Assembly (NCBI RefSeq): GCF_001601825.1
Contig: NZ_LUJK01000010.1
Span: 16,342-80,341, forward strand
Origin: Limnobacter sp. CACIAM 66H1
Lineage (GTDB): Bacteria > Pseudomonadota > Gammaproteobacteria > Burkholderiales > Burkholderiaceae_B
Length of the DNA stretch: 64,000 nt
Direction: 5' to 3'
Below, in pieces: positions 1 to 64,000 of this stretch. The notes below the pieces were generated by a model. The model saw nothing but the letters and a program-made list of their open reading frames with translations, had not been told where the DNA came from and made no database searches. Position 1 is the first letter of the stretch. Every line of letters starts with the position of its first letter. The translations under genes and the position numbers were made by a program.

Positions 1-226
1 GATGTTGTTCTTGATGCTGCGGTCAAGCGCGGGTGTGATTAAGTTGGGTGAGGAGGAAATTTGCAAGGCCACGACAGGTCTCCAGAACGTACAGTTCGAG
101 TGCATTTCATCTTTTCTTTGACCCTCAACATGTCACAAACTGTGAATTTGTCCAAAAGCGGGCACAAAGTCATCACCCTTTGTGTGTCACTTTATTCATT
201 AAAGTTTGAAAAAATAAGGGTTTCCC
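1..226. other. Left-edge stretch without a confident gene
   Basis: No gene can be assigned here. On the plus strand, frame 1 is open from the edge to a TAA at 40-42 and could be the last codons of an upstream gene. On the minus strand a frame from an ATG at 105 stays open to the edge and could be the start of another gene; neither is long enough to identify. A 7-bp inverted repeat (CACAAAG at 163-169, CTTTGTG at 178-184) lies just downstream of the fdsA stop and may be a weak terminator, although no good T-run follows on the minus strand. The listed ORF 61..249 shows no coding signature. Confidence 0.35.
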
Positions 227-2965
227 CTATTTTTTGTGCACCGCAATAGCGCAGTACTTGAACTCGGGAATTTTTCCGTCGGGGTCGAGTGCTGCGTGGG
301 TCAGTTTGTTGATGGCTGCCTCGGCATAACAAAAAGGTACAAACACATGGCCCGGTGGTGTGCCAGTGTCGGCGCGTGCAAACAGTTGAACCTCCCCGCG
401 GCGGGATTGAAGCCGAATGGTATTGCCAGCCTCAATGTTCAAGGCCTTTAAATCTTCGGGATGAAGCAGTGCAGTGGGTTCGGGTTCAATGGCGTCCAGA
501 ACGCTGGCGCGACGGGTCATGCTGCCAGTGTGCCAGTGTTCGAGTTGTCGTCCGGTGATCAATACAAAGGGGAACTCGGAATCAGGTGTTTCAGCAGCCC
601 CACGGTATCGCGCTGGCACCAGGCGGGCTTTTCCATTGGGTGTCGGGAAGTGCTCGGTAAACACCACGGCTTGGCCAATGTCTCCTTCATGAGCGCAGGG
701 GTAAACCACGGCGTGCTCGCGTTGCAGGCGTTGCCAGGTGATGCCCTCAATGCTGTGCATGGCGCGGCGCATTTCATCAAACACGTCTTCCACACTGTTA
801 TACCGCCAGTCCAGCCCCAGTCCTTGAGCAATACTTTGAATAATCCAAAGGTCTTGCCGTGCTTCACCGGGCGGGTCGATGGCTTGTTGCCCAAGTTGCA
901 CCAGGCGATCGGTATTGGTGAAGGTGCCGGTTTTTTCAGGAAAAGCGCTGGCGGGTAAAACCACATCTGCAAGGCTTGCTGTTTCGGTCAGGAAGATGTC
1001 TTGCACCAACAGAAAATCGAGTGCGGCCAGTGCTTTTCGGGCATGGTTTAAGTCGGGGTCAGACATGGCGGGGTTTTCACCGAGTATGTACATGCCTTTT
1101 ACAGCACCGGCGAGAATGGCTTGCATGGTCTCGACCACGGTGAGCCCGGGGGTGTTGGAAAGTGGCGTGTTCCAAAGGGCCTCGAACCGTTGTTGTGCTT
1201 CGGGATTGCACACCCGTTGGTAATCCGGGTACATCATGGGGATCAGCCCGGCGTCTGATGCGCCCTGCACATTGTTTTGGCCGCGCAGGGGGTGAAGGCC
1301 CGTGCCAGGTCGACCAATTTGCCCGGTGATCAGTGCCAGTGATATCAGGCAGCGTGCATTGTCGGTGCCGTGGGTGTGCTGTGAAATGCCCATGCCCCAC
1401 AAAATGATGGATGCACTGGATGTGGCATACAGGCGGGCCACTGCACGTAATTCAGCCGGTGATATGCCACAGATGGATGACATGGCCTCGGGTGTGCAGG
1501 CGCTGACATTTGCTTTCAGTTCATCAAAGCCTTCGGTACGTTGTTCGATGAATTCCCGATCAATCAGATCTTCGTTGATGATGACGTGAAGCAAGGCATT
1601 GAGCAGTGCGACGTCACTGTCGGCTTTAAATTGCAGAAAGTGGGTGGCGTGCCGTGCCAGGTCTGAACGCCTGGGGTCGGCCACAATCAGTTTGGCGCCG
1701 TTTTTAACCGCGTTTTTAATCCAGGTGGCGCCCACAGGATGATTCACTGTGGGGTTGGCACCAATTACGAAGATCACTTCGGCCTGGTTTACATCCATCA
1801 CCGGGTTGGACACGGCTCCCGACCCAATGCCCTCCAGCAATGCAGCCACCGACGAGGCATGGCACAGGCGGGTACAGTGGTCAACATTGTGCGTACCAAA
1901 ACCGGTGCGAACCAGTTTTTGAAACAGATAGGCTTCCTCGTTGCTGCATTTGGCGGAGCCAAACCCAGCCAGTGCGTGGCCGCCATGGGTTGTTTTTATC
2001 TGCTTGAACCGATCAGCAATCAAGGCCAGTGCTTCGTCCCAGGTGGCGGTGCGAAACGCATGGTTCACCTCTTCAGGATTCAGTAGGTTGACCGGATTCT
2101 TGGCAACACCTTCACGGCGAATAAGCGGTTGGGTGAGACGTTGTTCGTGGTGAACATAGTCAAAGCCATAGCGCCCCTTGACGCACAGGCGGCCTTCATT
2201 GGCGGGTCCCTTGCGACCTTCGACATGCAAAATGGTATTGCCCTTCACGTGGTAGGTGAGCTGACAGCCGACACCGCAATAAGGGCATACCGAATCCACA
2301 GTCTTATCCGCGGGCTGGTGTGCTGCGGCTCTGGCTGGGCTCAGCGCACCGGTGGGGCAGGCTTGCACGCATTCGCCACAGGCCACGCAGGTGGAGTGGG
2401 CCAAAGCGTCACCTTGATCGAACACAACGGTGGCATGTTCACCGCGAAAAGCCAGGCCAATGACATCGTTCACTTGCACCTCGCGGCAGGCGCGTACGCA
2501 GCGGGTGCACTGGATGCATTGGTCCATGTTCACTGCAATTGCAGGGTGCGACAGGTCGGCGGACACGGATGCTCGCGCCTCAAACCGGGTGCTTTGAATG
2601 CCCATTTGCTGGCACCAGTGGGTTAATTCATTGTCGGCCTTCAACTTGTTTGGGTTCACTTGCCTGGGCATGTCAGCCAGCAACAGTTCCAGAACCATTT
2701 TTTGCGCGGCGATGGCTTTGTTTGAATTGGTCTGTACCACCATGCCAGCTGCGGCCTGTCTGCAACACGAGGCGGCCAGGGTACGTTCCCCCTCCACTTC
2801 GACCACGCAGGCGCGGCAGTTACCCGCAGCCTCAAGGCCGGCCTTGTAACAAAGGTGAGGTACGTCGATGCCCTCGCGCTGGGCAAGCCGCAGAAGGGTC
2901 TCACCGGGCAGGGCTTCAACAGTTTGTCCGTTGAGCTGTAAGCGGATCATTTGCGAGGCGTTCAT
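227..2965 (-). CDS. fdsA: NAD-linked formate dehydrogenase, molybdenum catalytic alpha subunit
   Basis: Catalytic subunit of a soluble NAD-dependent formate dehydrogenase that oxidises formate to CO2. Domains in order: an N-terminal [2Fe-2S] ferredoxin-like domain (about residues 6-80), a pair of 4Fe-4S clusters (CIQCTRC near 149 and CVACGEC near 193), the molybdopterin-type 4Fe-4S motif CPYCGVGC near 226, and the bis-MGD-binding body. The Mo ligand is the cysteine of RLCH at about residue 367, the position held by selenocysteine in E. coli FdhF, so this is a Cys enzyme. The length (912 aa) is close to FdsA enzymes of about 950 aa. Its start overlaps the fdsB stop by ATGA, implying translational coupling. 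No fdhD/fdsC or fdsD is visible; they could lie beyond the left edge. Confidence 0.93.
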   Translation of the reverse strand: MNASQMIRLQLNGQTVEALPGETLLRLAQREGIDVPHLCYKAGLEAAGNCRACVVEVEGERTLAASCCRQAAAGMVVQTNSNKAIAAQKMVLELLLADMPRQVNPNKLKADNELTHWCQQMGIQSTRFEARASVSADLSHPAIAVNMDQCIQCTRCVRACREVQVNDVIGLAFRGEHATVVFDQGDALAHSTCVACGECVQACPTGALSPARAAAHQPADKTVDSVCPYCGVGCQLTYHVKGNTILHVEGRKGPANEGRLCVKGRYGFDYVHHEQRLTQPLIRREGVAKNPVNLLNPEEVNHAFRTATWDEALALIADRFKQIKTTHGGHALAGFGSAKCSNEEAYLFQKLVRTGFGTHNVDHCTRLCHASSVAALLEGIGSGAVSNPVMDVNQAEVIFVIGANPTVNHPVGATWIKNAVKNGAKLIVADPRRSDLARHATHFLQFKADSDVALLNALLHVIINEDLIDREFIEQRTEGFDELKANVSACTPEAMSSICGISPAELRAVARLYATSSASIILWGMGISQHTHGTDNARCLISLALITGQIGRPGTGLHPLRGQNNVQGASDAGLIPMMYPDYQRVCNPEAQQRFEALWNTPLSNTPGLTVVETMQAILAGAVKGMYILGENPAMSDPDLNHARKALAALDFLLVQDIFLTETASLADVVLPASAFPEKTGTFTNTDRLVQLGQQAIDPPGEARQDLWIIQSIAQGLGLDWRYNSVEDVFDEMRRAMHSIEGITWQRLQREHAVVYPCAHEGDIGQAVVFTEHFPTPNGKARLVPARYRGAAETPDSEFPFVLITGRQLEHWHTGSMTRRASVLDAIEPEPTALLHPEDLKALNIEAGNTIRLQSRRGEVQLFARADTGTPPGHVFVPFCYAEAAINKLTHAALDPDGKIPEFKYCAIAVHKK

Positions 2966-4683
2966 GATTGGCTGCCTCTGGCCCCGGATTCCAATTCCTG
3001 AGGAAAGTAGCGAATAACGCAGTCAATCGGATTGGGGGCGGCCTGGCCCAAGCCGCAAATGGAGGCATCGCGCATGACGGCAGAAAGCTCCCGCAACAAC
3101 GGTACATTCCATCGGGGCTGATTGATCAAGGCCAGGGCTTTGGCGGTACCGGTGCGGCAGGGCGTGCATTGCCCACAGCTTTCATGCACGAAAAACCGCA
3201 TCAGATTGCGGGCCATGTTCACGGCGCTGTCAGCTTGAGAGAACACCACAACGGCCGCGGAGCCGATAAAGCAGCCGTGGGGTTGCAGGGTGTCGAAATC
3301 AAGTGGCACATCGGCCAGTGCCGCTGGCAATATTCCGCCAGACGCGCCGCCTGGCAAATAGCCGTAAAGTGTATGGCCGGGTTGCATGCCATCGCAGTAC
3401 TCGGAAATCAGCTCGTTCAGGGTAATACCTGTTGGGGCCAGGTGAACGCCGGGTTTTTTCACGCGTCCTGACACAGAATATGACCGTAGACCACTTCGCC
3501 CGTGGCGACCCTGTTTGGAGAACCAGCCGGCCCCTTTTTCAAGGATGGTGGGTACCCAGTACAAGGTTTCAAAGTTGTGAACCAGTGTGGGTTTGTTGAA
3601 CAAACCCACTTGAGCCACGTAAGGCGGGCGTAGTCTTGGTAATCCACGTTTGCCTTCAATCGACTCCAGCATGGCCGATTCTTCACCGCAAATGTAGGCG
3701 CCTGCACCACGACGAAGTTCAATGGCGGGCATGTTGCTTATCGGCGGTTTGGCTTTCAGAAGGGCCAGTTCGTTTTGCAGCATGGCCCGGCAGGCGTGGT
3801 ATTCGTCGCGCAGGTAAATGTAAATGGCGCTGGCTTGAACGGCCCAAGCGGCAATCAGCATGCCCTCCAAAAATTGATGTGGGTTGTGTTCAAGGTAGCT
3901 TCGGTCTTTGAAAGTACCGGGTTCGCCTTCATCAATGTTCACAGCCATCAAACGAGGTGCGTGTTGCTCGCGCACAATGGCCCACTTCTTACCGGCTGGA
4001 AAACCCGCGCCACCCAGGCCGCGCAGGCCTGAATTCGAGAGCGTGTCGATGACCGATTCAACTGTGCGTGTCCCAGTTACACATTCGTGCAAAAGTTGAT
4101 AACCCCCTGCGGCTTTGTATTGGGTCAAACCAGTGTGGCGCGTTGGCAAGGGCTTGGTGTGCTGACCGAACGCTGCTTCCATGATGTCATGATGATTGGC
4201 CCAGCCCATTTCATGCTGGCCCACAGCCGCAGCCGGGGCCTGCTCGCAACGCCCAATGCAGGGTACCGCTTGAACCCGCAGTGTGCTGCCCAGCAAGGCC
4301 GGCAATTGGTCGATCAGGCCCTGTGCACCTGCCATACAGCAAGCCGGGCCATTGCAAAGGCGCACAGTCAGGGTGTGGTTCCCCGAGCTTTTCGAATCGA
4401 CCACATCAAAGTGGTGATAAAAAGTAGCCACTTCAAACACTTCGGTCTGTGACAGCTTCAGGCATTCAGCCAGCGCAGCGAGGTGAGTTTTTGGCAGGCA
4501 GCCGAGGTGGTCCTGCAGCAGGTGGAGGTATTCAATCAGCAGGTCGCGACGCAATGTTTCCCCGCCCAGAACGGCTAGGACTTCGGACATGCTGTGCGAA
4601 TCAATTTGTCGACCTTTGGGCTTTTTGCGGTGTTGTTGCGCAAAGTCAACAGCAGTTGCAATCGGTATGATTGCTGGGTTCAT
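2962..4683 (-). CDS. fdsB: Formate dehydrogenase NADH-binding subunit, FdsG-FdsB (NuoE-NuoF-like) fusion
   Basis: Diaphorase subunit that passes formate-derived electrons to NAD+. Residues of about 30-190 form a thioredoxin-fold [2Fe-2S] NuoE/FdsG domain, with CNGPACC and CIGRCEQAP supplying cluster cysteines. The remainder is a NuoF/FdsB domain with GLRGLGGAGFPAG for FMN/NADH binding and the C-terminal 4Fe-4S motif CGQCTPCR. In many FDH operons FdsG and FdsB are separate genes; here they are one chain of 573 aa. It is the first gene of the minus-strand pair fdsB-fdsA. A nested dyad lies 43-88 bp upstream of the start. Confidence 0.92.
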   Translation of the reverse strand: MNPAIIPIATAVDFAQQHRKKPKGRQIDSHSMSEVLAVLGGETLRRDLLIEYLHLLQDHLGCLPKTHLAALAECLKLSQTEVFEVATFYHHFDVVDSKSSGNHTLTVRLCNGPACCMAGAQGLIDQLPALLGSTLRVQAVPCIGRCEQAPAAAVGQHEMGWANHHDIMEAAFGQHTKPLPTRHTGLTQYKAAGGYQLLHECVTGTRTVESVIDTLSNSGLRGLGGAGFPAGKKWAIVREQHAPRLMAVNIDEGEPGTFKDRSYLEHNPHQFLEGMLIAAWAVQASAIYIYLRDEYHACRAMLQNELALLKAKPPISNMPAIELRRGAGAYICGEESAMLESIEGKRGLPRLRPPYVAQVGLFNKPTLVHNFETLYWVPTILEKGAGWFSKQGRHGRSGLRSYSVSGRVKKPGVHLAPTGITLNELISEYCDGMQPGHTLYGYLPGGASGGILPAALADVPLDFDTLQPHGCFIGSAAVVVFSQADSAVNMARNLMRFFVHESCGQCTPCRTGTAKALALINQPRWNVPLLRELSAVMRDASICGLGQAAPNPIDCVIRYFPQELESGARGSQS

Positions 4684-4725
4684 CTTTTCTCCGCCTTCTG
4701 TTGTTCGCCCTATTAGGCCGTGATT

Positions 4726-4771
4726 GAACTTACACAGCCCTTTCTAGGACCAAGGGCTTGTGCTGAAGTTC
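4726..4771. repeat. Nested inverted repeat in the fdsB/patatin divergent intergenic region
   Basis: Two nested perfect dyads: GAACTT (4726-4731) pairs with AAGTTC (4766-4771), and inside it AGCCCTT (4736-4742) pairs with AAGGGCT (4752-4758) around a 9-nt loop. No T-run follows on either strand, so a simple terminator is unlikely. It lies between divergent genes and could be an operator or a leader hairpin. No regulator is assigned. Confidence 0.45.
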
Positions 4772-4868
4772 ATCGTAAACCTGTCTATCCAATTGCCGTT
4801 AGTGCATTCTGTCAACCCAAGTTTGCTGCGCTGCGGTAGCATCCTGTTCTTGAATCAGTTTTCGAAAA

Positions 4869-5834
4869 ATGTGTATGAAAAACAAGCCTTTTGGCATTTT
4901 CCTGGCGTCCATGTTGACCTTGGTGTTGTCGGCCTGTGCCACGGTTGCACCGCCAGTGGCGCCCTTGCCTGAACCTGTACCTGCTGCCCAGGCGCAAGAC
5001 CCAATTGCACCAAAAACCCGCGAGCCAGTGGTCGCTTTGGTGCTGGGGGGCGGCGGTGTGAAGGGCTTTGCCCATGTGGGTGTGATCAAGGTGCTGGAAA
5101 GCCACGGTATCAAACCCAGCATTGTGGTGGGTACCAGCGCGGGCAGCTTTGTAGGCGCTTTGTATGCCAGCGGCATGAATGCTTACACCTTGCAAAGCGT
5201 TGCTTTGGGCATGCAGGAAGCCGATATTCGCGACCTGACCTTGAGCAGTCAGGGGTTTCTGATAGGCGACAAATTGCAGCAGTATGTGAATACGCAAGTG
5301 AAGAATAAAGCCATTCATCAGTTCCCGATTCGTTTTGCAGCGGTGGCCACAGACCTTGAAAGCGGAGAAAAAGTGGCCTTTAACTACGGCAACGCCGGGC
5401 AGGCTGTGCGTGCATCGTGCAGCATCCCCAACGTATTTTTACCCACTCGAATTGGGAAGCGTCAGTTTGTGGACGGTGGATTGGTCAGCCCTGTGCCGGT
5501 GCTCACGGCCCGTGAAATGGGTGCTGATGTGGTGATTGCGGTGGATATTTCTGCCAAACCCCGCACTGGGGCTGGTGCCATGGGATGGTGGGGGTTGCTC
5601 GACCAGAGCATCAATATTCTGAGCCAACAGGCCATTCGTGCCGAGCTGGCCCGCGCCGATGTGGTGATACAACCCAGTGTGCAGCATGCGGATGCATTGA
5701 ACCTGGACCAGCGCCACGAGTTTTTGCTGGAGGGCGAAAAAGTGGCGCAGAAGCTGGTCCCGAAAATTCAAGCGGCCATACAGGGAAGCCGTGAACGGCT
5801 GATGGCACAATCAAACCCGCAGGCACGGCTGTAA
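4869..5834 (+). CDS. Patatin-like phospholipase lipoprotein (RssA type)
   Basis: Predicted membrane-anchored serine lipid acyl hydrolase. A signal peptide ends at a lipobox (LSAC, Cys23), so the protein is probably a periplasm-facing lipoprotein. The patatin core shows the glycine-rich oxyanion loop GGGGVKGF (60-67), the nucleophile elbow GTSAG (Ser90) and the DGG motif (Asp202), a complete Ser/Asp dyad. The length of 321 aa is normal for stand-alone bacterial patatins. The start is either ATG 4869 or ATG 4875 (MKNKPFG), the latter giving the cleaner signal peptide. It is transcribed divergently from fds. The true lipid substrate cannot be read from sequence. Confidence 0.87.
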   Translation: MCMKNKPFGIFLASMLTLVLSACATVAPPVAPLPEPVPAAQAQDPIAPKTREPVVALVLGGGGVKGFAHVGVIKVLESHGIKPSIVVGTSAGSFVGALYASGMNAYTLQSVALGMQEADIRDLTLSSQGFLIGDKLQQYVNTQVKNKAIHQFPIRFAAVATDLESGEKVAFNYGNAGQAVRASCSIPNVFLPTRIGKRQFVDGGLVSPVPVLTAREMGADVVIAVDISAKPRTGAGAMGWWGLLDQSINILSQQAIRAELARADVVIQPSVQHADALNLDQRHEFLLEGEKVAQKLVPKIQAAIQGSRERLMAQSNPQARL

Positions 5835-5856
5835 TTTTTCGCAGTACAATGCCCTG

Positions 5857-6552
5857 ATGACACAAGAAAAAACAGGGCATTCAGACATGGGTTCGCAGAC
5901 GGACAAACCCACGATTTTGATCGCTGAAGACCACCCGATGATTTCAATCATGTTGGCCGACATGATTGATCAGCTGGTCAATCAAAGCGAGATCATTGTG
6001 GTGGAGAGCATGGAAAAAGCCAGAGGGGTTCAGGTCACCCCAGATTTGGTAATCGCTGACCTGGATCTACCCGACTCCAAAGGTGTAAGCACCATCAACA
6101 CTTTCGCTGTGTTGTTTCCCCAGTGCCCAAAACTGATTTGCTCCGGTGTGCTGGACAAACATCTGGCGCGCGAGGCCGAGCGAGCTGGCTACTTTTATGT
6201 GAACAAGGCCAGCACCTACCCCGAGCTGCTGCGTGCCCTTCAAAACCTGTTGATACAGGCCGGTGTACTCGACGACGTACCCAAAGGCACGGAAAAGGCT
6301 GCCAACGAATATCATTCCAACATTTATGCCCCGGGGTCGGATAAACCGCTGACTTGGAAACAGGTGGAAATCATGCGCAAAACGGCAGAAGGTTTGTCAG
6401 CGAAAGAGGTTGCGCGGGAAATGGACATTAGCCCAGACACGGTGCGTGGGCACATCAAAGAGATATTCTTGCGGCTTGGCGCCAAAAACAAAGGTCAGGC
6501 TGTTGATATTTTCATTCGGGCGGAACGCAAGGCGCGTTTACTCGATTCTTGA
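5857..6552 (+). CDS. LuxR/NarL-family response regulator, orphan
   Basis: Two-component transcription factor. An N-terminal receiver domain has the acidic pair in AEDH (about 23-25), the phospho-acceptor Asp68 in DLDLPDS and a conserved Lys near 116. The C-terminal LuxR-type HTH (about 160-225) reads LTWKQVEIMRKTAEGLSAKEVA. No histidine kinase is adjacent, so its partner is unknown. It is followed closely by the DUF4197 gene, suggesting cotranscription. There are two candidate starts, ATG 5857 and ATG 5887; neither has a strong ribosome-binding site. Confidence 0.85.
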   Translation: MTQEKTGHSDMGSQTDKPTILIAEDHPMISIMLADMIDQLVNQSEIIVVESMEKARGVQVTPDLVIADLDLPDSKGVSTINTFAVLFPQCPKLICSGVLDKHLAREAERAGYFYVNKASTYPELLRALQNLLIQAGVLDDVPKGTEKAANEYHSNIYAPGSDKPLTWKQVEIMRKTAEGLSAKEVAREMDISPDTVRGHIKEIFLRLGAKNKGQAVDIFIRAERKARLLDS

Positions 6553-6578
6553 ACACCGCGATGGCTGGGGAGGCCAAG

Positions 6579-7280
6579 ATGATCCATTTGATGCATTCCG
6601 TTCGGGCCTTGTTTGTGGCTTTGCTTGCGTTGATATTCGCTGGCACAGTGGCCGCGGCGGATTTAAGTGGCATTACCAGCAAAGAGGCTGTGACTGCGTT
6701 GCGCACCACCCTGAGCAAAGGGGCCGATTCAGCGGTGGGCAGTTTGGGCAAAACCGATGGTTTTTTGGGCAACCCGGCGGTGAGAATCAAGCTGCCGGAG
6801 TACCTGGAAAACAGCAGAGGCTTGTTGAAAATGGTGGGCATGGGTTCACAGCTGGACCAGATGGAGGTCAGCATGAACCGTGCAGCAGAAGCCGCAGTGC
6901 CTCAAGCGAAAGCCGTGTTGAAGAAAACGATACAAAACATGACGGTTGAAGACGCCAAACAGGTACTGAGTGGCGGTGACACCGCAGTGACAGATTTTTT
7001 TCGCAGCAAGACGCAAGCCGATTTGTACACCCAGCTTTTGCCGATTGTGAAGGGCAAAACCGCGCAGGTGGGTTTGGCACAGCAATACAATGCACTGGCC
7101 GAAAAGGGCAGCCGCTTTGGATTGGTGAAGGCTGAAGATGCCAATTTGGAGGGGTATGTCACCAACAAGGCGCTTGATGCGTTGTTTTTGATGGTGGCCG
7201 AAGAAGAGAAAGCGATTCGTGCCAATCCCGTTGCAGCTGGCAGTGCTGTGCTTAAGAAAGTGTTTGGGAGTTTGAAGTGA
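6579..7280 (+). CDS. DUF4197 family periplasmic protein
   Basis: Secreted protein of unknown function belonging to the DUF4197 family, recognised from the central pattern (GFLGNPAVRIKLPE) and the C-terminal ALDALFLMVAEEE region. A Sec signal peptide (RALFVALLALIFAGTVAAA) precedes the mature start. The ORF track begins at TTG 6549, but GGGGAGG at 6567-6573 sits 5 nt before ATG 6579, so that ATG is preferred. The stop overlaps a GTG (7277) that begins the next reading frame, suggesting translational coupling. Paralogues are widespread in Proteobacteria without an assigned role. Confidence 0.82.
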   Translation: MIHLMHSVRALFVALLALIFAGTVAAADLSGITSKEAVTALRTTLSKGADSAVGSLGKTDGFLGNPAVRIKLPEYLENSRGLLKMVGMGSQLDQMEVSMNRAAEAAVPQAKAVLKKTIQNMTVEDAKQVLSGGDTAVTDFFRSKTQADLYTQLLPIVKGKTAQVGLAQQYNALAEKGSRFGLVKAEDANLEGYVTNKALDALFLMVAEEEKAIRANPVAAGSAVLKKVFGSLK

Positions 7281-7838
7281 AAAGAATGACTCAATTGGCC
7301 GTAGTGTCTCCTGTGTGCCTTGGTGGCCTGTTCAGAACACCATGATCATGGTGACGAGGCTGGGCATGTGCATGATTCGCCTTCCGCTGTGGAGCAGGCG
7401 GCAACGCCCTCACAAGTTCAGGATGGCATCACGGTTCAAAACGCCTGGGTGCGCCCCACTGTGGGTGAGCAGGATGCAACCGGTGCGTATCTGACCATTA
7501 CCAGTCAGGAACCGATTGCTTTGGTGGGTGTGGCCACGCCCGCTGCTGAAATTGCCGAAGTGCATGAAATGAAAATGGATGGCGACATCATGCGCATGCG
7601 TATGGCCGAACGCATTGAAATGAAAGCCGGTGAGCCGCTGGAACTGAAGCCGGGTGGCTACCATGTGATGTTGATGGCTTTGACTTCACCGATAGAGGCA
7701 GGTCAGGAAATTGAATTGAGCCTGCAATTTGAAAAAGCAGATGGCAGCAAAGTTGAAATGCCCGTGAAAGCCGTGGCGGGTCAAAACGCGGCAGGTGATC
7801 ACCACAGCCATGGCGGCGGTGGTGATCACAAGCACTAA
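7277..7838 (+). CDS. PCu_AC family copper chaperone lipoprotein, frame broken in the signal peptide
   Basis: PCu_AC-type periplasmic Cu(I) chaperone with the core pattern NAWVRPT, an HEMKMDG segment and a final KPGGYHVMLM stretch, giving H-x(n)-M-x-M type ligands. Both ends are His-rich (HHDHGDEAGH and the C-terminal HHSHGGGGDHKH). Without upstream sequence the open frame starts at TTG 7320, inside the signal peptide. Frame 0 from GTG 7277 or ATG 7286 encodes a lipoprotein-like MTQLAVVS, then runs out of frame. Removing one C of the CC at 7310-7311 would join it to LCALVAC, a proper lipobox. So either an extra base or a sequencing error is present. Confidence 0.8.
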
Positions 7839-7853
7839 GGTCATCCAGCAGAT

Positions 7854-9911
7854 TTAGAAAGCCAGTTTCACACCCACCAGCGCGGAGCGCCCGCCCAGCG
7901 GAGTGTAGCCGCGCACGGTGTTCAGCGTGGTGGCTGAGAATGCCAGTTCGTCGGTCAGGTTTTGCAGGTTGGCAAACACTTCACCACCTGAGCGGCCCCA
8001 AGTGAACGCCTTGCCGATTCTCAAGTTCACGAGTTCGTAACCTTCCACTTTGGTATCACCTGCACCAGCTTTGCTGTCGCTGACCCAGATCAGCTCCGGC
8101 GTGATGGTCCAGCCGGCTTGTGTGTAGGCTGCACTGGCGACCACACGTTGCGGGCTGATGCGCGGCAAATTGCCTCCCCCATCGGTGCGTTTTCCACGGA
8201 TCAAGTCGTACTGAACTGCGGGCTGCAATTTGCCAGAACCCACTGCGTAGGCAGTTTGATAACCGAGCTCAATGCCTTGAAACTCAGCAGGTACCGCTGT
8301 GAAATCAAATACCTGAATGGGAGGCTCGCCCGGTTCAATGAACTGGGAATTGGCACCTGTACGCCCAATCAGGGCGATGTAATTGTTGTACCGGCTTGCA
8401 AACGCTGTGGCGTTGAACTTGGATTCGCCCCGTGCCCAAGTGCTGGTTAATTCGAGGTGACGGCCGCGTTCCTCTTGCAAATTCGGATTGCCTTTCTCGT
8501 AAGCGTCTGTGGCCACATGCACGCCGTCGGCATACAACTCGAAGCTGGAGGGCGCACGCTCCACCCGAGACACCGAACCACCCAGCGACCAGCCATTGCC
8601 TATGGGCGCAGTGTAACCCAGTGAGAAAGAGCTGGGAGTAAAACTGCGGTTGATGGCAGGACCCGCATCTACACCGGCACCCGCCACCGGGCCATTCAAG
8701 GGCGATAAGCCACTGGTGGCTGCATTCACATCCACTTGGTCACCACGCAGACCGAATTCGAACACTCCGCTATTTTCCTGTCCGCGGCTGGCGCGGAAGA
8801 TGGTGAAGATGCCTGTCTGGTCGGTGCTGGTGCTGGGCACAAAGGCCTCATCACCGATGGCTGAAAAGTCGGTGCGTTCAAACTGTACGCCAGTGCTGGT
8901 GTTGAAATTCAAACCGGCAATGGAAAATGGCTGCAGGGCCACTTCCACGCGGCCGTCCACGCCATCGTTTACAAACAGGGTGGCGGGTGCACCATCTTCA
9001 AATTCCCGGTGTTGATAATCGGTTTTGGCCAGCCGGTATTTCACTTGCTTGAAGGCGGCGTTGTTGAAGTTTTGCTCGCCTTCCAGTGCGTAGCGCTCGC
9101 TTTCCATGCCAATGCGTACATCGAGCGATTTCGGAACACCGTATTCGTTGTTGTAACGTTCCGCGGATACGCCTATGTAGCCATTGCCGGTTTGGAACGA
9201 GGCTCCGATGGCTGCACCATCGGATTTCGAGGAGGAGTTTTGAACCCGGCTGCCCGTGACACCGTCGGGGTCGGTGAAGGTGGGGGTTTCAAGGTCGCGC
9301 GTGGTGCGCTTGAATCCATCGAGGTGAATGCTGACCCCCTGCCCCAAACCGGCATCCAGCTTAAAGCCACCCGCTGTTTGATCCGCAGCGCCACCGCCCA
9401 GCAAGTTAACCTCACCCTGAAGGCCTTGGACGGGCGTGCGTGCAATACGTTGGTCGACCAGATTGACTACACCGCCGACCGCATTGCCACCGTAGGCCAG
9501 TGCGGCGGGGCCACGAAGGATTTCAACCTGGTGCAGGGAAAATGGATCGACTGGCAAAGCGTGATCGAAGCTGAGTGCAGACACATCGACGGTGGCAGCA
9601 GAATTGCGCAGAATCTTGATGCGGTCTGAGTCTTGCCCACGCACAATCGGGCGGCTTGAGTTGGGGCCAAAGCCGGTGGTGGAAACGCCGGGCTCGTAAC
9701 GCAATGCATCACCCAAGGTGCTGGCGCCACTGGCATTCAGCTCATCGGCTGTGATCACGGAAAAAGGTTTGGTGATGGATTCCGGCTGCTCGGCTGTGCC
9801 GGTGATCACAACGGATTCAAGGAGGGCTTCTTGGGCCAGGGCTTGGGTTTGGGCGATGAAAAGCACGCTGGCCAGCGCCACGGCACGGCGCTGAAATTGG
9901 GATTTGTTCAT
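7854..9911 (-). CDS. znuD: TonB-dependent receptor, ZnuD-like zinc/heme uptake type
   Basis: Outer-membrane TonB-gated transporter of 685 aa. A signal peptide (MNKSQFQRRAVALASVLFIAQTQALAQ) is followed by a TonB-box region (ESVVITGTA), a plug (SRPIVRGQDSDRIKIL, LRGPAALAYGGNAVGGVVN) and a 22-strand barrel ending in a terminal Phe. The plug FDHALPVDP and barrel SFELYADGVHVATDAYE match ZnuD-type zinc receptors as I know the family. The ORF track extends to 10280, but the true start is Met at 9911 directly before the signal peptide. The upstream His-rich DUF2946-like gene supports a metal role. The substrate (zinc rather than another metal) is inferred by similarity. Confidence 0.85.
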   Translation of the reverse strand: MNKSQFQRRAVALASVLFIAQTQALAQEALLESVVITGTAEQPESITKPFSVITADELNASGASTLGDALRYEPGVSTTGFGPNSSRPIVRGQDSDRIKILRNSAATVDVSALSFDHALPVDPFSLHQVEILRGPAALAYGGNAVGGVVNLVDQRIARTPVQGLQGEVNLLGGGAADQTAGGFKLDAGLGQGVSIHLDGFKRTTRDLETPTFTDPDGVTGSRVQNSSSKSDGAAIGASFQTGNGYIGVSAERYNNEYGVPKSLDVRIGMESERYALEGEQNFNNAAFKQVKYRLAKTDYQHREFEDGAPATLFVNDGVDGRVEVALQPFSIAGLNFNTSTGVQFERTDFSAIGDEAFVPSTSTDQTGIFTIFRASRGQENSGVFEFGLRGDQVDVNAATSGLSPLNGPVAGAGVDAGPAINRSFTPSSFSLGYTAPIGNGWSLGGSVSRVERAPSSFELYADGVHVATDAYEKGNPNLQEERGRHLELTSTWARGESKFNATAFASRYNNYIALIGRTGANSQFIEPGEPPIQVFDFTAVPAEFQGIELGYQTAYAVGSGKLQPAVQYDLIRGKRTDGGGNLPRISPQRVVASAAYTQAGWTITPELIWVSDSKAGAGDTKVEGYELVNLRIGKAFTWGRSGGEVFANLQNLTDELAFSATTLNTVRGYTPLGGRSALVGVKLAF

Positions 9912-10005
9912 GTTGTTTCCTGAAATACAGCACGCCGCCTCCCAGCCCTGTTTTGACCACACAAGGGCTCGGAAAGCGACAAAAAAATAAAGGGGATTGT
10001 TTACT

Positions 10006-10347
10006 TCAGGAAAAACCGGGCGGATCGCGTACACGCACACGCTGTGCAAACAGTGTGTTGCGAGGTGTTTGAGTCGCAATATGTGGCTTGCCCAATTCGA
10101 CCAGCACCGGCAAAGCGCAGCCTGTTGGTGGATTGGAAACCGCAGCCTGCGCATTGGCAAGCCCATCAAACAGCAAGCAAGAATGGAGAATATCGCTGGA
10201 AGCGCTGTGCCCATGTGCGTGTGAATGGCCGTATTGCGACTCGGCCTGCAGTGAGTCCCGGTGCTCAATGCTGTGGGCAAGCCCTGCCCATTGCGTGGCC
10301 AAAACGGCCAGCGCGATTAGCATGTGTTGGAGCCAGCGGATGCGCAT
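10006..10347 (-). CDS. Small secreted His-rich DUF2946-like protein
   Basis: Short exported protein, 113 aa from Met at 10347. It has a hydrophobic N-terminal segment (MLIALAVLATQWAGLAHS), a His cluster (HSHAHGHSAS), a conserved HSCLLFDGL box with one Cys and a terminal RDPPG motif typical of DUF2946-type proteins that sit beside metal-related TonB receptors and czc genes. It lies 94 bp upstream of the ZnuD-like receptor on the same strand. A role in periplasmic metal handling is inferred from the histidines and neighbours. The ORF track start (10413) has no support over the internal Met. Confidence 0.65.
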   Translation of the reverse strand: MRIRWLQHMLIALAVLATQWAGLAHSIEHRDSLQAESQYGHSHAHGHSASSDILHSCLLFDGLANAQAAVSNPPTGCALPVLVELGKPHIATQTPRNTLFAQRVRVRDPPGFS

Positions 10348-10413
10348 CGGGGAGATCAATTCGATTAACTGCAATAAGTGTAGTTTAACAAACCTGTCAA
10401 GCGGGGCCAGCAA

Positions 10414-11361
10414 TCAGTGCCCGGCTTTGCGGCGCATATTCTCCAGACGTTGGTCTTTCAAGGTCCAGATGTCACCGATCCAGGCTTTGAAACGGTTCTT
10501 GAACTCCAGATCGTTGCGGAAGTCGCCCGCGATCATGTCGGCTGGAATGGGCAGAATTTCGACATGCACTTGCATACGGGGTTGCTTTCCGCACAACCAG
10601 CTCCAGGTGATGTTTCCCTGGCTGGGCCCATACGCAATGGTGACATTCACCATGCCTGCGAACTGTTCGCCCATGGCGTTCAATGAGGCGGACAAGCCGC
10701 CATACTTGGGGCCCAGCAGGTGTGTGTAAGGCGATTTGGTTTTCGCTTTTTTGGCAGGTGTAAAGCGGGTTCCTTCCAGAAAGTTGATCACGGTGACCGG
10801 GCTTTCCTTGTACACGGCGCAGGCTTTGCGGGTGGTTTCCAGATCCTGGCTGGCCAAGGCCGGGTTGCGCGCGATGGCAGCGCGGCTGTGGCGCTTCATG
10901 AATGGGAAATCCATGGCCCAACACACGACACCCACAATCGGGACCCAGATCAGTTCTTTCTTCAGAAAGAACCGACCAAAAGGCGCATGGCCATGCAGTA
11001 CGTCAAACAACACCACAATGTCGGCCCAGGCGGTGTGGTTGCTGATCACCAAATAGCTGCTGTGCGGTTTGAACTCGCCATGAATTTCGACCTGTCCTTG
11101 TTGGCCATGCAGCAGTTTGTACAGTTGCTTGTCTGAGCCAACCCACCAGGTTGCAATTTGTACACAGCAGTTCGAGGCCACGCGTTGCACCCTGTAAACC
11201 GGCACAAGGCGCAGCACGATGAAGGGGAACATCACGATGAACCAGAAAGTGATGCAAAGGCTCATCATGGTGACAGTGAGCACACCAACGACGGGTGCTG
11301 GAAGAATTTTGGACAGAGGCACTTTGGGAATCCAGGGCGGGTAGCTTTGCGGGCTGTTCAA
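10414..11361 (-). CDS. 1-acyl-glycerol-3-phosphate acyltransferase-like protein (YihG/PlsC family)
   Basis: Membrane acyltransferase of 315 aa. It has two N-terminal hydrophobic segments, the catalytic motif NHTAWAD (an NHx4D form) and the substrate motif FLEGTRF, and reads as the PlsC/YihG-like clade. The likely reaction is transfer of an acyl chain to a lysophospholipid. It is separated by only 31 bp from the PhoD gene upstream on the same strand, so it may be a third member of that unit. The exact acyl acceptor cannot be predicted. Confidence 0.82.
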   Translation of the reverse strand: MNSPQSYPPWIPKVPLSKILPAPVVGVLTVTMMSLCITFWFIVMFPFIVLRLVPVYRVQRVASNCCVQIATWWVGSDKQLYKLLHGQQGQVEIHGEFKPHSSYLVISNHTAWADIVVLFDVLHGHAPFGRFFLKKELIWVPIVGVVCWAMDFPFMKRHSRAAIARNPALASQDLETTRKACAVYKESPVTVINFLEGTRFTPAKKAKTKSPYTHLLGPKYGGLSASLNAMGEQFAGMVNVTIAYGPSQGNITWSWLCGKQPRMQVHVEILPIPADMIAGDFRNDLEFKNRFKAWIGDIWTLKDQRLENMRRKAGH

Positions 11362-11392
11362 TCAAACAGCCCGGATCTTACCCCAGAAACCC

Positions 11393-13132
11393 TTAAACAC
11401 CCAATAGGCCGGTGACCACATCCACGGGGTATATTCCTTGCGGGGTAATGCGGTTGGCACCATCTGCCACCTCGAATGTGGCGGACAGTCTTTCGGAGCC
11501 ACCACGCTCGAGAATGGTGCTGACAGCCCAGTATTCGCAAGTGGTTTTATCCTCCGCCACGCGCAATATGCTGTAGCCGCGCTCGGTCACGTTCACGTGT
11601 TTAATGTGTGGGCTGGTCAGGCGAATGGCCTGAATGATCTGGTTGGGCAGATCAAGGCCCGGCGATGTCACAGAGGTGACCACGAATTCCGTGGCCACGC
11701 TACCCTGCCCGGTGACGGGATTGTAGCCGCCCACCGCATCAATCGGCTGATTGGGATTGTCGGTGATATCGGCCACCCAGGCGGTGTGCACATCGCCAGT
11801 CAAAATCACCACATTGTTGATTGCATCACCACCGTCGTCGCCTCGCAAGGCGTTGATGATGCGCTGGCGCTCGGCGCTGTAGCCGTCCCAAGCGTCGCCG
11901 TTCAGGCCCGATGGCGCAAGCAACTCACCGAGTTGTGCGGGGGCCGGGTTGTTTAAACCGGGTTTGATGATCCACTGGTGAAACACCACCTGGTTGCCGA
12001 TCAGTTTCCACTGGGCTTGTGATCCCCGCATGCCGTTGATCAAAAAGTTGTATTGTTCCTCCCCGATCATGGTGCGGTCGGGCTGGCTGGCCACGCCATC
12101 GGTGGGGTTGACCGGTGTGGCGGCTTCCACGTCGCGGTCAAACAGGCGCGTGTCGAGCAAGAACAGATCCACCATGTCGCCAAACTGAACACGGCGGAAA
12201 ATTTTGGTTTGGTTGCCGGGTTCAGGCAGGCGAATCGGCATCCATTCGTCGTAGGCACGTTGTGCAAAAGCCTTGCGTTCTTCCCACACACCTTCAGCTC
12301 CCTCGGTGTGGTTTTCTGCACCATCGCGGTAGGAGTTGTTGGTGGATTCGTGGTCGTCCCAAATGGTGATGAACGGGAAGCGCTCGTGAAGCTTTTGCAG
12401 GTCTTCGTCTCGCTTGTATTGGGCGTGACGGGTGCGATAGTCGGATAGCGTGATAATTTCCATCGCCGGTTCATACTCGCGGACATTGCCGTACTGGCCG
12501 TTGCCATACTCGTAAATGTAGTCACCCAAGTGGATGATGGCGTCGATGTCATCCCGTTCAGCCAGTTTGGCATATGCATTGAAAAAACCATGCGCCAGGC
12601 TGGAGCAACTCACCACACCAAAATTCAGCGGGCGCTTGTTGCCAGCGGCTGGCGTGGTACGCGTGCGGCCCACCGGGCTGGTTTTGCCGTTGCTGCGGAA
12701 TTGATAGAAGTACACGGTGTCCTGGTCAAGCCCGTTGCAAATCAGCTTCACGGTGAAGTCTTGCGCGGCGGTGGTTTGAAAGTCCATCGACTTGACAAAC
12801 ATGGTCAGCGCTTCGTCCTTGAACACATCCACGCGACCACCCACGGTGCGGTTGGTGTTTTCAGGTGTAATGCGGGTCCACAGCACCACACTGTCAAAAG
12901 CGGGGTCGCCACTGGCTACGCTGTGCAAGAACTGCACATTCTGCGTGGGGGTTTCTTCGTTGGGATTGGTGCGACCATCGGTCAGAGCACTGGTATTGTC
13001 GCTTCCGCAGCCCTGTAAAAGGCCCAGGCCGCCAACACTGGCGGTGCCAAGACCCAAACCTTTCAGGAATGAGCGGCGGGTAATGCCCGGGCGTTTTTGA
13101 ATTCGACTGCGTTTGCGGCGTGGACCTGACAT
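11393..13132 (-). CDS. phoD: Alkaline phosphatase D family protein, Tat-exported
   Basis: Predicted secreted phosphodiesterase/phosphomonoesterase that releases phosphate from organic esters. The N-terminus has a twin-arginine signal (TRRSFLKGLGLG) followed by a lipobox-like LLQGC. The PhoD catalytic domain shows HLGDYIYEYG, IWDDHES and LTGDVHTAWVADI, supplying the Fe/Ca metal ligands. Its 579 aa length is usual. It follows the PhoX-like gene by 33 bp on the same strand, and the two are probably cotranscribed under phosphate control. A Pho-box-like element lies upstream of the pair. Confidence 0.9.
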   Translation of the reverse strand: MSGPRRKRSRIQKRPGITRRSFLKGLGLGTASVGGLGLLQGCGSDNTSALTDGRTNPNEETPTQNVQFLHSVASGDPAFDSVVLWTRITPENTNRTVGGRVDVFKDEALTMFVKSMDFQTTAAQDFTVKLICNGLDQDTVYFYQFRSNGKTSPVGRTRTTPAAGNKRPLNFGVVSCSSLAHGFFNAYAKLAERDDIDAIIHLGDYIYEYGNGQYGNVREYEPAMEIITLSDYRTRHAQYKRDEDLQKLHERFPFITIWDDHESTNNSYRDGAENHTEGAEGVWEERKAFAQRAYDEWMPIRLPEPGNQTKIFRRVQFGDMVDLFLLDTRLFDRDVEAATPVNPTDGVASQPDRTMIGEEQYNFLINGMRGSQAQWKLIGNQVVFHQWIIKPGLNNPAPAQLGELLAPSGLNGDAWDGYSAERQRIINALRGDDGGDAINNVVILTGDVHTAWVADITDNPNQPIDAVGGYNPVTGQGSVATEFVVTSVTSPGLDLPNQIIQAIRLTSPHIKHVNVTERGYSILRVAEDKTTCEYWAVSTILERGGSERLSATFEVADGANRITPQGIYPVDVVTGLLGV

Positions 13133-13165
13133 GGCGAGTATTCCTGAAAGTTTTGAATTTGCTGC

Positions 13166-14566
13166 TTATGCGTTGGGCAGTGTTTTGGGGATCATTAGTT
13201 CATAGAGCATGCCCAGCCCAAGCCCATAGCCGCCTTGCAGGTTGGGGCCGCCTCGGTCGCTGGTGAAGTACATGCGCTTGCCATCGGGGCTGAATGCAAT
13301 CCCCGCAATTTCGGACTGGTCTTGACCAACGATTTGCAACAGGGGAACCAGCACGCCATCCGGGTACACCACCACCACTTGCATGTCACCGCCGTCCTCG
13401 GCCACCAACACTTCACCAAATGGCGTCATCGTGATGTTGTCCACGCCCGACAGTATGTTGTTGGGTGCTTTGGCAGTCGTTAAGTCGTAAGCCACTTCAA
13501 TGGTCTGATTGGTGGTATTCAGCATCCAAAGTCGTTCGTCGCCCTTGGTGGTGAAAAACACGCGGTCATTTTGGTACCAGACGCCTTCACCACCATCAAA
13601 TGCTGTGGTTTCAGGCAAGCGGTTTTCCATTTGGGGTGCATTCGGATTGGCTGCGTTCACCCAGCTGTAGCGAACGGGGCCATTCAATGCATCGGCCACA
13701 TCGCCCTCCACTTTCAATACTTGCAGCAGCCCTTGGTTCATGTTGGCGCGCTCGGCACCAGCGGGCCAGTCACCCGCGGTGGGAACCCAGCGGTAAAAGC
13801 GCCCATCCGGCATGTCCTCAGTCATGTAAAACACACGACGTTCGCTGTCGATAGCCACCGCCTCATGGCTGAATACACCCAGCGCCGGAAGCGGGCGTGC
13901 GGCTTGTATGCCAAATGGATCGCATTCCCACACCAGACCGGTCGGGATTTCTTCGCAGCTGAGCCAGGTCTTCCAAGGGGTTACCACGCCCGCGCAGTTG
14001 AATGTGGTGTTTCGCAAAATGCGGTAGCTGTCTTCAACAGTACCATCTGGCCCAAACACCAGCGCACTGGCGCCACCGAGGCCGGGTACCAGTGTTTCGA
14101 TCGGATTGGTCAGCGGGGCCAGCTGCGGAACCTGAAATCCAATTGTGCCCACGCCGGGAACCTCGCTGTTGGAGCAGTAAATCCAGCCACCATCTTCACG
14201 GGGAACCACACCGCCGCCGTCGTTGAAGATATGCCAGGGTGTTGCGCCGGCCGCTGGCGGCAAACTGTTGATGGCCACTACGCGGGTTGAAAAACCGGCC
14301 GCAGTGCGAACTCCATTGGCATCGGGTTCACCCAAGGGTCCTATGTTTCGGAATCGAAACTGGTTATTGCTGAGCGCAGTGCCGCCAAACCGGTTGGTTT
14401 CAGAAGCTCCCACACGCCCCCCAGTCGACCCCAGTGGATTGTCGGAACTGCCGCAGCCGGCCATCCAAGGCAGTACACTGGCGCTGGCGCCATACAAAAA
14501 TGTTTTAAGCAGATTGCGTCGGCGAACGCTGGAAGGCAAAGCGGGTGAAAACGACATGGCGGGCAT
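13166..14566 (-). CDS. PhoX family (DUF839) alkaline phosphatase-like protein, Tat-exported
   Basis: PhoX/DUF839 family protein. The N-terminus has a twin-arginine motif (RRRNLLKTFLYGA) and a Cys after PWMAG. The beta-propeller body includes TPWKTWLSCEEIPTG, DGGEGVWYQ and the C-terminal FSPDGKRMYFTSD, typical of PhoX-like proteins. At 466 aa it is shorter than classical PhoX (about 600 aa), so it may be a divergent relative. It is first in the minus-strand order phoX, phoD, acyltransferase. Secretion through Tat fits a Fe/Ca cofactor loaded in the cytoplasm. Confidence 0.82.
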   Translation of the reverse strand: MPAMSFSPALPSSVRRRNLLKTFLYGASASVLPWMAGCGSSDNPLGSTGGRVGASETNRFGGTALSNNQFRFRNIGPLGEPDANGVRTAAGFSTRVVAINSLPPAAGATPWHIFNDGGGVVPREDGGWIYCSNSEVPGVGTIGFQVPQLAPLTNPIETLVPGLGGASALVFGPDGTVEDSYRILRNTTFNCAGVVTPWKTWLSCEEIPTGLVWECDPFGIQAARPLPALGVFSHEAVAIDSERRVFYMTEDMPDGRFYRWVPTAGDWPAGAERANMNQGLLQVLKVEGDVADALNGPVRYSWVNAANPNAPQMENRLPETTAFDGGEGVWYQNDRVFFTTKGDERLWMLNTTNQTIEVAYDLTTAKAPNNILSGVDNITMTPFGEVLVAEDGGDMQVVVVYPDGVLVPLLQIVGQDQSEIAGIAFSPDGKRMYFTSDRGGPNLQGGYGLGLGMLYELMIPKTLPNA

Positions 14567-14628
14567 CCAGATTGAACAGCATCAAGATGTAATACCCGCC
14601 AAACCGAATTTTGGTTTCCGAAGCCATC

Positions 14629-14663
14629 TTCAGTGTGACGCGTCATTGATCTGTCACACTGAA
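14629..14663. promoter_or_regulatory. Perfect dyad containing a Pho-box-like direct repeat upstream of phoX
   Basis: Arms TTCAGTGTGAC (14629-14639) and GTCACACTGAA (14653-14663) are perfectly complementary over 11 bp. The centre also carries GCGTCAT-TGAT-CTGTCAC (14640-14657), which has the 7-4-7 layout of the Pho box (CTGTCAT-N4-CTGTCAT). The box reads on the plus strand while the phosphatase genes are on the minus strand. Alternatively the dyad is the hairpin ending the upstream chemoreceptor transcript, but no T-run follows. Confidence 0.5.
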
Positions 14664-14673
14664 TTGCAGCCCT

Positions 14674-16320
14674 TCAGGTTTTGAAATAAGACACGGCCCG
14701 ATGCAAGTCTTCAGACATGCTTTCCACCTGGCGGGATTGCCCCTCCAGTTGCATGCTGGCCAATTTCAGTTGTTCCGACAATGCCGAGATGTCGCTAACC
14801 CGCTCAGAGATATCCGCACTGGCGGCCTCTTGTTCTTTGGTCGAGTTGGCCACGGCCAGCGCATATTCAACAGATTGCTCAAAGTGATGAACAATTTCCT
14901 GAAGGCCACCCATGAGCTTGTCGGCGTACTGCATGTTTTCGCTCATGTGTTCACCCACCTGCTCTACCGACTTGTTGGAACGTTCGGAGTAGGTACAAAT
15001 TTCACCGATCAGTGTGCGAATTTCATCGGTCGCCGTGGCGGTGTTTTGTGCCAGGGTACGTACTTCATCCGCGACCACGGCAAAGCCACGCCCCTGTTCT
15101 CCGGCGCGGGCTGCTTCAATGGCGGCATTCAAGGCCAACAGGTTGGTTTGCTGGGCAATGCCCTGTATCACGGACACGATGCCATTGATTCGGTCAGAGC
15201 GTTCTACAAGCCCGGCAATTTCCTGTGTGGTGGTTTGCATTTGACTTGCCATGTCATTCATTTTGCCTTGCAGGGTTTGCATCAAAGCCATGCCACTTTT
15301 GGCTGTATCCGCTGACAACTTGGCCTGAACCTCGGTTTTGTGGGCGTAATCTGAAATTGACTTGGCGCTGGTGCTCATCTGTTCTACGCTGACTGCCGTG
15401 GCATTGGAACTGTCCGCTTGTTTTTCAGCTGAACCTGACAAACCTGACGCCACATTCACCAGTTCGCTTGAAGCGGTTTTGAACGTGCTGCAGGCCTGAG
15501 ACACCTGGTTGATGATCTCCCGCAGACGCACTTGCAACTGTTGCATGCCGTCCATCAGTGAGCCACTTTCGCATTTCGGAACAGACTGAGTCAGGTTACC
15601 TTGCGCCATGGTGGCCACAACATTGAGCGCCTTGGCGGGTTCGCCACCGATTTGCTTGCGCAGCGATGCAGCCACCAAGCCCACGGTGATACCGCACAAC
15701 AGCACAATAGCGATACACACGATTCCGATGGTGATCAGGGCATTCTGGAATACGGAATCGCCTTGGACCACTGCAGCCTCCATGGTGCTTTTCACGCTTG
15801 AGTTCAAGGCATTCATGGTGTTGTCAATCTTCTGTTCCAGGGGGTCTCCTTCGCCCAGCAACATCAAAGTGGCGGCCTGTACTTCGCCCAACTCGGATTG
15901 TTCAATCACTTTTTGGTACACCGCGTGTAAGGCCGTATTGTCGGTGTTGATCGTTTCGATCAAGCCGCGAGTTTCACCCACGTGTGCGCTGGCCAGCATG
16001 CTTTGACCCAGTGAATCAATTTCAGAATCCAGCGCCAGCATGCGTGATTTGGCTAGATCGAACCGCTCCTGCTCATCGGCAAGAATCACATTGCGGGCCT
16101 CACGTGCCAACAAGGCAGATTTACTGCCCAGATTGGACACTTGGCTTAACAGAGAAACCTGTTTATCTGTGTTTTCCTGATTGAACTGGTTCAGGGCATG
16201 AATTTGATAAACCGCAAACACGCTCAATGCGAGCAAGGCCGCAATGGGTATGCCCATGACAATACCGAGCCGAACATTCAGGCTGGTATTGATGATTTTG
16301 TTCATAAAAGTGGAAGCCAT
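14674..16320 (-). CDS. Methyl-accepting chemotaxis protein
   Basis: Inner-membrane chemoreceptor, 548 aa. TM1 (about 18-38) is followed by a four-helix-bundle type periplasmic region (about 40-190), TM2 ([21 protein letters not shown]), a HAMP-like linker and a long cytoplasmic signalling domain. The hairpin tip [35 protein letters not shown] is intact, so it should contact CheA/CheW. It sits 10 bp after a gene for a secreted PDC-sensor protein on the same strand. No other che genes are in the window. Confidence 0.92.
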
Positions 16321-16330
16321 AATTGCCTGC

Positions 16331-16882
16331 TCATGGTAGGGCTTGAATGTTCACGCCAATGGTCAAGGTACCAATCGCCTTGCCACCATCCATGACGGGC
16401 ACTGAAACCTGCGAAACCACTGCACCGGAGCTCTCGTCTTTCTTGGCACGGGCAACATAGTCGTCGCCTTTGCCGTCGGCCCAGGCTTTCACAAATTTGG
16501 GCTCATCACCCTGCCAATAGTCCGAAGTCATCGAGCTGATGGCCACGTTGGCACCCTGGTTGTCGGTCAAGATGGTTTCAGTGAAATAGGGTTTCGCTTT
16601 TTCTGCGGCCAGCAGGGCTTTCGACACCGGGCTTTCCATCATCGCTTTGGCCTCCGGCAAACCGCCCGATGCAGCAATCCATTTGCTGTCCATGGCCTTG
16701 ATCGCGTCCAGTGTCAGGCCTTTTCCGTTTTGGGCTTTGACAGCTGCGATTACCTCGGGTTTGGCGGCGATTGCCTTGATTTCGGGCAGTACATCGTTGG
16801 CGGTGCCCGCAAAAACACTGCTGCCTGTGGTCAGAATGAAAGCGGCCAAGCTGGCCTTTGCGAGAGACTGGAATCGTTTCAT
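16331..16882 (-). CDS. Secreted PDC/Cache sensor-domain protein
   Basis: Soluble exported protein of 183 aa consisting of a signal peptide (ending SSVFA) and a PDC (Cache-like) ligand-binding domain. The family fingerprint is [10 protein letters not shown] followed by TSDYWQGDE and the final strands [19 protein letters not shown]. It has no transmembrane or output domain. It is transcribed immediately upstream of a chemoreceptor with a 10-bp gap, suggesting it supplies ligand binding in the periplasm to that receptor. Ligand class is not predictable from sequence. Confidence 0.82.
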
Positions 16883-17084
16883 GTGCTGTGCTCCATGAGA
16901 TTGAGCGTGGGTCTCAATCGGTTGATTGTTAAATTTTTTCCTCCATACGGGGGATGTATCTAGGTTAAGGATTTGATTCTCAATGCAATTAGTTAATAAG
17001 CAGTGGGAATAGGCCTTACTAAAATTCGTTGGTCTATTTGGAGGGGGATGTTAGGGTAAACCCTTGCATCTGTTCAAGGCTTGA

Positions 17085-17143
17085 CGCAACAGTTGCGTAG
17101 AACAAGGGTTGGCGCTATGTTTAGCTTGGTAACAACTGTTGCG
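17085..17143. repeat. Inverted repeat upstream of the cytochrome P460 gene
   Basis: CGCAACAGTT (17085-17094) and AACTGTTGCG (17134-17143) are perfect 10-bp inverted copies 39 bp apart. The first copy is itself nearly palindromic. They lie in the 281-bp stretch 16883-17163 between the divergent PDC-sensor and P460 genes, close to the P460 ribosome-binding site. They could be paired operator sites or a leader stem; no known binding consensus matches. Confidence 0.4.
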
Positions 17144-17163
17144 CAAACAAAAAAGGGGAAAAA

Positions 17164-17745
17164 ATGAAAAAATTGATGCTTGCTGCTTCTGCAGCTGTTG
17201 TATTGGCCGGTTGTGCTGCTGGTGGTATGTTTGGCCCAGCTCCGAAAGACGGTGAACTGGCTCAGCCCACTGATTACAAATCCTGGCCTGTATTCCTGGC
17301 CGGTATTGAAAAGCCCACTGGCCACATTCGTGACATTTACATCAACCCTACTGGCGCTGCTGCTAAAAAGGGCGAAGCCTTTGCCAACGGTACAGTGAGC
17401 GTGATGGAAATTTACAAAGCCACCAAAACCGGCGACAAAATGACCAAAGCTGGCCTTGAAAAAGTGTTTGTCATGTACAAGGGCAACAACTGGGGCAGCA
17501 CTGCTCCGGAAGGCATGAAGACCGGCGATTGGGTATATGCAGCGTTTGAACCCAATGGTCAGCCTGCCAAGGTGGATTACGCCACCTGCCGCGGTTGCCA
17601 CCTGCCGCTGGCCGACAAAGACTACATTTTCCACTACGACAAATATTTTGACACACGCAAGAGCGCCCAGATTCTGGACGGTCATGCTGGCAAAGTAGCC
17701 ATGTCTGTTGAAGAAGCCCACTTGGCCGCCGTGGTTACCAAGTAA
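17164..17745 (+). CDS. Cytochrome P460 family lipoprotein
   Basis: Predicted periplasmic mono-heme protein of the cytochrome P460 family, 193 aa. The signal peptide ends at a lipobox (VLAGC, Cys17), so it is likely lipid-anchored. The C-terminal heme motif is CRGCH (142-146), preceded by the family pattern VYAAFEPNGQPA. P460 enzymes characterised elsewhere oxidise hydroxylamine or handle nitric oxide; that role here is inference. A strong ribosome-binding site (AAAGGGGAAAAA) precedes ATG 17164. A strong terminator follows, so it is probably a single-gene transcript. Confidence 0.87.
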   Translation: MKKLMLAASAAVVLAGCAAGGMFGPAPKDGELAQPTDYKSWPVFLAGIEKPTGHIRDIYINPTGAAAKKGEAFANGTVSVMEIYKATKTGDKMTKAGLEKVFVMYKGNNWGSTAPEGMKTGDWVYAAFEPNGQPAKVDYATCRGCHLPLADKDYIFHYDKYFDTRKSAQILDGHAGKVAMSVEEAHLAAVVTK

Positions 17746-17772
17746 TTCAACAGCACTTTTCGTACAATAAAA

Positions 17773-17798
17773 GCCACCCGATTTTGGGTGGCTTTTTT
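17773..17798 (+). terminator. Rho-independent terminator after cytochrome P460
   Basis: Stem GCCACCC (17773-17779) and GGGTGGC (17786-17792) with loop GATTTT, followed by a run of six T. It lies 28 bp after the P460 stop and just before the next gene on the plus strand. Confidence 0.92.
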
Positions 17799-17811
17799 GT
17801 TGGGATATCCA

Positions 17812-18816
17812 ATGCGTACTGTCCGTTTCATTTTGTATGCCTTGTGTGCATCTGCATTGGTAGGCATAGGCGCACTGGTTTTCATGTTGAAGTCGCACCC
17901 CACAGTTGAATTTCCGCAGCCGCTGCAACAAAAGTCTGCCAACGGGTTGCGAACCTTGTTCCTGGGAACGTCATCCATGGCATGGACCGATGGGCAAACC
18001 ACCTGGCTGGTGGACGGTTTCTTCTCGCGTCAACCTTTGTCCAAGGTCGCATTGACTCGCTTGAACGTTGATAATTCGCAGGTGAGGGCGGTTGCTGCAG
18101 CCATGTTCAAGCGTCTGAACATGCCCAGCGTACTGGGCGGCATCGTCGTAGCGCACTCTCATTACGACCATTCCATGGACGCGCCGTTTCTGGCCAAAGA
18201 ATACGGTGCAAAGGTAGTGGGTTCCGAATCCACTTCGCAGATTGCCAAAGGTCAAGATCTGCCGTCGACTCAGATTGAGGTGTTGCAAGGTGGTGGCCAG
18301 GTAAAGTTTGGCGAATTTGAAGTTCGGCTGATTCAGTCAGCCCATGCACCCACAGGTTTTACGGGTGGGTTCAACACGAAGCCGGTGTTTCTTCCGGCCC
18401 ATGCCCTGCAGTTCAAAGAGGGAATCAGTTACTCCTTCGTGGTATCCCACCCTGGCCTGGGGCCTGGCCCGTTTGCACTCATTCAACCCAGTGCAGGTTT
18501 TGTCGAAGGTCAAAATAAAGGCTTCTCGGTAAAACATGTGTTTTTGGGAATGGGGGGTTTGGGCAAGTTAAGCTATGCGTACATCGAGAACTATTGGCGT
18601 GAAATGGTGTTGGTTCCCGGGGCCACACATGTGTACCTGATTCACTGGGATGATTTCACCCAACCCTTGATGAAACAGGGCGAGCCGTTGGCCTTGAAAC
18701 CCATGCCCAAGTTGCTGGATGACTTTCCGAGATCTCTTGAATTGTTAAAGATGTTTTCAGAACGAGATGGTGTGTCACTTCATGTGTTGAATTCATGGGA
18801 GATGGTTTATTTTTAA
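17812..18816 (+). CDS. MBL-fold metal-dependent hydrolase, exported or membrane-tethered
   Basis: Metallo-beta-lactamase fold protein of 334 aa. An N-terminal hydrophobic segment (FILYALCASALVGIGALVFML) is a signal peptide or anchor. The metal motif HSHYDHSMDAP (HxHxDH form) lies near residue 120, with later ligands expected near SAHAPTG and LIHWDD. The ORF track starts at 17788 inside the terminator; ATG 17812 is the better start. It resembles the family of lipid-A or acyl-type MBL hydrolases only loosely. The substrate is unknown. Confidence 0.8.
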   Translation: MRTVRFILYALCASALVGIGALVFMLKSHPTVEFPQPLQQKSANGLRTLFLGTSSMAWTDGQTTWLVDGFFSRQPLSKVALTRLNVDNSQVRAVAAAMFKRLNMPSVLGGIVVAHSHYDHSMDAPFLAKEYGAKVVGSESTSQIAKGQDLPSTQIEVLQGGGQVKFGEFEVRLIQSAHAPTGFTGGFNTKPVFLPAHALQFKEGISYSFVVSHPGLGPGPFALIQPSAGFVEGQNKGFSVKHVFLGMGGLGKLSYAYIENYWREMVLVPGATHVYLIHWDDFTQPLMKQGEPLALKPMPKLLDDFPRSLELLKMFSERDGVSLHVLNSWEMVYF

Positions 18817-18874
18817 CCACACTGGAATTCTTATTTAAGCGCATACTGGATCCGCATGCTGTGTGGCATGAGCC

Positions 18875-21109
18875 ATGAGCATTAGCCGCAGAAGCGTAGC
18901 GAACATGTCAAAACCCAGCGGTGTGACCACCCAAATCAACAAAAAGAATTTTGCCGATCTGTTTCACAACGAGGTCACGGCCTGGCTGGTTTTGGCCTTG
19001 TCGGTTGTCATCACGGCACTTGGCTGGTGGCTGTCCAGCGAAGCCATTGAGAAACGCGCCAATGATCGTTTTTCATTCGAGGTTCGAGATGCCCAAGAAC
19101 GTATCCAGGGCCGCATCCAACAGTATCAACAGTTGTTGCGTGGTGGCGTCGCGTTCTTTGATGCGCACACCATGGTCAATCGTGATCACTGGCGCGTGTA
19201 TGTGGCGTCGCTGAACTTGCAGCGTGAGCTGCCTGGAGTGCAAGGCTTTGCTTTTGCCGAACATGTGTCACCAGATGCTTTAGCGCAATACGAAAACCGC
19301 ATTCGTGCTGAGGGATTTCCAGATTATTCAGTCAGCCCTCCTGGTGAACGCGAGGTTTATTTTCCCATCACCCTGATCGAGCCGTTTGATGAACGCAATC
19401 AGCGGGCTTTTGGTTTTGACATGTTTTCCGAACCCATACGCCGCGAGGCCATGCAGCGTGCCATGGAGACGGGTCAAGCCACTGTATCGGGTTTGGTGCA
19501 GTTAAAGCAGGGTGATGGAAAAAGCCCGGCAGCGGGTTTCCTGATTTATCTGCCAGTGTATAAAACTGGCGTGGATTTGAACTCCGTGGATTCCCGCCGC
19601 CAGGCGATTCGAGGCTTTGTGTTCAGCCCCTTTTTTGCGTCTGATTTGATGCAAAACGTGTTAGGCAACGAAAAAATACCCCTTCACTTTGAATTGTACG
19701 ACAGCGAGAATATGGCGCCCGAATCGCTGATTTACGATTCTGCTGGGGGTGTTGAAAGTCCGGTCGAATCTCGTTTGTTCGGCCACTCGCATGCGGTGAC
19801 TGTGCCTGTGGAGCTGTCTGGACGAACCTGGACTGTCCATTTTGAAAGTACGCCTGATTTTGATCGGGACGTTCACAATTCCCTGCCGAATCTCATTCTG
19901 TTTGCCGGCGGTGCGATTGACGTGATGCTTTTTCTCACCATCTACTCCTTGGTGCAACAGCGCAGGCGGCAAAGTGCAAGCAAAGCGAAAAGCCAGTTTC
20001 TGGCCAACATGAGCCATGAAATCCGCACACCGCTGAATGCAATTCTCGGTTTCAACACCCTGCTCGGAGAGCAGCTGAAAGATACCCAATCCAAGGAATA
20101 TGTGACACAGATTCAGGAGGCTTCTGAGCAGTTGCTAGGGATGGTTGAAGATGTATTGAGCTTCTCCCAGATCGAAGCGGGCTCAATCCGGATCGAGAAC
20201 ATCGAATTTGATTTGCACGACAGAGTACGCAAAACCTTGCGCCTGTTCACCGCAAAAGCGCAACACAAGGGTGTCGCACTTGAGCTTGAAATTGACTCGA
20301 TGACGCCTTTGAGGGTGAAAAGTGACCCAGCGCGATACAGCCAGGTGTTGTCAAACCTGCTAGACAATGCAATCAAGTTTTCTGACCGTGGTGTCGTGCG
20401 CGTCAAAGTTCAGGTCGACCGGCTGGACACACAAGAAGCCGTGATTCGAACAGAAATTCACGATCAGGGCATTGGCTTTGATATCAAGGAGTTTGAGCGC
20501 CTGACCCGCCCCTTTGAGCAGGCAGACAACACTGCGACCCGTCGCTTCGGCGGCAGCGGTTTGGGTCTGGCGATTTGCAAGCGGTTGACCGAGTTAATGG
20601 GTGGTGAGTTGTTCGTGACCTCTGTGCCACAGGTGGGCAGCACATTCGGTTTCACCTTGCGGGTTCAAACTGTATTTGCCCATGCTGATGCTGCCACCGC
20701 AGGGTTGTCCTCCGAGGCCGTGTCGCTTCAGGGTAAAAAGATCCTGGTGGTAGAAGACAACAAGCTGAACCAACACGTCATCAAAGCCCTGCTGTCGAAA
20801 ATGCAGGCCGATGTACTGCTGGTTGACAATGGGCAAATGGCTGTTGATGCAGTGCTGGTCGATTCATCGATTGACCTTGTTTTGATGGATATTCACATGC
20901 CCGTAATGAACGGAATTGACGCTGCCGTCGCAATACGCCAGTTGCCTGGTCCGGCCAGTCGTTTGCCGATAGTAGCCCTGACTGCAGGAGCCCTGCCTGA
21001 AGATGAACAGGCCTGTATGGAAGCCGGCATGAACGAATTTTTAAGCAAACCAGTGGACGTGCCCAAGTTGCGGCAGGTGTTGGCTCGACAATTATCAGCT
21101 GCGCACTGA
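18875..21109 (+). CDS. CHASE-domain hybrid sensor histidine kinase
   Basis: Membrane hybrid kinase of 744 aa. Order: TM1 (about 37-55), a periplasmic CHASE domain (about 60-290; GVAFFDAHTMVNRDHWRVYV), TM2 (NLILFAGGAIDVMLFLTIYSL), HisKA with NMSHEIRTPLNAILGF (phospho-His in SHEIRTP), HATPase_c (NLLDNAIKFS, HDQGIGFD, GGSGLGLAICKRL) and a C-terminal receiver with Asp in LVLMDIHMP. There is no output domain, so it must signal through a phosphorelay partner that is not in the window. CHASE domains in other organisms bind small adenine- or peptide-like ligands. The 3' end overlaps the convergent pmpB gene by 15 bp. Confidence 0.9.
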   Translation: MSISRRSVANMSKPSGVTTQINKKNFADLFHNEVTAWLVLALSVVITALGWWLSSEAIEKRANDRFSFEVRDAQERIQGRIQQYQQLLRGGVAFFDAHTMVNRDHWRVYVASLNLQRELPGVQGFAFAEHVSPDALAQYENRIRAEGFPDYSVSPPGEREVYFPITLIEPFDERNQRAFGFDMFSEPIRREAMQRAMETGQATVSGLVQLKQGDGKSPAAGFLIYLPVYKTGVDLNSVDSRRQAIRGFVFSPFFASDLMQNVLGNEKIPLHFELYDSENMAPESLIYDSAGGVESPVESRLFGHSHAVTVPVELSGRTWTVHFESTPDFDRDVHNSLPNLILFAGGAIDVMLFLTIYSLVQQRRRQSASKAKSQFLANMSHEIRTPLNAILGFNTLLGEQLKDTQSKEYVTQIQEASEQLLGMVEDVLSFSQIEAGSIRIENIEFDLHDRVRKTLRLFTAKAQHKGVALELEIDSMTPLRVKSDPARYSQVLSNLLDNAIKFSDRGVVRVKVQVDRLDTQEAVIRTEIHDQGIGFDIKEFERLTRPFEQADNTATRRFGGSGLGLAICKRLTELMGGELFVTSVPQVGSTFGFTLRVQTVFAHADAATAGLSSEAVSLQGKKILVVEDNKLNQHVIKALLSKMQADVLLVDNGQMAVDAVLVDSSIDLVLMDIHMPVMNGIDAAVAIRQLPGPASRLPIVALTAGALPEDEQACMEAGMNEFLSKPVDVPKLRQVLARQLSAAH

Positions 21110-21517
21110 AAACACAAACATGCCGACCAGCATGGCCGCAATAAAAATCAGGCCATCCGTGGCCAAACTGGCTGCAGCGACCACTGCGGGACCCGGACAA
21201 AAACCGCCAACACCCCAACCGGCACCGAACAGCACAGCACCAAGCAACAGGTTTTTGTCGATGCGGGTGTTGGTGGGCAAATTCATCGGCAGGCCCATCA
21301 GGCTGTTTTTCAATCGCTTCGCCAACAAAAACCCAGGCAACCCGAGGGCAATTGCTCCGCCCATGACAAACATCAGCGAGGGGTCCCAAGGCATGGATAA
21401 ATCAAGAAATCCGATCACCTTGGCCGGGTTGGCCATGCCCGAGATGATCAAGCCCCAACCAAACACCAACCCTGCCAAACCACTGGCCAATGCAAAACCA
21501 ATCTTGTTGTTCTTCAC
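21095..21517 (-). CDS. pmpB: YeeE/YedE family (DUF6691) sulfur transporter subunit B
   Basis: Small membrane protein of 140 aa with about four transmembrane segments. The motif GVGGFCPGPAVV, with its Cys, and GWGLIISGMANP define the PmpB half of the PmpA/PmpB pair, homologous to the two halves of the thiosulfate importer YeeE/TsuA. It follows pmpA by 12 bp on the minus strand. Together they likely import a reduced sulfur compound. The 3' end overlaps the convergent histidine-kinase gene by 15 bp. Confidence 0.85.
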   Translation of the reverse strand: MKNNKIGFALASGLAGLVFGWGLIISGMANPAKVIGFLDLSMPWDPSLMFVMGGAIALGLPGFLLAKRLKNSLMGLPMNLPTNTRIDKNLLLGAVLFGAGWGVGGFCPGPAVVAAASLATDGLIFIAAMLVGMFVFSVRS

Positions 21518-21529
21518 GATGTTTGCTCC

Positions 21530-21994
21530 TCAAACTGCATGCATGATCACCGAGGCCACCACGAAACCTGTGACCATGAAAACACCCGTGGCCGCCAATG
21601 ACCTCAATGACAGCCTCGAGAGGCCGCAGACACCATGTCCACTGGTGCAGCCCGAGCCCAGCCTTGTGCCATAGCCCACCAAAAGGCCCGCAACAATCAA
21701 GGCCACTGTGCCGCGTGGGCTTTCAAATTCGAAGCTGCCCACGACTGCTTGGTAAAGCCAGGGTGCAGCGGCCATGCCCAGCACGAAGGTAAGCCGCCAC
21801 AGCGTTTCACCATGTTGCGGTTTTAGCAAACCACCCACAATGCCGCTGATGCCAGCCACTCGGCCAGTCAACAGGATCAGCATGACTGCTGACAGGCCAA
21901 TCAATAACCCGCCAAGCAAAGCTGGATAAGGTGCAAAGGCTTCCCAATTGACAGTCAACATGAGGTACTCGTTTAAATATGATTGGACGCTCAT
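21530..21994 (-). CDS. pmpA: YeeE/YedE family sulfur transporter subunit A
   Basis: Membrane protein of 154 aa (or 143 aa if started at the internal Met at 21961) with about four transmembrane segments. It contains the Cys-bearing motif GSGCTSGHGVCGLSR, the signature of the YeeE/PmpA half, where cysteines relay thiosulfate-type sulfur. It pairs with pmpB downstream. Neither candidate start has a clear ribosome-binding site. A 22-bp inverted repeat overlaps the first start codon. Confidence 0.85.
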   Translation of the reverse strand: MSVQSYLNEYLMLTVNWEAFAPYPALLGGLLIGLSAVMLILLTGRVAGISGIVGGLLKPQHGETLWRLTFVLGMAAAPWLYQAVVGSFEFESPRGTVALIVAGLLVGYGTRLGSGCTSGHGVCGLSRLSLRSLAATGVFMVTGFVVASVIMHAV

Positions 21995-21997
21995 ATT
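21976..21997. promoter_or_regulatory. AT-rich inverted repeat at the pmpA start
   Basis: AATATGA (21976-21982) and TCATATT (21991-21997) form a perfect 7-bp dyad with an 8-bp spacer. If pmpA starts at Met12 (21961), the dyad is just upstream of the start. AT-rich dyads of this kind are used by BigR/ArsR-type sulfur regulators elsewhere, but no such regulator is in the window. Confidence 0.3.
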
Positions 21998-22039
21998 AGC
22001 ATGGCCAAAAAATAATCACCAGATTGAGTGTGAGTTACA

Positions 22040-23167
22040 ATGCGGCGTCTGTCTTGCAGCTCACACAACGCCATGCCCTGTTCGGAATCCACTTCCAAAG
22101 CCCAATTGACTGAGGCCAGCCCTGCACCTTCGGTTGCCGTGATTGGCGCCGGCATTGCAGGCAGCAGTGTGGCCCTTGCGCTTTGCAAGCTGGGTGTGCA
22201 GGTGCATCTGTATGACTGCGCAAGCGGGCCCGCAGCGGGTGCCTCTGGCAACTGGGTGGGTGCATTTCACCCCCACATCACCCGTGGTGATTCGCCTTTG
22301 TCGCAATTGACGCGTTTGGGGTTTGAGCACACTGTTCAGGCACTCAAAAATTTGACCGAACAAGGTTTGCTGGCAAAGGGTGCTGATTGGGACACGCCAG
22401 GACACCTGCAAACCCTACCCCCCGAGGAAGCGGACCGCGCGCGGGAAACCCTGGCCCTGTTGAATTTCCCACAAACATTGGTGCAGTGGGCGCAGCCCAA
22501 CTCGCTTTTGCCCACCCCCCTGGGCGGTCTGTTTTTCCCGCAAGGTGGCTGGGTGAAACCAGCGCGTTGGGTAGAGGCCAATCTGCAGGCCTGTGGTGAT
22601 CTGCTTTGTACCCATTACAACAGCACAATTAATGACATCGGCCCGTTGCGGGAACAGTACTCGGCAGTGGTCGTTTGTGTGGCCGAAAACGCACTGGAAT
22701 TGGTACCGATCCCTGGTGCCCGCGCCAATGCCGTGAAAGGCCAAATCAGCAAACTTCGGTGTGCAGTAAAACCCGGTGTCGTGTTGTCGGGTGAAAGTTA
22801 CGCGATTGCTCCAGCAGCAGAAGACTGGTTGGTGTTGGGGGCCACTTACGAGCGACCCGTATTGCACCTGAACCCCACTGCAGAAGCCGATGAGTTGAAC
22901 ATTGCCCGGTTCAAGGCAGCATTTCCTGATTTACCTCTTGGAGAGTGGCTTGATCACCGTTGCGCCGTGCGATCTGTTTGGCATGATCGCTTGCCCGCCA
23001 TCGGCCCGGTACCGAATATGCCAGGGGTGTACATGAGCACTGGCTTTGGGTCGCGTGGATTGCTGTGGGCGGCTTTGGGCGGGTGTGTGGTGGCTGACTA
23101 CTTCAAGGGCAGCCCAATCGAGTCGAAACTCTTGAAAAAAATTACGCCCCGCGCTGCGAAGGCGTAA
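22040..23167 (+). CDS. FAD-dependent oxidoreductase, stand-alone MnmC C-terminal-type
   Basis: DAO-type FAD enzyme of 375 aa. The Rossmann motif is VIGAGIAGSSVALAL (about 34-48); later motifs GGWVKPARWVEANL and STGFGSRGLLWAALGG match the FAD domain of MnmC, which converts cmnm5s2U34 to nm5s2U34 in tRNA. No MnmC-type methyltransferase domain precedes it, so only the oxidoreductase half exists here. The first 30 or so residues are not clearly conserved, and ATG 22040 or ATG 22073 may be the start. It is convergent with topB. A tRNA role is inferred from similarity. Confidence 0.8.
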   Translation: MRRLSCSSHNAMPCSESTSKAQLTEASPAPSVAVIGAGIAGSSVALALCKLGVQVHLYDCASGPAAGASGNWVGAFHPHITRGDSPLSQLTRLGFEHTVQALKNLTEQGLLAKGADWDTPGHLQTLPPEEADRARETLALLNFPQTLVQWAQPNSLLPTPLGGLFFPQGGWVKPARWVEANLQACGDLLCTHYNSTINDIGPLREQYSAVVVCVAENALELVPIPGARANAVKGQISKLRCAVKPGVVLSGESYAIAPAAEDWLVLGATYERPVLHLNPTAEADELNIARFKAAFPDLPLGEWLDHRCAVRSVWHDRLPAIGPVPNMPGVYMSTGFGSRGLLWAALGGCVVADYFKGSPIESKLLKKITPRAAKA

Positions 23168-23179
23168 TTCCGATTCGAA

Positions 23180-25753
23180 TCAAGACGCTTCTTTGGCGGT
23201 TTTGGTTTTGGCTGTGGCTTTTGCCGCTGGCTTGGCGGCGGTTTTGCTTTTGCTTGCGCCTGGCTTTTTCTCGGCCTTCGCCTCAAATTCAAAACCAATC
23301 GCACCATCGGGCTTCTTGACCAGAAAGGCCTTGAATGCGCGGCGGGTTTTCGACGAGACAAACCGTGTCAGCAAATCAGTTTTACCGTCGAGCAACAACT
23401 TTTCCATTTGTTCGCGATCAATGGGTTGTTGCAGGATCACCTTGCCTGAGCGGAAGTCACAGCTTTTGCTCGGCCCGACTGATTTTTCGCACACATAACT
23501 GGTGGCCTGTTCATACACATTGGATGCACATTTGGGGCAAGGCCCCAGCCGGGTTTCGCCCGAGAAGTCGACGGGTTCGCCATTGTCATCGTCTTTGGCC
23601 TGACCAAAATCGAACTCCAGTTTGTGCTCATCCGTCAGCTTGAGCACGGCAGCAAATGGCCGCCCCATCTTGCTGCGGAAACCATCGAGCATTGGCAACT
23701 CACGGTCTTGCAACAGCTTTTCAACTTCAGCCACCTCAAATTGACGACCGCCCGGTACCTTGGAAATCGAGAAATCACATTTTGTGCATGCGAAACGGCG
23801 GTAGTTTTCTTTCACCACGCTGCCACAGTTCGGGCACGGCGTCACGAGTGTGGCGTAATCGCCAGGAATGGTCTCTTCTGTGTAGTTTTTCGCACGATCA
23901 ACAATGTTCTGCGTGATCTTCGCGATTTCCTGCATGAATTGTTCGCGTGAGAGCTCACCCTTCTCCATCAAGGAAAGTTTGTATTCCCACTCGCCAGTCA
24001 ACTCCGGCATGGTCAGTTCTTCAACATCCAGACCGCGCAGCAGGGTCAGCAGCTGAAATGCCTTGGCGGTGGGCACCAATGCGCGTTCTTCACGCACCAG
24101 GTATTTTTCGTTGATCAAACCTTCAATCGTCGCCGCACGCGTGGCTGGTGTACCCAAGCCTTTCGTACCCATGGCATCGCGCAGTTCATCGTCATCGACC
24201 AATTTGCCGGCACCTTCCATGGCGGAAAGCAAAGTGGCTTCACTGTAGCGTGCGGGTGGTTTTGTGCTCAGAGTGTGTACATCGATTTCATCGGTGCTTA
24301 CCTTTTCACCGGCATCCACGGCGACAAGGCTGTCATCGCCGGCAACCGCGGCTGCGCGACCGTAGATGGCCAGCCAGCCCGGTTTCACCAGCACCTTTCC
24401 TTCGGTTTTGAAGGGATGGCCCTCAACAGTGGTAATGCGTGTGGTGACGTTGAACTCGGCGGGCGGGAAAAACACTGCCAGAAAACGTTTCACAACCAGG
24501 TCGTACAACTTGGCTTCAGGTTCGCTCAGGTTTTTCGGCACTTGCAAGGTAGGAATGATCGCAAAGTGGTCTGAAATCTTGCTGTTGTCGAACACCCGTT
24601 TGTTGGGTTTGACCCAGTTGTTTTTCAGAATTTGTTCGCAGAATGGGCCATATGCCCCTGCAATATGACCTGAATCCAGACCTACAAAGCTTTTCAACGT
24701 TTGGTTCACTGTGCCCATGTAATCTTCGGGCAACGCTTTTGAATCCGTACGCGGGTAAGTGAGGACCTTGTGTTTTTCATACAGCGCTTGGGCCAGGCCC
24801 AGGGTGTTCTTCGCCGAAAAGCCAAAACGGCTGTTGGCTTCACGTTGAAGGCTGGTCAAATCAAACAACTGGGGCGCAATTTGTGTGGTGGGTTTGCTTT
24901 CCTCTTCCACCGTACCTTGTTTGCCATCACAGGCGGCCACAATGGCCTTGGCCTTCGCTTCATCCCACAGTCGGTCTGCGCGTTGCTCGGGGTCTTCCGC
25001 TTTTTTGAAGTCGCGGTCAAACCACTTGCCTTCATAGGCACCGGCTTTCGCACCAAAGCTGGCGCGAATCTCGAAGTATGTGCGTGGTACAAACTTGCGG
25101 ATTTTTTCTTCGCGTTCCACAACAATGGCCAGTGTGGGCGTTTGAACACGACCCACAGTGGTCAGGTAAAAGCCGCCTTCCTTGCTGTTGAAGGCGGTCA
25201 TCGCGCGCGTGCCATTGATACCCACCAACCAGTCGGCTTCTGAGCGGCAACGCGCGGCATCCGCCAGTGGCATCATTTCAGCATCGCTGCGCAAGTTTGA
25301 GAACGCCTGGCGAATGGCGGCGGGTGTCATGGATTGCAGCCACAGGCGTTCCACTGGTTTGTTGCATTTCGCGTATTGCGCAATCAAGCGGAAAATCAGT
25401 TCACCTTCCCGTCCAGCGTCACAGGCGTTAATCAAACCGACCACATCCTTGCGTTTGATCAGCTTGTTCAATACTTTCAGTCGCGACTCTGTTTTCGCAA
25501 TCGGGTTCAGGTCGAAGTGAGTTGGCAACACCGGCAAATTGGCAAAACTCCATTTGCCACGCTTCACCTCAAATTCATCAGGCGCCTTGATCTCCACCAA
25601 ATGACCTACGGCCGATGACAGCACATACTCGTCGCTTTCAAAGTAATCGTCGTGTTTGGTGAAACCCCCCAGAGAGCGCGCAATGTCGGCGGCCACAGAG
25701 GGTTTTTCCGCGATGATCAGTTTTTTGGGGTTTTCGCTACTCAATTGGTCCAA
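23180..25753 (-). CDS. topB: DNA topoisomerase III
   Basis: Type IA topoisomerase of 857 aa. The TOPRIM domain starts at KLIIAEKPSVAADIARSLGG and includes NACDAGREGELIFRL. The catalytic tyrosine lies in YPRTDSKALPEDY. The C-terminal third carries two Cys4 zinc-ribbon-like repeats (CPNCGSVV, CPKCASNV) and an Ala/Lys-rich tail. No ATG is available in frame before the conserved start: the reading frame is closed upstream by a stop near 25800, and TTG 25753 or TTG 25744 is the likely initiator, without a strong ribosome-binding site. It decatenates DNA during replication and recombination. Confidence 0.94.
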   Translation of the reverse strand: MDQLSSENPKKLIIAEKPSVAADIARSLGGFTKHDDYFESDEYVLSSAVGHLVEIKAPDEFEVKRGKWSFANLPVLPTHFDLNPIAKTESRLKVLNKLIKRKDVVGLINACDAGREGELIFRLIAQYAKCNKPVERLWLQSMTPAAIRQAFSNLRSDAEMMPLADAARCRSEADWLVGINGTRAMTAFNSKEGGFYLTTVGRVQTPTLAIVVEREEKIRKFVPRTYFEIRASFGAKAGAYEGKWFDRDFKKAEDPEQRADRLWDEAKAKAIVAACDGKQGTVEEESKPTTQIAPQLFDLTSLQREANSRFGFSAKNTLGLAQALYEKHKVLTYPRTDSKALPEDYMGTVNQTLKSFVGLDSGHIAGAYGPFCEQILKNNWVKPNKRVFDNSKISDHFAIIPTLQVPKNLSEPEAKLYDLVVKRFLAVFFPPAEFNVTTRITTVEGHPFKTEGKVLVKPGWLAIYGRAAAVAGDDSLVAVDAGEKVSTDEIDVHTLSTKPPARYSEATLLSAMEGAGKLVDDDELRDAMGTKGLGTPATRAATIEGLINEKYLVREERALVPTAKAFQLLTLLRGLDVEELTMPELTGEWEYKLSLMEKGELSREQFMQEIAKITQNIVDRAKNYTEETIPGDYATLVTPCPNCGSVVKENYRRFACTKCDFSISKVPGGRQFEVAEVEKLLQDRELPMLDGFRSKMGRPFAAVLKLTDEHKLEFDFGQAKDDDNGEPVDFSGETRLGPCPKCASNVYEQATSYVCEKSVGPSKSCDFRSGKVILQQPIDREQMEKLLLDGKTDLLTRFVSSKTRRAFKAFLVKKPDGAIGFEFEAKAEKKPGASKSKTAAKPAAKATAKTKTAKEAS

Positions 25754-25865
25754 CTCGTCGGTGTGTGTAATTTCAAGGCCTTGTGCGCCGAAGTGTAAGT
25801 GTCAGGGCTTCAACAAATCAAGGCTTTCTCTAGAATCTTGTTCTCCGTTGTTGAAATCGCCTTTT

Positions 25866-26954
25866 TTAAAATACACCATTTGCACGCACCCAGCGGTTCC
25901 CGCTTTCACCCAGCACCAGCCCCAGCAACTCCAGTTCAGTGAGCACGGCGAGTGTGTCTTCCGAGCCCAAACCCAATTGTTGGGCCAATGTGTCGGTGTG
26001 CACCGGGTCATGCCCAAGGCATTGCAACACTCGGCCCAACTCCTCATCCTGTAAGGCACCAGTGTCCATGGTGCAGGTCATTTCGGTGTGGCAATCGCTG
26101 TCATCTTCTTGCAACACGCAGGCATGTTTGAACTCTGGCAGGCAGGCTTGCGCCTCTTCCATCAACTCTTGGGCTGTTTCGGTCAGTAAAGCCCCTTTCT
26201 TGATCATGTCATGACAGCCTTTGCTTTGGCTGCTGTGAATGGAACCTGGAATGGCACCCACTGGCCGCCCCAGTTCACTGGCGACTCTTGCTGTGATCAG
26301 GGAACCTGAACGCATGGCTGCTTCGACGACCAGCAGTGCATCGGCCAAGCCGGCAATGATGCGGTTTCGACGGGGGAAGAATCCAGCTTGAGGCGCAGTA
26401 CCGGGTGGGTATTCCGACAGCACCAAACCGCCCTGCTCAATAATTTGCCGTTTAAGGGCGGCGTGGTGCTTGGGGTATACTTCGTCCGGCCCGCAACCCA
26501 GCACGGCGATGGTGCCCCCTTGAGCTTGAAGCGCCCCTGCGTGCGCCGCACCGTCAATGCCTTCGGCCAGGCCGCTTACAACAACCCATCGGGCTTGCGC
26601 AAACGCCTTGCCAAAGCCCTGTGCATTGCCTAAACCGGTGCGCGTGGCGCTCCTGCTGCCTACAATCGCAATGCTTCGGGTTGTCAGCAAATCCAGGCGG
26701 CCATCACCGAACAGGATCAGGGGTGGGTCTTTCAGTGCAAGCAAACCCTGTGGGTAAGCAGGGCTGTGAATCCCTACCCAAAACCGTTTGTCGCTTTGCA
26801 ACAACCATGCGCTGGCCAGTGCATGCCAAAGCCGAACTGCTTCGCAGGGGGCGGGTAAACCGCAGCGGGGGCCTTGTTGCGCCAATTCGTAGCGTGCACG
26901 CGCTTTGATCGTGGTGTTGTATGCCAGGTTCATGGCGATGAGCAGCTCACTCAT
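25866..26954 (-). CDS. dprA: DNA-processing protein DprA
   Basis: RecA loader protecting incoming single-stranded DNA during natural transformation. The Rossmann core shows AIVGSRSATRTG, VVSGLAEGIDGAAH and FFPRRNRIIAGLADALLVVEA. The C-terminal winged-helix domain (about 295-362) is present. It has 362 aa, as expected. It is divergent from def across a 96-bp gap, a common arrangement in Burkholderiales, and is followed by topB on the same strand with a 112-bp gap. Confidence 0.94.
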   Translation of the reverse strand: MSELLIAMNLAYNTTIKARARYELAQQGPRCGLPAPCEAVRLWHALASAWLLQSDKRFWVGIHSPAYPQGLLALKDPPLILFGDGRLDLLTTRSIAIVGSRSATRTGLGNAQGFGKAFAQARWVVVSGLAEGIDGAAHAGALQAQGGTIAVLGCGPDEVYPKHHAALKRQIIEQGGLVLSEYPPGTAPQAGFFPRRNRIIAGLADALLVVEAAMRSGSLITARVASELGRPVGAIPGSIHSSQSKGCHDMIKKGALLTETAQELMEEAQACLPEFKHACVLQEDDSDCHTEMTCTMDTGALQDEELGRVLQCLGHDPVHTDTLAQQLGLGSEDTLAVLTELELLGLVLGESGNRWVRANGVF

Positions 26955-27050
26955 GCAAGAAGCCAGACAACAAGTAATGGAATTTGCGAACTATTTTTGC
27001 CACAGAAGGTATATCCTTTTAAGTGTTGACTGTGAAGGTTTTTTGAAAGC

Positions 27051-27560
27051 ATGGCTTTACTCCCAATTTTGCGTTATCCGGATCCGCGCTTGAAAACGGT
27101 TGCCACCCCCGTCACCCGGTTTGATGACGCGCTTGTCAAGCTGACCCAAGACATGGCAGAAACCATGTACGACGCGCCTGGCGTGGGTTTGGCCGCAACG
27201 CAGGTGAATGTGCACAAGCGAATCATCGTGATCGATGTCACTGATGACAAATCAGGCCTGACCGTATTCATCAACCCCGAAATCATCGATGCCAGCAAAG
27301 AATGCAAGGTCTACGAAGAAGGTTGCCTGTCCGTGCCCGGCATTTACGAGAAGGTGGAGCGCCCCGACACCGTGAAGGTCCGCGCTCAGAATGTGAAAGG
27401 CGAATGGTTTGAGATTGACTGCGACGAACTGCTTGCCGTGTGCATTCAGCATGAAATTGATCACCTGAACGGCAAGGTGTTTGTCGAATACCTTTCGCAG
27501 CTGAAGCAAACCCGCATCAAAACCAAGATGAAGAAGCAAGAAAAGCTTCAAACCGCTTGA
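27051..27560 (+). CDS. def: Peptide deformylase
   Basis: Metalloprotease that removes the formyl group from nascent protein N-termini. All three motifs are present: [18 protein letters not shown] with the metal-binding Cys, and QHEIDHLNG with the His-Glu-His set. It is 169 aa long. It begins a plus-strand run def-fmt. The 3' end is 14 bp from the fmt ATG. Confidence 0.96.
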
Positions 27561-27574
27561 TTGCCCAACCCCCC

Positions 27575-28559
27575 ATGAATCGAACCCTGAATGTGGGTTT
27601 CGCAGGCACGCCCGAGTTTGCTCGGGTGGCGCTTGAGAAACTGATTGCGGCCGGTTATCCCGTGCATCTGGTGTTGACCCAGCCTGATCGCCCTGCCGGC
27701 CGCGGCATGAAACTGCAGGCATCCCCTGTCAAACAACTGGCGCAGCAACATGGCATTCCTGTTTTGCAACCCGTTAGCCTGAAAAAAAGGCGACGAAGCC
27801 CAACAGGCCTTGCTGGCCTTGAAAACTGCGGTGCATGGCCAGCCTCTGGATGTGTTGATTGTGGCTGCGTACGGCCTGATACTGCCGCAAACCGTGCTGG
27901 ATGCGCCCCGTTTGGGTTGCTTGAACATTCATGGCAGTCTGTTGCCGCGCTGGCGTGGCGCCGCACCCATTCAGCGCTGTATCGAGGCAGGTGATGCTGA
28001 AACCGGCGTGTGCATCATGCAGATGGAGGCAGGGTTGGACACCGGCCCGGTGCGCCTGTGGCGAGCCTTGCAGATTGAACACACCGACACTGCGTCTACC
28101 TTGCACGACAAACTGGCCACACTGGGCGGTGATTTGTTGGTGGAGGCTCTGGATTCCCTTCAAGTGGCAACACTGCCCCTGGTTCCACAACCTGATGTCG
28201 GAGTGACCTACGCCGAGAAAATCACAAAAGCGGAGGGCGTGATCAACTGGCACTGCAGCGCTGTGGAACTTCAGCGTACACTGCGTGCCTTCGATCCTTT
28301 TCCCGGTGCGAACACGGTGTGGGGCGGTGAAGCCCTGAAGTGTTTTGATCCCGAAACGGTCGCCTTGGCTGGCTTGATGGGTAACCCGGGTGAAGTGTTG
28401 TCCGTTGGTTCAGCTGGCATTGAAGTGCAATGCGGGCAGGGTGTGTTGCGTATTCGAACCCTTCAGAAGGCCGGCAGTAAACGTCAGCCTGCGCAGCAGG
28501 TGGCACAGGCTTTGGGTTTGCAGGCCGGAAACCAATTGGGCGCATTGGTCTCCAATTAG
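27575..28559 (+). pseudogene. fmt: Methionyl-tRNA formyltransferase, interrupted by a single-base frameshift
   Basis: Enzyme that formylates initiator Met-tRNA. The first part (ATG 27575) shows [15 protein letters not shown] and [10 protein letters not shown]. The rest, in the +1 frame, shows [26 protein letters not shown] and the C-terminal OB domain, and runs to a stop at 28557-28559. The break is at a run of seven A (27782-27788). Removing one A joins [16 protein letters not shown] in register. Programmed -1 slippage would not restore the frame; a +1 shift is needed. Because fmt is nearly essential in fast-growing bacteria, an assembly error in the homopolymer is the simplest explanation, but a real mutation or polymerase slippage is possible. 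Confidence 0.88.
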
Positions 28560-28579
28560 GCGAAGGGACTCGCGCGAAT

Positions 28580-28607
28580 CTTGAAATTTCGCAAAAAAAC
28601 CCTACTT
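28580..28607 (+). promoter_or_regulatory. Sigma32-like heat-shock promoter upstream of htpX
   Basis: CTTGAAA (28580-28586), a 13-bp spacer and CCCTACTT (28600-28607) match the E. coli sigma32 consensus (CTTGAAA, 13-15 bp, CCCCATnT) with two mismatches in the -10 element. It lies about 50 bp before the htpX ATG. HtpX is a known heat-shock protease in E. coli, which supports the reading. Confidence 0.6.
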
Positions 28608-28656
28608 TCGAGTTGTCGAATCAACGGGCCGCAGATCGGCCAAGGTGAGTAAGATC

Positions 28657-29514
28657 ATGTTTAACTGGATGAAAACATTCATGTTGATGGCGGCCATTAC
28701 CGCCCTGTTCGTGGTGCTGGGCGGCATGATGGGAGGCCGTGGCGGCATGTTGTTGGCCTTGGGTTTTGCACTGGCGATGAACTTCGGAGCCTATTGGTTT
28801 TCCGACAAAATGGTTTTGCGCATGTACAAAGCCAAGGAAGTGGATGCCAGCAATGCGCCAGAGTTTTACAATATGGTGGCTGAACTTGCACAGCGCGCAG
28901 ACATGCCGATGCCGCGCGTTTACCTGATCAACGACAGCGCCCCCAATGCATTTGCGACCGGGCGCAATCCTGAAAATGCCGCTGTGGCAGCGACCACCGG
29001 AATTTTGCAGGTACTGTCTGCTCGAGAACTGCGCGGTGTCATGGCGCATGAATTGGCGCACGTGAAGCACCGGGACATCCTGATTTCCACAATTTCGGCC
29101 ACCATGGCAGGTGCCATCTCGGCCCTGGCCAACTTTGCCCTGTTTTTTGGCGGGCGTGACGAGAATGGTCAGCCCATGAACCCGATTGCCAGCATTGCCC
29201 TGGCCATTCTCGCGCCATTGGCTGCGTCGCTGATTCAAATGTCAATCTCGCGCGCCCGTGAATATGAGGCAGACCGCGGAGGCGCAGAAATTTGCGGCGA
29301 CCCGGCAGCCTTGGCCAGCGCACTGGACAAAATTCAACGGTATGCCAAGGGCATTCCGTTCCGCACCACCGAAGCGCATCCGGAAACCGCTCAAATGATG
29401 ATCATGAACCCACTGTCCGGCCAAGGTATTGCCGGCCTGTTTTCTACTCACCCACCCACTGAAGAACGAATCGCCCGCTTGATGGAAATGGCCCGCACTG
29501 GCGGTCCACGTTGA
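28657..29514 (+). CDS. htpX: Membrane zinc metalloprotease HtpX
   Basis: Inner-membrane M48 protease for quality control of misfolded membrane proteins. It has two N-terminal membrane segments, the zinc motif HELAHVKH with the downstream Glu in [10 protein letters not shown], and further membrane segments. The ORF track starts at GTG 28645, but AAGGTGAG (28642-28649) sits at correct spacing for ATG 28657, which gives the canonical MFNWMKT N-terminus, so that start is chosen. The stop overlaps the rsmB TTG. A sigma32-like promoter lies upstream. Confidence 0.94.
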
Positions 29515-30878
29515 AGCCGGTTCACAGCACACCGCCCAAACTGACAGAAGCCAGCTTGGCCTTTGCCCTGCTTCGGGCTGCAGCAGTCATGACCCGTGTA
29601 CTGCGGGAGGGTCGTTCGCTCGACCAGGCCTTGGCCGCTGAAACCAAAGGTGTTAAAACCTCGCAGGCTTTGGGTGCAATTCAAGACCTGGCTTACTTCG
29701 GCATGCGCAACCTTGGCCGTGGGCAAGTATTAACCCGCTTGATCAGCGGCAAAGCGCTGCTGAACCCCGAGCCCCTGAATGAATTGATGGCCTTGGGTTT
29801 CGGTTTGCTGTGGGATGACAAAAACCCGAAGTACCCGGCGCACACTGTGGTAGACCAAATGGTGTATGCCTGCACGGGCAGCGAGCAATTTGCACGTGCC
29901 AAGGGCCTGGCAAATGCCTGTTTGCGCAACTTTCTGCGTGATTCAAACACCTGGCGAAGCAAGGCGCTTGAAGATCCGCTGGCGCAGCACAACTTGCCTG
30001 TCTGGTGGATTGAAAAACTGAAAACCAGTCACCCGCAACACTGGGAAACGATGTTGGCACAGGCGCAAAGCCACCCGCCTTTGGTGGTGCGCGTGAATAC
30101 CCGCAGCAGTTCTGCATCCGCCTATGCGGAGCAGTTGAATGCAGCGGGCCTGGAAGCACGAGTGATTGGCGAGCAGGCCGTGTTGCTGGCCAAGCCAGTG
30201 CCAGTCTCTGCGCTGCCAGGATTTGATTTGGGCCAGGTGTCGGTGCAAGACAGCGCAGCACAGTTGGCCGCGCAGTTGTTGAATCCTCAAACTGGTCAGC
30301 GCATTCTGGACGCATGTGCCGCACCCGGCGGTAAAACCGGGCATTTGCTAGAGTTGGCCGACATTGAACTGGTTGCCCTGGATTCCAGTCCGCAGCGCCT
30401 GGGCCGCGTCGAAGACAACATCCGCCGTATTGCGCCCACCCTGAATGGTCAATGGGATTTGCGTTTGAAAGTGGCGCAGGCCGAGTTGCTCGACACGTGG
30501 TGGGATGGTGTGCCTTTTGACGGTATTTTGGCCGATGTACCATGCACGGGCTCTGGCGTTGTTCGCCGTCACCCCGATATTCCGTGGTTGCGCAGACCGG
30601 ACGATATTGCCAAGTTGTCGCAGATTCAACACAAAATACTGAATGCCTTGTGGTCTACCCTAAAGCCGGGCGGTACACTTTTGCTGGTGACCTGTTCCAT
30701 CTTTCCTGAAGAGGGGCCCCTGTTGGCAAAAGCATTTCTCGACAATCATTCCGATGCCCTGGCGCAAACCGCGCCCGGCTGGGTGTTGCCAGTTGCAGCG
30801 GCCAACCCTGATCAAGGCTTTGATGCATCTCCCGACGGGTTCTTTTACGCCAAGTTTGAAAAATCCCTAACCTCTTGA
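29511..30878 (+). CDS. rsmB: 16S rRNA (cytosine-967-C5)-methyltransferase
   Basis: SAM-dependent RNA methyltransferase, 455 aa. The N-terminal NusB-like helical domain (about 10-150) is followed by the Fmu-type methyltransferase core with [16 protein letters not shown] for SAM binding and the two reactive cysteines in ADVPCTGSG and VTCSIF. It starts at TTG 29511, overlapping the htpX stop as TTGA; no ATG lies early enough to be the start. Its stop overlaps the ribosome-binding site of the next gene. Confidence 0.93.
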
Positions 30879-30887
30879 GGAAGTGCC

Positions 30888-31505
30888 TTGAAATTTAGCC
30901 AGGCCCACTCCTCGTTATGGACACGTGCTTTGCATGGCCTGCTGGGCCTTGTGCTGATGTGCGTGCTGGCTGTGGGGCTGGCCCAGCTTGATTCTTCAAC
31001 GCGGGTCACCGCGGTCAAGCTCGAGCCCAGCAAGCCCCCGGCGGCTGCCGCATGGAACCTGGCTGCCGAGTTCGAGATTGAATTGGGCCACAAGTTGCGA
31101 GAGGCGGTTGATCGGGGCTTGCCGTTGCAGTTTACGGTCGATTTTCAGTTGATGCGTTCCCGCTGGTATTGGGTTGATGAAGAAGTGGTCAGCACCACCT
31201 ACCCGCTTAACCTGTCCTACAACGCCCTGACCCGAACCTACCGCGTAGTGACCCCCACCAACACCTACAATACCCCCACGCTTGAAGACGCCATGCAGCA
31301 CATGACCAAGGTGCGGGACTGGGCTGTTATTCCTCGCGATCGAATCGAAATCGGGCAACCTTACACCGCACAAGTGCGTTTTCGATTGTTGCTGACTGAA
31401 CTGCCGAAGCCTTTCCAGATCAGCGCATTGGTAAACAGCGAATGGGATTTGTCCTCTGAGTGGCTCACCTTTGAATTTACGCCCAAGCGCGAGGCCTTGA
31501 AATGA
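30888..31505 (+). CDS. DUF4390 domain protein, exported or membrane-anchored
   Basis: DUF4390 family protein of 205 aa with an N-terminal hydrophobic segment (ALHGLLGLVLMCVLAVGLA). The body contains PLQFTVDFQLMRSRWYWVDE and the Asn-Ser-Glu-Trp motif NSEWDLSSEW. The TTG start at 30888 is supported by GAGGAAG (30877-30883), which overlaps the rsmB stop. Its stop overlaps the ntrY start as ATGA. In Burkholderiales this gene regularly precedes the NtrY-like kinase; the function is unknown. Confidence 0.85.
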   Translation: MKFSQAHSSLWTRALHGLLGLVLMCVLAVGLAQLDSSTRVTAVKLEPSKPPAAAAWNLAAEFEIELGHKLREAVDRGLPLQFTVDFQLMRSRWYWVDEEVVSTTYPLNLSYNALTRTYRVVTPTNTYNTPTLEDAMQHMTKVRDWAVIPRDRIEIGQPYTAQVRFRLLLTELPKPFQISALVNSEWDLSSEWLTFEFTPKREALK

Positions 31506-33775
31506 ATCCCTGGCTGGAGAACACCCGGTGGCTGCGTTACACGCTGCTGATTCTGGGCAGCCTGGGTGGCGTGTTGCTGTTTCTTCTGGCTTCGGCCTCT
31601 TCGAACACTGATTTTTTTGAAAGCAATTATCCCTTGCTGATTACGCTGAACGGCATTATCGCCGCGGGCTTGTTCAGCATTTTGGCCTTGCTGATTGTTC
31701 GAATGGTGCGCCGGTACCGTGCAGGTGTGTTTGGCTCGCGGCTCATGTTGCGCATGTCCTTGTCGTTTGCGCTGATGGGGCTGATTCCCGGTTTTGTGTT
31801 GTACCTGGTGTCGGTGCAATTTCTGGCAAAGAGTATTGACAGCTGGTTTGACGTGCGGGTGGACGGCGCACTGGAATCAGGCTTGAACCTGGGCCAAACT
31901 GCGCTGGACAGTTTGATCAATGAACTGGCCCTGAAAGGACAGTCCATTTCAATCGAACTATCGCGTGCTACACCCAGCGAGCAATTGCTGGAGCTGCCCC
32001 GCCTGCGCGATGCTGCCAATGTGCAAGAACTCACCCTTCTGACAGAAACCGGGCAAATTCTGGGGAGTTCAGGAGGCGCACTTGATAGCCTGTTGCCCAG
32101 CTTGCCCACGCAGGTGATGTTGCGCCAGGCCTTGATGACGCGACCCTTTCAACAAATTGAACCTGACCCCGAAGACCCTGATGGGCGCCTGTACATGCGT
32201 GTGGTGGTACCGATTGCCCCGCCCCTGACCAGTTTTGATTTGGGTCAGCGCTATGTACAAATCATGCACCCGGTGCCCACTACGCTTTCACAGCGGGCCA
32301 ATGCCGTGCAAAGCGTGTACCGCGATTATCAGGAATTGCAGCTGTCGCGTTCGGGTTTGCGAAAAATTTATGGCATTACACTGACCCTGGCACTGTTGCT
32401 TACGGTGTTTGTATCGGTGGCTGCGGCGTTCTGGCTTTCATCGCGCTTGTCATCGCCTTTGTTGTGGCTTGCCGAGGGTACCAAGGCCCTGGCCAGTGGC
32501 AACTTTAAAACCATGCAGCCTGTGAATGCGGACGATGAATTGCGTGAGTTGGTTGATTCATTCAACACCATGACCCGGCAACTGTCGGAGGCGCAGCGCC
32601 GCTTGCAGGCCAATCAAAACCAGCTGGCGGCCAACAACGACTTCTTGCAAAGTTTGCTGACCAGCCTGTCGGCCGGTGTGCTGGTACTCGATCACAAACT
32701 GCGCCTGAAAATGTACAACGACGGCGCGCTTCGGATTTTTGATCGTTCACTGGCCGAGAACCAGGGCCATCCGCTGGATGACATGCCCGGGCTGGAGGGG
32801 TTTGCCATGGCGGTGCGCGCCAGCGTGGCCGACAACCAGGGCAATGAAGGTGAAGAAAGTGGCATTTGGCAAAAACAGCTGGAGATTCCGCGAGCCTTTG
32901 ATTCGCAAAGTTCAAAGTCGATTCTTGTTCGAGGTTCACGCTTGCCGGGTGAAAAAGCCGGTTACGTGCTGGTGTGCGACGACATCACTGCATTGATTTC
33001 TGCCCAGCGCACAGCGGCCTGGGGTGAAGTGGCGCGTCGCCTTGCGCATGAAATCAAAAATCCGTTGACCCCAATTCAGCTTTCTGCCGAGCGCCTGCAA
33101 ATGAAGTTGGCCGACAAACTGCAAGAGCCAGAGTCTGGAATTTTGCAGCGTGCCACGCGCACGATTGTGAACCAGGTGGAATCACTGAAACGTTTGGTCA
33201 ATGATTTCCGCGACTACGCACGTTTGCCACCAGCAGATTTGAAGCCACTGGATTTGAATGATCTGGTGGTCGATGTCTTGGCGCTGTACGATGTGCATGT
33301 GGGCATTGAAGAACAGGCTGAAACCCGCTTCATTCCAAAATTGACTGAAAATTTGCCGCTGGTGGCTGGAGATTCGTCGCAGTTGCGCCAAGTGATTCAT
33401 AATTTGTTGCAAAATGCTTTAGACGCATGTGTCGATTGTGATCAGCCCAAAGTAGAAGTGCGAACAGAAGGTTTGAAAGCGCCGGAAGGCGAACTGGAAC
33501 AGTTGGTGGGTGTGAAGTTGGTGGTGGCTGACAACGGGCCGGGGTTTAATCCTGACTTGCTGGCAAAAGCCTTTGAGCCTTACATCACTACAAAAACCAA
33601 AGGCACCGGTTTGGGTTTGGCAATCGTTAGAAAAATTGCAGATGAACACAAGGCGCGAATAGCCATTAGAAACAGGGTAGATGCACAAGGGCGGGTTGTC
33701 GGTGCAGCGGTGGAATTGACCTTCCCCGTGCTGCAGGACGCCTTGAACAATGCCGAACATAGTCAGGCCGCATAA
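31502..33775 (+). CDS. ntrY: NtrY-like sensor histidine kinase
   Basis: Membrane histidine kinase of 757 aa. About four transmembrane segments (near 12, 47, 84 and 285) frame an extracytoplasmic region (about 105-280). Then come HAMP (about 310-365), a PAS-type domain (about 380-490), HisKA with phospho-His in ARRLAHEIKNPLTPI and HATPase_c (NLLQNALDAC, DNGPGF, GTGLGLAIVRKI). This layout is NtrY-type, with nitrogen or redox sensing proposed in relatives. The paired regulator follows after 18 bp. Confidence 0.9.
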   Translation: MNPWLENTRWLRYTLLILGSLGGVLLFLLASASSNTDFFESNYPLLITLNGIIAAGLFSILALLIVRMVRRYRAGVFGSRLMLRMSLSFALMGLIPGFVLYLVSVQFLAKSIDSWFDVRVDGALESGLNLGQTALDSLINELALKGQSISIELSRATPSEQLLELPRLRDAANVQELTLLTETGQILGSSGGALDSLLPSLPTQVMLRQALMTRPFQQIEPDPEDPDGRLYMRVVVPIAPPLTSFDLGQRYVQIMHPVPTTLSQRANAVQSVYRDYQELQLSRSGLRKIYGITLTLALLLTVFVSVAAAFWLSSRLSSPLLWLAEGTKALASGNFKTMQPVNADDELRELVDSFNTMTRQLSEAQRRLQANQNQLAANNDFLQSLLTSLSAGVLVLDHKLRLKMYNDGALRIFDRSLAENQGHPLDDMPGLEGFAMAVRASVADNQGNEGEESGIWQKQLEIPRAFDSQSSKSILVRGSRLPGEKAGYVLVCDDITALISAQRTAAWGEVARRLAHEIKNPLTPIQLSAERLQMKLADKLQEPESGILQRATRTIVNQVESLKRLVNDFRDYARLPPADLKPLDLNDLVVDVLALYDVHVGIEEQAETRFIPKLTENLPLVAGDSSQLRQVIHNLLQNALDACVDCDQPKVEVRTEGLKAPEGELEQLVGVKLVVADNGPGFNPDLLAKAFEPYITTKTKGTGLGLAIVRKIADEHKARIAIRNRVDAQGRVVGAAVELTFPVLQDALNNAEHSQAA

Positions 33776-33793
33776 AGAAGGAACTTTCTAACC

Positions 33794-34516
33794 ATGGCGA
33801 CCATTCTCGTTGTAGATGACGAAATTGGAATTCGAGAACTGTTGTCCGAGATTCTCGGCGACGAAGGGCATGCGGTGCTGCTTGCTGAAAACGCAGGCCA
33901 GGCACGTGCATTGCGTGACCAAGAGCAGCCTGATCTTGTGTTGCTCGACATCTGGATGCCGGACACTGACGGCGTGACTTTGCTAAAGGAATGGTCGGTG
34001 AAGGGGCTGTTGACCATGCCCGTGATCATGATGAGTGGTCACGCAACTATTGATACCGCTGTTGAAGCCACGCGAATTGGTGCGCTCGACTTTCTGGAAA
34101 AACCCATTTCATTGCAAAAACTGTTGGGCGCTGTTGAAAAAGGTTTGGCCCGCGGGAAGATGGTTCAATCTGCACGCGCGCTGATGCAGTCGCAGCCCAA
34201 GTCCAATGGCGTGGGTAGCGCTGCCAGTTTGTCCAGTGGGGCACCCGCCACGACACACAGTGGCTCGGCTGCTGCACCCGATTCAAGCCCCTTGGGTCAG
34301 GCCCTGGCCGAGTTGTCCACACTCGATCTGGATGCCCAACTGCGCGATGCCCGTGATTCATTTGAACGTATTTATTTTGAATACCACCTGCGTCTGGAAA
34401 ACGGCAGCATGACCCGGCTGGCCGAGCGCACAGGCATTGAACGCACGCATTTGTATCGCAAACTGAAGCAGCTGGGCGTGGAAGTGGGCCGCACCGCGCG
34501 CAAAAATATCGCATGA
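33794..34516 (+). CDS. Response regulator with REC and Fis-type HTH, without a sigma54 AAA+ domain
   Basis: Regulator paired with the NtrY-like kinase. The receiver domain (about 1-120) has DDE, the phospho-acceptor Asp in LVLLDIWMP and the Lys in FLEKPIS. A Ser/Ala-rich linker (about 135-175) leads to a Fis-type helix-turn-helix (ERTGIERTHLYRKLKQLG) at the C-terminus. Classical NtrX is about 450 aa with an AAA+ domain; here the AAA+ domain is absent, so it resembles the RegA/PrrA architecture. It should act as a direct DNA-binding regulator rather than a sigma54 activator. The stop overlaps trkA as ATGA. Confidence 0.87.
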   Translation: MATILVVDDEIGIRELLSEILGDEGHAVLLAENAGQARALRDQEQPDLVLLDIWMPDTDGVTLLKEWSVKGLLTMPVIMMSGHATIDTAVEATRIGALDFLEKPISLQKLLGAVEKGLARGKMVQSARALMQSQPKSNGVGSAASLSSGAPATTHSGSAAAPDSSPLGQALAELSTLDLDAQLRDARDSFERIYFEYHLRLENGSMTRLAERTGIERTHLYRKLKQLGVEVGRTARKNIA

Positions 34517-35889
34517 AAATCATCATCGTCGGCGCCGGGCGTGTGGGGGCCAGCCTCGCTGAAAGCCTGGTGTCCGAACACAATGACATTACCCTGATCG
34601 ATCCAGACCCCAAAGTACTGGCGGATCTTCAAGACCGCTACGACTTGCGTACCATTGCAGGCAATGGCGCTTTGCCGCGCGTGTTGAAACAGGCCGGTGC
34701 CGAGGATGCCGACATGCTGGTGGCGGTTACCCGCAGCGATGAAACCAATTTGGTGGCTTGCCGAATGGCTGCGCTGATGTTCAATGTGCCTCGCCGAATT
34801 GCGCGTGTGCGCTCGCCCGAAATGATGGAGCAGGCCCACCTGCATGGTGATGAAGGCTTCAATGTGGACCACGTGATTTGCCCGGAGCAAAGCGTGACCA
34901 ATCACATTGAGCGCCTGATCGAATTTCCCGATGCTTTGCAGGTACTTGATTTTGCCGATGGCAAGGTGACGCTGGTGTCAGTTCGCGCGTATGCGGGCGG
35001 GCCTTTGGTGTCGCACCCCATTGAAGACATTCGCAAGCACTTGCCCAAAGTCGATGTTCGAATTGTGGCCCTGTTTCGCGAAAACCAGCCTGTGGCGGTT
35101 GAGGGTTATACGATGATTCAACCCGGCGACGAAGTGTTTTGTCTGTCTGCCACTGAGCACGTGCGCACGGTGATGGCTGAACTTCGCCGCATGTCCAAAC
35201 CCGTCACCAAAGTGATGATCGCCGGAGGCGGCAACATTGGTCTGCGCCTGGCTCGTAGCCTTGAAGACAATTACCAGGTGAAGGTGATTGATGCCGACCG
35301 CAAGCGCTGTGAAGACCTGGCGAATCAGTTGGGCTCGCGTACCCTGGTGTTGTACGGCGATGCCACCGATGAAGATTTACTGGCCGAAGAAAATGTGCAG
35401 GACGTGGACACTTTCATTGCGCTGACCAACGACGATGAAAACAACATCATGTCGTCCTTGTTGGCCAAGCGGATGGGCGCACGCCGGGTTATTGCACTGA
35501 TTCAGCGCAAGGTATATGCCGAGCTGGTGCAGGGCGGGCAAATTGACATTGCATTGGCGCCTTCGAATGCAACACTCAGTGAATTGCTCAAGCACATCCG
35601 CAGGGGTGATGTGGTGGCAGTGCATCGCCTGCGCCGTGGTGTAGCCGAGGCAATTGAAACCATTGCGCACGGCGATTCCAAGTCGTCGAAAGTGGTGGGC
35701 CGTGCCATTGAAAAAATTGACATGCCCAAGGGTGCCGTGATCGGCGCAATTGTGCGTGGTGACCAAGTCATCATGGCGCACCACGACACAGTCATTGAGG
35801 CAGAAGACCACATCATTACTTTTGTAGAAAACCGCAAACTGATACCGCAGGTGGAAAAACTGTTCCAGGTCGGTGTGGGATTTATCTAA
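34513..35889 (+). CDS. trkA: Trk potassium transport regulatory subunit TrkA
   Basis: Cytoplasmic NAD(H)/nucleotide-binding gating subunit, 458 aa. It has two RCK/TrkA-N units (IIIVGAGRVGASLAESL near 3 and VMIAGGGNIGLRLARSLE near 235), each followed by a TrkA-C domain. It starts with an ATGA overlap to the response regulator and is followed 15 bp later by trkH, so kinase, regulator and potassium uptake appear coupled. Confidence 0.95.
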   Translation: MKIIIVGAGRVGASLAESLVSEHNDITLIDPDPKVLADLQDRYDLRTIAGNGALPRVLKQAGAEDADMLVAVTRSDETNLVACRMAALMFNVPRRIARVRSPEMMEQAHLHGDEGFNVDHVICPEQSVTNHIERLIEFPDALQVLDFADGKVTLVSVRAYAGGPLVSHPIEDIRKHLPKVDVRIVALFRENQPVAVEGYTMIQPGDEVFCLSATEHVRTVMAELRRMSKPVTKVMIAGGGNIGLRLARSLEDNYQVKVIDADRKRCEDLANQLGSRTLVLYGDATDEDLLAEENVQDVDTFIALTNDDENNIMSSLLAKRMGARRVIALIQRKVYAELVQGGQIDIALAPSNATLSELLKHIRRGDVVAVHRLRRGVAEAIETIAHGDSKSSKVVGRAIEKIDMPKGAVIGAIVRGDQVIMAHHDTVIEAEDHIITFVENRKLIPQVEKLFQVGVGFI

Positions 35890-35904
35890 CGTGGCGCGTG
35901 CAGC

Positions 35905-37365
35905 ATGAGGAACTCGCTCTTTCCAGTGCTGGGTGTATTGGGCTTTGCCGTGGCGCTGTTCTCTGTGGCGTTTTTGGTGCCGCTGACTTATGCATTCGTA
36001 ACCGATGAACCCACTGTGCAGGCATTTGCCACAGGTTTTTTAGTCACCTTTGGTATTGGGGTCACAGCACACGTATTAACCCGCCGCTTTCGCCGGGAAC
36101 TTCAACCCAGAGACGGTTTTCTGTTGGTGTCTACGGTGTGGTCGGGTTTGCCTGCCTTTGCCACCATTCCGATGGTGCTGTTCTTTGATGATCTTAGCGT
36201 TACCGACGCCTACTTCGAGATGGTCTCTGCCATCACCACCACGGGCGCTACTGCATTAAGCGGCCTGGACAACATGCCGGACAGCATCAATATCTGGCGG
36301 CACTTGCTGTCGTGGATGGGTGGCATGGGTATCCTGGTTCTAGCGGTGGCAATCTTGCCGTTGCTGGGTGTGGGTGGATCTCAGGTGTTCAAGGCCGAGA
36401 CTCCCGGCCCGATGAAAGACAGCAAATTGACCCCACGGATTACAGAGACTGCCAAGTCGTTGTACATGGTCTATCTCATGATCTCAGTTGCTTGTGTGAT
36501 TAGTTACAAGCTTGCGGGCATGGGCTGGCTGGACGCATTCCTTTACACGGGGACTACAGTTTCCCTCTCAGGAATGGCGGCGCATGACAGCAGTTACATG
36601 TATTTTGATTCGGCTTCAATCGAGATGGTCGCTGTGGGGTTCATGATGATCGCTGCAGTGAACTTCTCCATCCACTTTTTAGCCTGGCGTGGAAAATCGT
36701 TTCGTCCGTATGCCAATTGCCCGGAAGCGAAGTGGTTTTTCCTGCTGATGTTTGGATCGGTGACGTTGATCACCATGTATTTGTTGGCGCATCAGGAATA
36801 CACCACTTTCAGCGAAGCATTTCGGTTCGCACTTTTCAATACAGTGTCAGTGGCCACTACGACAGGTTTCGCGAACACTGATTATTCCAAATGGCCACTT
36901 TTCGCGCCCCTACTCATGATCTTCATGAGTATGTTTGCGACTGCCGCGGGGTCGACTGGTGGTGGCATCAAGATGCTACGTGCGGTCATTCTGTTCAAGC
37001 ATGCGATTGGCGAGTTGTCGCGTATTCTTCATCCCCGTGCAATCAACCCGGTGCGCATTCGAGGTTCGGCAGTGAGCTCGCAGGTGATTTTCGGTGTGCT
37101 CGCATTCATGCTGATGTATGGCATGAGTGTGATCACCATCACCATGTTGTTGATATTTACAGGCCTTGATCCAATTTCTGCGCTAACCACGGGTATCTCA
37201 ATGATCAACAACCTTGGCCCAGCGTTGGGTCAATTTGGCCCTGTGGACAACTATGCCGCTCTAGGCGACTTTCAAACCTGGCTTTGTTCATTTGCCATGT
37301 TGCTCGGTCGCCTGGAAATGTTCACCATCTTGGTGCTGTTCACGCCAGCGTTCTGGCGCAAATGA
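35905..37365 (+). CDS. trkH: Trk potassium uptake channel TrkH
   Basis: Membrane K+ channel subunit of 486 aa with about ten hydrophobic segments and the four pore-loop repeats typical of TrkH/KtrB (for example TTTGATALSGL, SGMAAHDSS, SVATTTGFANTDY and NNLGPALGQFG). It partners TrkA. Its stop overlaps the start of the small CobW-like gene as ATGA. Confidence 0.95.
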   Translation: MRNSLFPVLGVLGFAVALFSVAFLVPLTYAFVTDEPTVQAFATGFLVTFGIGVTAHVLTRRFRRELQPRDGFLLVSTVWSGLPAFATIPMVLFFDDLSVTDAYFEMVSAITTTGATALSGLDNMPDSINIWRHLLSWMGGMGILVLAVAILPLLGVGGSQVFKAETPGPMKDSKLTPRITETAKSLYMVYLMISVACVISYKLAGMGWLDAFLYTGTTVSLSGMAAHDSSYMYFDSASIEMVAVGFMMIAAVNFSIHFLAWRGKSFRPYANCPEAKWFFLLMFGSVTLITMYLLAHQEYTTFSEAFRFALFNTVSVATTTGFANTDYSKWPLFAPLLMIFMSMFATAAGSTGGGIKMLRAVILFKHAIGELSRILHPRAINPVRIRGSAVSSQVIFGVLAFMLMYGMSVITITMLLIFTGLDPISALTTGISMINNLGPALGQFGPVDNYAALGDFQTWLCSFAMLLGRLEMFTILVLFTPAFWRK

Positions 37366-37769
37366 AAACGCGGCTTTTTCTGGTGCCTGGCCGCGACCCG
37401 GAAGCACGAGCCCGGCGAATTGAAGCACTGCTTTCCGAGCAGGCTGGCGTTGGCAAGATTACCTTGATGGCCAGTACCGAGATTTTTTCCTACGCCTCAG
37501 TGGAGGCTCAGGCAGAGTTGTTCCGTCTGGACTCTGAGCGCAAAGCGCGCGGTATTCACGTGCTGCGCTTAAGTCCCGGTTGCTTGTGTTGTTCCTCCAA
37601 ATTGGTGCTGACAACTCACCTAGCTCGCACCTTAAGATTGAATCAACCCAATGTATTGTTAATGGAACTGGAAAGCCAAAGCCACCCGGAACAGGTGTTA
37701 CAGTTATTAAAAGAGCCTCAATGGAATGACTGGTTTGCCGATATAACACTTGTGGAGGATGTTGCGTAA
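37362..37769 (+). CDS. Small CobW/COG0523-like protein without a P-loop
   Basis: Protein of 135 aa resembling part of the CobW (COG0523) metal-chaperone GTPase domain. It retains the metal motif GCLCC (CxCC) and the following LARTL...VLLMELESQSHPEQVL pattern. The usual Walker A (GxxGxGKT) is missing from the N-terminus, which instead reads FLVPGRDPEARARRIEALL. The ORF track starts in trkH at 37284, but ATG 37362 overlaps the trkH stop as ATGA and is the likely start. It might be a degraded relative or a non-GTPase metal binder. Confidence 0.65.
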   Translation: MKTRLFLVPGRDPEARARRIEALLSEQAGVGKITLMASTEIFSYASVEAQAELFRLDSERKARGIHVLRLSPGCLCCSSKLVLTTHLARTLRLNQPNVLLMELESQSHPEQVLQLLKEPQWNDWFADITLVEDVA

Positions 37770-37852
37770 GGGGTTAGACGCCCAAGGCGTGGCCTTGAAA
37801 TTGCTAGATAGATCACCATATTCAACCTGAAAGTATTATTTGGAGGTTTGCG

Positions 37853-38101
37853 ATGTTAATGATGATTGATAGCCCCTTTTACTGCGTGGTGGATTTGGTC
37901 ATGAGCGAGGGGCAACCCAGCCTTGGCATTGAAATCGTGGACAAGAACAATCAGCGCGAACTGTTTTTGCAGGGCGACGCGGCTGAAAAATTCCGCGAAG
38001 AGGTGAAATACCTTGCCGCCCAAGAACCCGATATCGACGACATCGAAGCTTTTATTGAAAGCTACAAACCCTGGATGCAACACCCGGTTACGTTGCACTG
38101 A
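37853..38101 (+). CDS. DUF3567 family small protein
   Basis: Cytoplasmic-looking protein of 82 aa with the DUF3567 pattern (YCVVDLV, IEIVDKNNQRELFLQGDAAEKFR, HPVTLH). The family is largely confined to Burkholderiales, so it is a useful taxonomic marker. A strong ribosome-binding site (TTGGAGG) precedes the ATG. Function unknown. It is a separate small transcript after the trk unit and is followed by a terminator shared with the convergent MFS gene. Confidence 0.85.
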   Translation: MLMMIDSPFYCVVDLVMSEGQPSLGIEIVDKNNQRELFLQGDAAEKFREEVKYLAAQEPDIDDIEAFIESYKPWMQHPVTLH

Positions 38102-38116
38102 ACGTGTCTTGAAAAT

Positions 38117-38139
38117 GCCTCTGCTGTTCTGGCAGAGGC
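38117..38139. terminator. Bidirectional terminator hairpin between DUF3567 and the MFS gene
   Basis: GCCTCTGC (38117-38124) and GCAGAGGC (38132-38139) are perfectly complementary with a 7-nt loop. On the minus strand the stem is followed by ATTTTC, so it best terminates the MFS transcript; on the plus strand it is followed only by CACCTTCT. Confidence 0.75.
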
Positions 38140-38157
38140 CACCTTCTCAATCCCAAT

Positions 38158-39444
38158 TCAAGCGAATCTTGGTTTGGCGTGAGTTTCGCGGCTCAACATC
38201 AAACTGACAATTGACGAGCCCACCCACACAGCAAGTACCAGCATGCACACAGTCATGCCAGCTTTTGAATAAGCACCGGTGATGTTTTCCACGGCTGCAT
38301 AGTGGTCAAGAATCGCACCCAGTACAGGCTGCTGCACCAGTGGGCCGACCATGACACCCAGGTTCACAATGCCCACTGCGGTAGCACCCAAATGGTGGGG
38401 CACCGACTCCTTCACGTAACCGAAGCTCAGCACCATGGAGCCACCCCCAAAGGCCGTGATCCACAACAAAACCGACACCAGTGAAATCGGAAGTTCAGGT
38501 TGAATACCCAAAATGATGAAGCCACTGATCGACAAAACCGCGCCTATAAAATAGGGCAGTTTGCGCTGCTTGAGCTTGTCGGAAAGCGCACCAAAAAACA
38601 GGCTGCCAGCGGCAAAGGCGATCAGCATGCCGGTGATAATCAGTGAGGCCTCTTTCACGCTGAGCCCATGCCAGGTGGTGAGGTAGGGCACACCCCACAG
38701 GCCGGTGAACGTAAGAATTGCACCGCAAACACCACTGGGAATCCAGAAAATCAACCACACAGCAGGAAAGCGAAGTGTGTGGCCCAAAGCGGTAAGCAAT
38801 GGCAAGGTGACTTCATTGGCGGGGCGTTTGGCCACGTGGTTTTTGTAGCCGCGCTGCGAGGGCATGTCGCGAACATAAATCCAGATCAGCAGGCCCAGTG
38901 CCACGGCAATCATTCCACTGGCGCCCATGACCATGCGCCAGCCAAACAAATCGGAAAGTGCACGCAAGGGCACGCCTGCCAGTACGGCACCCATGGTGCC
39001 CACGGCCAGGCTGACACCGGACATGCTGGCGAAACGCGCCGGCGAAAACCACTGGGCCACCAACATCAGCATGGACACCCAGGCCACTGCAACCGAGCCA
39101 CCCACCAAGCCGCGACCCACTGCCGCCCAACCCAGGGTGGGTGCAAAGCCGAACATGAGAGCACCCATACCGCCGAGCATACAGCCCGCAGTCAGAATTT
39201 TGCGCGGACCAATTCGATCGACCAACAGCCCCACAGGTATTTGCATGGCTGCGTAAAAGTAGAAGTAAAACGCAGAGAGGTTGCCCAGTGCTGCGCGGCT
39301 GAGGTCGAACGTGGTGCTGAGTTCCTCGGTGAGTACGCCAGGTGTAACGCGCTGAAAGAAACCGAACAGGTAAAACGCGGCTGCCAGGCCCCAGATGATG
39401 AACGACATCCGCAGGGGGGGCGGGGAAAGGTGATTGGGCGACAT
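38158..39444 (-). CDS. MFS transporter
   Basis: Major-facilitator transporter of 428 aa with about twelve transmembrane segments. It has the loop 2-3 motif LLVDRIGPRKIL and the loop 8-9 motif FGALSDKLKQRKLP. The start is Met at 39444 (MSPNHLSPPPLR), not the ORF-track start at 39531. The family resembles sugar-phosphate or organic-acid MFS carriers, but the substrate is unknown. It lies downstream of a 452-bp stretch that holds a candidate structured leader on the same strand. Confidence 0.88.
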   Translation of the reverse strand: MSPNHLSPPPLRMSFIIWGLAAAFYLFGFFQRVTPGVLTEELSTTFDLSRAALGNLSAFYFYFYAAMQIPVGLLVDRIGPRKILTAGCMLGGMGALMFGFAPTLGWAAVGRGLVGGSVAVAWVSMLMLVAQWFSPARFASMSGVSLAVGTMGAVLAGVPLRALSDLFGWRMVMGASGMIAVALGLLIWIYVRDMPSQRGYKNHVAKRPANEVTLPLLTALGHTLRFPAVWLIFWIPSGVCGAILTFTGLWGVPYLTTWHGLSVKEASLIITGMLIAFAAGSLFFGALSDKLKQRKLPYFIGAVLSISGFIILGIQPELPISLVSVLLWITAFGGGSMVLSFGYVKESVPHHLGATAVGIVNLGVMVGPLVQQPVLGAILDHYAAVENITGAYSKAGMTVCMLVLAVWVGSSIVSLMLSRETHAKPRFA

Positions 39445-39603
39445 GGTGTTGTTCTTGTGGTGACTGCAGGCAGTGTCGCATGTGGGCGCGCTTGTGCCAC
39501 TTGGGTGTAACCCGAGTGGTCTCTTGCTCAACTCGGCGTGGGTTCCTTGTGTCGCACTGGACTAGTGGGCTTGGGAGCTAAACTTGAATGGTCACCGCTG
39601 CCC

Positions 39604-39733
39604 GAAAACTTGGCATTTCGGCTTGTCGTCTTGAGCCTGCACTAAGCCAAGCCCTCCAAAAGTAACGGTCGGGTCTTGGCTTTCGCGCCAGGGCGCGATC
39701 ATTAGTCTCTGCGCGCCAAGCCGGCAAGTTTTC
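39604..39733 (-). ncRNA. Candidate structured leader RNA upstream of the MFS gene
   Basis: The 452-bp stretch 39445-39896 has no gene, but it contains ordered complementarity. GAAAACTTG (39604-39612) pairs perfectly with CAAGTTTTC (39725-39733). Inside, CTTGGC occurs at 39609-39614 and 39675-39680, and GCCAAG at 39646-39651 and 39715-39720, allowing mutually exclusive pairings. A GC-rich hairpin CGCGC/GCGCG sits at 39684-39697, and CCGAAA/TTTCGG pair at 39602-39620. Alternative folds suggest a switch-like leader of the minus-strand MFS gene, or an independent RNA. No known riboswitch or housekeeping RNA was recognised, and the strand is inferred from the MFS context. Confidence 0.45.
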
Positions 39734-39896
39734 TGACTGGTCATCGTGCGACCCATTGCAAGTTCAGCTCCCCGTACTCCCGTGCAGCGCTTCGCCATCA
39801 CCACGCAACTCGCAGCTGTGTTTGGTGCCCAATCGGCGGCGGTGTTTCGATCGCCTCGCCTTCAAGAAAACTACGAGGGAGCGGAACCCAAGCCGA

Positions 39897-40565
39897 TTAA
39901 ACCAGCACCGTGCTATTCCATGCCGCCATGGCCAGCGCAGCGCGTTGCTCAACTACCTTGGCTACATTGGCTACACCGTCCAGCCCCGCAGTCAGCCATG
40001 TGCCACCCACCGCTTGCACTGCTTTGATTTCACGCCACTGCGGCAGGTTTTCCAGTGTAACGCCCCCGGTGGGTATCACACGTGCCGTGGCCAACGGTGC
40101 GGTAATTCCTGCCAAGGCTTTGGGGCCACCTGCTGCCATGGCCGGAAAAAACTTCAGCAATTCAAACCCCAGTTCAAGCCCGCGCATCATTTCCGATGCT
40201 GTGGCGGCACCGGGAACCCAGGCATATCCTTTTTTCAGGGCGTGTTCAGCCAGGGTTTCAGTGAGGCCCGGTGAAATAAACAGCGTGGCTCCAAGGTCCG
40301 CGCTTTGATCAAATTGTGCTGGCGTTAAAACCGTGCCTGCAGACAGCTGCATTTGAGGAAAACGCCTGGCGATCTCGCCCAAGGCTTCAAGCGCAACCGG
40401 GGTGCGCAATGTGATTTCAATTTGAGTGATGCCACCTGCGCAAAGTCCTTCCGCAATTTCCAGTCCTTGTGTGAGGTCGCTGATCACTACCACGGGCAAA
40501 ACGCCTTGCTGCAACCAGTGTTGTGTGCGTTCAAGGCGTGTGTCGGGTTTGTATTGGGTGTTCAT
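39897..40565 (-). CDS. eda: 2-dehydro-3-deoxy-6-phosphogluconate aldolase
   Basis: KDPG aldolase of 222 aa that cleaves KDPG to pyruvate and glyceraldehyde-3-phosphate. The Schiff-base lysine lies in LKFFPA and the catalytic Glu in ITQIEITLRTP; GLTETLAEHALKKG and PTGGVTLENL fit the TIM-barrel family. It begins with an ATGA overlap to edd, so translation is coupled. It completes the Entner-Doudoroff pathway with edd and zwf. Confidence 0.95.
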   Translation of the reverse strand: MNTQYKPDTRLERTQHWLQQGVLPVVVISDLTQGLEIAEGLCAGGITQIEITLRTPVALEALGEIARRFPQMQLSAGTVLTPAQFDQSADLGATLFISPGLTETLAEHALKKGYAWVPGAATASEMMRGLELGFELLKFFPAMAAGGPKALAGITAPLATARVIPTGGVTLENLPQWREIKAVQAVGGTWLTAGLDGVANVAKVVEQRAALAMAAWNSTVLV

Positions 40566-42373
40566 GGTTTGTCCTTGTTGAGCAGGGGAAACAGGTTACT
40601 GGCCCCCTCTTCTGCGCTGCTTACCGTGTTTCTCCACACCTGAAAATATCCGCGCCCATGGCTGACTGCCTGCGTGGGTGTGGGCATGGGCTCTCGGTTA
40701 CTCAAATCGGCCGTGGTCTGTAAAACGCCCTCATGGGCATCTACCCGCACCATATCGCCATCGCGAAGCCGCGAAATGGGCCCATCGGCTTGGGCCTCAG
40801 GGCATACATGAATGGCCGACAACACTTTGCCCGATGCGCCACTCATGCGACCATCGGTTACCAAGGCCACTGGTAAGCCTTGGTCTTGCAGAATACCCAG
40901 AATGGGTGTGAGTTTGTGCAGCTCGGGCATGCCGTTGGCACGTGGGCCTTGGTGGGCCAGTACCACCACTACGGGTTGCGTCAATTCGCCCTTGTTGAAC
41001 GCATCAATCACCTGGTGTTGATCGGTGAATACGCGGCAAGGCGCTTCGACAAACCGGTGTTCCTGTTTCACCGCCGACACTTTGCACACGCCTCGGCCCA
41101 GGTTGCCTTTCATCAGGCGAATACCGCCGTCTGGCTGAAAGGGATTGGTGTATGGACGCAGCACCTCGGTGTTGCGTGAGGCACCTGGTTTGCGGGTAGA
41201 GAAGGTTTCTGAGGCGGGCAGCACTTCGGCCACGGTGTTGGCCATGGTGGTGCCCCATATGGTGAGCGCGTCTCCATCTACAAATCCGCCGTCCATCAGC
41301 GTGGACAGCAAGCCCGCTGTGCCACCTGAGGCTTGAAATGCATTCACATCTTCCGTGCCGTTGGGGTACACCCGTGTAAGCAGCGGGGTGACACTGGAGA
41401 TGATCTCCAGGTCGGTCCAGTCGATCAAGTAGCCAGCTGCACGGGCCACGCTAATCCAATGAATGGTGTGGTTGGTTGAACCACCCGAGGCCATCAGGCC
41501 CACCAATGCATTGATCAAACAGCGGGAATCCACCAATGCACCGAGTTTTAATGCCGGGTTGCGCGTGGCACTTTCAATGGCACGTACGCTTTCACCAATC
41601 AGCGCCTGGCGCTGAGGGCTGCTGGGTGGCTCGAATGCACCACCGGGAAACTGCAAGCCCATGAAGTCGAGCATCAGCTGGTTGGAATTGGCCGTGCCAT
41701 AAAACGTGCAGGTGCCCGGGCTGTGGTATGCCTTTTCCTCGGACTGCAACAGGTCTTCGCGGCTTGCTTTGCCCTGTGCAGCCAGTTGGCGTGTTTTGGC
41801 TTTCTCGGAATTGGATAGGCCTGTTTCCATGGGGCCGGCGGGAATGAATACAAAAGGCAAGTGGCCAAAGCCCAAGGCGCCGATCAACAACCCTGGTGCA
41901 ATTTTGTCGCACACACCTAACAAAATGGCGCCGTCAAACACATCGTGCGAAAGACCCACGCAGGCTGACAGTGCAATCACATCGCGTGAAAAAAGCGACA
42001 ACTCCATGCCTTCGCGGCCTTGGGTGACACCGTCGCACATGGCCGGTGTGCCGCCCGCCACCTGTGTCGTGGCACCCAGCGCACGGGCATGCTTGGCGAT
42101 CAATTCAGGGTAAACCGCAAATGGCTGATGGGCCGACAACATGTCATTGTATGCAGTCACAATTCCAAGGTGCGGCGATTTGTGCAGTGAAATAACGCGT
42201 TTGGTACTGCTGGGGTAAATGGCTGTGGTGTGAGCAAGGTTGGCGCAGCCCACGGCCGTGCGGTCTTGAGGGCCTTGTGGCAAGCTGTTCAAGTAGGCAG
42301 TGCGTGTGACCGCTGAGCGTTTCTCAATGCGCTCCCGAAGTGCCATCAATGTGGGATGTAGTGTGGTTGCCAT
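40562..42373 (-). CDS. edd: 6-phosphogluconate dehydratase
   Basis: Iron-sulfur dehydratase of 603 aa, IlvD/Edd family, converting 6-phosphogluconate to KDPG. The Cys ligands appear in [13 protein letters not shown] and [10 protein letters not shown], and [11 protein letters not shown] is in place. It is the first gene of the edd-eda unit and is divergent from zwf across 94 bp containing a HexR-type operator. Confidence 0.95.
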
Positions 42374-42414
42374 TGCACAGCCCTTGGTCAGATTACTTGT
42401 AGAGGTGTGTTGTT

Positions 42415-42429
42415 TGTAACATAATTACA
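42415..42429. promoter_or_regulatory. HexR-type operator between edd and zwf
   Basis: TGTAACATAATTACA matches 14 of 15 positions of the published proteobacterial HexR consensus TGTARTWWWAYTACA (mismatch at position 6). It lies in the divergent edd/zwf promoter region, 39 bp before the zwf ATG. HexR responds to KDPG in characterised species. The hexR gene itself is not in the window. Confidence 0.75.
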
Positions 42430-42467
42430 AGAAATTAGCAATTTATGTAACTTATTTGGAAAATACC

Positions 42468-43934
42468 ATGACCGACAATTCCCCCCTGCCCGTTGGCGCG
42501 TTCACCTTTGTGTTGCACGGTGCGGGCGGAGACCTGGCCAAGCGAAAAATCATTCCCGCATTGGCACACCTTGCCAAGTCGGGCTATTTCTCGACCGAGT
42601 CCAGAATCATTTTTGCACAACGCGAGGCCTTAACGCCCGGCGAAGCCCTGGCTCAGGTGGACTCATTTCTGAAAGCAGCGGGTGATGAGGCTGCACGCGA
42701 GTCCATCCCGGCCTTGTTGCCTTACTTGCACACTTTGCAGGTGGTGCTGGGCACACCAGAGTCATGCCGGGCCATGAGTAACGCAGTGGCTGGAAGCCCC
42801 GAGCCAGTGGTGCATTATGCCGCCCTGCCTTCATCGCGGTTTATTGATTTGATCAATTGCATTCCCACCGTACGCGACCCTGAAAAGCTTCGCTTGGTGC
42901 TGGAAAAGCCCTTGGGTTTTAACGCGAAAGAATCTGCCTTGATTGAAGAAGCCGTGGCCGCCAAGCTCGATGAATCGCAGGTGTATCGCATTGATCACTA
43001 CCTGGGTAAACAGGCTGTACAAAACATGCTGGCGCTGCGATTGGGCAACCGGATTTTCGAGCCCTTGCTGACCCGCGAGCATGTGTCCCATGTGCAAATT
43101 ACCGTGGCTGAAGATTTGGGTGTGGAAGATCGCGCCGGTTTTTATGAACATGCCGGTGCGCTTCGAGACATGGTTCAAAGCCATATTTTGCAGCTGTTGG
43201 CGATTGTGGCCATGGAACCGCCAGTCAGCCTGGAGGCCAATTCATTGCGCGATGAGAAGCTCAAGGTATTGCGCTCTTTGAAGGTGCCGCAGGTGACGGG
43301 TATTCCAGAGATCGTGGTGGGCCAGTATGGAGAGGGTTTTGTGAAAGGCCAGCCTGTGCCCAAGTACCGCAGTGAAAAAGGTGTCGCCGCAAATTCAACT
43401 ACAGAAACGTATGTGGCGTTTCGAACCGAGGTGCAAACCTGGCGATGGGCAGGTGTGCCGTTTTTGGTGCGCACAGGCAAGCGCATGCCACGCCGTTTTG
43501 CAGAAATTGTGATTCAGTTTCGCGATGTGCCCAAGCCCCTGTTTGAACCGGTGGGCGGCCAATGGGTGGGCAACCAGTTGGTGATCCATTTGCAGCCCGA
43601 GGACAAACTTGAGCTGAAGTTGCTGGCAAAAACACCGGGCGAGCGTGAACGCTTGAAGCCAGTGTCGCTCGACCTGGATTTTTTCAATACCTGGCGCATT
43701 CCAGTGCGTGACGCTTACGAGCGATTAATCACCGATATTTTGCGCGGGCGACTGGGTTTGTTTCTGCGTCGTGATGAGGTACAAACCCAGTGGCAATTTG
43801 TGGATCGTATTTTGAATGACCTGAAAAGCCACGGCATGGAGCCCGTGCCCTACACCAGCGGCACCTATGGCCCTTCATCGGCCACAGCCATGGCATTGCG
43901 GGCCAATTCATTGTGGTCGGAGGATGGGTTGTGA
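42468..43934 (+). CDS. zwf: Glucose-6-phosphate 1-dehydrogenase
   Basis: NADP-linked G6PDH of 488 aa, the entry enzyme of the Entner-Doudoroff route. The Rossmann motif is HGAGGDLAKRK and the catalytic His lies in RIDHYLGKQAVQNML. The ORF track begins at TTG 42456; ATG 42468 is preferred and has GGA at spacing 7. The stop overlaps the GTG start of ppc (GTGA). There is no pgl gene behind it, unlike many bacterial zwf-pgl arrangements. Confidence 0.95.
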   Translation: MTDNSPLPVGAFTFVLHGAGGDLAKRKIIPALAHLAKSGYFSTESRIIFAQREALTPGEALAQVDSFLKAAGDEAARESIPALLPYLHTLQVVLGTPESCRAMSNAVAGSPEPVVHYAALPSSRFIDLINCIPTVRDPEKLRLVLEKPLGFNAKESALIEEAVAAKLDESQVYRIDHYLGKQAVQNMLALRLGNRIFEPLLTREHVSHVQITVAEDLGVEDRAGFYEHAGALRDMVQSHILQLLAIVAMEPPVSLEANSLRDEKLKVLRSLKVPQVTGIPEIVVGQYGEGFVKGQPVPKYRSEKGVAANSTTETYVAFRTEVQTWRWAGVPFLVRTGKRMPRRFAEIVIQFRDVPKPLFEPVGGQWVGNQLVIHLQPEDKLELKLLAKTPGERERLKPVSLDLDFFNTWRIPVRDAYERLITDILRGRLGLFLRRDEVQTQWQFVDRILNDLKSHGMEPVPYTSGTYGPSSATAMALRANSLWSEDGL

Positions 43935-46690
43935 GCAACAGCGTGAATCAGGATGACAAGGACCAGCAATTGCGCGACGACATTCGCCTGTTGGGTGCTT
44001 TGCTGGGTGAAATCATCGCCGAGCAGCAAGGTTTGCCGGTATTTAATGCGATTGAAGAAGTAAGGCAGTTGTCGGTGCAGTACCGGCGCTTTGATGACAA
44101 GGCAGCACGCGCCAAACTGGAAGCTCGGCTTGAGGCTTTGTCGCAAGATGAAACCATTTCACTGATACGCTCTTTCTCGATTTTTTCGATGTTGAGCAAT
44201 ATTGCTGAAGACTGCCATTTGATTCGACGCAATCGCCAGCATGAACTGGCGGGTATGCCCGCGCGCGAGGCCAGCCTGGATTACACCATCCCCGAGTTGG
44301 AACGCGTGGGTGTGAATCGTGATGCAGTGCTTGCACGCCTGAAACAAACCGAATCTGTGCCAGTGCTTACCGCGCACCCCACCGAGGTGCAGCGCAAAAG
44401 TGTGCTGGATGCACAGCAAAGCATCATCGCGCTGATCCGCCACCGCGATGAAATTCAATTGACGCGTGAAGAGGCCAACGCCTGGCGGGATGAACTGAAA
44501 GCGGCCGTGCAGCGCTTGTTTCAAACCCGTTTGCTGCGCCGAAACAAATTGAGTGTGATTGACGAGGTCAACAATGCGCTGGCCTATTTCGACTCCACTT
44601 TTTTTGCGCAGGTGCCGCAGGTGTACCGCAAGCTGCAAAGCCTCCTGAATTTGCCCAGCACGGACAACTTTTTGCCCGTGAATGAGGACCCACTGGGCAA
44701 GGTGTTGACGGTGGGCTCGTGGATTGGTGGCGATCGCGATGGCAACCCGTTTGTGACTGCGCAGGTGCTGGACACCTCGTTGAAAATTCAAAGTCGCAAA
44801 GTGCTGGAGCATTATCTGGCCGAGGTGAATTGCCTGATTCGCGAATTCAGCGTGACCGATTATTTCTTGAAACCCAATCCGCCTTTGACCGAATTGGCCA
44901 ATGCCTCGGGGGAAGATTCAGCCCACCGCATGGATGAAACGCTGCGCCGCGCCTGTGTGGCAATTCGCAAACGGCTGGAAGCCACCTTTCAGCAAGCGGC
45001 TCAGGGCGAGTGCACTGCCCAGGCCTATGCAAGCCCAGCTGATTTTCTGGCCGATTTGAATACCCTGTTTTCTGCGCTGAATGACAACGGCATGCAGCGA
45101 ATTGCAGAAGGTCGTTTGGCGCTGCTGGCGCGCAAGGTGAAGGTGTTTGGTTTCTCTTTGATGGCTTTGGACCTTCGCCAAAACAGCGATGTGTTTGAAG
45201 AGGTGATTGCTGATTTGCTCAAGCAATCCACCCTGGGGAAAATTGATTACCTGGCCTGTGGCGAAGCCCAACGCGTTGAGCTTTTGTGTGCTGAACTGCG
45301 CACCCCTCGTTTGCTGTTCAGTGATTCCCTGCAGTACAGCGAGCGCACCCATTCAGAAATGGCGATTTTCAGAAAGGCCAAACTTGCCCATCAAATTCTC
45401 GGTGCTTCGGCCATTCAGAACTGCATCATTTCCAAAACCGCATCGGTGAGTGACCTGCTTGAACTGGCGGTGCTGCTGAAAGAGGCCCATTTGTTGAATG
45501 TGGCCACGGGCGAGATTGCCGTCAATGTGGTGCCTTTGTTTGAAACCATTGGCGACTTGCAGGCCGCGCCCGACATCATGAATCGTTTGTTCGGCATTCC
45601 CGAATACCGCACCTTGGTAGCTTCGCGCGGGCATGTGCAGGAAGTGATGCTGGGCTATTCAGACAGCAACAAGGATGGCGGTTTTGTCACTTCCGGTTGG
45701 AGCCTGTACCAGGCCGAAATTGGTTTGGTGGATGTGTTTGCAAAACACGGCATCAAGATTCGCCTGTTCCATGGCCGGGGTGGTTCGGTGGGGCGCGGTG
45801 GCGGTTCGAGCTACCATGCCATTTTGGGTCAACCACCGGGTGCGGTGGATGGTCGCATTCGTTTGACTGAACAGGGCGAAGTGATCGCCGCCAAGTACGG
45901 TATTGAATCGCTGGGTCGGCGCAACCTGGAGGTGTTGGTGTCAGCGAACCTGATGGTGTCTGAACACACCGAGCTGACGCGTGAAGTACCCGCGAAGTAC
46001 TTGGAACTCATGGCGAAGCTGTCGGAACATGCCTTCAACGCTTACCGGGATTTGGTCTACAACACCGATGGATTTCTGGATTACTTCAAACAGTCCACGG
46101 TCATTTCTGAAATTGCCAGTTTGAACATTGGTAGCCGCCCCGCGTCCCGCAAAGCCAACTGGACTATTGAAGATTTGCGCGCCATTCCCTGGGTGTTCAG
46201 CTGGGCGCAAAGCCGTGTGATGTTGCCGGGGTGGTATGGCTTTGGCACGGCGGTGGCCACTTTGCGTACCCGCTTGAGCGAGCCCGAATTGCAGGATCTG
46301 CAAGCCATGGCGAAACAATGGCCCTTCTTTAACACCATGCTGTCAACATTGAACATGGTGCTGGCCAAAGCGGACATGGCGATTGCATCGCGTTATGCCG
46401 CCATGGTGGAAGACGCTGCACTGCGTGACAAAGTGTTTGGCCGCATTGCCGCCGAGCATGCACGTGCCGTGGAAGGGCTGTTGTGGCTGACTGGGCAACA
46501 AGAATTGCTGGCGGACAACCCATTGCTGAAACGTTCCATTGAAGCGCGTTTTCCGTATGTCGACCCGCTGAACCATGTGCAGGTTGAACTGTTGCGCAGG
46601 CACCGCCAAGGCGAACTGGATGAGCGCGTGGCGCGCGGCGTTCACCTGTCGATCAACGGCATTGCCACTGGCTTAAGGAACAGTGGCTAG
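43931..46690 (+). CDS. ppc: Phosphoenolpyruvate carboxylase
   Basis: Anaplerotic enzyme making oxaloacetate from PEP and bicarbonate. Conserved sites are TAHPTEVQRKS, the Gly-rich loop FHGRGGSVGRGGG and GYSDSNKDGGF. The GTG at 43931 is chosen because GGAGGA (43919-43924) stands 6 nt before it and GTG overlaps the zwf stop as GTGA; this gives 919 aa. Residues upstream of it in the ORF track are not conserved. Coupling to zwf ties carbon flow from KDPG cleavage to C4 acid supply. Confidence 0.95.
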   Translation: MSNSVNQDDKDQQLRDDIRLLGALLGEIIAEQQGLPVFNAIEEVRQLSVQYRRFDDKAARAKLEARLEALSQDETISLIRSFSIFSMLSNIAEDCHLIRRNRQHELAGMPAREASLDYTIPELERVGVNRDAVLARLKQTESVPVLTAHPTEVQRKSVLDAQQSIIALIRHRDEIQLTREEANAWRDELKAAVQRLFQTRLLRRNKLSVIDEVNNALAYFDSTFFAQVPQVYRKLQSLLNLPSTDNFLPVNEDPLGKVLTVGSWIGGDRDGNPFVTAQVLDTSLKIQSRKVLEHYLAEVNCLIREFSVTDYFLKPNPPLTELANASGEDSAHRMDETLRRACVAIRKRLEATFQQAAQGECTAQAYASPADFLADLNTLFSALNDNGMQRIAEGRLALLARKVKVFGFSLMALDLRQNSDVFEEVIADLLKQSTLGKIDYLACGEAQRVELLCAELRTPRLLFSDSLQYSERTHSEMAIFRKAKLAHQILGASAIQNCIISKTASVSDLLELAVLLKEAHLLNVATGEIAVNVVPLFETIGDLQAAPDIMNRLFGIPEYRTLVASRGHVQEVMLGYSDSNKDGGFVTSGWSLYQAEIGLVDVFAKHGIKIRLFHGRGGSVGRGGGSSYHAILGQPPGAVDGRIRLTEQGEVIAAKYGIESLGRRNLEVLVSANLMVSEHTELTREVPAKYLELMAKLSEHAFNAYRDLVYNTDGFLDYFKQSTVISEIASLNIGSRPASRKANWTIEDLRAIPWVFSWAQSRVMLPGWYGFGTAVATLRTRLSEPELQDLQAMAKQWPFFNTMLSTLNMVLAKADMAIASRYAAMVEDAALRDKVFGRIAAEHARAVEGLLWLTGQQELLADNPLLKRSIEARFPYVDPLNHVQVELLRRHRQGELDERVARGVHLSINGIATGLRNSG

Positions 46691-46703
46691 CAGGGAGTGA
46701 ATT

Positions 46704-47498
46704 GTGGAAACGGTACAAATTGCCAGCTGGAATGAGTTTGTGGCCTTGACCTCAGAATGCGACGGTTGGGCGTTTCGGGGATTGCAGGATGCCGACTGGC
46801 CGCTGCTAAGTTCCTTGTCGCGCTACCTTCAGAATTACGTGCCTGACAAAACATTCTGGCGCTCGCGCGAAGAACGTGCCTTTCGGATTTTTCGCCGCAA
46901 GGCGCACAATTATTTGCCCGATGCCAGTGTGCTGGACGACGACATTCGTTGCCTGGCCTTGATGCAGCATCACGGTGCACCCACTCGCATGCTCGACTTC
47001 ACGAAGTCGCCTTTTGTAGCTGCGTTTTTTGCCTTGGAAAGAGCGGTAAAAAATTCGGCCGTGTTTGCCTTGGACACTCCACGGTTGTGGATGGCCACGC
47101 CGATCAACAATGCCACCCTGCACCGCGACATGATAGACCCGCGTATTCCAGGCAATTTTGAGCGTTACTTTGCAACCAATGCCAACGACATCATGTGGGT
47201 GGGCGAACCCGACCAGATGGATCGGCGGCTGGTGGCGCAATCAGGTACGTTTGTGGTGCCGGGTGTGTTGGACAAACCGATTGATGAAATTATTCAACAG
47301 TACGAGACCGGCCCTGCGATGATCCGCAAGTTCATTTTGCCGGCCAGCATTCGAAAAGAGGCCATGTTGGCCCTGTACCGAATGAACATCACGCATGCCA
47401 CGCTGTTTCCAGACCTCGACGGGCTTTCACGCTCCATTTCTTATGAGCTTGAAATTACCTGGCCGGGGCATGTGCTGGCCGAAAGGAAATCGCAGTGA
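46704..47498 (+). CDS. FRG-domain protein
   Basis: Protein of 264 aa with an FRG (Phe-Arg-Gly) domain: the defining FRGLQDADWPLLSSLSR near residue 25 and HHGAPTRMLDF with FVAAFFAL near 95. FRG proteins occur in many bacteria without an established enzymatic role, and some lie near defence or mobile elements. The start is GTG 46704 with AGGGAGTG upstream. No partner gene is identified: ppc lies just upstream and a convergent antiporter downstream. Confidence 0.8.
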   Translation: METVQIASWNEFVALTSECDGWAFRGLQDADWPLLSSLSRYLQNYVPDKTFWRSREERAFRIFRRKAHNYLPDASVLDDDIRCLALMQHHGAPTRMLDFTKSPFVAAFFALERAVKNSAVFALDTPRLWMATPINNATLHRDMIDPRIPGNFERYFATNANDIMWVGEPDQMDRRLVAQSGTFVVPGVLDKPIDEIIQQYETGPAMIRKFILPASIRKEAMLALYRMNITHATLFPDLDGLSRSISYELEITWPGHVLAERKSQ

Positions 47499-47512
47499 GC
47501 TGATGCGCTAGT

Positions 47513-48733
47513 TCAGCTTCGGCTTTCCTGGCGGTATTCTTCTAGCTTGTTGCCCCGGTACACCTGTTTAAAGAAAATGGGTGTCAGGAAGGTGGTGACA
47601 ATGCCCATTAACACCAAGGTTGAGAACATGGTAGGGCCAATAAAGCCGTTCTGGTAGGCAATGCCGGCCACCACCAGTTCCATCACGCCACGGCCGTTGA
47701 GTACTGCCCCCAAACCCAATGATTCCCGGTGCTCCATTCCCACCATCAAACCGCCCAGCCAGCCCGCGAACAGTTTGGTGACAATCGACACCACGATGAC
47801 GATGAATGGGAATTCCCATTCGCTGAGGCTGACCAGTTGAAGTTCAAGGCCCAGATATGCAAAGAAAATAGGGCCCAGAAAACCGTTGGTAATTGACCCG
47901 AGCGTGCCTTGCAGGTCTTTGTAGCGCGAGGCGATGAAGTGTTTTTTGTCCAGAAACAGCGCACCAAAAAATGCACCAATCACAAAGTGAAAACCCAAAG
48001 CCTCACTGATGGTGCCAAACACCAGAACAAACACAATCACAATGCCGAACAAAGCCTCAGGACCAAATACCTTGATCATGGATTCTGGCAAGGCCTGCAC
48101 ATTCACATTGCGTTTTTCGAGCCAGTTCAGCAATTGGTTCAGCCCCACCACCACCAGGCCCATGGCCATCAGTTTCAGGGTGGCTATGCCCACAGCCACG
48201 CTGGCGTCGCCCAGTGTGAGTGTTTCAGGCAGGTTCAGCACAATACCCAGAATAAAAAGCGCAGCCACGTCGTTGACCACTGCGGTGGCCAGTGAAAATT
48301 TGGCAATCGGGGTGTGCAAAATTCCGAGGCTGTCCATCAGCTTTACGGCCACAGGCAATGCGGTGATTGAAATGCACAGGCCCAGAAAAATCATGCGCAT
48401 GATGTCCTGACCAAATGCTGCCGCAACCAACACACCACCACCGAAGGGAATGAAAAAGCTGATGGCTGCCAACATAAGCCCGCGCCCTTTCATGGCGCCC
48501 ACAATGTCGGAAAAGCGCATTTCAAGGCCGGCATTCAAAATGATCAGAAACACAGCCAATTCAGTCACGCCGGCAAGGGCTTTGTTGGGTTCAATCAAAC
48601 CCAGAATGGCCGGGCCCAGCAATACCCCGGCCAGAATTTCACCGATCAGCTCGGGCTGGTTGTAGCGTGCAAACAGGCGGCCGAACAAGCGGGCGACCAC
48701 AATAAGCAATAGCAAGCTGGACAGCAGTGACAT
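47513..48733 (-). CDS. CPA2-family cation/proton antiporter
   Basis: Kef-type Na+/H+ or K+/H+ antiporter of 406 aa with about twelve hydrophobic segments. Signature sequences: FARYNQPELIGEILAGVLLGP near residue 20, ATAVVNDVAALF near 145 with the ion-binding Asp, and NGRGVMELVVAG near 345. It has no RCK/TrkA-N domain, so it is a short NapA/KefB-type form without the cytosolic regulator. It is divergent from the Nudix gene. Confidence 0.88.
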   Translation of the reverse strand: MSLLSSLLLLIVVARLFGRLFARYNQPELIGEILAGVLLGPAILGLIEPNKALAGVTELAVFLIILNAGLEMRFSDIVGAMKGRGLMLAAISFFIPFGGGVLVAAAFGQDIMRMIFLGLCISITALPVAVKLMDSLGILHTPIAKFSLATAVVNDVAALFILGIVLNLPETLTLGDASVAVGIATLKLMAMGLVVVGLNQLLNWLEKRNVNVQALPESMIKVFGPEALFGIVIVFVLVFGTISEALGFHFVIGAFFGALFLDKKHFIASRYKDLQGTLGSITNGFLGPIFFAYLGLELQLVSLSEWEFPFIVIVVSIVTKLFAGWLGGLMVGMEHRESLGLGAVLNGRGVMELVVAGIAYQNGFIGPTMFSTLVLMGIVTTFLTPIFFKQVYRGNKLEEYRQESRS

Positions 48734-48845
48734 AGTGAAATTTACAGAAAGATGGCGATTGAGTTTACCACTGGCAAGCTTAGGGTTAACGCGGAGAACT
48801 CAATGTGGTCAAATGTGCTGTTTCAATCTTTTGACTTGGCGTTGT

Positions 48846-49388
48846 ATGTTCGATTCTGAAAAGCACCTGGAAGAAACCTGCATCACCAGCACACGCGTGT
48901 TTGACGGGCATTTGATGAAAGTGAACCAGGACACAGTGCGCCTGCCCAATGGCGAACAATCGGTGCGCGAATACACGGTGCACCCGGGTGCAGTGGCCAT
49001 TATTCCCATTCTGGATGACGGTCGCTTTGTGATGGAGCGGCAATTTCGCTACCCTCTGCACCGCGTGTTTCTGGAATTCCCGGCTGGCAAAATTGATCCG
49101 GGTGAAGACCCAGTGGCCACGGCTCACCGGGAACTGCTGGAAGAAACCGGATATGTGGCACAAACGCTGGAATACATCACCACCGTTCACCCGGTCATTT
49201 CCTATTCCACAGAAAAGATCGAGTTGTATGTGGCGCGTGGTTTAACCCTGCAAGAACGACAGCTGGACCACAATGAGTTTCTGGACGTGGTGCTGGTTGA
49301 ACCTGCCGAGTTGATGAGGCAGATCAAGGCAGGTGAAGTCAGTGATGTGAAAACGATTATTGGAGCGTTTTGGGTGGCACAAACCTGA
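48846..49388 (+). CDS. Nudix hydrolase, ADP-ribose pyrophosphatase-like
   Basis: Nudix enzyme of 180 aa. The box GKIDPGEDPVATAHRELLEETGY fits Gx5Ex7REUxEExGU exactly. A Pro about fifteen residues after the box (TVHPVISYS) fits ADP-ribose pyrophosphatase-type enzymes. The ORF track starts at 48735, but Met at 48846 (MFDSEKHLEETC) is the family-like start. The 3' end overlaps the convergent ATC-hydrolase-like gene by 32 bp. Confidence 0.87.
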   Translation: MFDSEKHLEETCITSTRVFDGHLMKVNQDTVRLPNGEQSVREYTVHPGAVAIIPILDDGRFVMERQFRYPLHRVFLEFPAGKIDPGEDPVATAHRELLEETGYVAQTLEYITTVHPVISYSTEKIELYVARGLTLQERQLDHNEFLDVVLVEPAELMRQIKAGEVSDVKTIIGAFWVAQT

Positions 49389-49968
49389 AGTCGCACAGTG
49401 GGTGTGCTTGGGCAATGGTTTGGGCGCGTTGCAATTGCAAACCCCACTGCGCAGCCATTTGGTGGTCCAGGCTGCAGGCGGCATGGCGGGTTAGTTCAGG
49501 CACGCCCTGCTGTTTAAAGTAATTGGCCAGCGGGCAAACAGTGACATCAAAGGCCACCGCACCGTTGGTGGGGTGCACTGCGCGTACAAACGGTTTGGTG
49601 AACATCACCTTGAACATGAGGTTGGTCAACCACCGTGCGCGCACCAGTGCTTTTGCGCTGCGCAGGCGAGACAGCTTGAAACCCAATTCAATCGGCGGAC
49701 CAAATAGTTGCCAGTTGATGGTTTCAATCAACTGGCCTGCTTCGGTGCGGGGCATTCCCTCTTCCAGTGCTGCGCGGTACAAGGCCACATCCCATTCCAT
49801 GTAGCGCATGATCAACCCCAAGCCCAACGAATGTGGTGGGCGTGTGTGTTGAATACTTTGTTGAATGCGCTGCGCAGTTTGCCACAGTGGCGCAGTGACA
49901 ACTGGCTTGACCTGCCTGGCAAAAGCATGGTTTGGCAAGTAAAACCGCAGCGCAGCCAGCAGGTTCAT
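49357..49968 (-). CDS. L-2-amino-thiazoline-4-carboxylic acid hydrolase family protein
   Basis: ATC-hydrolase-like protein of 203 aa. Family signature: FDVTVCPLANYFKQQGVPEL, AACSLDHQMA and the terminal CDFRF. The C-terminal half holds the conserved Cys and His residues that mark this family. In Pseudomonas a relative opens ATC on the way to cysteine; whether this protein does so is unknown. It is 9 bp downstream of the MBL gene on the same strand. Confidence 0.75.
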   Translation of the reverse strand: MNLLAALRFYLPNHAFARQVKPVVTAPLWQTAQRIQQSIQHTRPPHSLGLGLIMRYMEWDVALYRAALEEGMPRTEAGQLIETINWQLFGPPIELGFKLSRLRSAKALVRARWLTNLMFKVMFTKPFVRAVHPTNGAVAFDVTVCPLANYFKQQGVPELTRHAACSLDHQMAAQWGLQLQRAQTIAQAHPLCDFRFVPPKTLQ

Positions 49969-49977
49969 GGCGAGGCC

Positions 49978-50622
49978 TTAAAACTGCAGGTCGCGCACAT
50001 ACGGGTTGCTTCGGCGTTCCTGACCAAAGCTGCCCTCTGGCCCGTGGCCTGGAATAAACACGGTGTCATTGCCCATGGGCCACAAGCGGTTGCGAATGCT
50101 GTCGATCAGGGTTTCATGGTCACCACCGGGAAAGTCCGTGCGACCCATGCTGCCCACAAACAGCACATCGCCCACAAACGCACGTTTGGCTTCCTCCGAG
50201 TGAAACACCACATGGCCCGGTGTGTGGCCCGGGCAGTGGCGCACATTCAGGGTGCAATCGCCAATTTGAACCGTGTCGCCATCGACCAGCCAACGGTTGG
50301 GTGTGAAAGGTTTACTCAAGGGAAAGTTGAACATGCGGCTTTGGTCGGCCAGTCTATCGATCCAGAACTGGTCACCCACGTGTGGGCCGATGATGGGCAA
50401 GTTCAATTGCTCGGCCAGTTCTGCCACCCCACCTGCGTGGTCAATGTGCGCGTGGGTGAGCCAGATTGCTTGCAGCTCCAGATTGCGATCGGCAACAGCC
50501 TTCTTGAGTTTGTTCAGATCGCCACCGGGGTCGATGATGGCGGCCTTGTTGGTTTCACTGCACCACACGATGGAACAGTTTTGTGCAAACGGTGTAACAG
50601 GAATGGTGTGGTAGCGAAGCAT
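49978..50622 (-). CDS. MBL-fold hydrolase, glyoxalase II-like
   Basis: Metallo-beta-lactamase-fold hydrolase of 214 aa. The zinc motif THAHIDHAGG (HxHxDH) is near residue 60, followed by RHCPGHTPGHVV and DVLFVGSMGRTDFPGGD, typical of the YcbL/glyoxalase II subfamily. The ORF track start at 50826 adds an unrelated leader; Met 50622 (MLRYHTIPV) is the true start. It may hydrolyse lactoylglutathione-like thioesters, which remains inference. Confidence 0.87.
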   Translation of the reverse strand: MLRYHTIPVTPFAQNCSIVWCSETNKAAIIDPGGDLNKLKKAVADRNLELQAIWLTHAHIDHAGGVAELAEQLNLPIIGPHVGDQFWIDRLADQSRMFNFPLSKPFTPNRWLVDGDTVQIGDCTLNVRHCPGHTPGHVVFHSEEAKRAFVGDVLFVGSMGRTDFPGGDHETLIDSIRNRLWPMGNDTVFIPGHGPEGSFGQERRSNPYVRDLQF

Positions 50623-50722
50623 GTGGCGTGTGGGTGAATACAGTGGAGATATAGTAGTGAAATTGTGGTGTTGATTCAAATTAACCCGGTTCAATTGACC
50701 AAGAAAAAGGGGGTTCGAGTTT

Positions 50723-51052
50723 ATGGGAACAGCGGCATATCGCAGATTTCTGGTGGTACTGGCTGTGGCATTCGCCGTGGCATTTGCCTTGGTGTGCATT
50801 CCGCCGTTCATCGACAATCCAGACATTGTGGGTGCGTTTGCGGGTGGTTTTGTGAACCCCTACGCCTCGGGTTATGCCATGGACATTTTCTTCACCTGGG
50901 CCGTGTTGGCCGTGTGGGTGATGTACGAGGCGAAAGTGAAGGGCATTCGCCACGGTTGGGTGGCGTTGCTGCTGGGCGTGGTGCCCGGTGTTGCCACCGG
51001 GTTTGCGGTGTACCTGTTGATTCGTTTGAATCAGGAACAGGCCGCAGCTTGA
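50723..51052 (+). CDS. DUF2834 family small membrane protein
   Basis: Membrane protein of 109 aa with three hydrophobic segments, matching DUF2834 (FVNPYASGYAMDIFFTW). The function is unknown. It is convergent with the alternative oxidase gene, with only 2 bp between the stops. The start is an ATG whose upstream region is AT-rich. Confidence 0.75.
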   Translation: MGTAAYRRFLVVLAVAFAVAFALVCIPPFIDNPDIVGAFAGGFVNPYASGYAMDIFFTWAVLAVWVMYEAKVKGIRHGWVALLLGVVPGVATGFAVYLLIRLNQEQAAA

Positions 51053-51054
51053 AA

Positions 51055-51669
51055 TTACACCGCCAGCGGATGATCGGCCATGTCGTGGTTCACATCGGCA
51101 TGGCCTTGTTCATCTTTGCGCACGGCGATGACCACATCGCGTAGCTTGGCATCGGCGGGCAGCTTGTAATAGTCGATTGCAATTTTCGGTGCGGCGATGT
51201 TTTCAATTCGGCCCGCATCAATTTCAGCCAGGTAGTCGGTGTAGCTGATTACTGCCTGGTTCTCGAAGTAGCCCACCATGCGGTGAGCGGTTTTCGGGAA
51301 GAACACATACAGCACGAAATAGAAGTGCCAAAACACCAGTTGGGCAAACAATACCAGCAGCCGCTCGCCCACACTGGGTTTTGCAATTTCAATAAAAATC
51401 ATCAAATGCATGCGTTCGTTTTCCGCTTCTTCAAGCAGGGTTCGAATGGTGGGGCCGTAGCCGGTTTTCATTTTCCGCAAGCTCTTCAGGTGGATCCACA
51501 TGCCAGCCACCATGCCGGGTACACCTGCCACCGTTTCCAGAATGACCGCCCGATGACCGTAGCGTTTGGCAAAGAAAGTGTCGGCAAACCAGCGAAAAAA
51601 CATGGTCAGCGATTTTGCGAACTTGTCAGAGAAGTCTTTGGGGGTGGGTTCTTGAGGCAATGCTTCCAT
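51055..51669 (-). CDS. Alternative oxidase
   Basis: Di-iron ubiquinol oxidase of the AOX family, 204 aa. All six metal ligands can be placed: Glu45 (VILETVAG), Glu85 and His88 (NERMH), Glu136 (YFENQAV), Glu187 and His190 (DEQGH). It also has the RYGHRAVILETVAGVPG signature. AOX accepts electrons from quinol and reduces oxygen without proton pumping, and resists cyanide, sulfide and NO. It is an unusual enzyme in bacteria. The upstream SD (AGGAG) is strong. No accessory gene is next to it; DUF2834 is convergent. Confidence 0.9.
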   Translation of the reverse strand: MEALPQEPTPKDFSDKFAKSLTMFFRWFADTFFAKRYGHRAVILETVAGVPGMVAGMWIHLKSLRKMKTGYGPTIRTLLEEAENERMHLMIFIEIAKPSVGERLLVLFAQLVFWHFYFVLYVFFPKTAHRMVGYFENQAVISYTDYLAEIDAGRIENIAAPKIAIDYYKLPADAKLRDVVIAVRKDEQGHADVNHDMADHPLAV

Positions 51670-51805
51670 GTGCTCTACTCCTGAGGTGTGACGACAGCGC
51701 TTTTATTTACTTTTTGAATTAGTCTACGCTGATTGGAATGTGGGGGCTAGCCCTTAAAATCACTGCCAAAACAAAGAGAGGCTGACTTATTTGAGGGAAA
51801 GGGCA

Positions 51806-52198
51806 ATGAATAAACTGATATTCAAATTTGTTCTAATTGGATTTTTAGGGGTGTCATCTTGGGCCTTCGCAGACAGCGCCAATGATGAAGAACTTTGTGC
51901 GCAGATGAAAGATGCAAAAACAGAGATGGAAGATACGCTTCTACAGATCAAGCAGAGAAAACAAAATGACTCGGCATTTCTTAAGGCGTTGAACAATAGT
52001 CAGAAGCAATGGATGCAATATGTGGATGCGGAATTACTCATGCAGTTTCCCTCGCAGCAGTTCATCGACTACGGTTCTGTTTTGCCGATGTGCCAATGCG
52101 TAACCCGACTGGGTTTAGTTCAGGAACGAATTGTTACTTTAAAGCAATGGCTTGAGCCAGTTGTGGAGGGGGATGTGTGTACGGGAAGCAAGCGGTGA
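51806..52198 (+). CDS. LprI-like (DUF1311) secreted small protein
   Basis: Exported protein of 130 aa, beginning at ATG 51806 with GGAAAGGG before it. A signal peptide (KFVLIGFLGVSSWAFA) is followed by a DUF1311/LprI-type domain with CAQMKDAKTEMEDTL, the QKQWMQYVDAE segment and conserved Cys residues (MCQC, VCTG). LprI of Mycobacterium inhibits lysozyme. It is noticeably more AT-rich than its neighbours. Confidence 0.7.
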   Translation: MNKLIFKFVLIGFLGVSSWAFADSANDEELCAQMKDAKTEMEDTLLQIKQRKQNDSAFLKALNNSQKQWMQYVDAELLMQFPSQQFIDYGSVLPMCQCVTRLGLVQERIVTLKQWLEPVVEGDVCTGSKR

Positions 52199-52229
52199 AT
52201 CGAAGTTAGCGTAAGCCCCACCAGGCGCC

Positions 52230-52535
52230 GTGGAGAGGGGCTGCGGTTGGACTACAAACACAATTTGTATTGAGACAGAAAGCCTTGTTACGTGCAGAAT
52301 ACGGTTGAAGCAACAACTTTATTCAACCAAATCCATCCTGATAAAAAGCGCAGAAGATCGCGATAGCGACATCAAGATTCTCGAATCATTGCTAAACCAC
52401 CCTGCTGCATCTGCCTTGACGAAACGCAACATTGAAAAAGAGATTCGAGCAATCAAGGGCCTGCAATGTCGTTGTAGGGAATTGCGGAGAAACCTTCATC
52501 TTTCGAGATATGCTCAATTCCTGATTTGGAGATGA
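52230..52535 (+). pseudogene. Remnant of a NERD-domain (nuclease-related) protein N-terminus
   Basis: The stretch KSAEDRDSDIKILESLL and the following HPAASALTKRNIEKEIRAIK match the N-terminal helical leader of NERD-type proteins, which normally continues into an AGxKGE motif and the NERD nuclease-like domain. Here the frame ends in unrelated residues, and nothing resembling the NERD domain follows in the 150 bp up to the flavodoxin gene. Together with the non-coding 52199-52229 and 52536-52686, this 488-bp stretch holds nothing else identifiable. It is probably a decayed fragment. Confidence 0.45.
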
Positions 52536-52686
52536 CCATTTTTGAGTTCAGTGGTTTTTGCACAGCTAGATTGGACATGAATTTGCCTCTGGGCGAGAGT
52601 TTTAAATTTTCACGAGTCTAGGGGCTGTTTTCATGGCTATCAAACTTGTACCCTGTTCAGGTTAAATAGAAACCCTCACCCAGCCC

Positions 52687-53178
52687 ATGAAAACCCTGCT
52701 CATCATTTACCACTCCATCACCGGCGGTTCCAAAGCGATGGCCCATGCCGTGGCTGAGGGTGCTGCAACTGAAGCGGAGGTAAGTACCCTGCTGCTTCAC
52801 GCCAGTGAAACAAACGCCGAACATGTTTTGAATGCGCACGGCTATGTATTCGTTACCCCCGAAACTTTGGGCAGCATGGCGGGTTTGATGAAAGACTTTT
52901 TTGACCGCACCTACTATGCTGCGCTCGACCAAATCAATGGGCGGCCCTACACGGTGTTGGTGTGCGCCGGCAGCGACGGGCAGGGTGCAATCAAGCAAAT
53001 TCAGCGCATTGCCACGGGGTGGCGTTTAACGGAAATGGCACCGCCACACATTGTGTGTACCCACGTACAAACGCCTGAAAAAATTCTGGCACCCAAAACC
53101 ATTGGCCCTGCGGATTTGCAACATGGCCGCGATTTGGGCGCTGCATTCGCAGGTGGTTTGGCTTTGGGTTTGTTTTAA
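52687..53178 (+). CDS. Flavodoxin family protein
   Basis: Flavodoxin-like FMN-binding protein of 163 aa. The phosphate loop YHSITGGSKAMA starts at residue 8, and TPETLGSMAGLMKDFFDRTYYA and VCAGSDGQGAIKQI fit the fold. It may be an NAD(P)H quinone or FMN reductase-type protein. It is convergent with the TRIC channel gene. Partner redox proteins are not adjacent. Confidence 0.8.
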   Translation: MKTLLIIYHSITGGSKAMAHAVAEGAATEAEVSTLLLHASETNAEHVLNAHGYVFVTPETLGSMAGLMKDFFDRTYYAALDQINGRPYTVLVCAGSDGQGAIKQIQRIATGWRLTEMAPPHIVCTHVQTPEKILAPKTIGPADLQHGRDLGAAFAGGLALGLF

Positions 53179-53187
53179 ATCACCAAT

Positions 53188-53832
53188 TCAGCTTCTCCAC
53201 TCCGGAAGCCGCACATCCTTCCACACTGCAAAGGCTCGCAGGCCTACGGTCACCAGTACACAGCCCAGCATGTTCACATACGCCGGGTTGTCCAGTTCAC
53301 GCAGGCCAACGTAAGCCCAGCCGCCGAAGAAGGCGCAAATGGCATAGGGGCGGTGGTCTTTGAAAGCTTGCGGAATTTCATTGCACACAATGTCGCGCAG
53401 CACACCGCCAAACACGCCAGTGATGACACCCATGAAAACGGCCACCAAGCTGGGCATGCCCGCCATGATGGCTGCGAAAACGCCCGCGGCGGTGAACAGG
53501 CCCAGCCCCAAAGTATCGGGCCACAAAATGGCTTTTTCAGTGAACTTGAAATGTCGCTGCCGCATAAACAACATGGCCACGATGCACAGCACGAACACGG
53601 CCCACAGCAATTCAATGTATTTCACCCAGAAAAAGGGGCGTACATCCAGCAACAAATCGCGCAGCGTACCGCCACCAAAGGCTGCCAAAAAGGCCACCAC
53701 GCACACCCCCACGGCGTCCAGCCGCTTGCGTGCACCTTCCAGAATTCCGCTGAGGGCAAAGGCCAGTGTGGCGACTACTTCAATGCCCAGTTGAATATTC
53801 TGGCTGAACTCCCCGGGGTTGAGCGTCGCCAT
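53188..53832 (-). CDS. TRIC-family (UPF0126) cation channel
   Basis: Membrane protein of 214 aa with seven hydrophobic segments and the duplicated GGGTLRDLLL and GGVLRDIVC motifs of the TRIC/YicG family, a homotrimeric K+-permeable channel fold. It follows the cupin gene by 1 bp on the minus strand, so the two are one unit. Substrate preference is not known from sequence. Confidence 0.87.
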   Translation of the reverse strand: MATLNPGEFSQNIQLGIEVVATLAFALSGILEGARKRLDAVGVCVVAFLAAFGGGTLRDLLLDVRPFFWVKYIELLWAVFVLCIVAMLFMRQRHFKFTEKAILWPDTLGLGLFTAAGVFAAIMAGMPSLVAVFMGVITGVFGGVLRDIVCNEIPQAFKDHRPYAICAFFGGWAYVGLRELDNPAYVNMLGCVLVTVGLRAFAVWKDVRLPEWRS

Positions 53833-53833
53833 G

Positions 53834-54199
53834 TCAGTTCACCGCCGCGCGATCAACGATCACGTAATGTTTGCGCACTGGCTCCAGTACCTCGAAAACA
53901 CCTGTGAATTCCGCAGGAATTACTCCGGCATCGCCCGGACCAAACTGCTCGGCCTGCCCTTGGGCATTCGTAATCTGAATGCGCCCTTGCAGCACATGGA
54001 AAAATTCGTCTTTGCCCGGGGCAAATGCAATGCGCCAAGCCCCTGTTTCGCAGGCCCACACACCAGCACTAACTCCGTTGTTTTCATAGTGATTCCAGGT
54101 GCTGCGCAAAGGGTTGCCTTTTTCAAGCCGATCAGGGCGAGGGCGGTCATGTTCAAGCGGCGTGTTGCACTTGGCAAATACAGTCAGTTTTTGTGTCAT
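53834..54199 (-). CDS. Cupin-domain protein (DUF861/EutQ-like)
   Basis: Single cupin of 121 aa with GVWACETGAWRIAFAPGKDEFFHVLQG and the second part FGPGDAGVIPAEFTG. The metal-binding pattern is partly changed (few of the usual His residues), so binding of small ligands without metal is possible. It is the first gene of a pair with the TRIC channel. Function unknown. Confidence 0.78.
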   Translation of the reverse strand: MTQKLTVFAKCNTPLEHDRPRPDRLEKGNPLRSTWNHYENNGVSAGVWACETGAWRIAFAPGKDEFFHVLQGRIQITNAQGQAEQFGPGDAGVIPAEFTGVFEVLEPVRKHYVIVDRAAVN

Positions 54200-54265
54200 G
54201 GATTGAACTTTGTTTTGAACCGTGGTCTATTGTAAAGGCAGGACTACAGGCAGGGGGCTTTAGCG

Positions 54266-54349
54266 ATGAAACAGTTTTGGGAGGCCCTGGGGCAGTGGTC
54301 AGCAGCCTTGTTGTGTAGCGTCATGCTGTATGAGGTCTTTGCTGCATAA
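54266..54349 (+). CDS. Putative 27-aa small membrane protein
   Basis: A short ATG-started frame in the 214-bp stretch 54200-54413, too small for the ORF track. It encodes 27 aa with a mainly hydrophobic second half (AALLCSVMLYEVFAA) after charged, aromatic MKQFWE. CAGGGGG lies about 8 nt before the ATG, a plausible ribosome-binding site. It is upstream of the radical SAM gene. Weak support: only length, start signal and hydrophobicity. Confidence 0.35.
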   Translation: MKQFWEALGQWSAALLCSVMLYEVFAA

Positions 54350-54413
54350 AACCCGGGAATCGATTGCGCCCGCTGGGTGTAGAATCTAGGCACGTTCAGC
54401 CCGAGGTTTTATC

Positions 54414-56327
54414 GTGTCTACCCCTTTCCGTGTGTTGTCTTTCATCCCGCCGATGACGCAGCTCAACACGCCCTATCCATCTACGGCTTACATCACCGGC
54501 TTTTTGCGCAAACAGGGCGTTGATGCCGTGCAGGCCGACATTGCGCTGGGCCTGGTGCTCAAGCTGTTTTCACCTGAAGGGCTGGACAGGATTGCCTCTG
54601 AAATTGAGCAGTACGAGGAGGTGACCGAGCGCGTGGCCCTGTTCATGGACCAGTTCAGCCGTTACCGTGCCACCATTGCCCCCACCATCCGCTTTTTGCA
54701 GGGGGGCGATTCCACCCTGGCCCACCGAATCAACAGCCGGGCTTTTTTGCCGGAAGGCCCGCGGTTCGAGGCGCTGGATGTGTATGTGGACGAAGAAGGG
54801 GGCGACCCGCTGGCCTGGGCCTTTGGTGCCTTGGGCGCGCAAGACAAGGCACGCCACCTGGCCACCTTGTACCTGAACGACCTGGCCGATGTCATTGCTG
54901 ATGCGATTGATGAGCGCTTTGAGTTTGTGCGGTATGCAGAATCACTGGCCGGTAGCCAGCCCAGCTTCGACCCGCTGGCTGACGCCTTGCAGCAGCCTTT
55001 CACGCTGATTGATGAAATTCTTGTCGAGCTGACACTGGAAGAATTCAGGCGGCAGCAACCGCAACTGGTGTTGTTGTCTGTGCCCTTTCCCGGCGCGGTG
55101 TATGCGGCCTTGCGCATGGCACAGGCCATGAAGGCCGAGAACCCCACCATCAAAATTGGATTGGGTGGTGGCTATGTGAACACCGAGTTGCGTGAACTGG
55201 GCGAGCCACGCCTTTTCGACTTCGTAGACTTCGTTACGCTGGATTCAGGCGAGCGCCCCCTGCTGTGCCTGATTGAATACCTGCAAGGCAAGCGTGGCCC
55301 ACAGCGGTTGGTGCGCACTTTCACGCGCAACGCTGAAGGAACGGTTCAATACACGAACTGGGCTGAACCCGATGTGCCGTTTGGCGATGTGGGCACCCCC
55401 ACTTGGGATGGTTTGCCATTGCACAGCTACCTTAGCCTGCTCGACATGTTGAACCCCATGCACCGGCTCTGGAGTGATGGGCGCTGGAACAAGCTGACTG
55501 TGGCGCACGGCTGCTACTGGAAAAAATGCAGTTTTTGCGATGTGTCGCTTGATTACATTTCCCGCTATGAAAACGCCACAGCCACCGAGCTGGTCAATCG
55601 CATTGAACAAATCGTGGCCGAAACTGGCCAAACCGGTTTTCATTTTGTGGACGAGGCTGCACCCCCCAAAGCCTTGAAGGCCTTGGCACAGGAATTGATT
55701 GCCCGCAATGTGTCCATCTCTTGGTGGGGCAACATACGGTTCGAAAAATCCTTCACGCCCGAGCTTTGCCAGTTGCTGGCTGACAGTGGCTGCATTGCGG
55801 TTAGTGGCGGGCTGGAGGTGGCATCCGACCGCTTGTTGAACCTGATGAAGAAGGGCGTTTCAGTGGAGCAGGTGGCGCGGGTCACCAAAGGCTTTACCGA
55901 TGCCGGCGTGTTGGTACACGCTTACCTGATGTACGGCTTCCCCACCCAAACTGTGCAAGACACCGTGGATGCGCTGGAATACGTGCGCCAATTGTTTGCC
56001 GAGGGCTGTATTCAATCGGGTTACTTTCATCGTTTTGCCTGCACCGTGCACTCGCCAGTGGGTAAAAACCCGGAAGAATATGGCATTCAATTGAAGCCCT
56101 TGCCCCAGGGCACTTTTGCGAAAAACGACATCGGCTTTATCGACCCCACGGGTGTAGACCATGCAGCGCTTGGCGAGGGCTTGAACCGCGCGCTTTACAA
56201 CTACATGCACGGCATTGGCCTGGACCAGAATGTGCGCAGCTGGTTTGACCAAAAAGTGCCTCGCCCCACGGTGCAAAAAAACTTCATTGAGCAGGCTTTG
56301 TACGGCAAACCAGTCAAAACAGCTTAA
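54414..56327 (+). CDS. B12-binding-type radical SAM protein
   Basis: Large radical SAM enzyme of 637 aa. Residues of about 200-305 look like a cobalamin-binding Rossmann-type region (VLLSVPFPGAVYAALRMA, GLGGGYVNTEL). The radical SAM core follows with HGCYWKKCSFCD. The iron-sulfur cysteines are spaced CX4CX2C instead of the usual CX3CX2C. The enzyme probably modifies a lipid, peptide or nucleic acid, but the substrate is unknown. The following gene, 33 bp downstream, encodes a tandem thioredoxin-fold protein and likely shares its transcript. Confidence 0.83.
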   Translation: MSTPFRVLSFIPPMTQLNTPYPSTAYITGFLRKQGVDAVQADIALGLVLKLFSPEGLDRIASEIEQYEEVTERVALFMDQFSRYRATIAPTIRFLQGGDSTLAHRINSRAFLPEGPRFEALDVYVDEEGGDPLAWAFGALGAQDKARHLATLYLNDLADVIADAIDERFEFVRYAESLAGSQPSFDPLADALQQPFTLIDEILVELTLEEFRRQQPQLVLLSVPFPGAVYAALRMAQAMKAENPTIKIGLGGGYVNTELRELGEPRLFDFVDFVTLDSGERPLLCLIEYLQGKRGPQRLVRTFTRNAEGTVQYTNWAEPDVPFGDVGTPTWDGLPLHSYLSLLDMLNPMHRLWSDGRWNKLTVAHGCYWKKCSFCDVSLDYISRYENATATELVNRIEQIVAETGQTGFHFVDEAAPPKALKALAQELIARNVSISWWGNIRFEKSFTPELCQLLADSGCIAVSGGLEVASDRLLNLMKKGVSVEQVARVTKGFTDAGVLVHAYLMYGFPTQTVQDTVDALEYVRQLFAEGCIQSGYFHRFACTVHSPVGKNPEEYGIQLKPLPQGTFAKNDIGFIDPTGVDHAALGEGLNRALYNYMHGIGLDQNVRSWFDQKVPRPTVQKNFIEQALYGKPVKTA

Positions 56328-56360
56328 TATTGACAGTATGTAAACTTTAAAGGTGGCACC

Positions 56361-57668
56361 ATGCGTTTAAAAACCCTGTTGATGCCCATGATCACCCAGC
56401 ACCGGTTTGCGCGCGGCACCCTGCTCGCCCAACGCACCAAGGCCGAAAAAGCCCGGCTGGCCTCGGGCCGCCCCCACGAGGTTTATTACTTTCATCAGGT
56501 GGACGACCCCTACAGCCATTTGGTGGCCCAGGCTTTGCCCCGCTTTTTGGCGCGTTACAACATTGAATTGAAGCCACATGTGGTGAGCCCCCCACCCGAT
56601 TCGGCCGCACCTGAACGGGAAAAACTGGTGGCCTACAGCCGAGTGGATGCTGCCTTGCTTGCGCAGCGCCATGGTTTGAGTTTTGTGGACCATGGCCGGC
56701 AACCAGCCTTAGCGCGTGCCCGTCAGGCCACCCACACTTTGGTGGCAGCCATTCAAGACGGGCAGTTTGTGGAGCATGTGGCCTCGGTGGGCCAGTGGTT
56801 GTGGGCCGGCGATGAAACCCAAATGCCTCCCGAGCAATTCAATGCATTGAAACCGGTGTCCAGCCAAGACGTGCAAAACCACATTGCACAGGCCGACGGG
56901 TTGCGAGACAAATTAGGGCATTACCTGGGCGGCATGTTGTATTACGAGGGCGAGTGGTACTGGGGCATTGATCGCCTGTACCACCTCGAGCAGCGCTTGC
57001 AGGCTTTGGGTGCGCAAGCCAATGGGGCCATTGCCTTGCTGTTTCCTGCAGACGATGGTCTTGAGCACGCCAAACCACTGGAGAACCCGCCAGACATTGA
57101 TTTCTTCTTTTCTTTCCGCAGCCCCTATTCCGCCATCGTGGCCCCCCGCATTTTCGAGTTGGGCCGCCTGACTGGCGCGAAAGTCAATTTGCGTTTTGTA
57201 TTGCCCATGGTGATGCGCGGCTTGCCCGTGCCCAAGGTGAAGCGCGAATACATTGTGTACGACACCGCCCGGGAAGCGCATGTGCGTAACATTCCTTTTG
57301 GTCGTTTGAACGACCCCGTGGGCAAACCCACTGAGCGCGGCCTTGCCTTGATTCCGTTTGCCGAACAGCACAGCAAGGGGCAAGAATTTGTGCTTTCCTA
57401 CATGCAGGGTGTGTGGGCTGAAGGCATTGACGCCGGAAGCGACAAAGGTTTGAAAAAAATTGTAGAACGCGCTGGTTTGCGTTGGGAAGGTGCAGAAGTG
57501 GCCCTGCAGCACGAGGCCTGGCGCGAGCGGGCCACAGCCAACAGAGAGGAGCTGTTTGCCGCTGGTTTGTGGGGGGTGCCCTCATTCAAGGTGGGCAATA
57601 CGGTGGTGTGGGGGCAAGACCGCCTGTGGGCTGTGCATGAAGCTTTGAAATTTCACTTAGCAACCTGA
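56361..57668 (+). CDS. Tandem DsbA/HCCA-isomerase-like thioredoxin-fold protein
   Basis: Protein of 435 aa with two related thioredoxin-fold units of the DsbA/2-hydroxychromene-2-carboxylate isomerase type. The first holds YYFHQVDDPYSHL (about 42-54) and the second FFFSFRSPYSAI (about 245-256) with GLWGVPSFKVG near the C-terminus. No CxxC is present, so it is not a classical disulfide oxidoreductase; the SxYS pattern suits glutathione-linked isomerases. It immediately follows the radical SAM gene. The joint role is unknown. Confidence 0.78.
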   Translation: MRLKTLLMPMITQHRFARGTLLAQRTKAEKARLASGRPHEVYYFHQVDDPYSHLVAQALPRFLARYNIELKPHVVSPPPDSAAPEREKLVAYSRVDAALLAQRHGLSFVDHGRQPALARARQATHTLVAAIQDGQFVEHVASVGQWLWAGDETQMPPEQFNALKPVSSQDVQNHIAQADGLRDKLGHYLGGMLYYEGEWYWGIDRLYHLEQRLQALGAQANGAIALLFPADDGLEHAKPLENPPDIDFFFSFRSPYSAIVAPRIFELGRLTGAKVNLRFVLPMVMRGLPVPKVKREYIVYDTAREAHVRNIPFGRLNDPVGKPTERGLALIPFAEQHSKGQEFVLSYMQGVWAEGIDAGSDKGLKKIVERAGLRWEGAEVALQHEAWRERATANREELFAAGLWGVPSFKVGNTVVWGQDRLWAVHEALKFHLAT

Positions 57669-57866
57669 TTTGCCTTGCTGAACGGGTGGGCATTTCACCG
57701 ACCCATACGAGCAAAAAACACAGCAATCTCCAGGTTTGGGTTTCAACAAAATATTGCAGTGTTCACACTTGAAGAAAAACAGGCAGGCGTCCGTTGGCAT
57801 TACGCAAAGGGTGCTTTTGCCGCAACTTGGACAAGTCAAAATCGACTCACGTACAACTTCAGTCAT
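57657..57866 (-). CDS. Cys-rich small protein with GDCCVFCSYG motif (mer-associated)
   Basis: Small protein of 69 aa with eleven cysteines: CPSCGKS, CEHC and the hallmark GDCCVFCSYGSVKCPP. This motif is known from mercury and other metal-resistance loci. The Met at 57866 (MTEVVRES) is chosen over the long ORF-track frame, which reads through merT. It lies 18 bp after merT on the same strand, so it is part of the mer unit. A metal-binding or zinc-ribbon role is inferred. Confidence 0.75.
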   Translation of the reverse strand: MTEVVRESILTCPSCGKSTLCVMPTDACLFFFKCEHCNILLKPKPGDCCVFCSYGSVKCPPVQQGKSGC

Positions 57867-57883
57867 GGTGCGTTCCCCCGCTT

Positions 57884-58198
57884 TTACATGAACCATGGCA
57901 CTGCCAACATGAGCATTGAAAGCACGGCGATTAACCAGTAAATCAGCTTCTGACCGCGGCTGCAAGCGTTGCAACCCTCCCTGCGCCAGAACATTTTGTA
58001 GTAAGCAAATGCCAGCAAGCTGATCGTGATCACCATAAAAACGGGTCGGTAGGGTTCCAACGCAGCAAATATGCCGATTGATGCACTGCTTCCCACGCCC
58101 ACAGCCAGCAGCAGAAGCGGACCAAGGCAACAAACGGAAGCCCCGAATGCCGCGAGTGCGGTCGCAATCAGGGTGCCGGTATTTTGAGGTGTTGTCAT
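57884..58198 (-). CDS. merT: Mercuric transport protein MerT-like
   Basis: Inner-membrane mercury transporter, 104 aa, about three membrane segments. The vicinal Cys pair is in ASVCCLGPLLLL (TM1) and a second pair in GCNACSRG in the following loop. Start ATG 58198, not the ORF-track start. It is divergent from merR with the mer operator between. No merP or merA gene is visible, so reduction of Hg(II) would depend on genes elsewhere. Confidence 0.85.
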   Translation of the reverse strand: MTTPQNTGTLIATALAAFGASVCCLGPLLLLAVGVGSSASIGIFAALEPYRPVFMVITISLLAFAYYKMFWRREGCNACSRGQKLIYWLIAVLSMLMLAVPWFM

Positions 58199-58239
58199 GT
58201 TGGTATTTCTCAATGCATTAGGAAGTGATATTGTGAAAG

Positions 58240-58261
58240 CCGTACCTAAGTACGGAGTCAA
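58240..58261 (-). promoter_or_regulatory. MerR operator-promoter of merT
   Basis: Dyad CCGTAC (58240-58245) and GTACGG (58250-58255) around CTAA, with TTGACT on the minus strand (58256-58261) as the -35 element, equals the known mer operator layout. A weak -10 (CACAAT) follows at about 20 bp spacing, the long spacer of MerR-activated promoters. It drives merT to the left and lies just before merR on the right. Confidence 0.8.
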
Positions 58262-58266
58262 CAGGC

Positions 58267-58674
58267 ATGATTCAAAAACACACATTAAGTATCGGCGGGT
58301 TGGCCCAGGCAGCGGGCGTGAATGTTGAAACCATTCGTTACTACCAGCGCGTGGGCATGCTTGCACAACCTGCAAAACCCCTTCAGGGCGCCCGTAAATA
58401 TGGTCCACGGGACATCAAGCAGATCCGCTTTATAAAGCGAGCGCAGGCCTTGGGTTTTACCCTGTCCGAGGTGGCTGAACTGCTAGCGTTGGGCAATGCG
58501 AGTTCCTGTCGTGAAACGCAGGTATTGGCTGAAAGCAAGCTGGAGTCCATTAGCTCACGGATTCAAGACCTTGTAAAAATGCAGGATACTTTGCAGCAGC
58601 TTGTGGCGCGGTGTAATGCAATAGACAAATCGACCAATTGCCCCATTATTGATGCATTGGTGGGCGATGAATAG
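58267..58674 (+). CDS. merR: Hg(II)-responsive MerR regulator
   Basis: MerR-family regulator of 135 aa. The N-terminal winged helix reads IGGLAQAAGVNVETIRYYQRVG. The three metal-binding cysteines are Cys81, Cys116 and Cys125 (SCRET and CNAIDKSTNC), with the same spacing as Cys79, Cys114 and Cys123 of Tn21 MerR. It is divergent from merT, with the operator in between. It likely activates merT and represses itself. Confidence 0.9.
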   Translation: MIQKHTLSIGGLAQAAGVNVETIRYYQRVGMLAQPAKPLQGARKYGPRDIKQIRFIKRAQALGFTLSEVAELLALGNASSCRETQVLAESKLESISSRIQDLVKMQDTLQQLVARCNAIDKSTNCPIIDALVGDE

Positions 58675-58675
58675 C

Positions 58676-58706
58676 TTGACCTTGTCACCATGTCAGGGTT
58701 TCTAAT
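58676..58706 (+). promoter_or_regulatory. MerR-family-type promoter before the CDF gene
   Basis: TTGACC (58676-58681), a 19-bp spacer and TCTAAT (58701-58706). Within the spacer ACCTTG and CAGGGT form an imperfect dyad (one mismatch in six) like that of CadR/PbrR/ZntR operators (ACCCT...AGGGT). A metal-responsive MerR-type activator is expected to bind; it need not be the local merR. Confidence 0.65.
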
Positions 58707-58738
58707 AAAGTAAAATAAGTACTGATCAAGGAAATTTC

Positions 58739-59386
58739 ATGCCAGGTTGCAACCATTGCCCCTCTGATGAAGCGGCCAAGTCTGCTGCAAACAATCCCGG
58801 TTTTCGCAAGGTATTGTGGATCGCGCTGATTGCGAACGCAGCCATGTTCTTCATTGAAGTGGGTGCCAGTTGGTCGGCAGGCTCCGTATCTCTGCTTGCC
58901 GATTCACTCGATTTTGGTGGTGATGCGGCCAACTATGCTTTGTCCCTGTTTGTGTTGGGAATGGCGCTTCAAACCCGTGCCAAAGCAGCCTTGCTCAAAG
59001 GGGTGTGCATGGGGCTGTATGGTGTTGGTGTATTGGGTTTTGCCGGGTATGCAGCCATGCACGGCCAGGTACCTTCTTACGCCACCATGGGTGTCGTGGG
59101 TTTAATGGCTTTGAGCGTGAACGTGGGTGTTGCAGCCATTCAGTACCGTTATCGCAATGGCGATTCCAACATGCGCTCGGTGTGGCTGTGCAGCCGCAAC
59201 GATGCAATCGGTAACCTCGCTGTGTTGGGTGCTGCATTGCTGGTGGGTGTTACGCAAACAGCCTGGCCCGATCTTGCGGTGGCCGCACTCATGGCCACAC
59301 TCGGTTTAACAGCGTCTGTCAGTGTCATCAAACAGGCAAGGGCTGAAATACGGGATGAGGCGATCACCGGTGCACATTCTCATTGA
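58739..59386 (+). CDS. Cation diffusion facilitator family transporter, short form
   Basis: Metal exporter of 215 aa with six predicted membrane segments and no cytosolic C-terminal domain. TM2 reads ADSLDFGGD, giving a DxxxD site, and TM5 reads CSRNDAIGN, giving a CxxxD site where most CDF proteins have HxxxD. It carries a Cys-His N-terminus (CNHC) and a C-terminal HSH. It is likely driven by the MerR-type promoter upstream. Metal choice may differ from zinc because of the Cys ligand. Confidence 0.8.
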   Translation: MPGCNHCPSDEAAKSAANNPGFRKVLWIALIANAAMFFIEVGASWSAGSVSLLADSLDFGGDAANYALSLFVLGMALQTRAKAALLKGVCMGLYGVGVLGFAGYAAMHGQVPSYATMGVVGLMALSVNVGVAAIQYRYRNGDSNMRSVWLCSRNDAIGNLAVLGAALLVGVTQTAWPDLAVAALMATLGLTASVSVIKQARAEIRDEAITGAHSH

Positions 59387-59424
59387 TTTGAGGTATTGAA
59401 CCTTTTTCTGTCTGTGTTACTCTC

Positions 59425-59790
59425 ATGCCCATGAAGAAAATTTATGTTCTGTTGTTGATCATGATGCTTCCGCTGCAAAGCCTTTGGGCCGCGGTGGAGT
59501 TGTATCACGTGCACGACTCAGGGCATGCTTCGTCGCTTCAAGTGGTGGGTCATTCTCACGGTAATCATGATCACTCCAGTACCTCTGCCGATACGCAAAG
59601 CCTTCAAGACAACGCGGGTAAATCGACATGTGATACCGACCACCACCACTGCCATGCTCACGGTGCGAGTGTGCTGCCCAGCCTGTTGACCATTGAAATG
59701 CTTCCCCATGCCCTGGATCAGGAATCTGATCAATTCACGGGCTTTCAATCTTTTTCTTCAAACCGCATCGAACGCCCGAAATGGGCCTGA
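59425..59790 (+). CDS. CzcI-like His-rich small periplasmic protein
   Basis: Exported protein of 121 aa with a signal peptide (VLLLIMMLPLQSLWAAV), a His-rich middle (HVHDSGHA, VGHSHGNHDHSS, DHHHCHAHG) and the terminal motif RIERPKWA, which recalls CzcI-type proteins at the front of czc operons. It lies upstream of czcC on the same strand with an 85-bp gap. Suggested role: binding or sensing divalent metals in the periplasm. Met 59425 or 59431 may be the start. Confidence 0.65.
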   Translation: MPMKKIYVLLLIMMLPLQSLWAAVELYHVHDSGHASSLQVVGHSHGNHDHSSTSADTQSLQDNAGKSTCDTDHHHCHAHGASVLPSLLTIEMLPHALDQESDQFTGFQSFSSNRIERPKWA

Positions 59791-59875
59791 ACAAAACCTG
59801 AGTTAGTTGTCCGTTTTGGCCTGTCTATGCCGGCTCAAGACTGAAATTTCATCAGCTTTTGTTTGGAGAGAATCC

Positions 59876-61123
59876 ATGTATTCACCACATCGTGTGGTGT
59901 CCACTTGCCTGGCTTTCTTAATGGCCAGCACGATGGCCTCGGCATTTGCCGAGTCGGCCGTCGAAGTGGAAACCGAATTGACGGTTCGCCTTGCGTTTGA
60001 ATCTGCATTAAGCCTGGATCCCGAGATTCAAGCCCAAGGCAAACGACTGGAGGCGCTTGAGGCCCGACGCAGTGCGGCAAACGCCTTCACTGCAGCGCCT
60101 CTTTCTGTAGAAGGTTCTTATCGAACCGACCGCAACTACAACAATCAGGGCCTGCGGGAGCTCGAACTGGGCTTGTCTGCCCCAATCTGGAACTGGAACG
60201 AACGCAGCCGGACACAGGCGCTGCGCGACAGTGAAATCGAGCTTGCCAAGAAGCAGCTTGAGCAGAAGAAGCTGGAACTTGCTGGCCTGGTTCGCCAAAC
60301 CCTGTGGGATACCCTGGCCGCCAATCTGGATGTTGAAATTGCACAGGTCCGGACCAAAACTGCCAAGGAATTGATGGTGGATGTGGATAGACGTGTCATG
60401 GCCGGGGAACTGGCACAGACTGATTTCTATCAGGCTTCTGCATTGTATGCCCAGTCCAAGGCCGACCTTGGGCGTGCATTGGGCGCTTTGGGAGACCTTA
60501 GCGCGGAATATGCCGCGATGATTGGTTTGCCTGTGTCAACACTGTCTCGCATTCAAACTGAAAGCACTGACATTCCCAATGGCTTGAAACCGCTGGATCA
60601 TCCTGCCCTGAAGCTGGCACAGGCGCAACTGAATGCACAGCAGCGACAGGCTGATCTGGTACAAACCCAGGCCAGAGCCAATCCCGAATTGGGGCTCGCG
60701 GTGATCAGTGACCGTGGCGCATTTTCATCAACAAGCGAAAAATCGCTCGTGGTGTCAACCCGCATACCGCTGGGCAATTCTTCAGAGTATCAAAGCCGGG
60801 TATTGCAGGCCGAAAGTGATCAGCTTGCCGCACAGGCCCTGCTGGTTAAAACGCAAAGGTCAGTGGTTGCGCGCGGCCGCGCTGCGGAGGGTAACCTGGA
60901 CATGTTTTCCCAGTTAAAAACGTCTGCACTGGAGCAGGCTGACCTTGCCGATAAAACGTATCGGCTGTATCGGCGTTCATTCGACTTGGGGGAAACCGAT
61001 CTTCCAACCCTGCTGCGCTTTGAACAACAGGCTTTTGAAGCCAACAGGCTTGCCCGAAAGTCTGCCGTGGAATATGCCGCCAAAGTCTCTGCCTACAAAC
61101 AGGCACTTGGACTTTTACCATGA
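59876..61123 (+). CDS. czcC: TolC-type outer-membrane efflux protein (CzcC-like)
   Basis: Outer-membrane channel of 415 aa for a heavy-metal RND system. A signal peptide ends near TMASAFA; the two coiled-coil halves (about 55-220 and 260-400) fit the OEP repeat. The start ATG 59876 has GGAGAGAA before it, replacing the ORF-track start. Its stop overlaps the start of the next gene as ATGA. Confidence 0.85.
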   Translation: MYSPHRVVSTCLAFLMASTMASAFAESAVEVETELTVRLAFESALSLDPEIQAQGKRLEALEARRSAANAFTAAPLSVEGSYRTDRNYNNQGLRELELGLSAPIWNWNERSRTQALRDSEIELAKKQLEQKKLELAGLVRQTLWDTLAANLDVEIAQVRTKTAKELMVDVDRRVMAGELAQTDFYQASALYAQSKADLGRALGALGDLSAEYAAMIGLPVSTLSRIQTESTDIPNGLKPLDHPALKLAQAQLNAQQRQADLVQTQARANPELGLAVISDRGAFSSTSEKSLVVSTRIPLGNSSEYQSRVLQAESDQLAAQALLVKTQRSVVARGRAAEGNLDMFSQLKTSALEQADLADKTYRLYRRSFDLGETDLPTLLRFEQQAFEANRLARKSAVEYAAKVSAYKQALGLLP

Positions 61124-61704
61124 CGATCAAAGAGATTCATGCCATGAAATACATCAATTCAAAATCGACTTACATGGGTGCGGTGTTTGTTGCACTCGCC
61201 CTTTTTACGACACCAAGCAGTTTTGCAGGCCCCGGACATGATCACGGTGATGAAGCGCCGACAGCCACTGGCGAAGCGTCGCCACGGGTGGTGATGGAAT
61301 CGGACCTGTTCGAAGCGGTGGGTATTTTGAAAGGTCGCACGCTGGAAATTTACATTGACCATGCTGCCACCAATGCACCAGTTGAAAATGCGGAGCTTGA
61401 TCTGGAGCTCAATGGAAACCCGACACCCGTTGAGTTGCATGCCGTGGGTGAATTTGATGCGGTGCTGCCTGAGGGTTTGTCTGAGGGATCCGTGTCGGTG
61501 GCCTTGACAGTTTCATCTGGTGAACTCACCGATCTGCTGGCCGGTCAACTCGACCTGTCGCATGCAGACGACCACGCCACCGATGAGGAATCTCATTCAC
61601 ATGCCTGGGAATGGGTGTTGTATGGCTTGGGCGGCATGTTGCTTCTCGGTTTGCCTGTTGTTGGTTTTGTACGAAAAAAAATGAAGGAAGGCAAACAATC
61701 ATGA
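61120..61704 (+). CDS. His-rich membrane-anchored accessory protein of the czc operon
   Basis: Protein of 194 aa with a signal peptide, the mature start GPGHDHGDEA, a beta-rich domain (about 50-145; IDHAATNAPVENAELDLEL) and one C-terminal membrane helix (GLGGMLLLGLPVVGFV) with a basic tail. It resembles no known czc protein in full; the first part shares GPGHDHGDEA with czcB. Starts and stops overlap its neighbours by ATGA on both sides, so it is tightly fitted in the operon. Confidence 0.75.
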   Translation: MTIKEIHAMKYINSKSTYMGAVFVALALFTTPSSFAGPGHDHGDEAPTATGEASPRVVMESDLFEAVGILKGRTLEIYIDHAATNAPVENAELDLELNGNPTPVELHAVGEFDAVLPEGLSEGSVSVALTVSSGELTDLLAGQLDLSHADDHATDEESHSHAWEWVLYGLGGMLLLGLPVVGFVRKKMKEGKQS

Positions 61705-62813
61705 TCAACAAAAATTTTGCACTCTCGGTCTTGGTGTTCGGCCTTTTTAGTCCTTTGAATATTTACGCGGGCCCTGGCCATGATCATGGCGATGAAGCAG
61801 TCGAGCAAACCCTGGGCGATGGCCCCAAACGGCAAGCCACGGGCGAGGTGTTTTTGCCCAAGCCTGCCCAGCGCCAATTGGGTATTCGCACTTTGAAAAC
61901 CGAGATCATGCCCCAGGCCAAGGTGATTGAACTGAACGGCAAGGTGGCACTGGATCCGCAGACCGGGGGCATTGTTCAAACCACCCTGGGTGGAAGTTTT
62001 GTACCACCGGGTCAAGGTGTTCCGCAATTGGGCCAACAAGTGAAAAAGGGCCAGGTGCTGGGATTCATTCAAACACCGCAAGCCGCCTTGGAAAAATCAT
62101 CGCAACAGGCGCAACTTGCTCAACTGAGGTCTGAACTGACCTTGACCGAGAAGCGGCTGGAGCGTCTTTTGCAGCTGGCAGACACAGTACCAAAGAAGGA
62201 AATCGACGCTGCCCAGGCCCAGGTTCAAAGCCTGAAGGGCCAGGTGGTTGCCCTGGCTGGCGGCATTGCTTCAAGAGAAACATTGCGTGCGCCGTCCACC
62301 GGCATTGTGGCGTCATCCATGGCCATTTCCGGCAAGGTTTTTTCGGAAGGAGATGTGTTGTTTGAAATTGTTGACCCGGCAGTGGTGCGTGTAGAGGCAA
62401 GCTGGTACGAGTCTGGCGTGGTTCCCGATTTTCAATCCGCCCGCGTTCAAGCCGGTGAAAAGGGGGTAAAGCTGAAGTACCTGGGTGCGGCAAGCAGTGT
62501 AAAGGACCAGGCGTTGACACTGGCATTCGAAGCACGGGGGCTGGAAAACACCAGTTTTCCGACCGGGCAATTGCTGAAGGTGTATGCGGAACAGTCCGGG
62601 GGCGTTGATGCCGTGGCTGTGCCCAGTGCTGCGGTGGTCAAGAATGCGTCGAACCAAACCATTGTGTGGGTGAAAAAGGAGCCTGAAGTTTTCGAGCCCA
62701 TGGTGGTGTTGACCGAACCGCTCAACGGACTTGAGGTGTTGGTTCGTGGTGGACTTTCCGGCGGTGAACGCGTGGTTGTTCAGGGCGCAACCCTGATTAA
62801 CCAGGTTCGATAA
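61701..62813 (+). CDS. czcB: RND efflux periplasmic adaptor (CzcB-like)
   Basis: Membrane-fusion protein of 370 aa. A signal peptide precedes the metal-binding-looking GPGHDHGDEA; barrel-sandwich and hairpin regions follow (VALDPQTGGIVQTTLGG, a coiled hairpin near 140-190, APSTGIVASSMA), and a final beta domain with VAVPSAAVV. The start at ATG 61701 overlaps the preceding stop by ATGA. It connects CzcC and CzcA. Confidence 0.85.
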   Translation: MINKNFALSVLVFGLFSPLNIYAGPGHDHGDEAVEQTLGDGPKRQATGEVFLPKPAQRQLGIRTLKTEIMPQAKVIELNGKVALDPQTGGIVQTTLGGSFVPPGQGVPQLGQQVKKGQVLGFIQTPQAALEKSSQQAQLAQLRSELTLTEKRLERLLQLADTVPKKEIDAAQAQVQSLKGQVVALAGGIASRETLRAPSTGIVASSMAISGKVFSEGDVLFEIVDPAVVRVEASWYESGVVPDFQSARVQAGEKGVKLKYLGAASSVKDQALTLAFEARGLENTSFPTGQLLKVYAEQSGGVDAVAVPSAAVVKNASNQTIVWVKKEPEVFEPMVVLTEPLNGLEVLVRGGLSGGERVVVQGATLINQVR

Positions 62814-62824
62814 GGGGCTTTGTC

Positions 62825-64000
62825 ATGTTTCAGTTTTTACTCGACAGCAGCCTGAAGAACCGGCTGTTGGTGTTGCTGGCCGCACTTATCCTGACCTTGT
62901 ACGGTGCATTCACACTCACCCAGACTCCGGTGGATGTGTTTCCCGATTTGAACAAACCCACCGTTACGGTGATTACCGAGGCCGGGGGCATGGCCTCGGA
63001 AGAAGTGGAACAACTGATTACCTTTCCACTGGAAACCGCGCTGAACGGCTTGCCGGGGGTGGAAGTAATCCGTTCGGTGTCCAGTGCAGGTTTGTCGTTC
63101 ATCTATGTGACGTTCAATTGGGATACTGAAATTTACCGCGCACGGCAAATGGTTTCAGAACGGCTTTCCAGCATGGAAGAATCCATTCCTTCCGGGGTTG
63201 CACCAACCATGGGGCCGGTCAGTTCCATCATGGGCGAGATCATGCAGATCGCCATACCGATTGATGTGAAAAAAATCTCGCCGATGCAAGTGCGTGAATA
63301 CGCCGACTGGGTGTTAAGGCCCCGTTTGTTGTCCATTCAGGGGGTGGCGCAGGTCATTCCCATTGGTGGCGAGGTGCGGCAGTTTCAAGTACAGCCCAAT
63401 TTGCAGCGCATGGTTGAACTGGGCATCACGATTGAAAACGTGCAACAGGCCCTAAGCGGTTTTGCGTCCAACACCTCGGGCGGTTTTTTGTCGCTCAATG
63501 GCCGCGAGTACCTGATTCGACATTTGGGCAGAACTTCGTCACTGGATGACTTGCGCAATGTGGCAGTGGGTTCCCGAAGTGGTCAGGCCGTGTTGCTTAA
63601 ACAAGTTGCTCAAGTGGATTTTGCAGCGGCCGTGAAGCGGGGCGATGCAGGCTATGAAGGCAAGCCGGCCGTCATTCTGGGCATTCAAAAACAACCCAGT
63701 GCCGATACCATCAGCCTGACCAATCGCATTGAAGAGGCTTTGGTTGGCATGAGCAGCAACTTGCCCGAAGGCATGGAAAAACCACGGGTTACTTTTCGGC
63801 AGGCAAGTTTTATTGAATCATCCATTTCAACCTTGCAAGGCAAGTTGATTGGTGCCTCGGTGTTTGTTGCTGCTGTGCTGTTTTTCTTCCTGGGCACTTT
63901 GCGCCCTACGGTGATCGCGCTTACGGCAATACCCGTGTCCATTTTCATGACCGCCCTGGTGTTTAACTACTTTGGTTTGTCCATCAACACCATGACCCTG
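62825..64000 (+). CDS. czcA: HME-RND metal efflux pump, CzcA-like (cut by window end)
   Basis: Inner-membrane proton-driven metal exporter; the first 392 codons are present and the frame is open at the edge. TM1 (about 14-34) is followed by the porter domain (PDVFPDLNKPTVTVITEAGG, FPLETALNGLPGVEVIRS) and the start of TM2 (GASVFVAAVLFFFLGTLRPTVIAL). The motif for proton relay in TM4 lies beyond the window. The ORF track omits it because it has no stop. Start ATG 62825, 11 bp after czcB. Confidence 0.9.
   Translation, partial: MFQFLLDSSLKNRLLVLLAALILTLYGAFTLTQTPVDVFPDLNKPTVTVITEAGGMASEEVEQLITFPLETALNGLPGVEVIRSVSSAGLSFIYVTFNWDTEIYRARQMVSERLSSMEESIPSGVAPTMGPVSSIMGEIMQIAIPIDVKKISPMQVREYADWVLRPRLLSIQGVAQVIPIGGEVRQFQVQPNLQRMVELGITIENVQQALSGFASNTSGGFLSLNGREYLIRHLGRTSSLDDLRNVAVGSRSGQAVLLKQVAQVDFAAAVKRGDAGYEGKPAVILGIQKQPSADTISLTNRIEEALVGMSSNLPEGMEKPRVTFRQASFIESSISTLQGKLIGASVFVAAVLFFFLGTLRPTVIALTAIPVSIFMTALVFNYFGLSINTMTL

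Follow-up and report, generated by a model that had tools for sequence, protein, structure and literature searches.

Among the closest described systems, the ERIC elements (also IRU or RU-1) are enterobacterial intergenic palindromes of 127 bp that occur in tens to hundreds of copies and possess an RNA fold (PMC2229807, PMC2267715), the YPAL or RU-2 repeats of Yersinia measure about 168 bp and are associated with target duplications of 3-26 bp (PMC2229807), and REP units span 20-40 bp (PMC3733652). The segment at positions 39604-39733 of the 64,000-nucleotide stretch of DNA analyzed here (hereafter the window) very probably belongs, as one unit, to a family of dispersed, structured palindromic repeats that is specific to Limnobacter and works in the manner of the ERIC, YPAL and BIME-type elements. 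The comparisons below establish the repeat identity, fold, layout, genomic context and turnover of this family, which displays the hallmarks of dispersed palindromic repeats, namely multiple, mainly intergenic copies, a shared stable fold, and the existence of both filled and empty orthologous sites. The family is new and limited to the genus, and on the comparisons made it belongs to none of the ERIC, YPAL or BIME groups.

The resemblance to ERIC extends to length (127 versus 122-131 nt), the long imperfect palindrome, the intergenic location, the copy number and the RNA fold. However, the Limnobacter unit is Y-shaped with two inner hairpins, unlike the single long stem-loop of ERIC, and its pairs face outward and are accompanied by tandem boxes; no duplication of a TA target was demonstrated. 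Homology to ERIC itself was rejected, a blastn search of the E. coli genome collection having recovered no match to the units at E<=0.01. With YPAL the family shares a palindromic, not A+T-rich sequence, the lack of TA ends, and filled and empty sites between species (PMC2229807), whereas the genus and the length differ and the target duplications of YPAL were not seen in Limnobacter. The CIR (Caulobacter repeats) and two-hairpin families such as Pae-1/Efa-1 likewise have units with multiple hairpins (PMC2229807, PMC2267715), but CIR lacks a closing 5'-3' stem (PMC2229807), a distinction drawn from the published description. The intergenic location of palindromic units in inverted pairs is reminiscent of REP/BIME, from which the Limnobacter units differ in being several times longer and in the absence of the Y1 transposase (PF01797) from the genomes that bear them, save a contaminated assembly. 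REP units are also known by tags such as GTAG or CGTC. Integron attC sites are imperfect hairpins of similar size with one-sided bulges, in which structure is kept more than sequence, and the Limnobacter units resemble them in each of these respects. Nevertheless, the base of the hairpin has no attC core sites: the 31 units compared end in GAAAAC/GTTTTC rather than in the core RYYYAAC/GTTRRRY, and they form inverted pairs rather than direct arrays.

The unit lies within a gap of 452 bp (39445-39896), bounded by the start codon of an MFS transporter gene (38158-39444, minus strand; conserved ATG codon at 39444-39442) and the stop end of a KDPG aldolase gene (eda; 39897-40565, minus strand), which faces the repeat; both names are readings of the sequence. 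The window is from Limnobacter, its aldolase gene having its closest relatives in named Limnobacter species. No credible gene is present in the gap, which is non-coding, in agreement with an earlier note that had described a gene-free region of 450 bp devoid of coding signal. The core unit (39604-39733), a 130-nt Y-shaped quasi-palindrome of subfamily T, is oriented on the minus strand, the oriented strand being the one with the small hairpin 5' of the large hairpin, and is recovered by model R1 with 96.5 bits (E=1e-19). Its closing stem, P1, is a perfect helix of 9 bp between GAAAACTTG (39604-39612) and CAAGTTTTC (39725-39733), with the outer six pairs invariant across 31 units. The small GC hairpin, P3 (TCGCGC CAGG GCGCGA, 39683-39698), is assigned from the fold, and the equivalent helix covaries in subfamilies C2 and C3. 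The large hairpin, P4 (AAGCCAAGCCC / GGTCTTGGCTT, 39644-39682), bears a conserved apical segment, CCCGACC...CTTTTGGAGGG on the minus strand, and its equivalent helix shows compensatory changes in 10 of 13 pairs. Two copies of CTTGGC (39609 and 39675) and two of GCCAAG (39646 and 39715) are present. The closing stem, the two copies of each hexamer and the strong GC hairpin had all been correctly recognized in the earlier note. The segment is predicted to fold at -54.0 kcal/mol on the plus strand (z -4.05) and at -54.5 kcal/mol on the minus strand (z -4.52), with 0 of 200 shuffles as stable. The Rfam covariance search that the earlier note had recommended was run and returned no family at the gathering score in the window and none at E<=1 in 39440-39900, consistent with its statement that no familiar riboswitch or housekeeping RNA was recognizable.

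The core unit is embedded in a composite repeat (39524-39902, with repeat sequence from about 39518) that comprises an outer box, the unit, a spacer, the site of a missing second unit and another outer box; copies elsewhere in the same genome match from 39518 or 39524 to 39871 at 83-95% identity. The low-coordinate outer box (39527-39546; GGAACCCACGCCGAGTTGAG on the minus strand) has its counterpart on the high-coordinate side on the plus strand (GGAACCCAAGCCGATTAAAC, 39883-39902; 3 mismatches, 0.01 expected by chance), and the segments 39533-39546 and 39883-39896 are 93% complementary, forming the terminal inverted repeats by which MITEs are recognized. An inner box on the plus strand (39830-39871), which ends in GAAAAC, corresponds to the position of the partner (plus) unit in other copies (L124, L127 and others). 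At the window locus the partner is missing, and the GAAAAC at 39866-39871 passes straight into sequence leading towards the outer box at 39883; the partner might have been lost, or might never have been there.

A BLAST search of the window's own genome yielded 36 matches, about 12 of which span the greater part of a 350-bp core with 83-95% identity. A covariance model built from 31 units detected 49 units in this genome and 93 in the closed genome of a relative (G010), and matched 14 of the 17 Limnobacter genomes, the three without detectable units being G003 and G011, both incomplete, and G016. The same model found units in none of 44 relatives of other genera, and in a sample of 300 genomes of the order units were confined to 1 of 134 genera. 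Searches of plasmids and phages gave no match to the units and a search of viral contigs with one exact 24-mer gave none either, and on these searches a plasmid, phage or viral origin was rejected. The units are Y-shaped quasi-palindromes of 122-131 nt, which in the oriented direction consist of GAAAAC, the closing stem of 9 bp, a longer stem whose 3' side bears a 5-nt bulge, the small hairpin, the large hairpin and GTTTTC, the terminal hexamers being present in all 31 units of set A1. Four subfamilies, namely T (that of the window), C1, C2 and C3, have unlike stems on a plan common to all, and seven further units fold with z values of -5.0 to -7.9. More divergent units occur in G005 and G015. 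The units of G015 (L182:1501-1637) retain the Y shape and the 5-nt bulge, with a different closing stem and no GAAAAC/GTTTTC ends. Given this different closing stem, the model undercounts distant subfamilies.

Covariation was assessed on an alignment of 46 distinct units of the C2/C3 type, in which 94.1% of the cells are paired under the Y structure and 24 of 46 pairs show double-sided changes. Compensatory cells number 198, versus 63.6 +/- 6.4 when the letters of the 3' side are shuffled and at most 34 for slid structures, the latter comparison favouring the reference structure since it was derived from one of the aligned sequences. Not one of the five covariation measures was reached by any of 500 shuffles; related sequences can surpass shuffles even without structure, although the pair and pair-type counts were rarely fooled in the trials of the tool. 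The outcome that the earlier note had named as refuting its idea, a lack of covariation in relatives, did not arise: the search for compensatory changes that it suggested brought out strong covariation, which belongs to a dispersed repeat family and not to an MFS leader. The covariation shows that the fold has been maintained; alone, it is no proof of selection on an RNA. With the structure fixed, site types with G-U and A-C changes stand at 19 to 11 (p 0.2), which favours neither strand significantly, and the broken-pair cells comprise 86 of the 'other' type and 38 A-C. A strand call based on 134 to 16 G-U/A-C cells was discarded, as the control with the structure of the opposite strand identified it as mostly an artefact of prediction.

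In three genomes, neighbouring units within 600 bp of each other are placed minus-then-plus in 66 of 66 instances, with no other orientation. A box, GGAACCCAAGCCGATTGGGC, lies about 13 bp outside the units, often in tandem at 42 bp, and the outer box pattern has 51 matches in the genome versus 0 for the reversed pattern. The minus-then-plus order, taken together with the outer boxes, defines a layout of box, unit, spacer, unit and box that points outward. Tandem arrays of two to four outer boxes with a 42-bp period are seen at L235:436-497 and G000:C22:7704-7849, and each arrayed box could form a small CCCAA/TTGGG hairpin. At L214:1163-4755 in G007, two units are placed plus-then-minus about 3.4 kb apart, an order that none of the close pairs shows. 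The 56 classified loci of G000 and G010 fall between convergent (36), tandem (19) and divergent (1) gene pairs, versus 2, 15 and 5, respectively, among the intergenic gaps of the window delineated with the same rough ORF caller, a baseline that is small and not genome-wide. Units strongly prefer the 3' ends of genes. Orthologous sites show that these elements turn over between species. Thus, the L127 site holds a pair in G000, G008, G012 and G007, is reduced in G006 and G001, and is devoid of units in G013; at L111, G000 has a stretch of about 190-200 bp with a unit, which is absent in G002 between nearly identical flanks; and at L124 the similar flanks enclose a C2 unit in G000 but a C1 unit in G002. 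These filled, empty and swapped comparisons are not polarised as to gain or loss, and no clean target-site duplication was seen at filled and empty sites, where the intergenic flanks are too divergent. At L116 the intergenic sequence of the relatives aligns too poorly for an insertion boundary.

The earlier note had proposed that the segment could be a new ligand-switched leader with mutually exclusive stems, controlling the minus-strand MFS gene, a reading that is now exceedingly improbable. Its attraction lies in the position of the unit, which is 160 bp ahead of the start codon of the MFS gene and folds strongly on that strand, and in the CTTGGC and GCCAAG copies, which allow more than one pairing. 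However, the 49 units adjoin unrelated genes, mostly at their 3' ends, and the preferred context is between convergent genes, where no start codon follows; no conserved link to the 5' ends of functionally related genes emerges, and Rfam offers no match. The orthologous MFS/aldolase locus in other species (L031, L032, L033 and L037) has units with a similar fold, several of them with unlike stems, and units of other subfamilies occur there, and in a metagenome-assembled genome (MAG; L034) a unit lies beside eda with no MFS gene matched in the fetched region. The mutually exclusive stems can indeed form in the window copy, but the alternative pairing is not conserved: only 1 of 143 distinct units has both arms of the closing stem matching the large hairpin by at least 6 nt. 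The conserved element upstream of the MFS gene is instead a separate palindrome outside the repeat, CACTTGGGTGTAACCCGAGTG (= CACTCGGGTTACACCCAAGTG; 39498-39518); the sequence CTCGGGTTACACCCAAGTGGCA upstream of this gene is identical in the window and five orthologous loci, whereas the repeat units there differ. To judge from this sequence conservation, the palindrome is a candidate regulatory site, possibly an operator or promoter element of the MFS gene. Hence, copy number, context and orthologous loci together speak strongly against a leader or riboswitch of the MFS gene, and of the alternatives raised in the earlier note, a leader or a compact RNA, what stands is a real non-coding structured element. 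The window unit is incidental to the MFS gene, its position being behind the stop codon of eda. In this position, as at the other gene ends favoured by the family, read-through from neighbouring genes would place the hairpins at the 3' ends of mRNAs, where they would act in termination, stability or processing, and such action would help to keep the units folded. It is plausible, albeit somewhat short of probable, that this role came first and the spread second, with the units being bidirectional terminators or 3'-end stabilisers at the ends of convergent genes. The 36 of 56 loci between convergent genes, with only 1 between divergent genes, and the symmetric GAAAAC...GTTTTC ends, which supply A-run and T-run flanks on both strands, are in line with such a function. 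Against it, a consensus scan found no site resembling an intrinsic terminator, the distant L182 unit dispenses with the GAAAAC/GTTTTC ends, and tolerance to insertion alone would yield the bias towards convergent genes. Alternatively, the palindromes could be kept perfect mainly by template switching during replication (quasipalindrome correction) rather than by selection, the elements being inert selfish DNA, which we consider rather unlikely. Template switching can create and maintain hairpins with compensatory multi-base changes (PMC8794818), quasipalindrome hot spots have been documented in E. coli (PMC7202029), and both the non-significant G-U/A-C asymmetry and the many broken-pair cells are in line with this process. 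Yet the units keep unpaired features likely to be removed by such correction, namely the one-sided 5-nt bulge, the two-hairpin junction and the apical loop, and the bulge, the junction and the apical loop of the large hairpin persist even in the distant L182 unit with its different closing stem. The covariation may, nonetheless, be partly explained by hairpin-correcting mutation (PMC8794818).

As dispersed repeats, the units would spread as a non-autonomous element or through recombination between copies, with the participation of a trans-acting factor. The search for a mobiliser, which covered PF01797 only, found no Y1 transposase (RAYT/IS200) in any of the 14 Limnobacter genomes of good quality; among the unit-bearing genomes there were two hits, both in G009, an assembly with 6% contamination. 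A RAYT-driven REP system is rejected on the basis of this absence from good genomes, the unit length of 122-131 nt instead of 20-40 nt, and the GAAAAC/GTTTTC ends. Another possibility, which we regard as improbable, is a system of gene-carrying cassettes that have the paired units as their ends and gain and lose cargo between them. At one locus, the minus/plus pair encloses an NlpC/P60 gene and a gene for a protein of 163-171 aa in G010, G007 and G001 (L203:1062-2563, L213:1520-3012 and L264:2299-3642, respectively; L213 is the ortholog of L203 and not an independent case), while in seven species (G000, G002, G006, G008, G009, G012 and G013) the pair at the NlpC/P60 locus has a short spacer. 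Of two other pairs, one encloses a Peptidase_C92 gene together with an orphan, and the other an unassigned gene for a 132-aa protein. However, cargo-sized minus/plus pairs make up only 2 of 32 in G010 and are lacking in G000 and G008, the junction between G009 and G010 lies within the spacer at a 5-bp GCAAT match and not at the unit borders, and no recombinase was found nearby. The widely spaced pairs were also considered as autonomous transposase elements, and this was rejected since what they enclose are NlpC/P60, Peptidase_C92 and orphan genes. The Peptidase_C92 gene, which encodes a permuted papain-like amidase, is enclosed together with a 204-aa orphan gene at L204:1052-2834 in G010. At L206:1002-2295 in the distant G005, units without the small hairpin enclose the 132-aa gene, which has no Pfam match; by eye, a HGKAVDIS motif in its product resembles those of zinc peptidases. 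Cargo between units is a lead, not a result. Extending it, the units would be the ends of a mobile system specific to the genus, recognized by their shape as single-strand hairpins, mobilized in trans by an enzyme of no known transposase type and able to carry peptidoglycan-hydrolase-like cargo with an orphan partner between outward-facing ends, a speculative scenario to which we assign a low likelihood.

The reading of the family as dispersed palindromic repeats has implications beyond the window. For annotation, it serves as a warning that a well-folded stretch upstream of a transporter gene may be a repeat rather than a riboswitch. The close species with swapped, lost or gained units provide a natural test of selection on the folded strand versus hairpin-correcting mutation. 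Elements of the ERIC, YPAL and BIME types have been found in few well-studied groups, to which this family adds a Betaproteobacterial genus, offering up to 93 copies per genome, a two-hairpin Y fold with extensive base-pair turnover, and strict outward-facing pairs.
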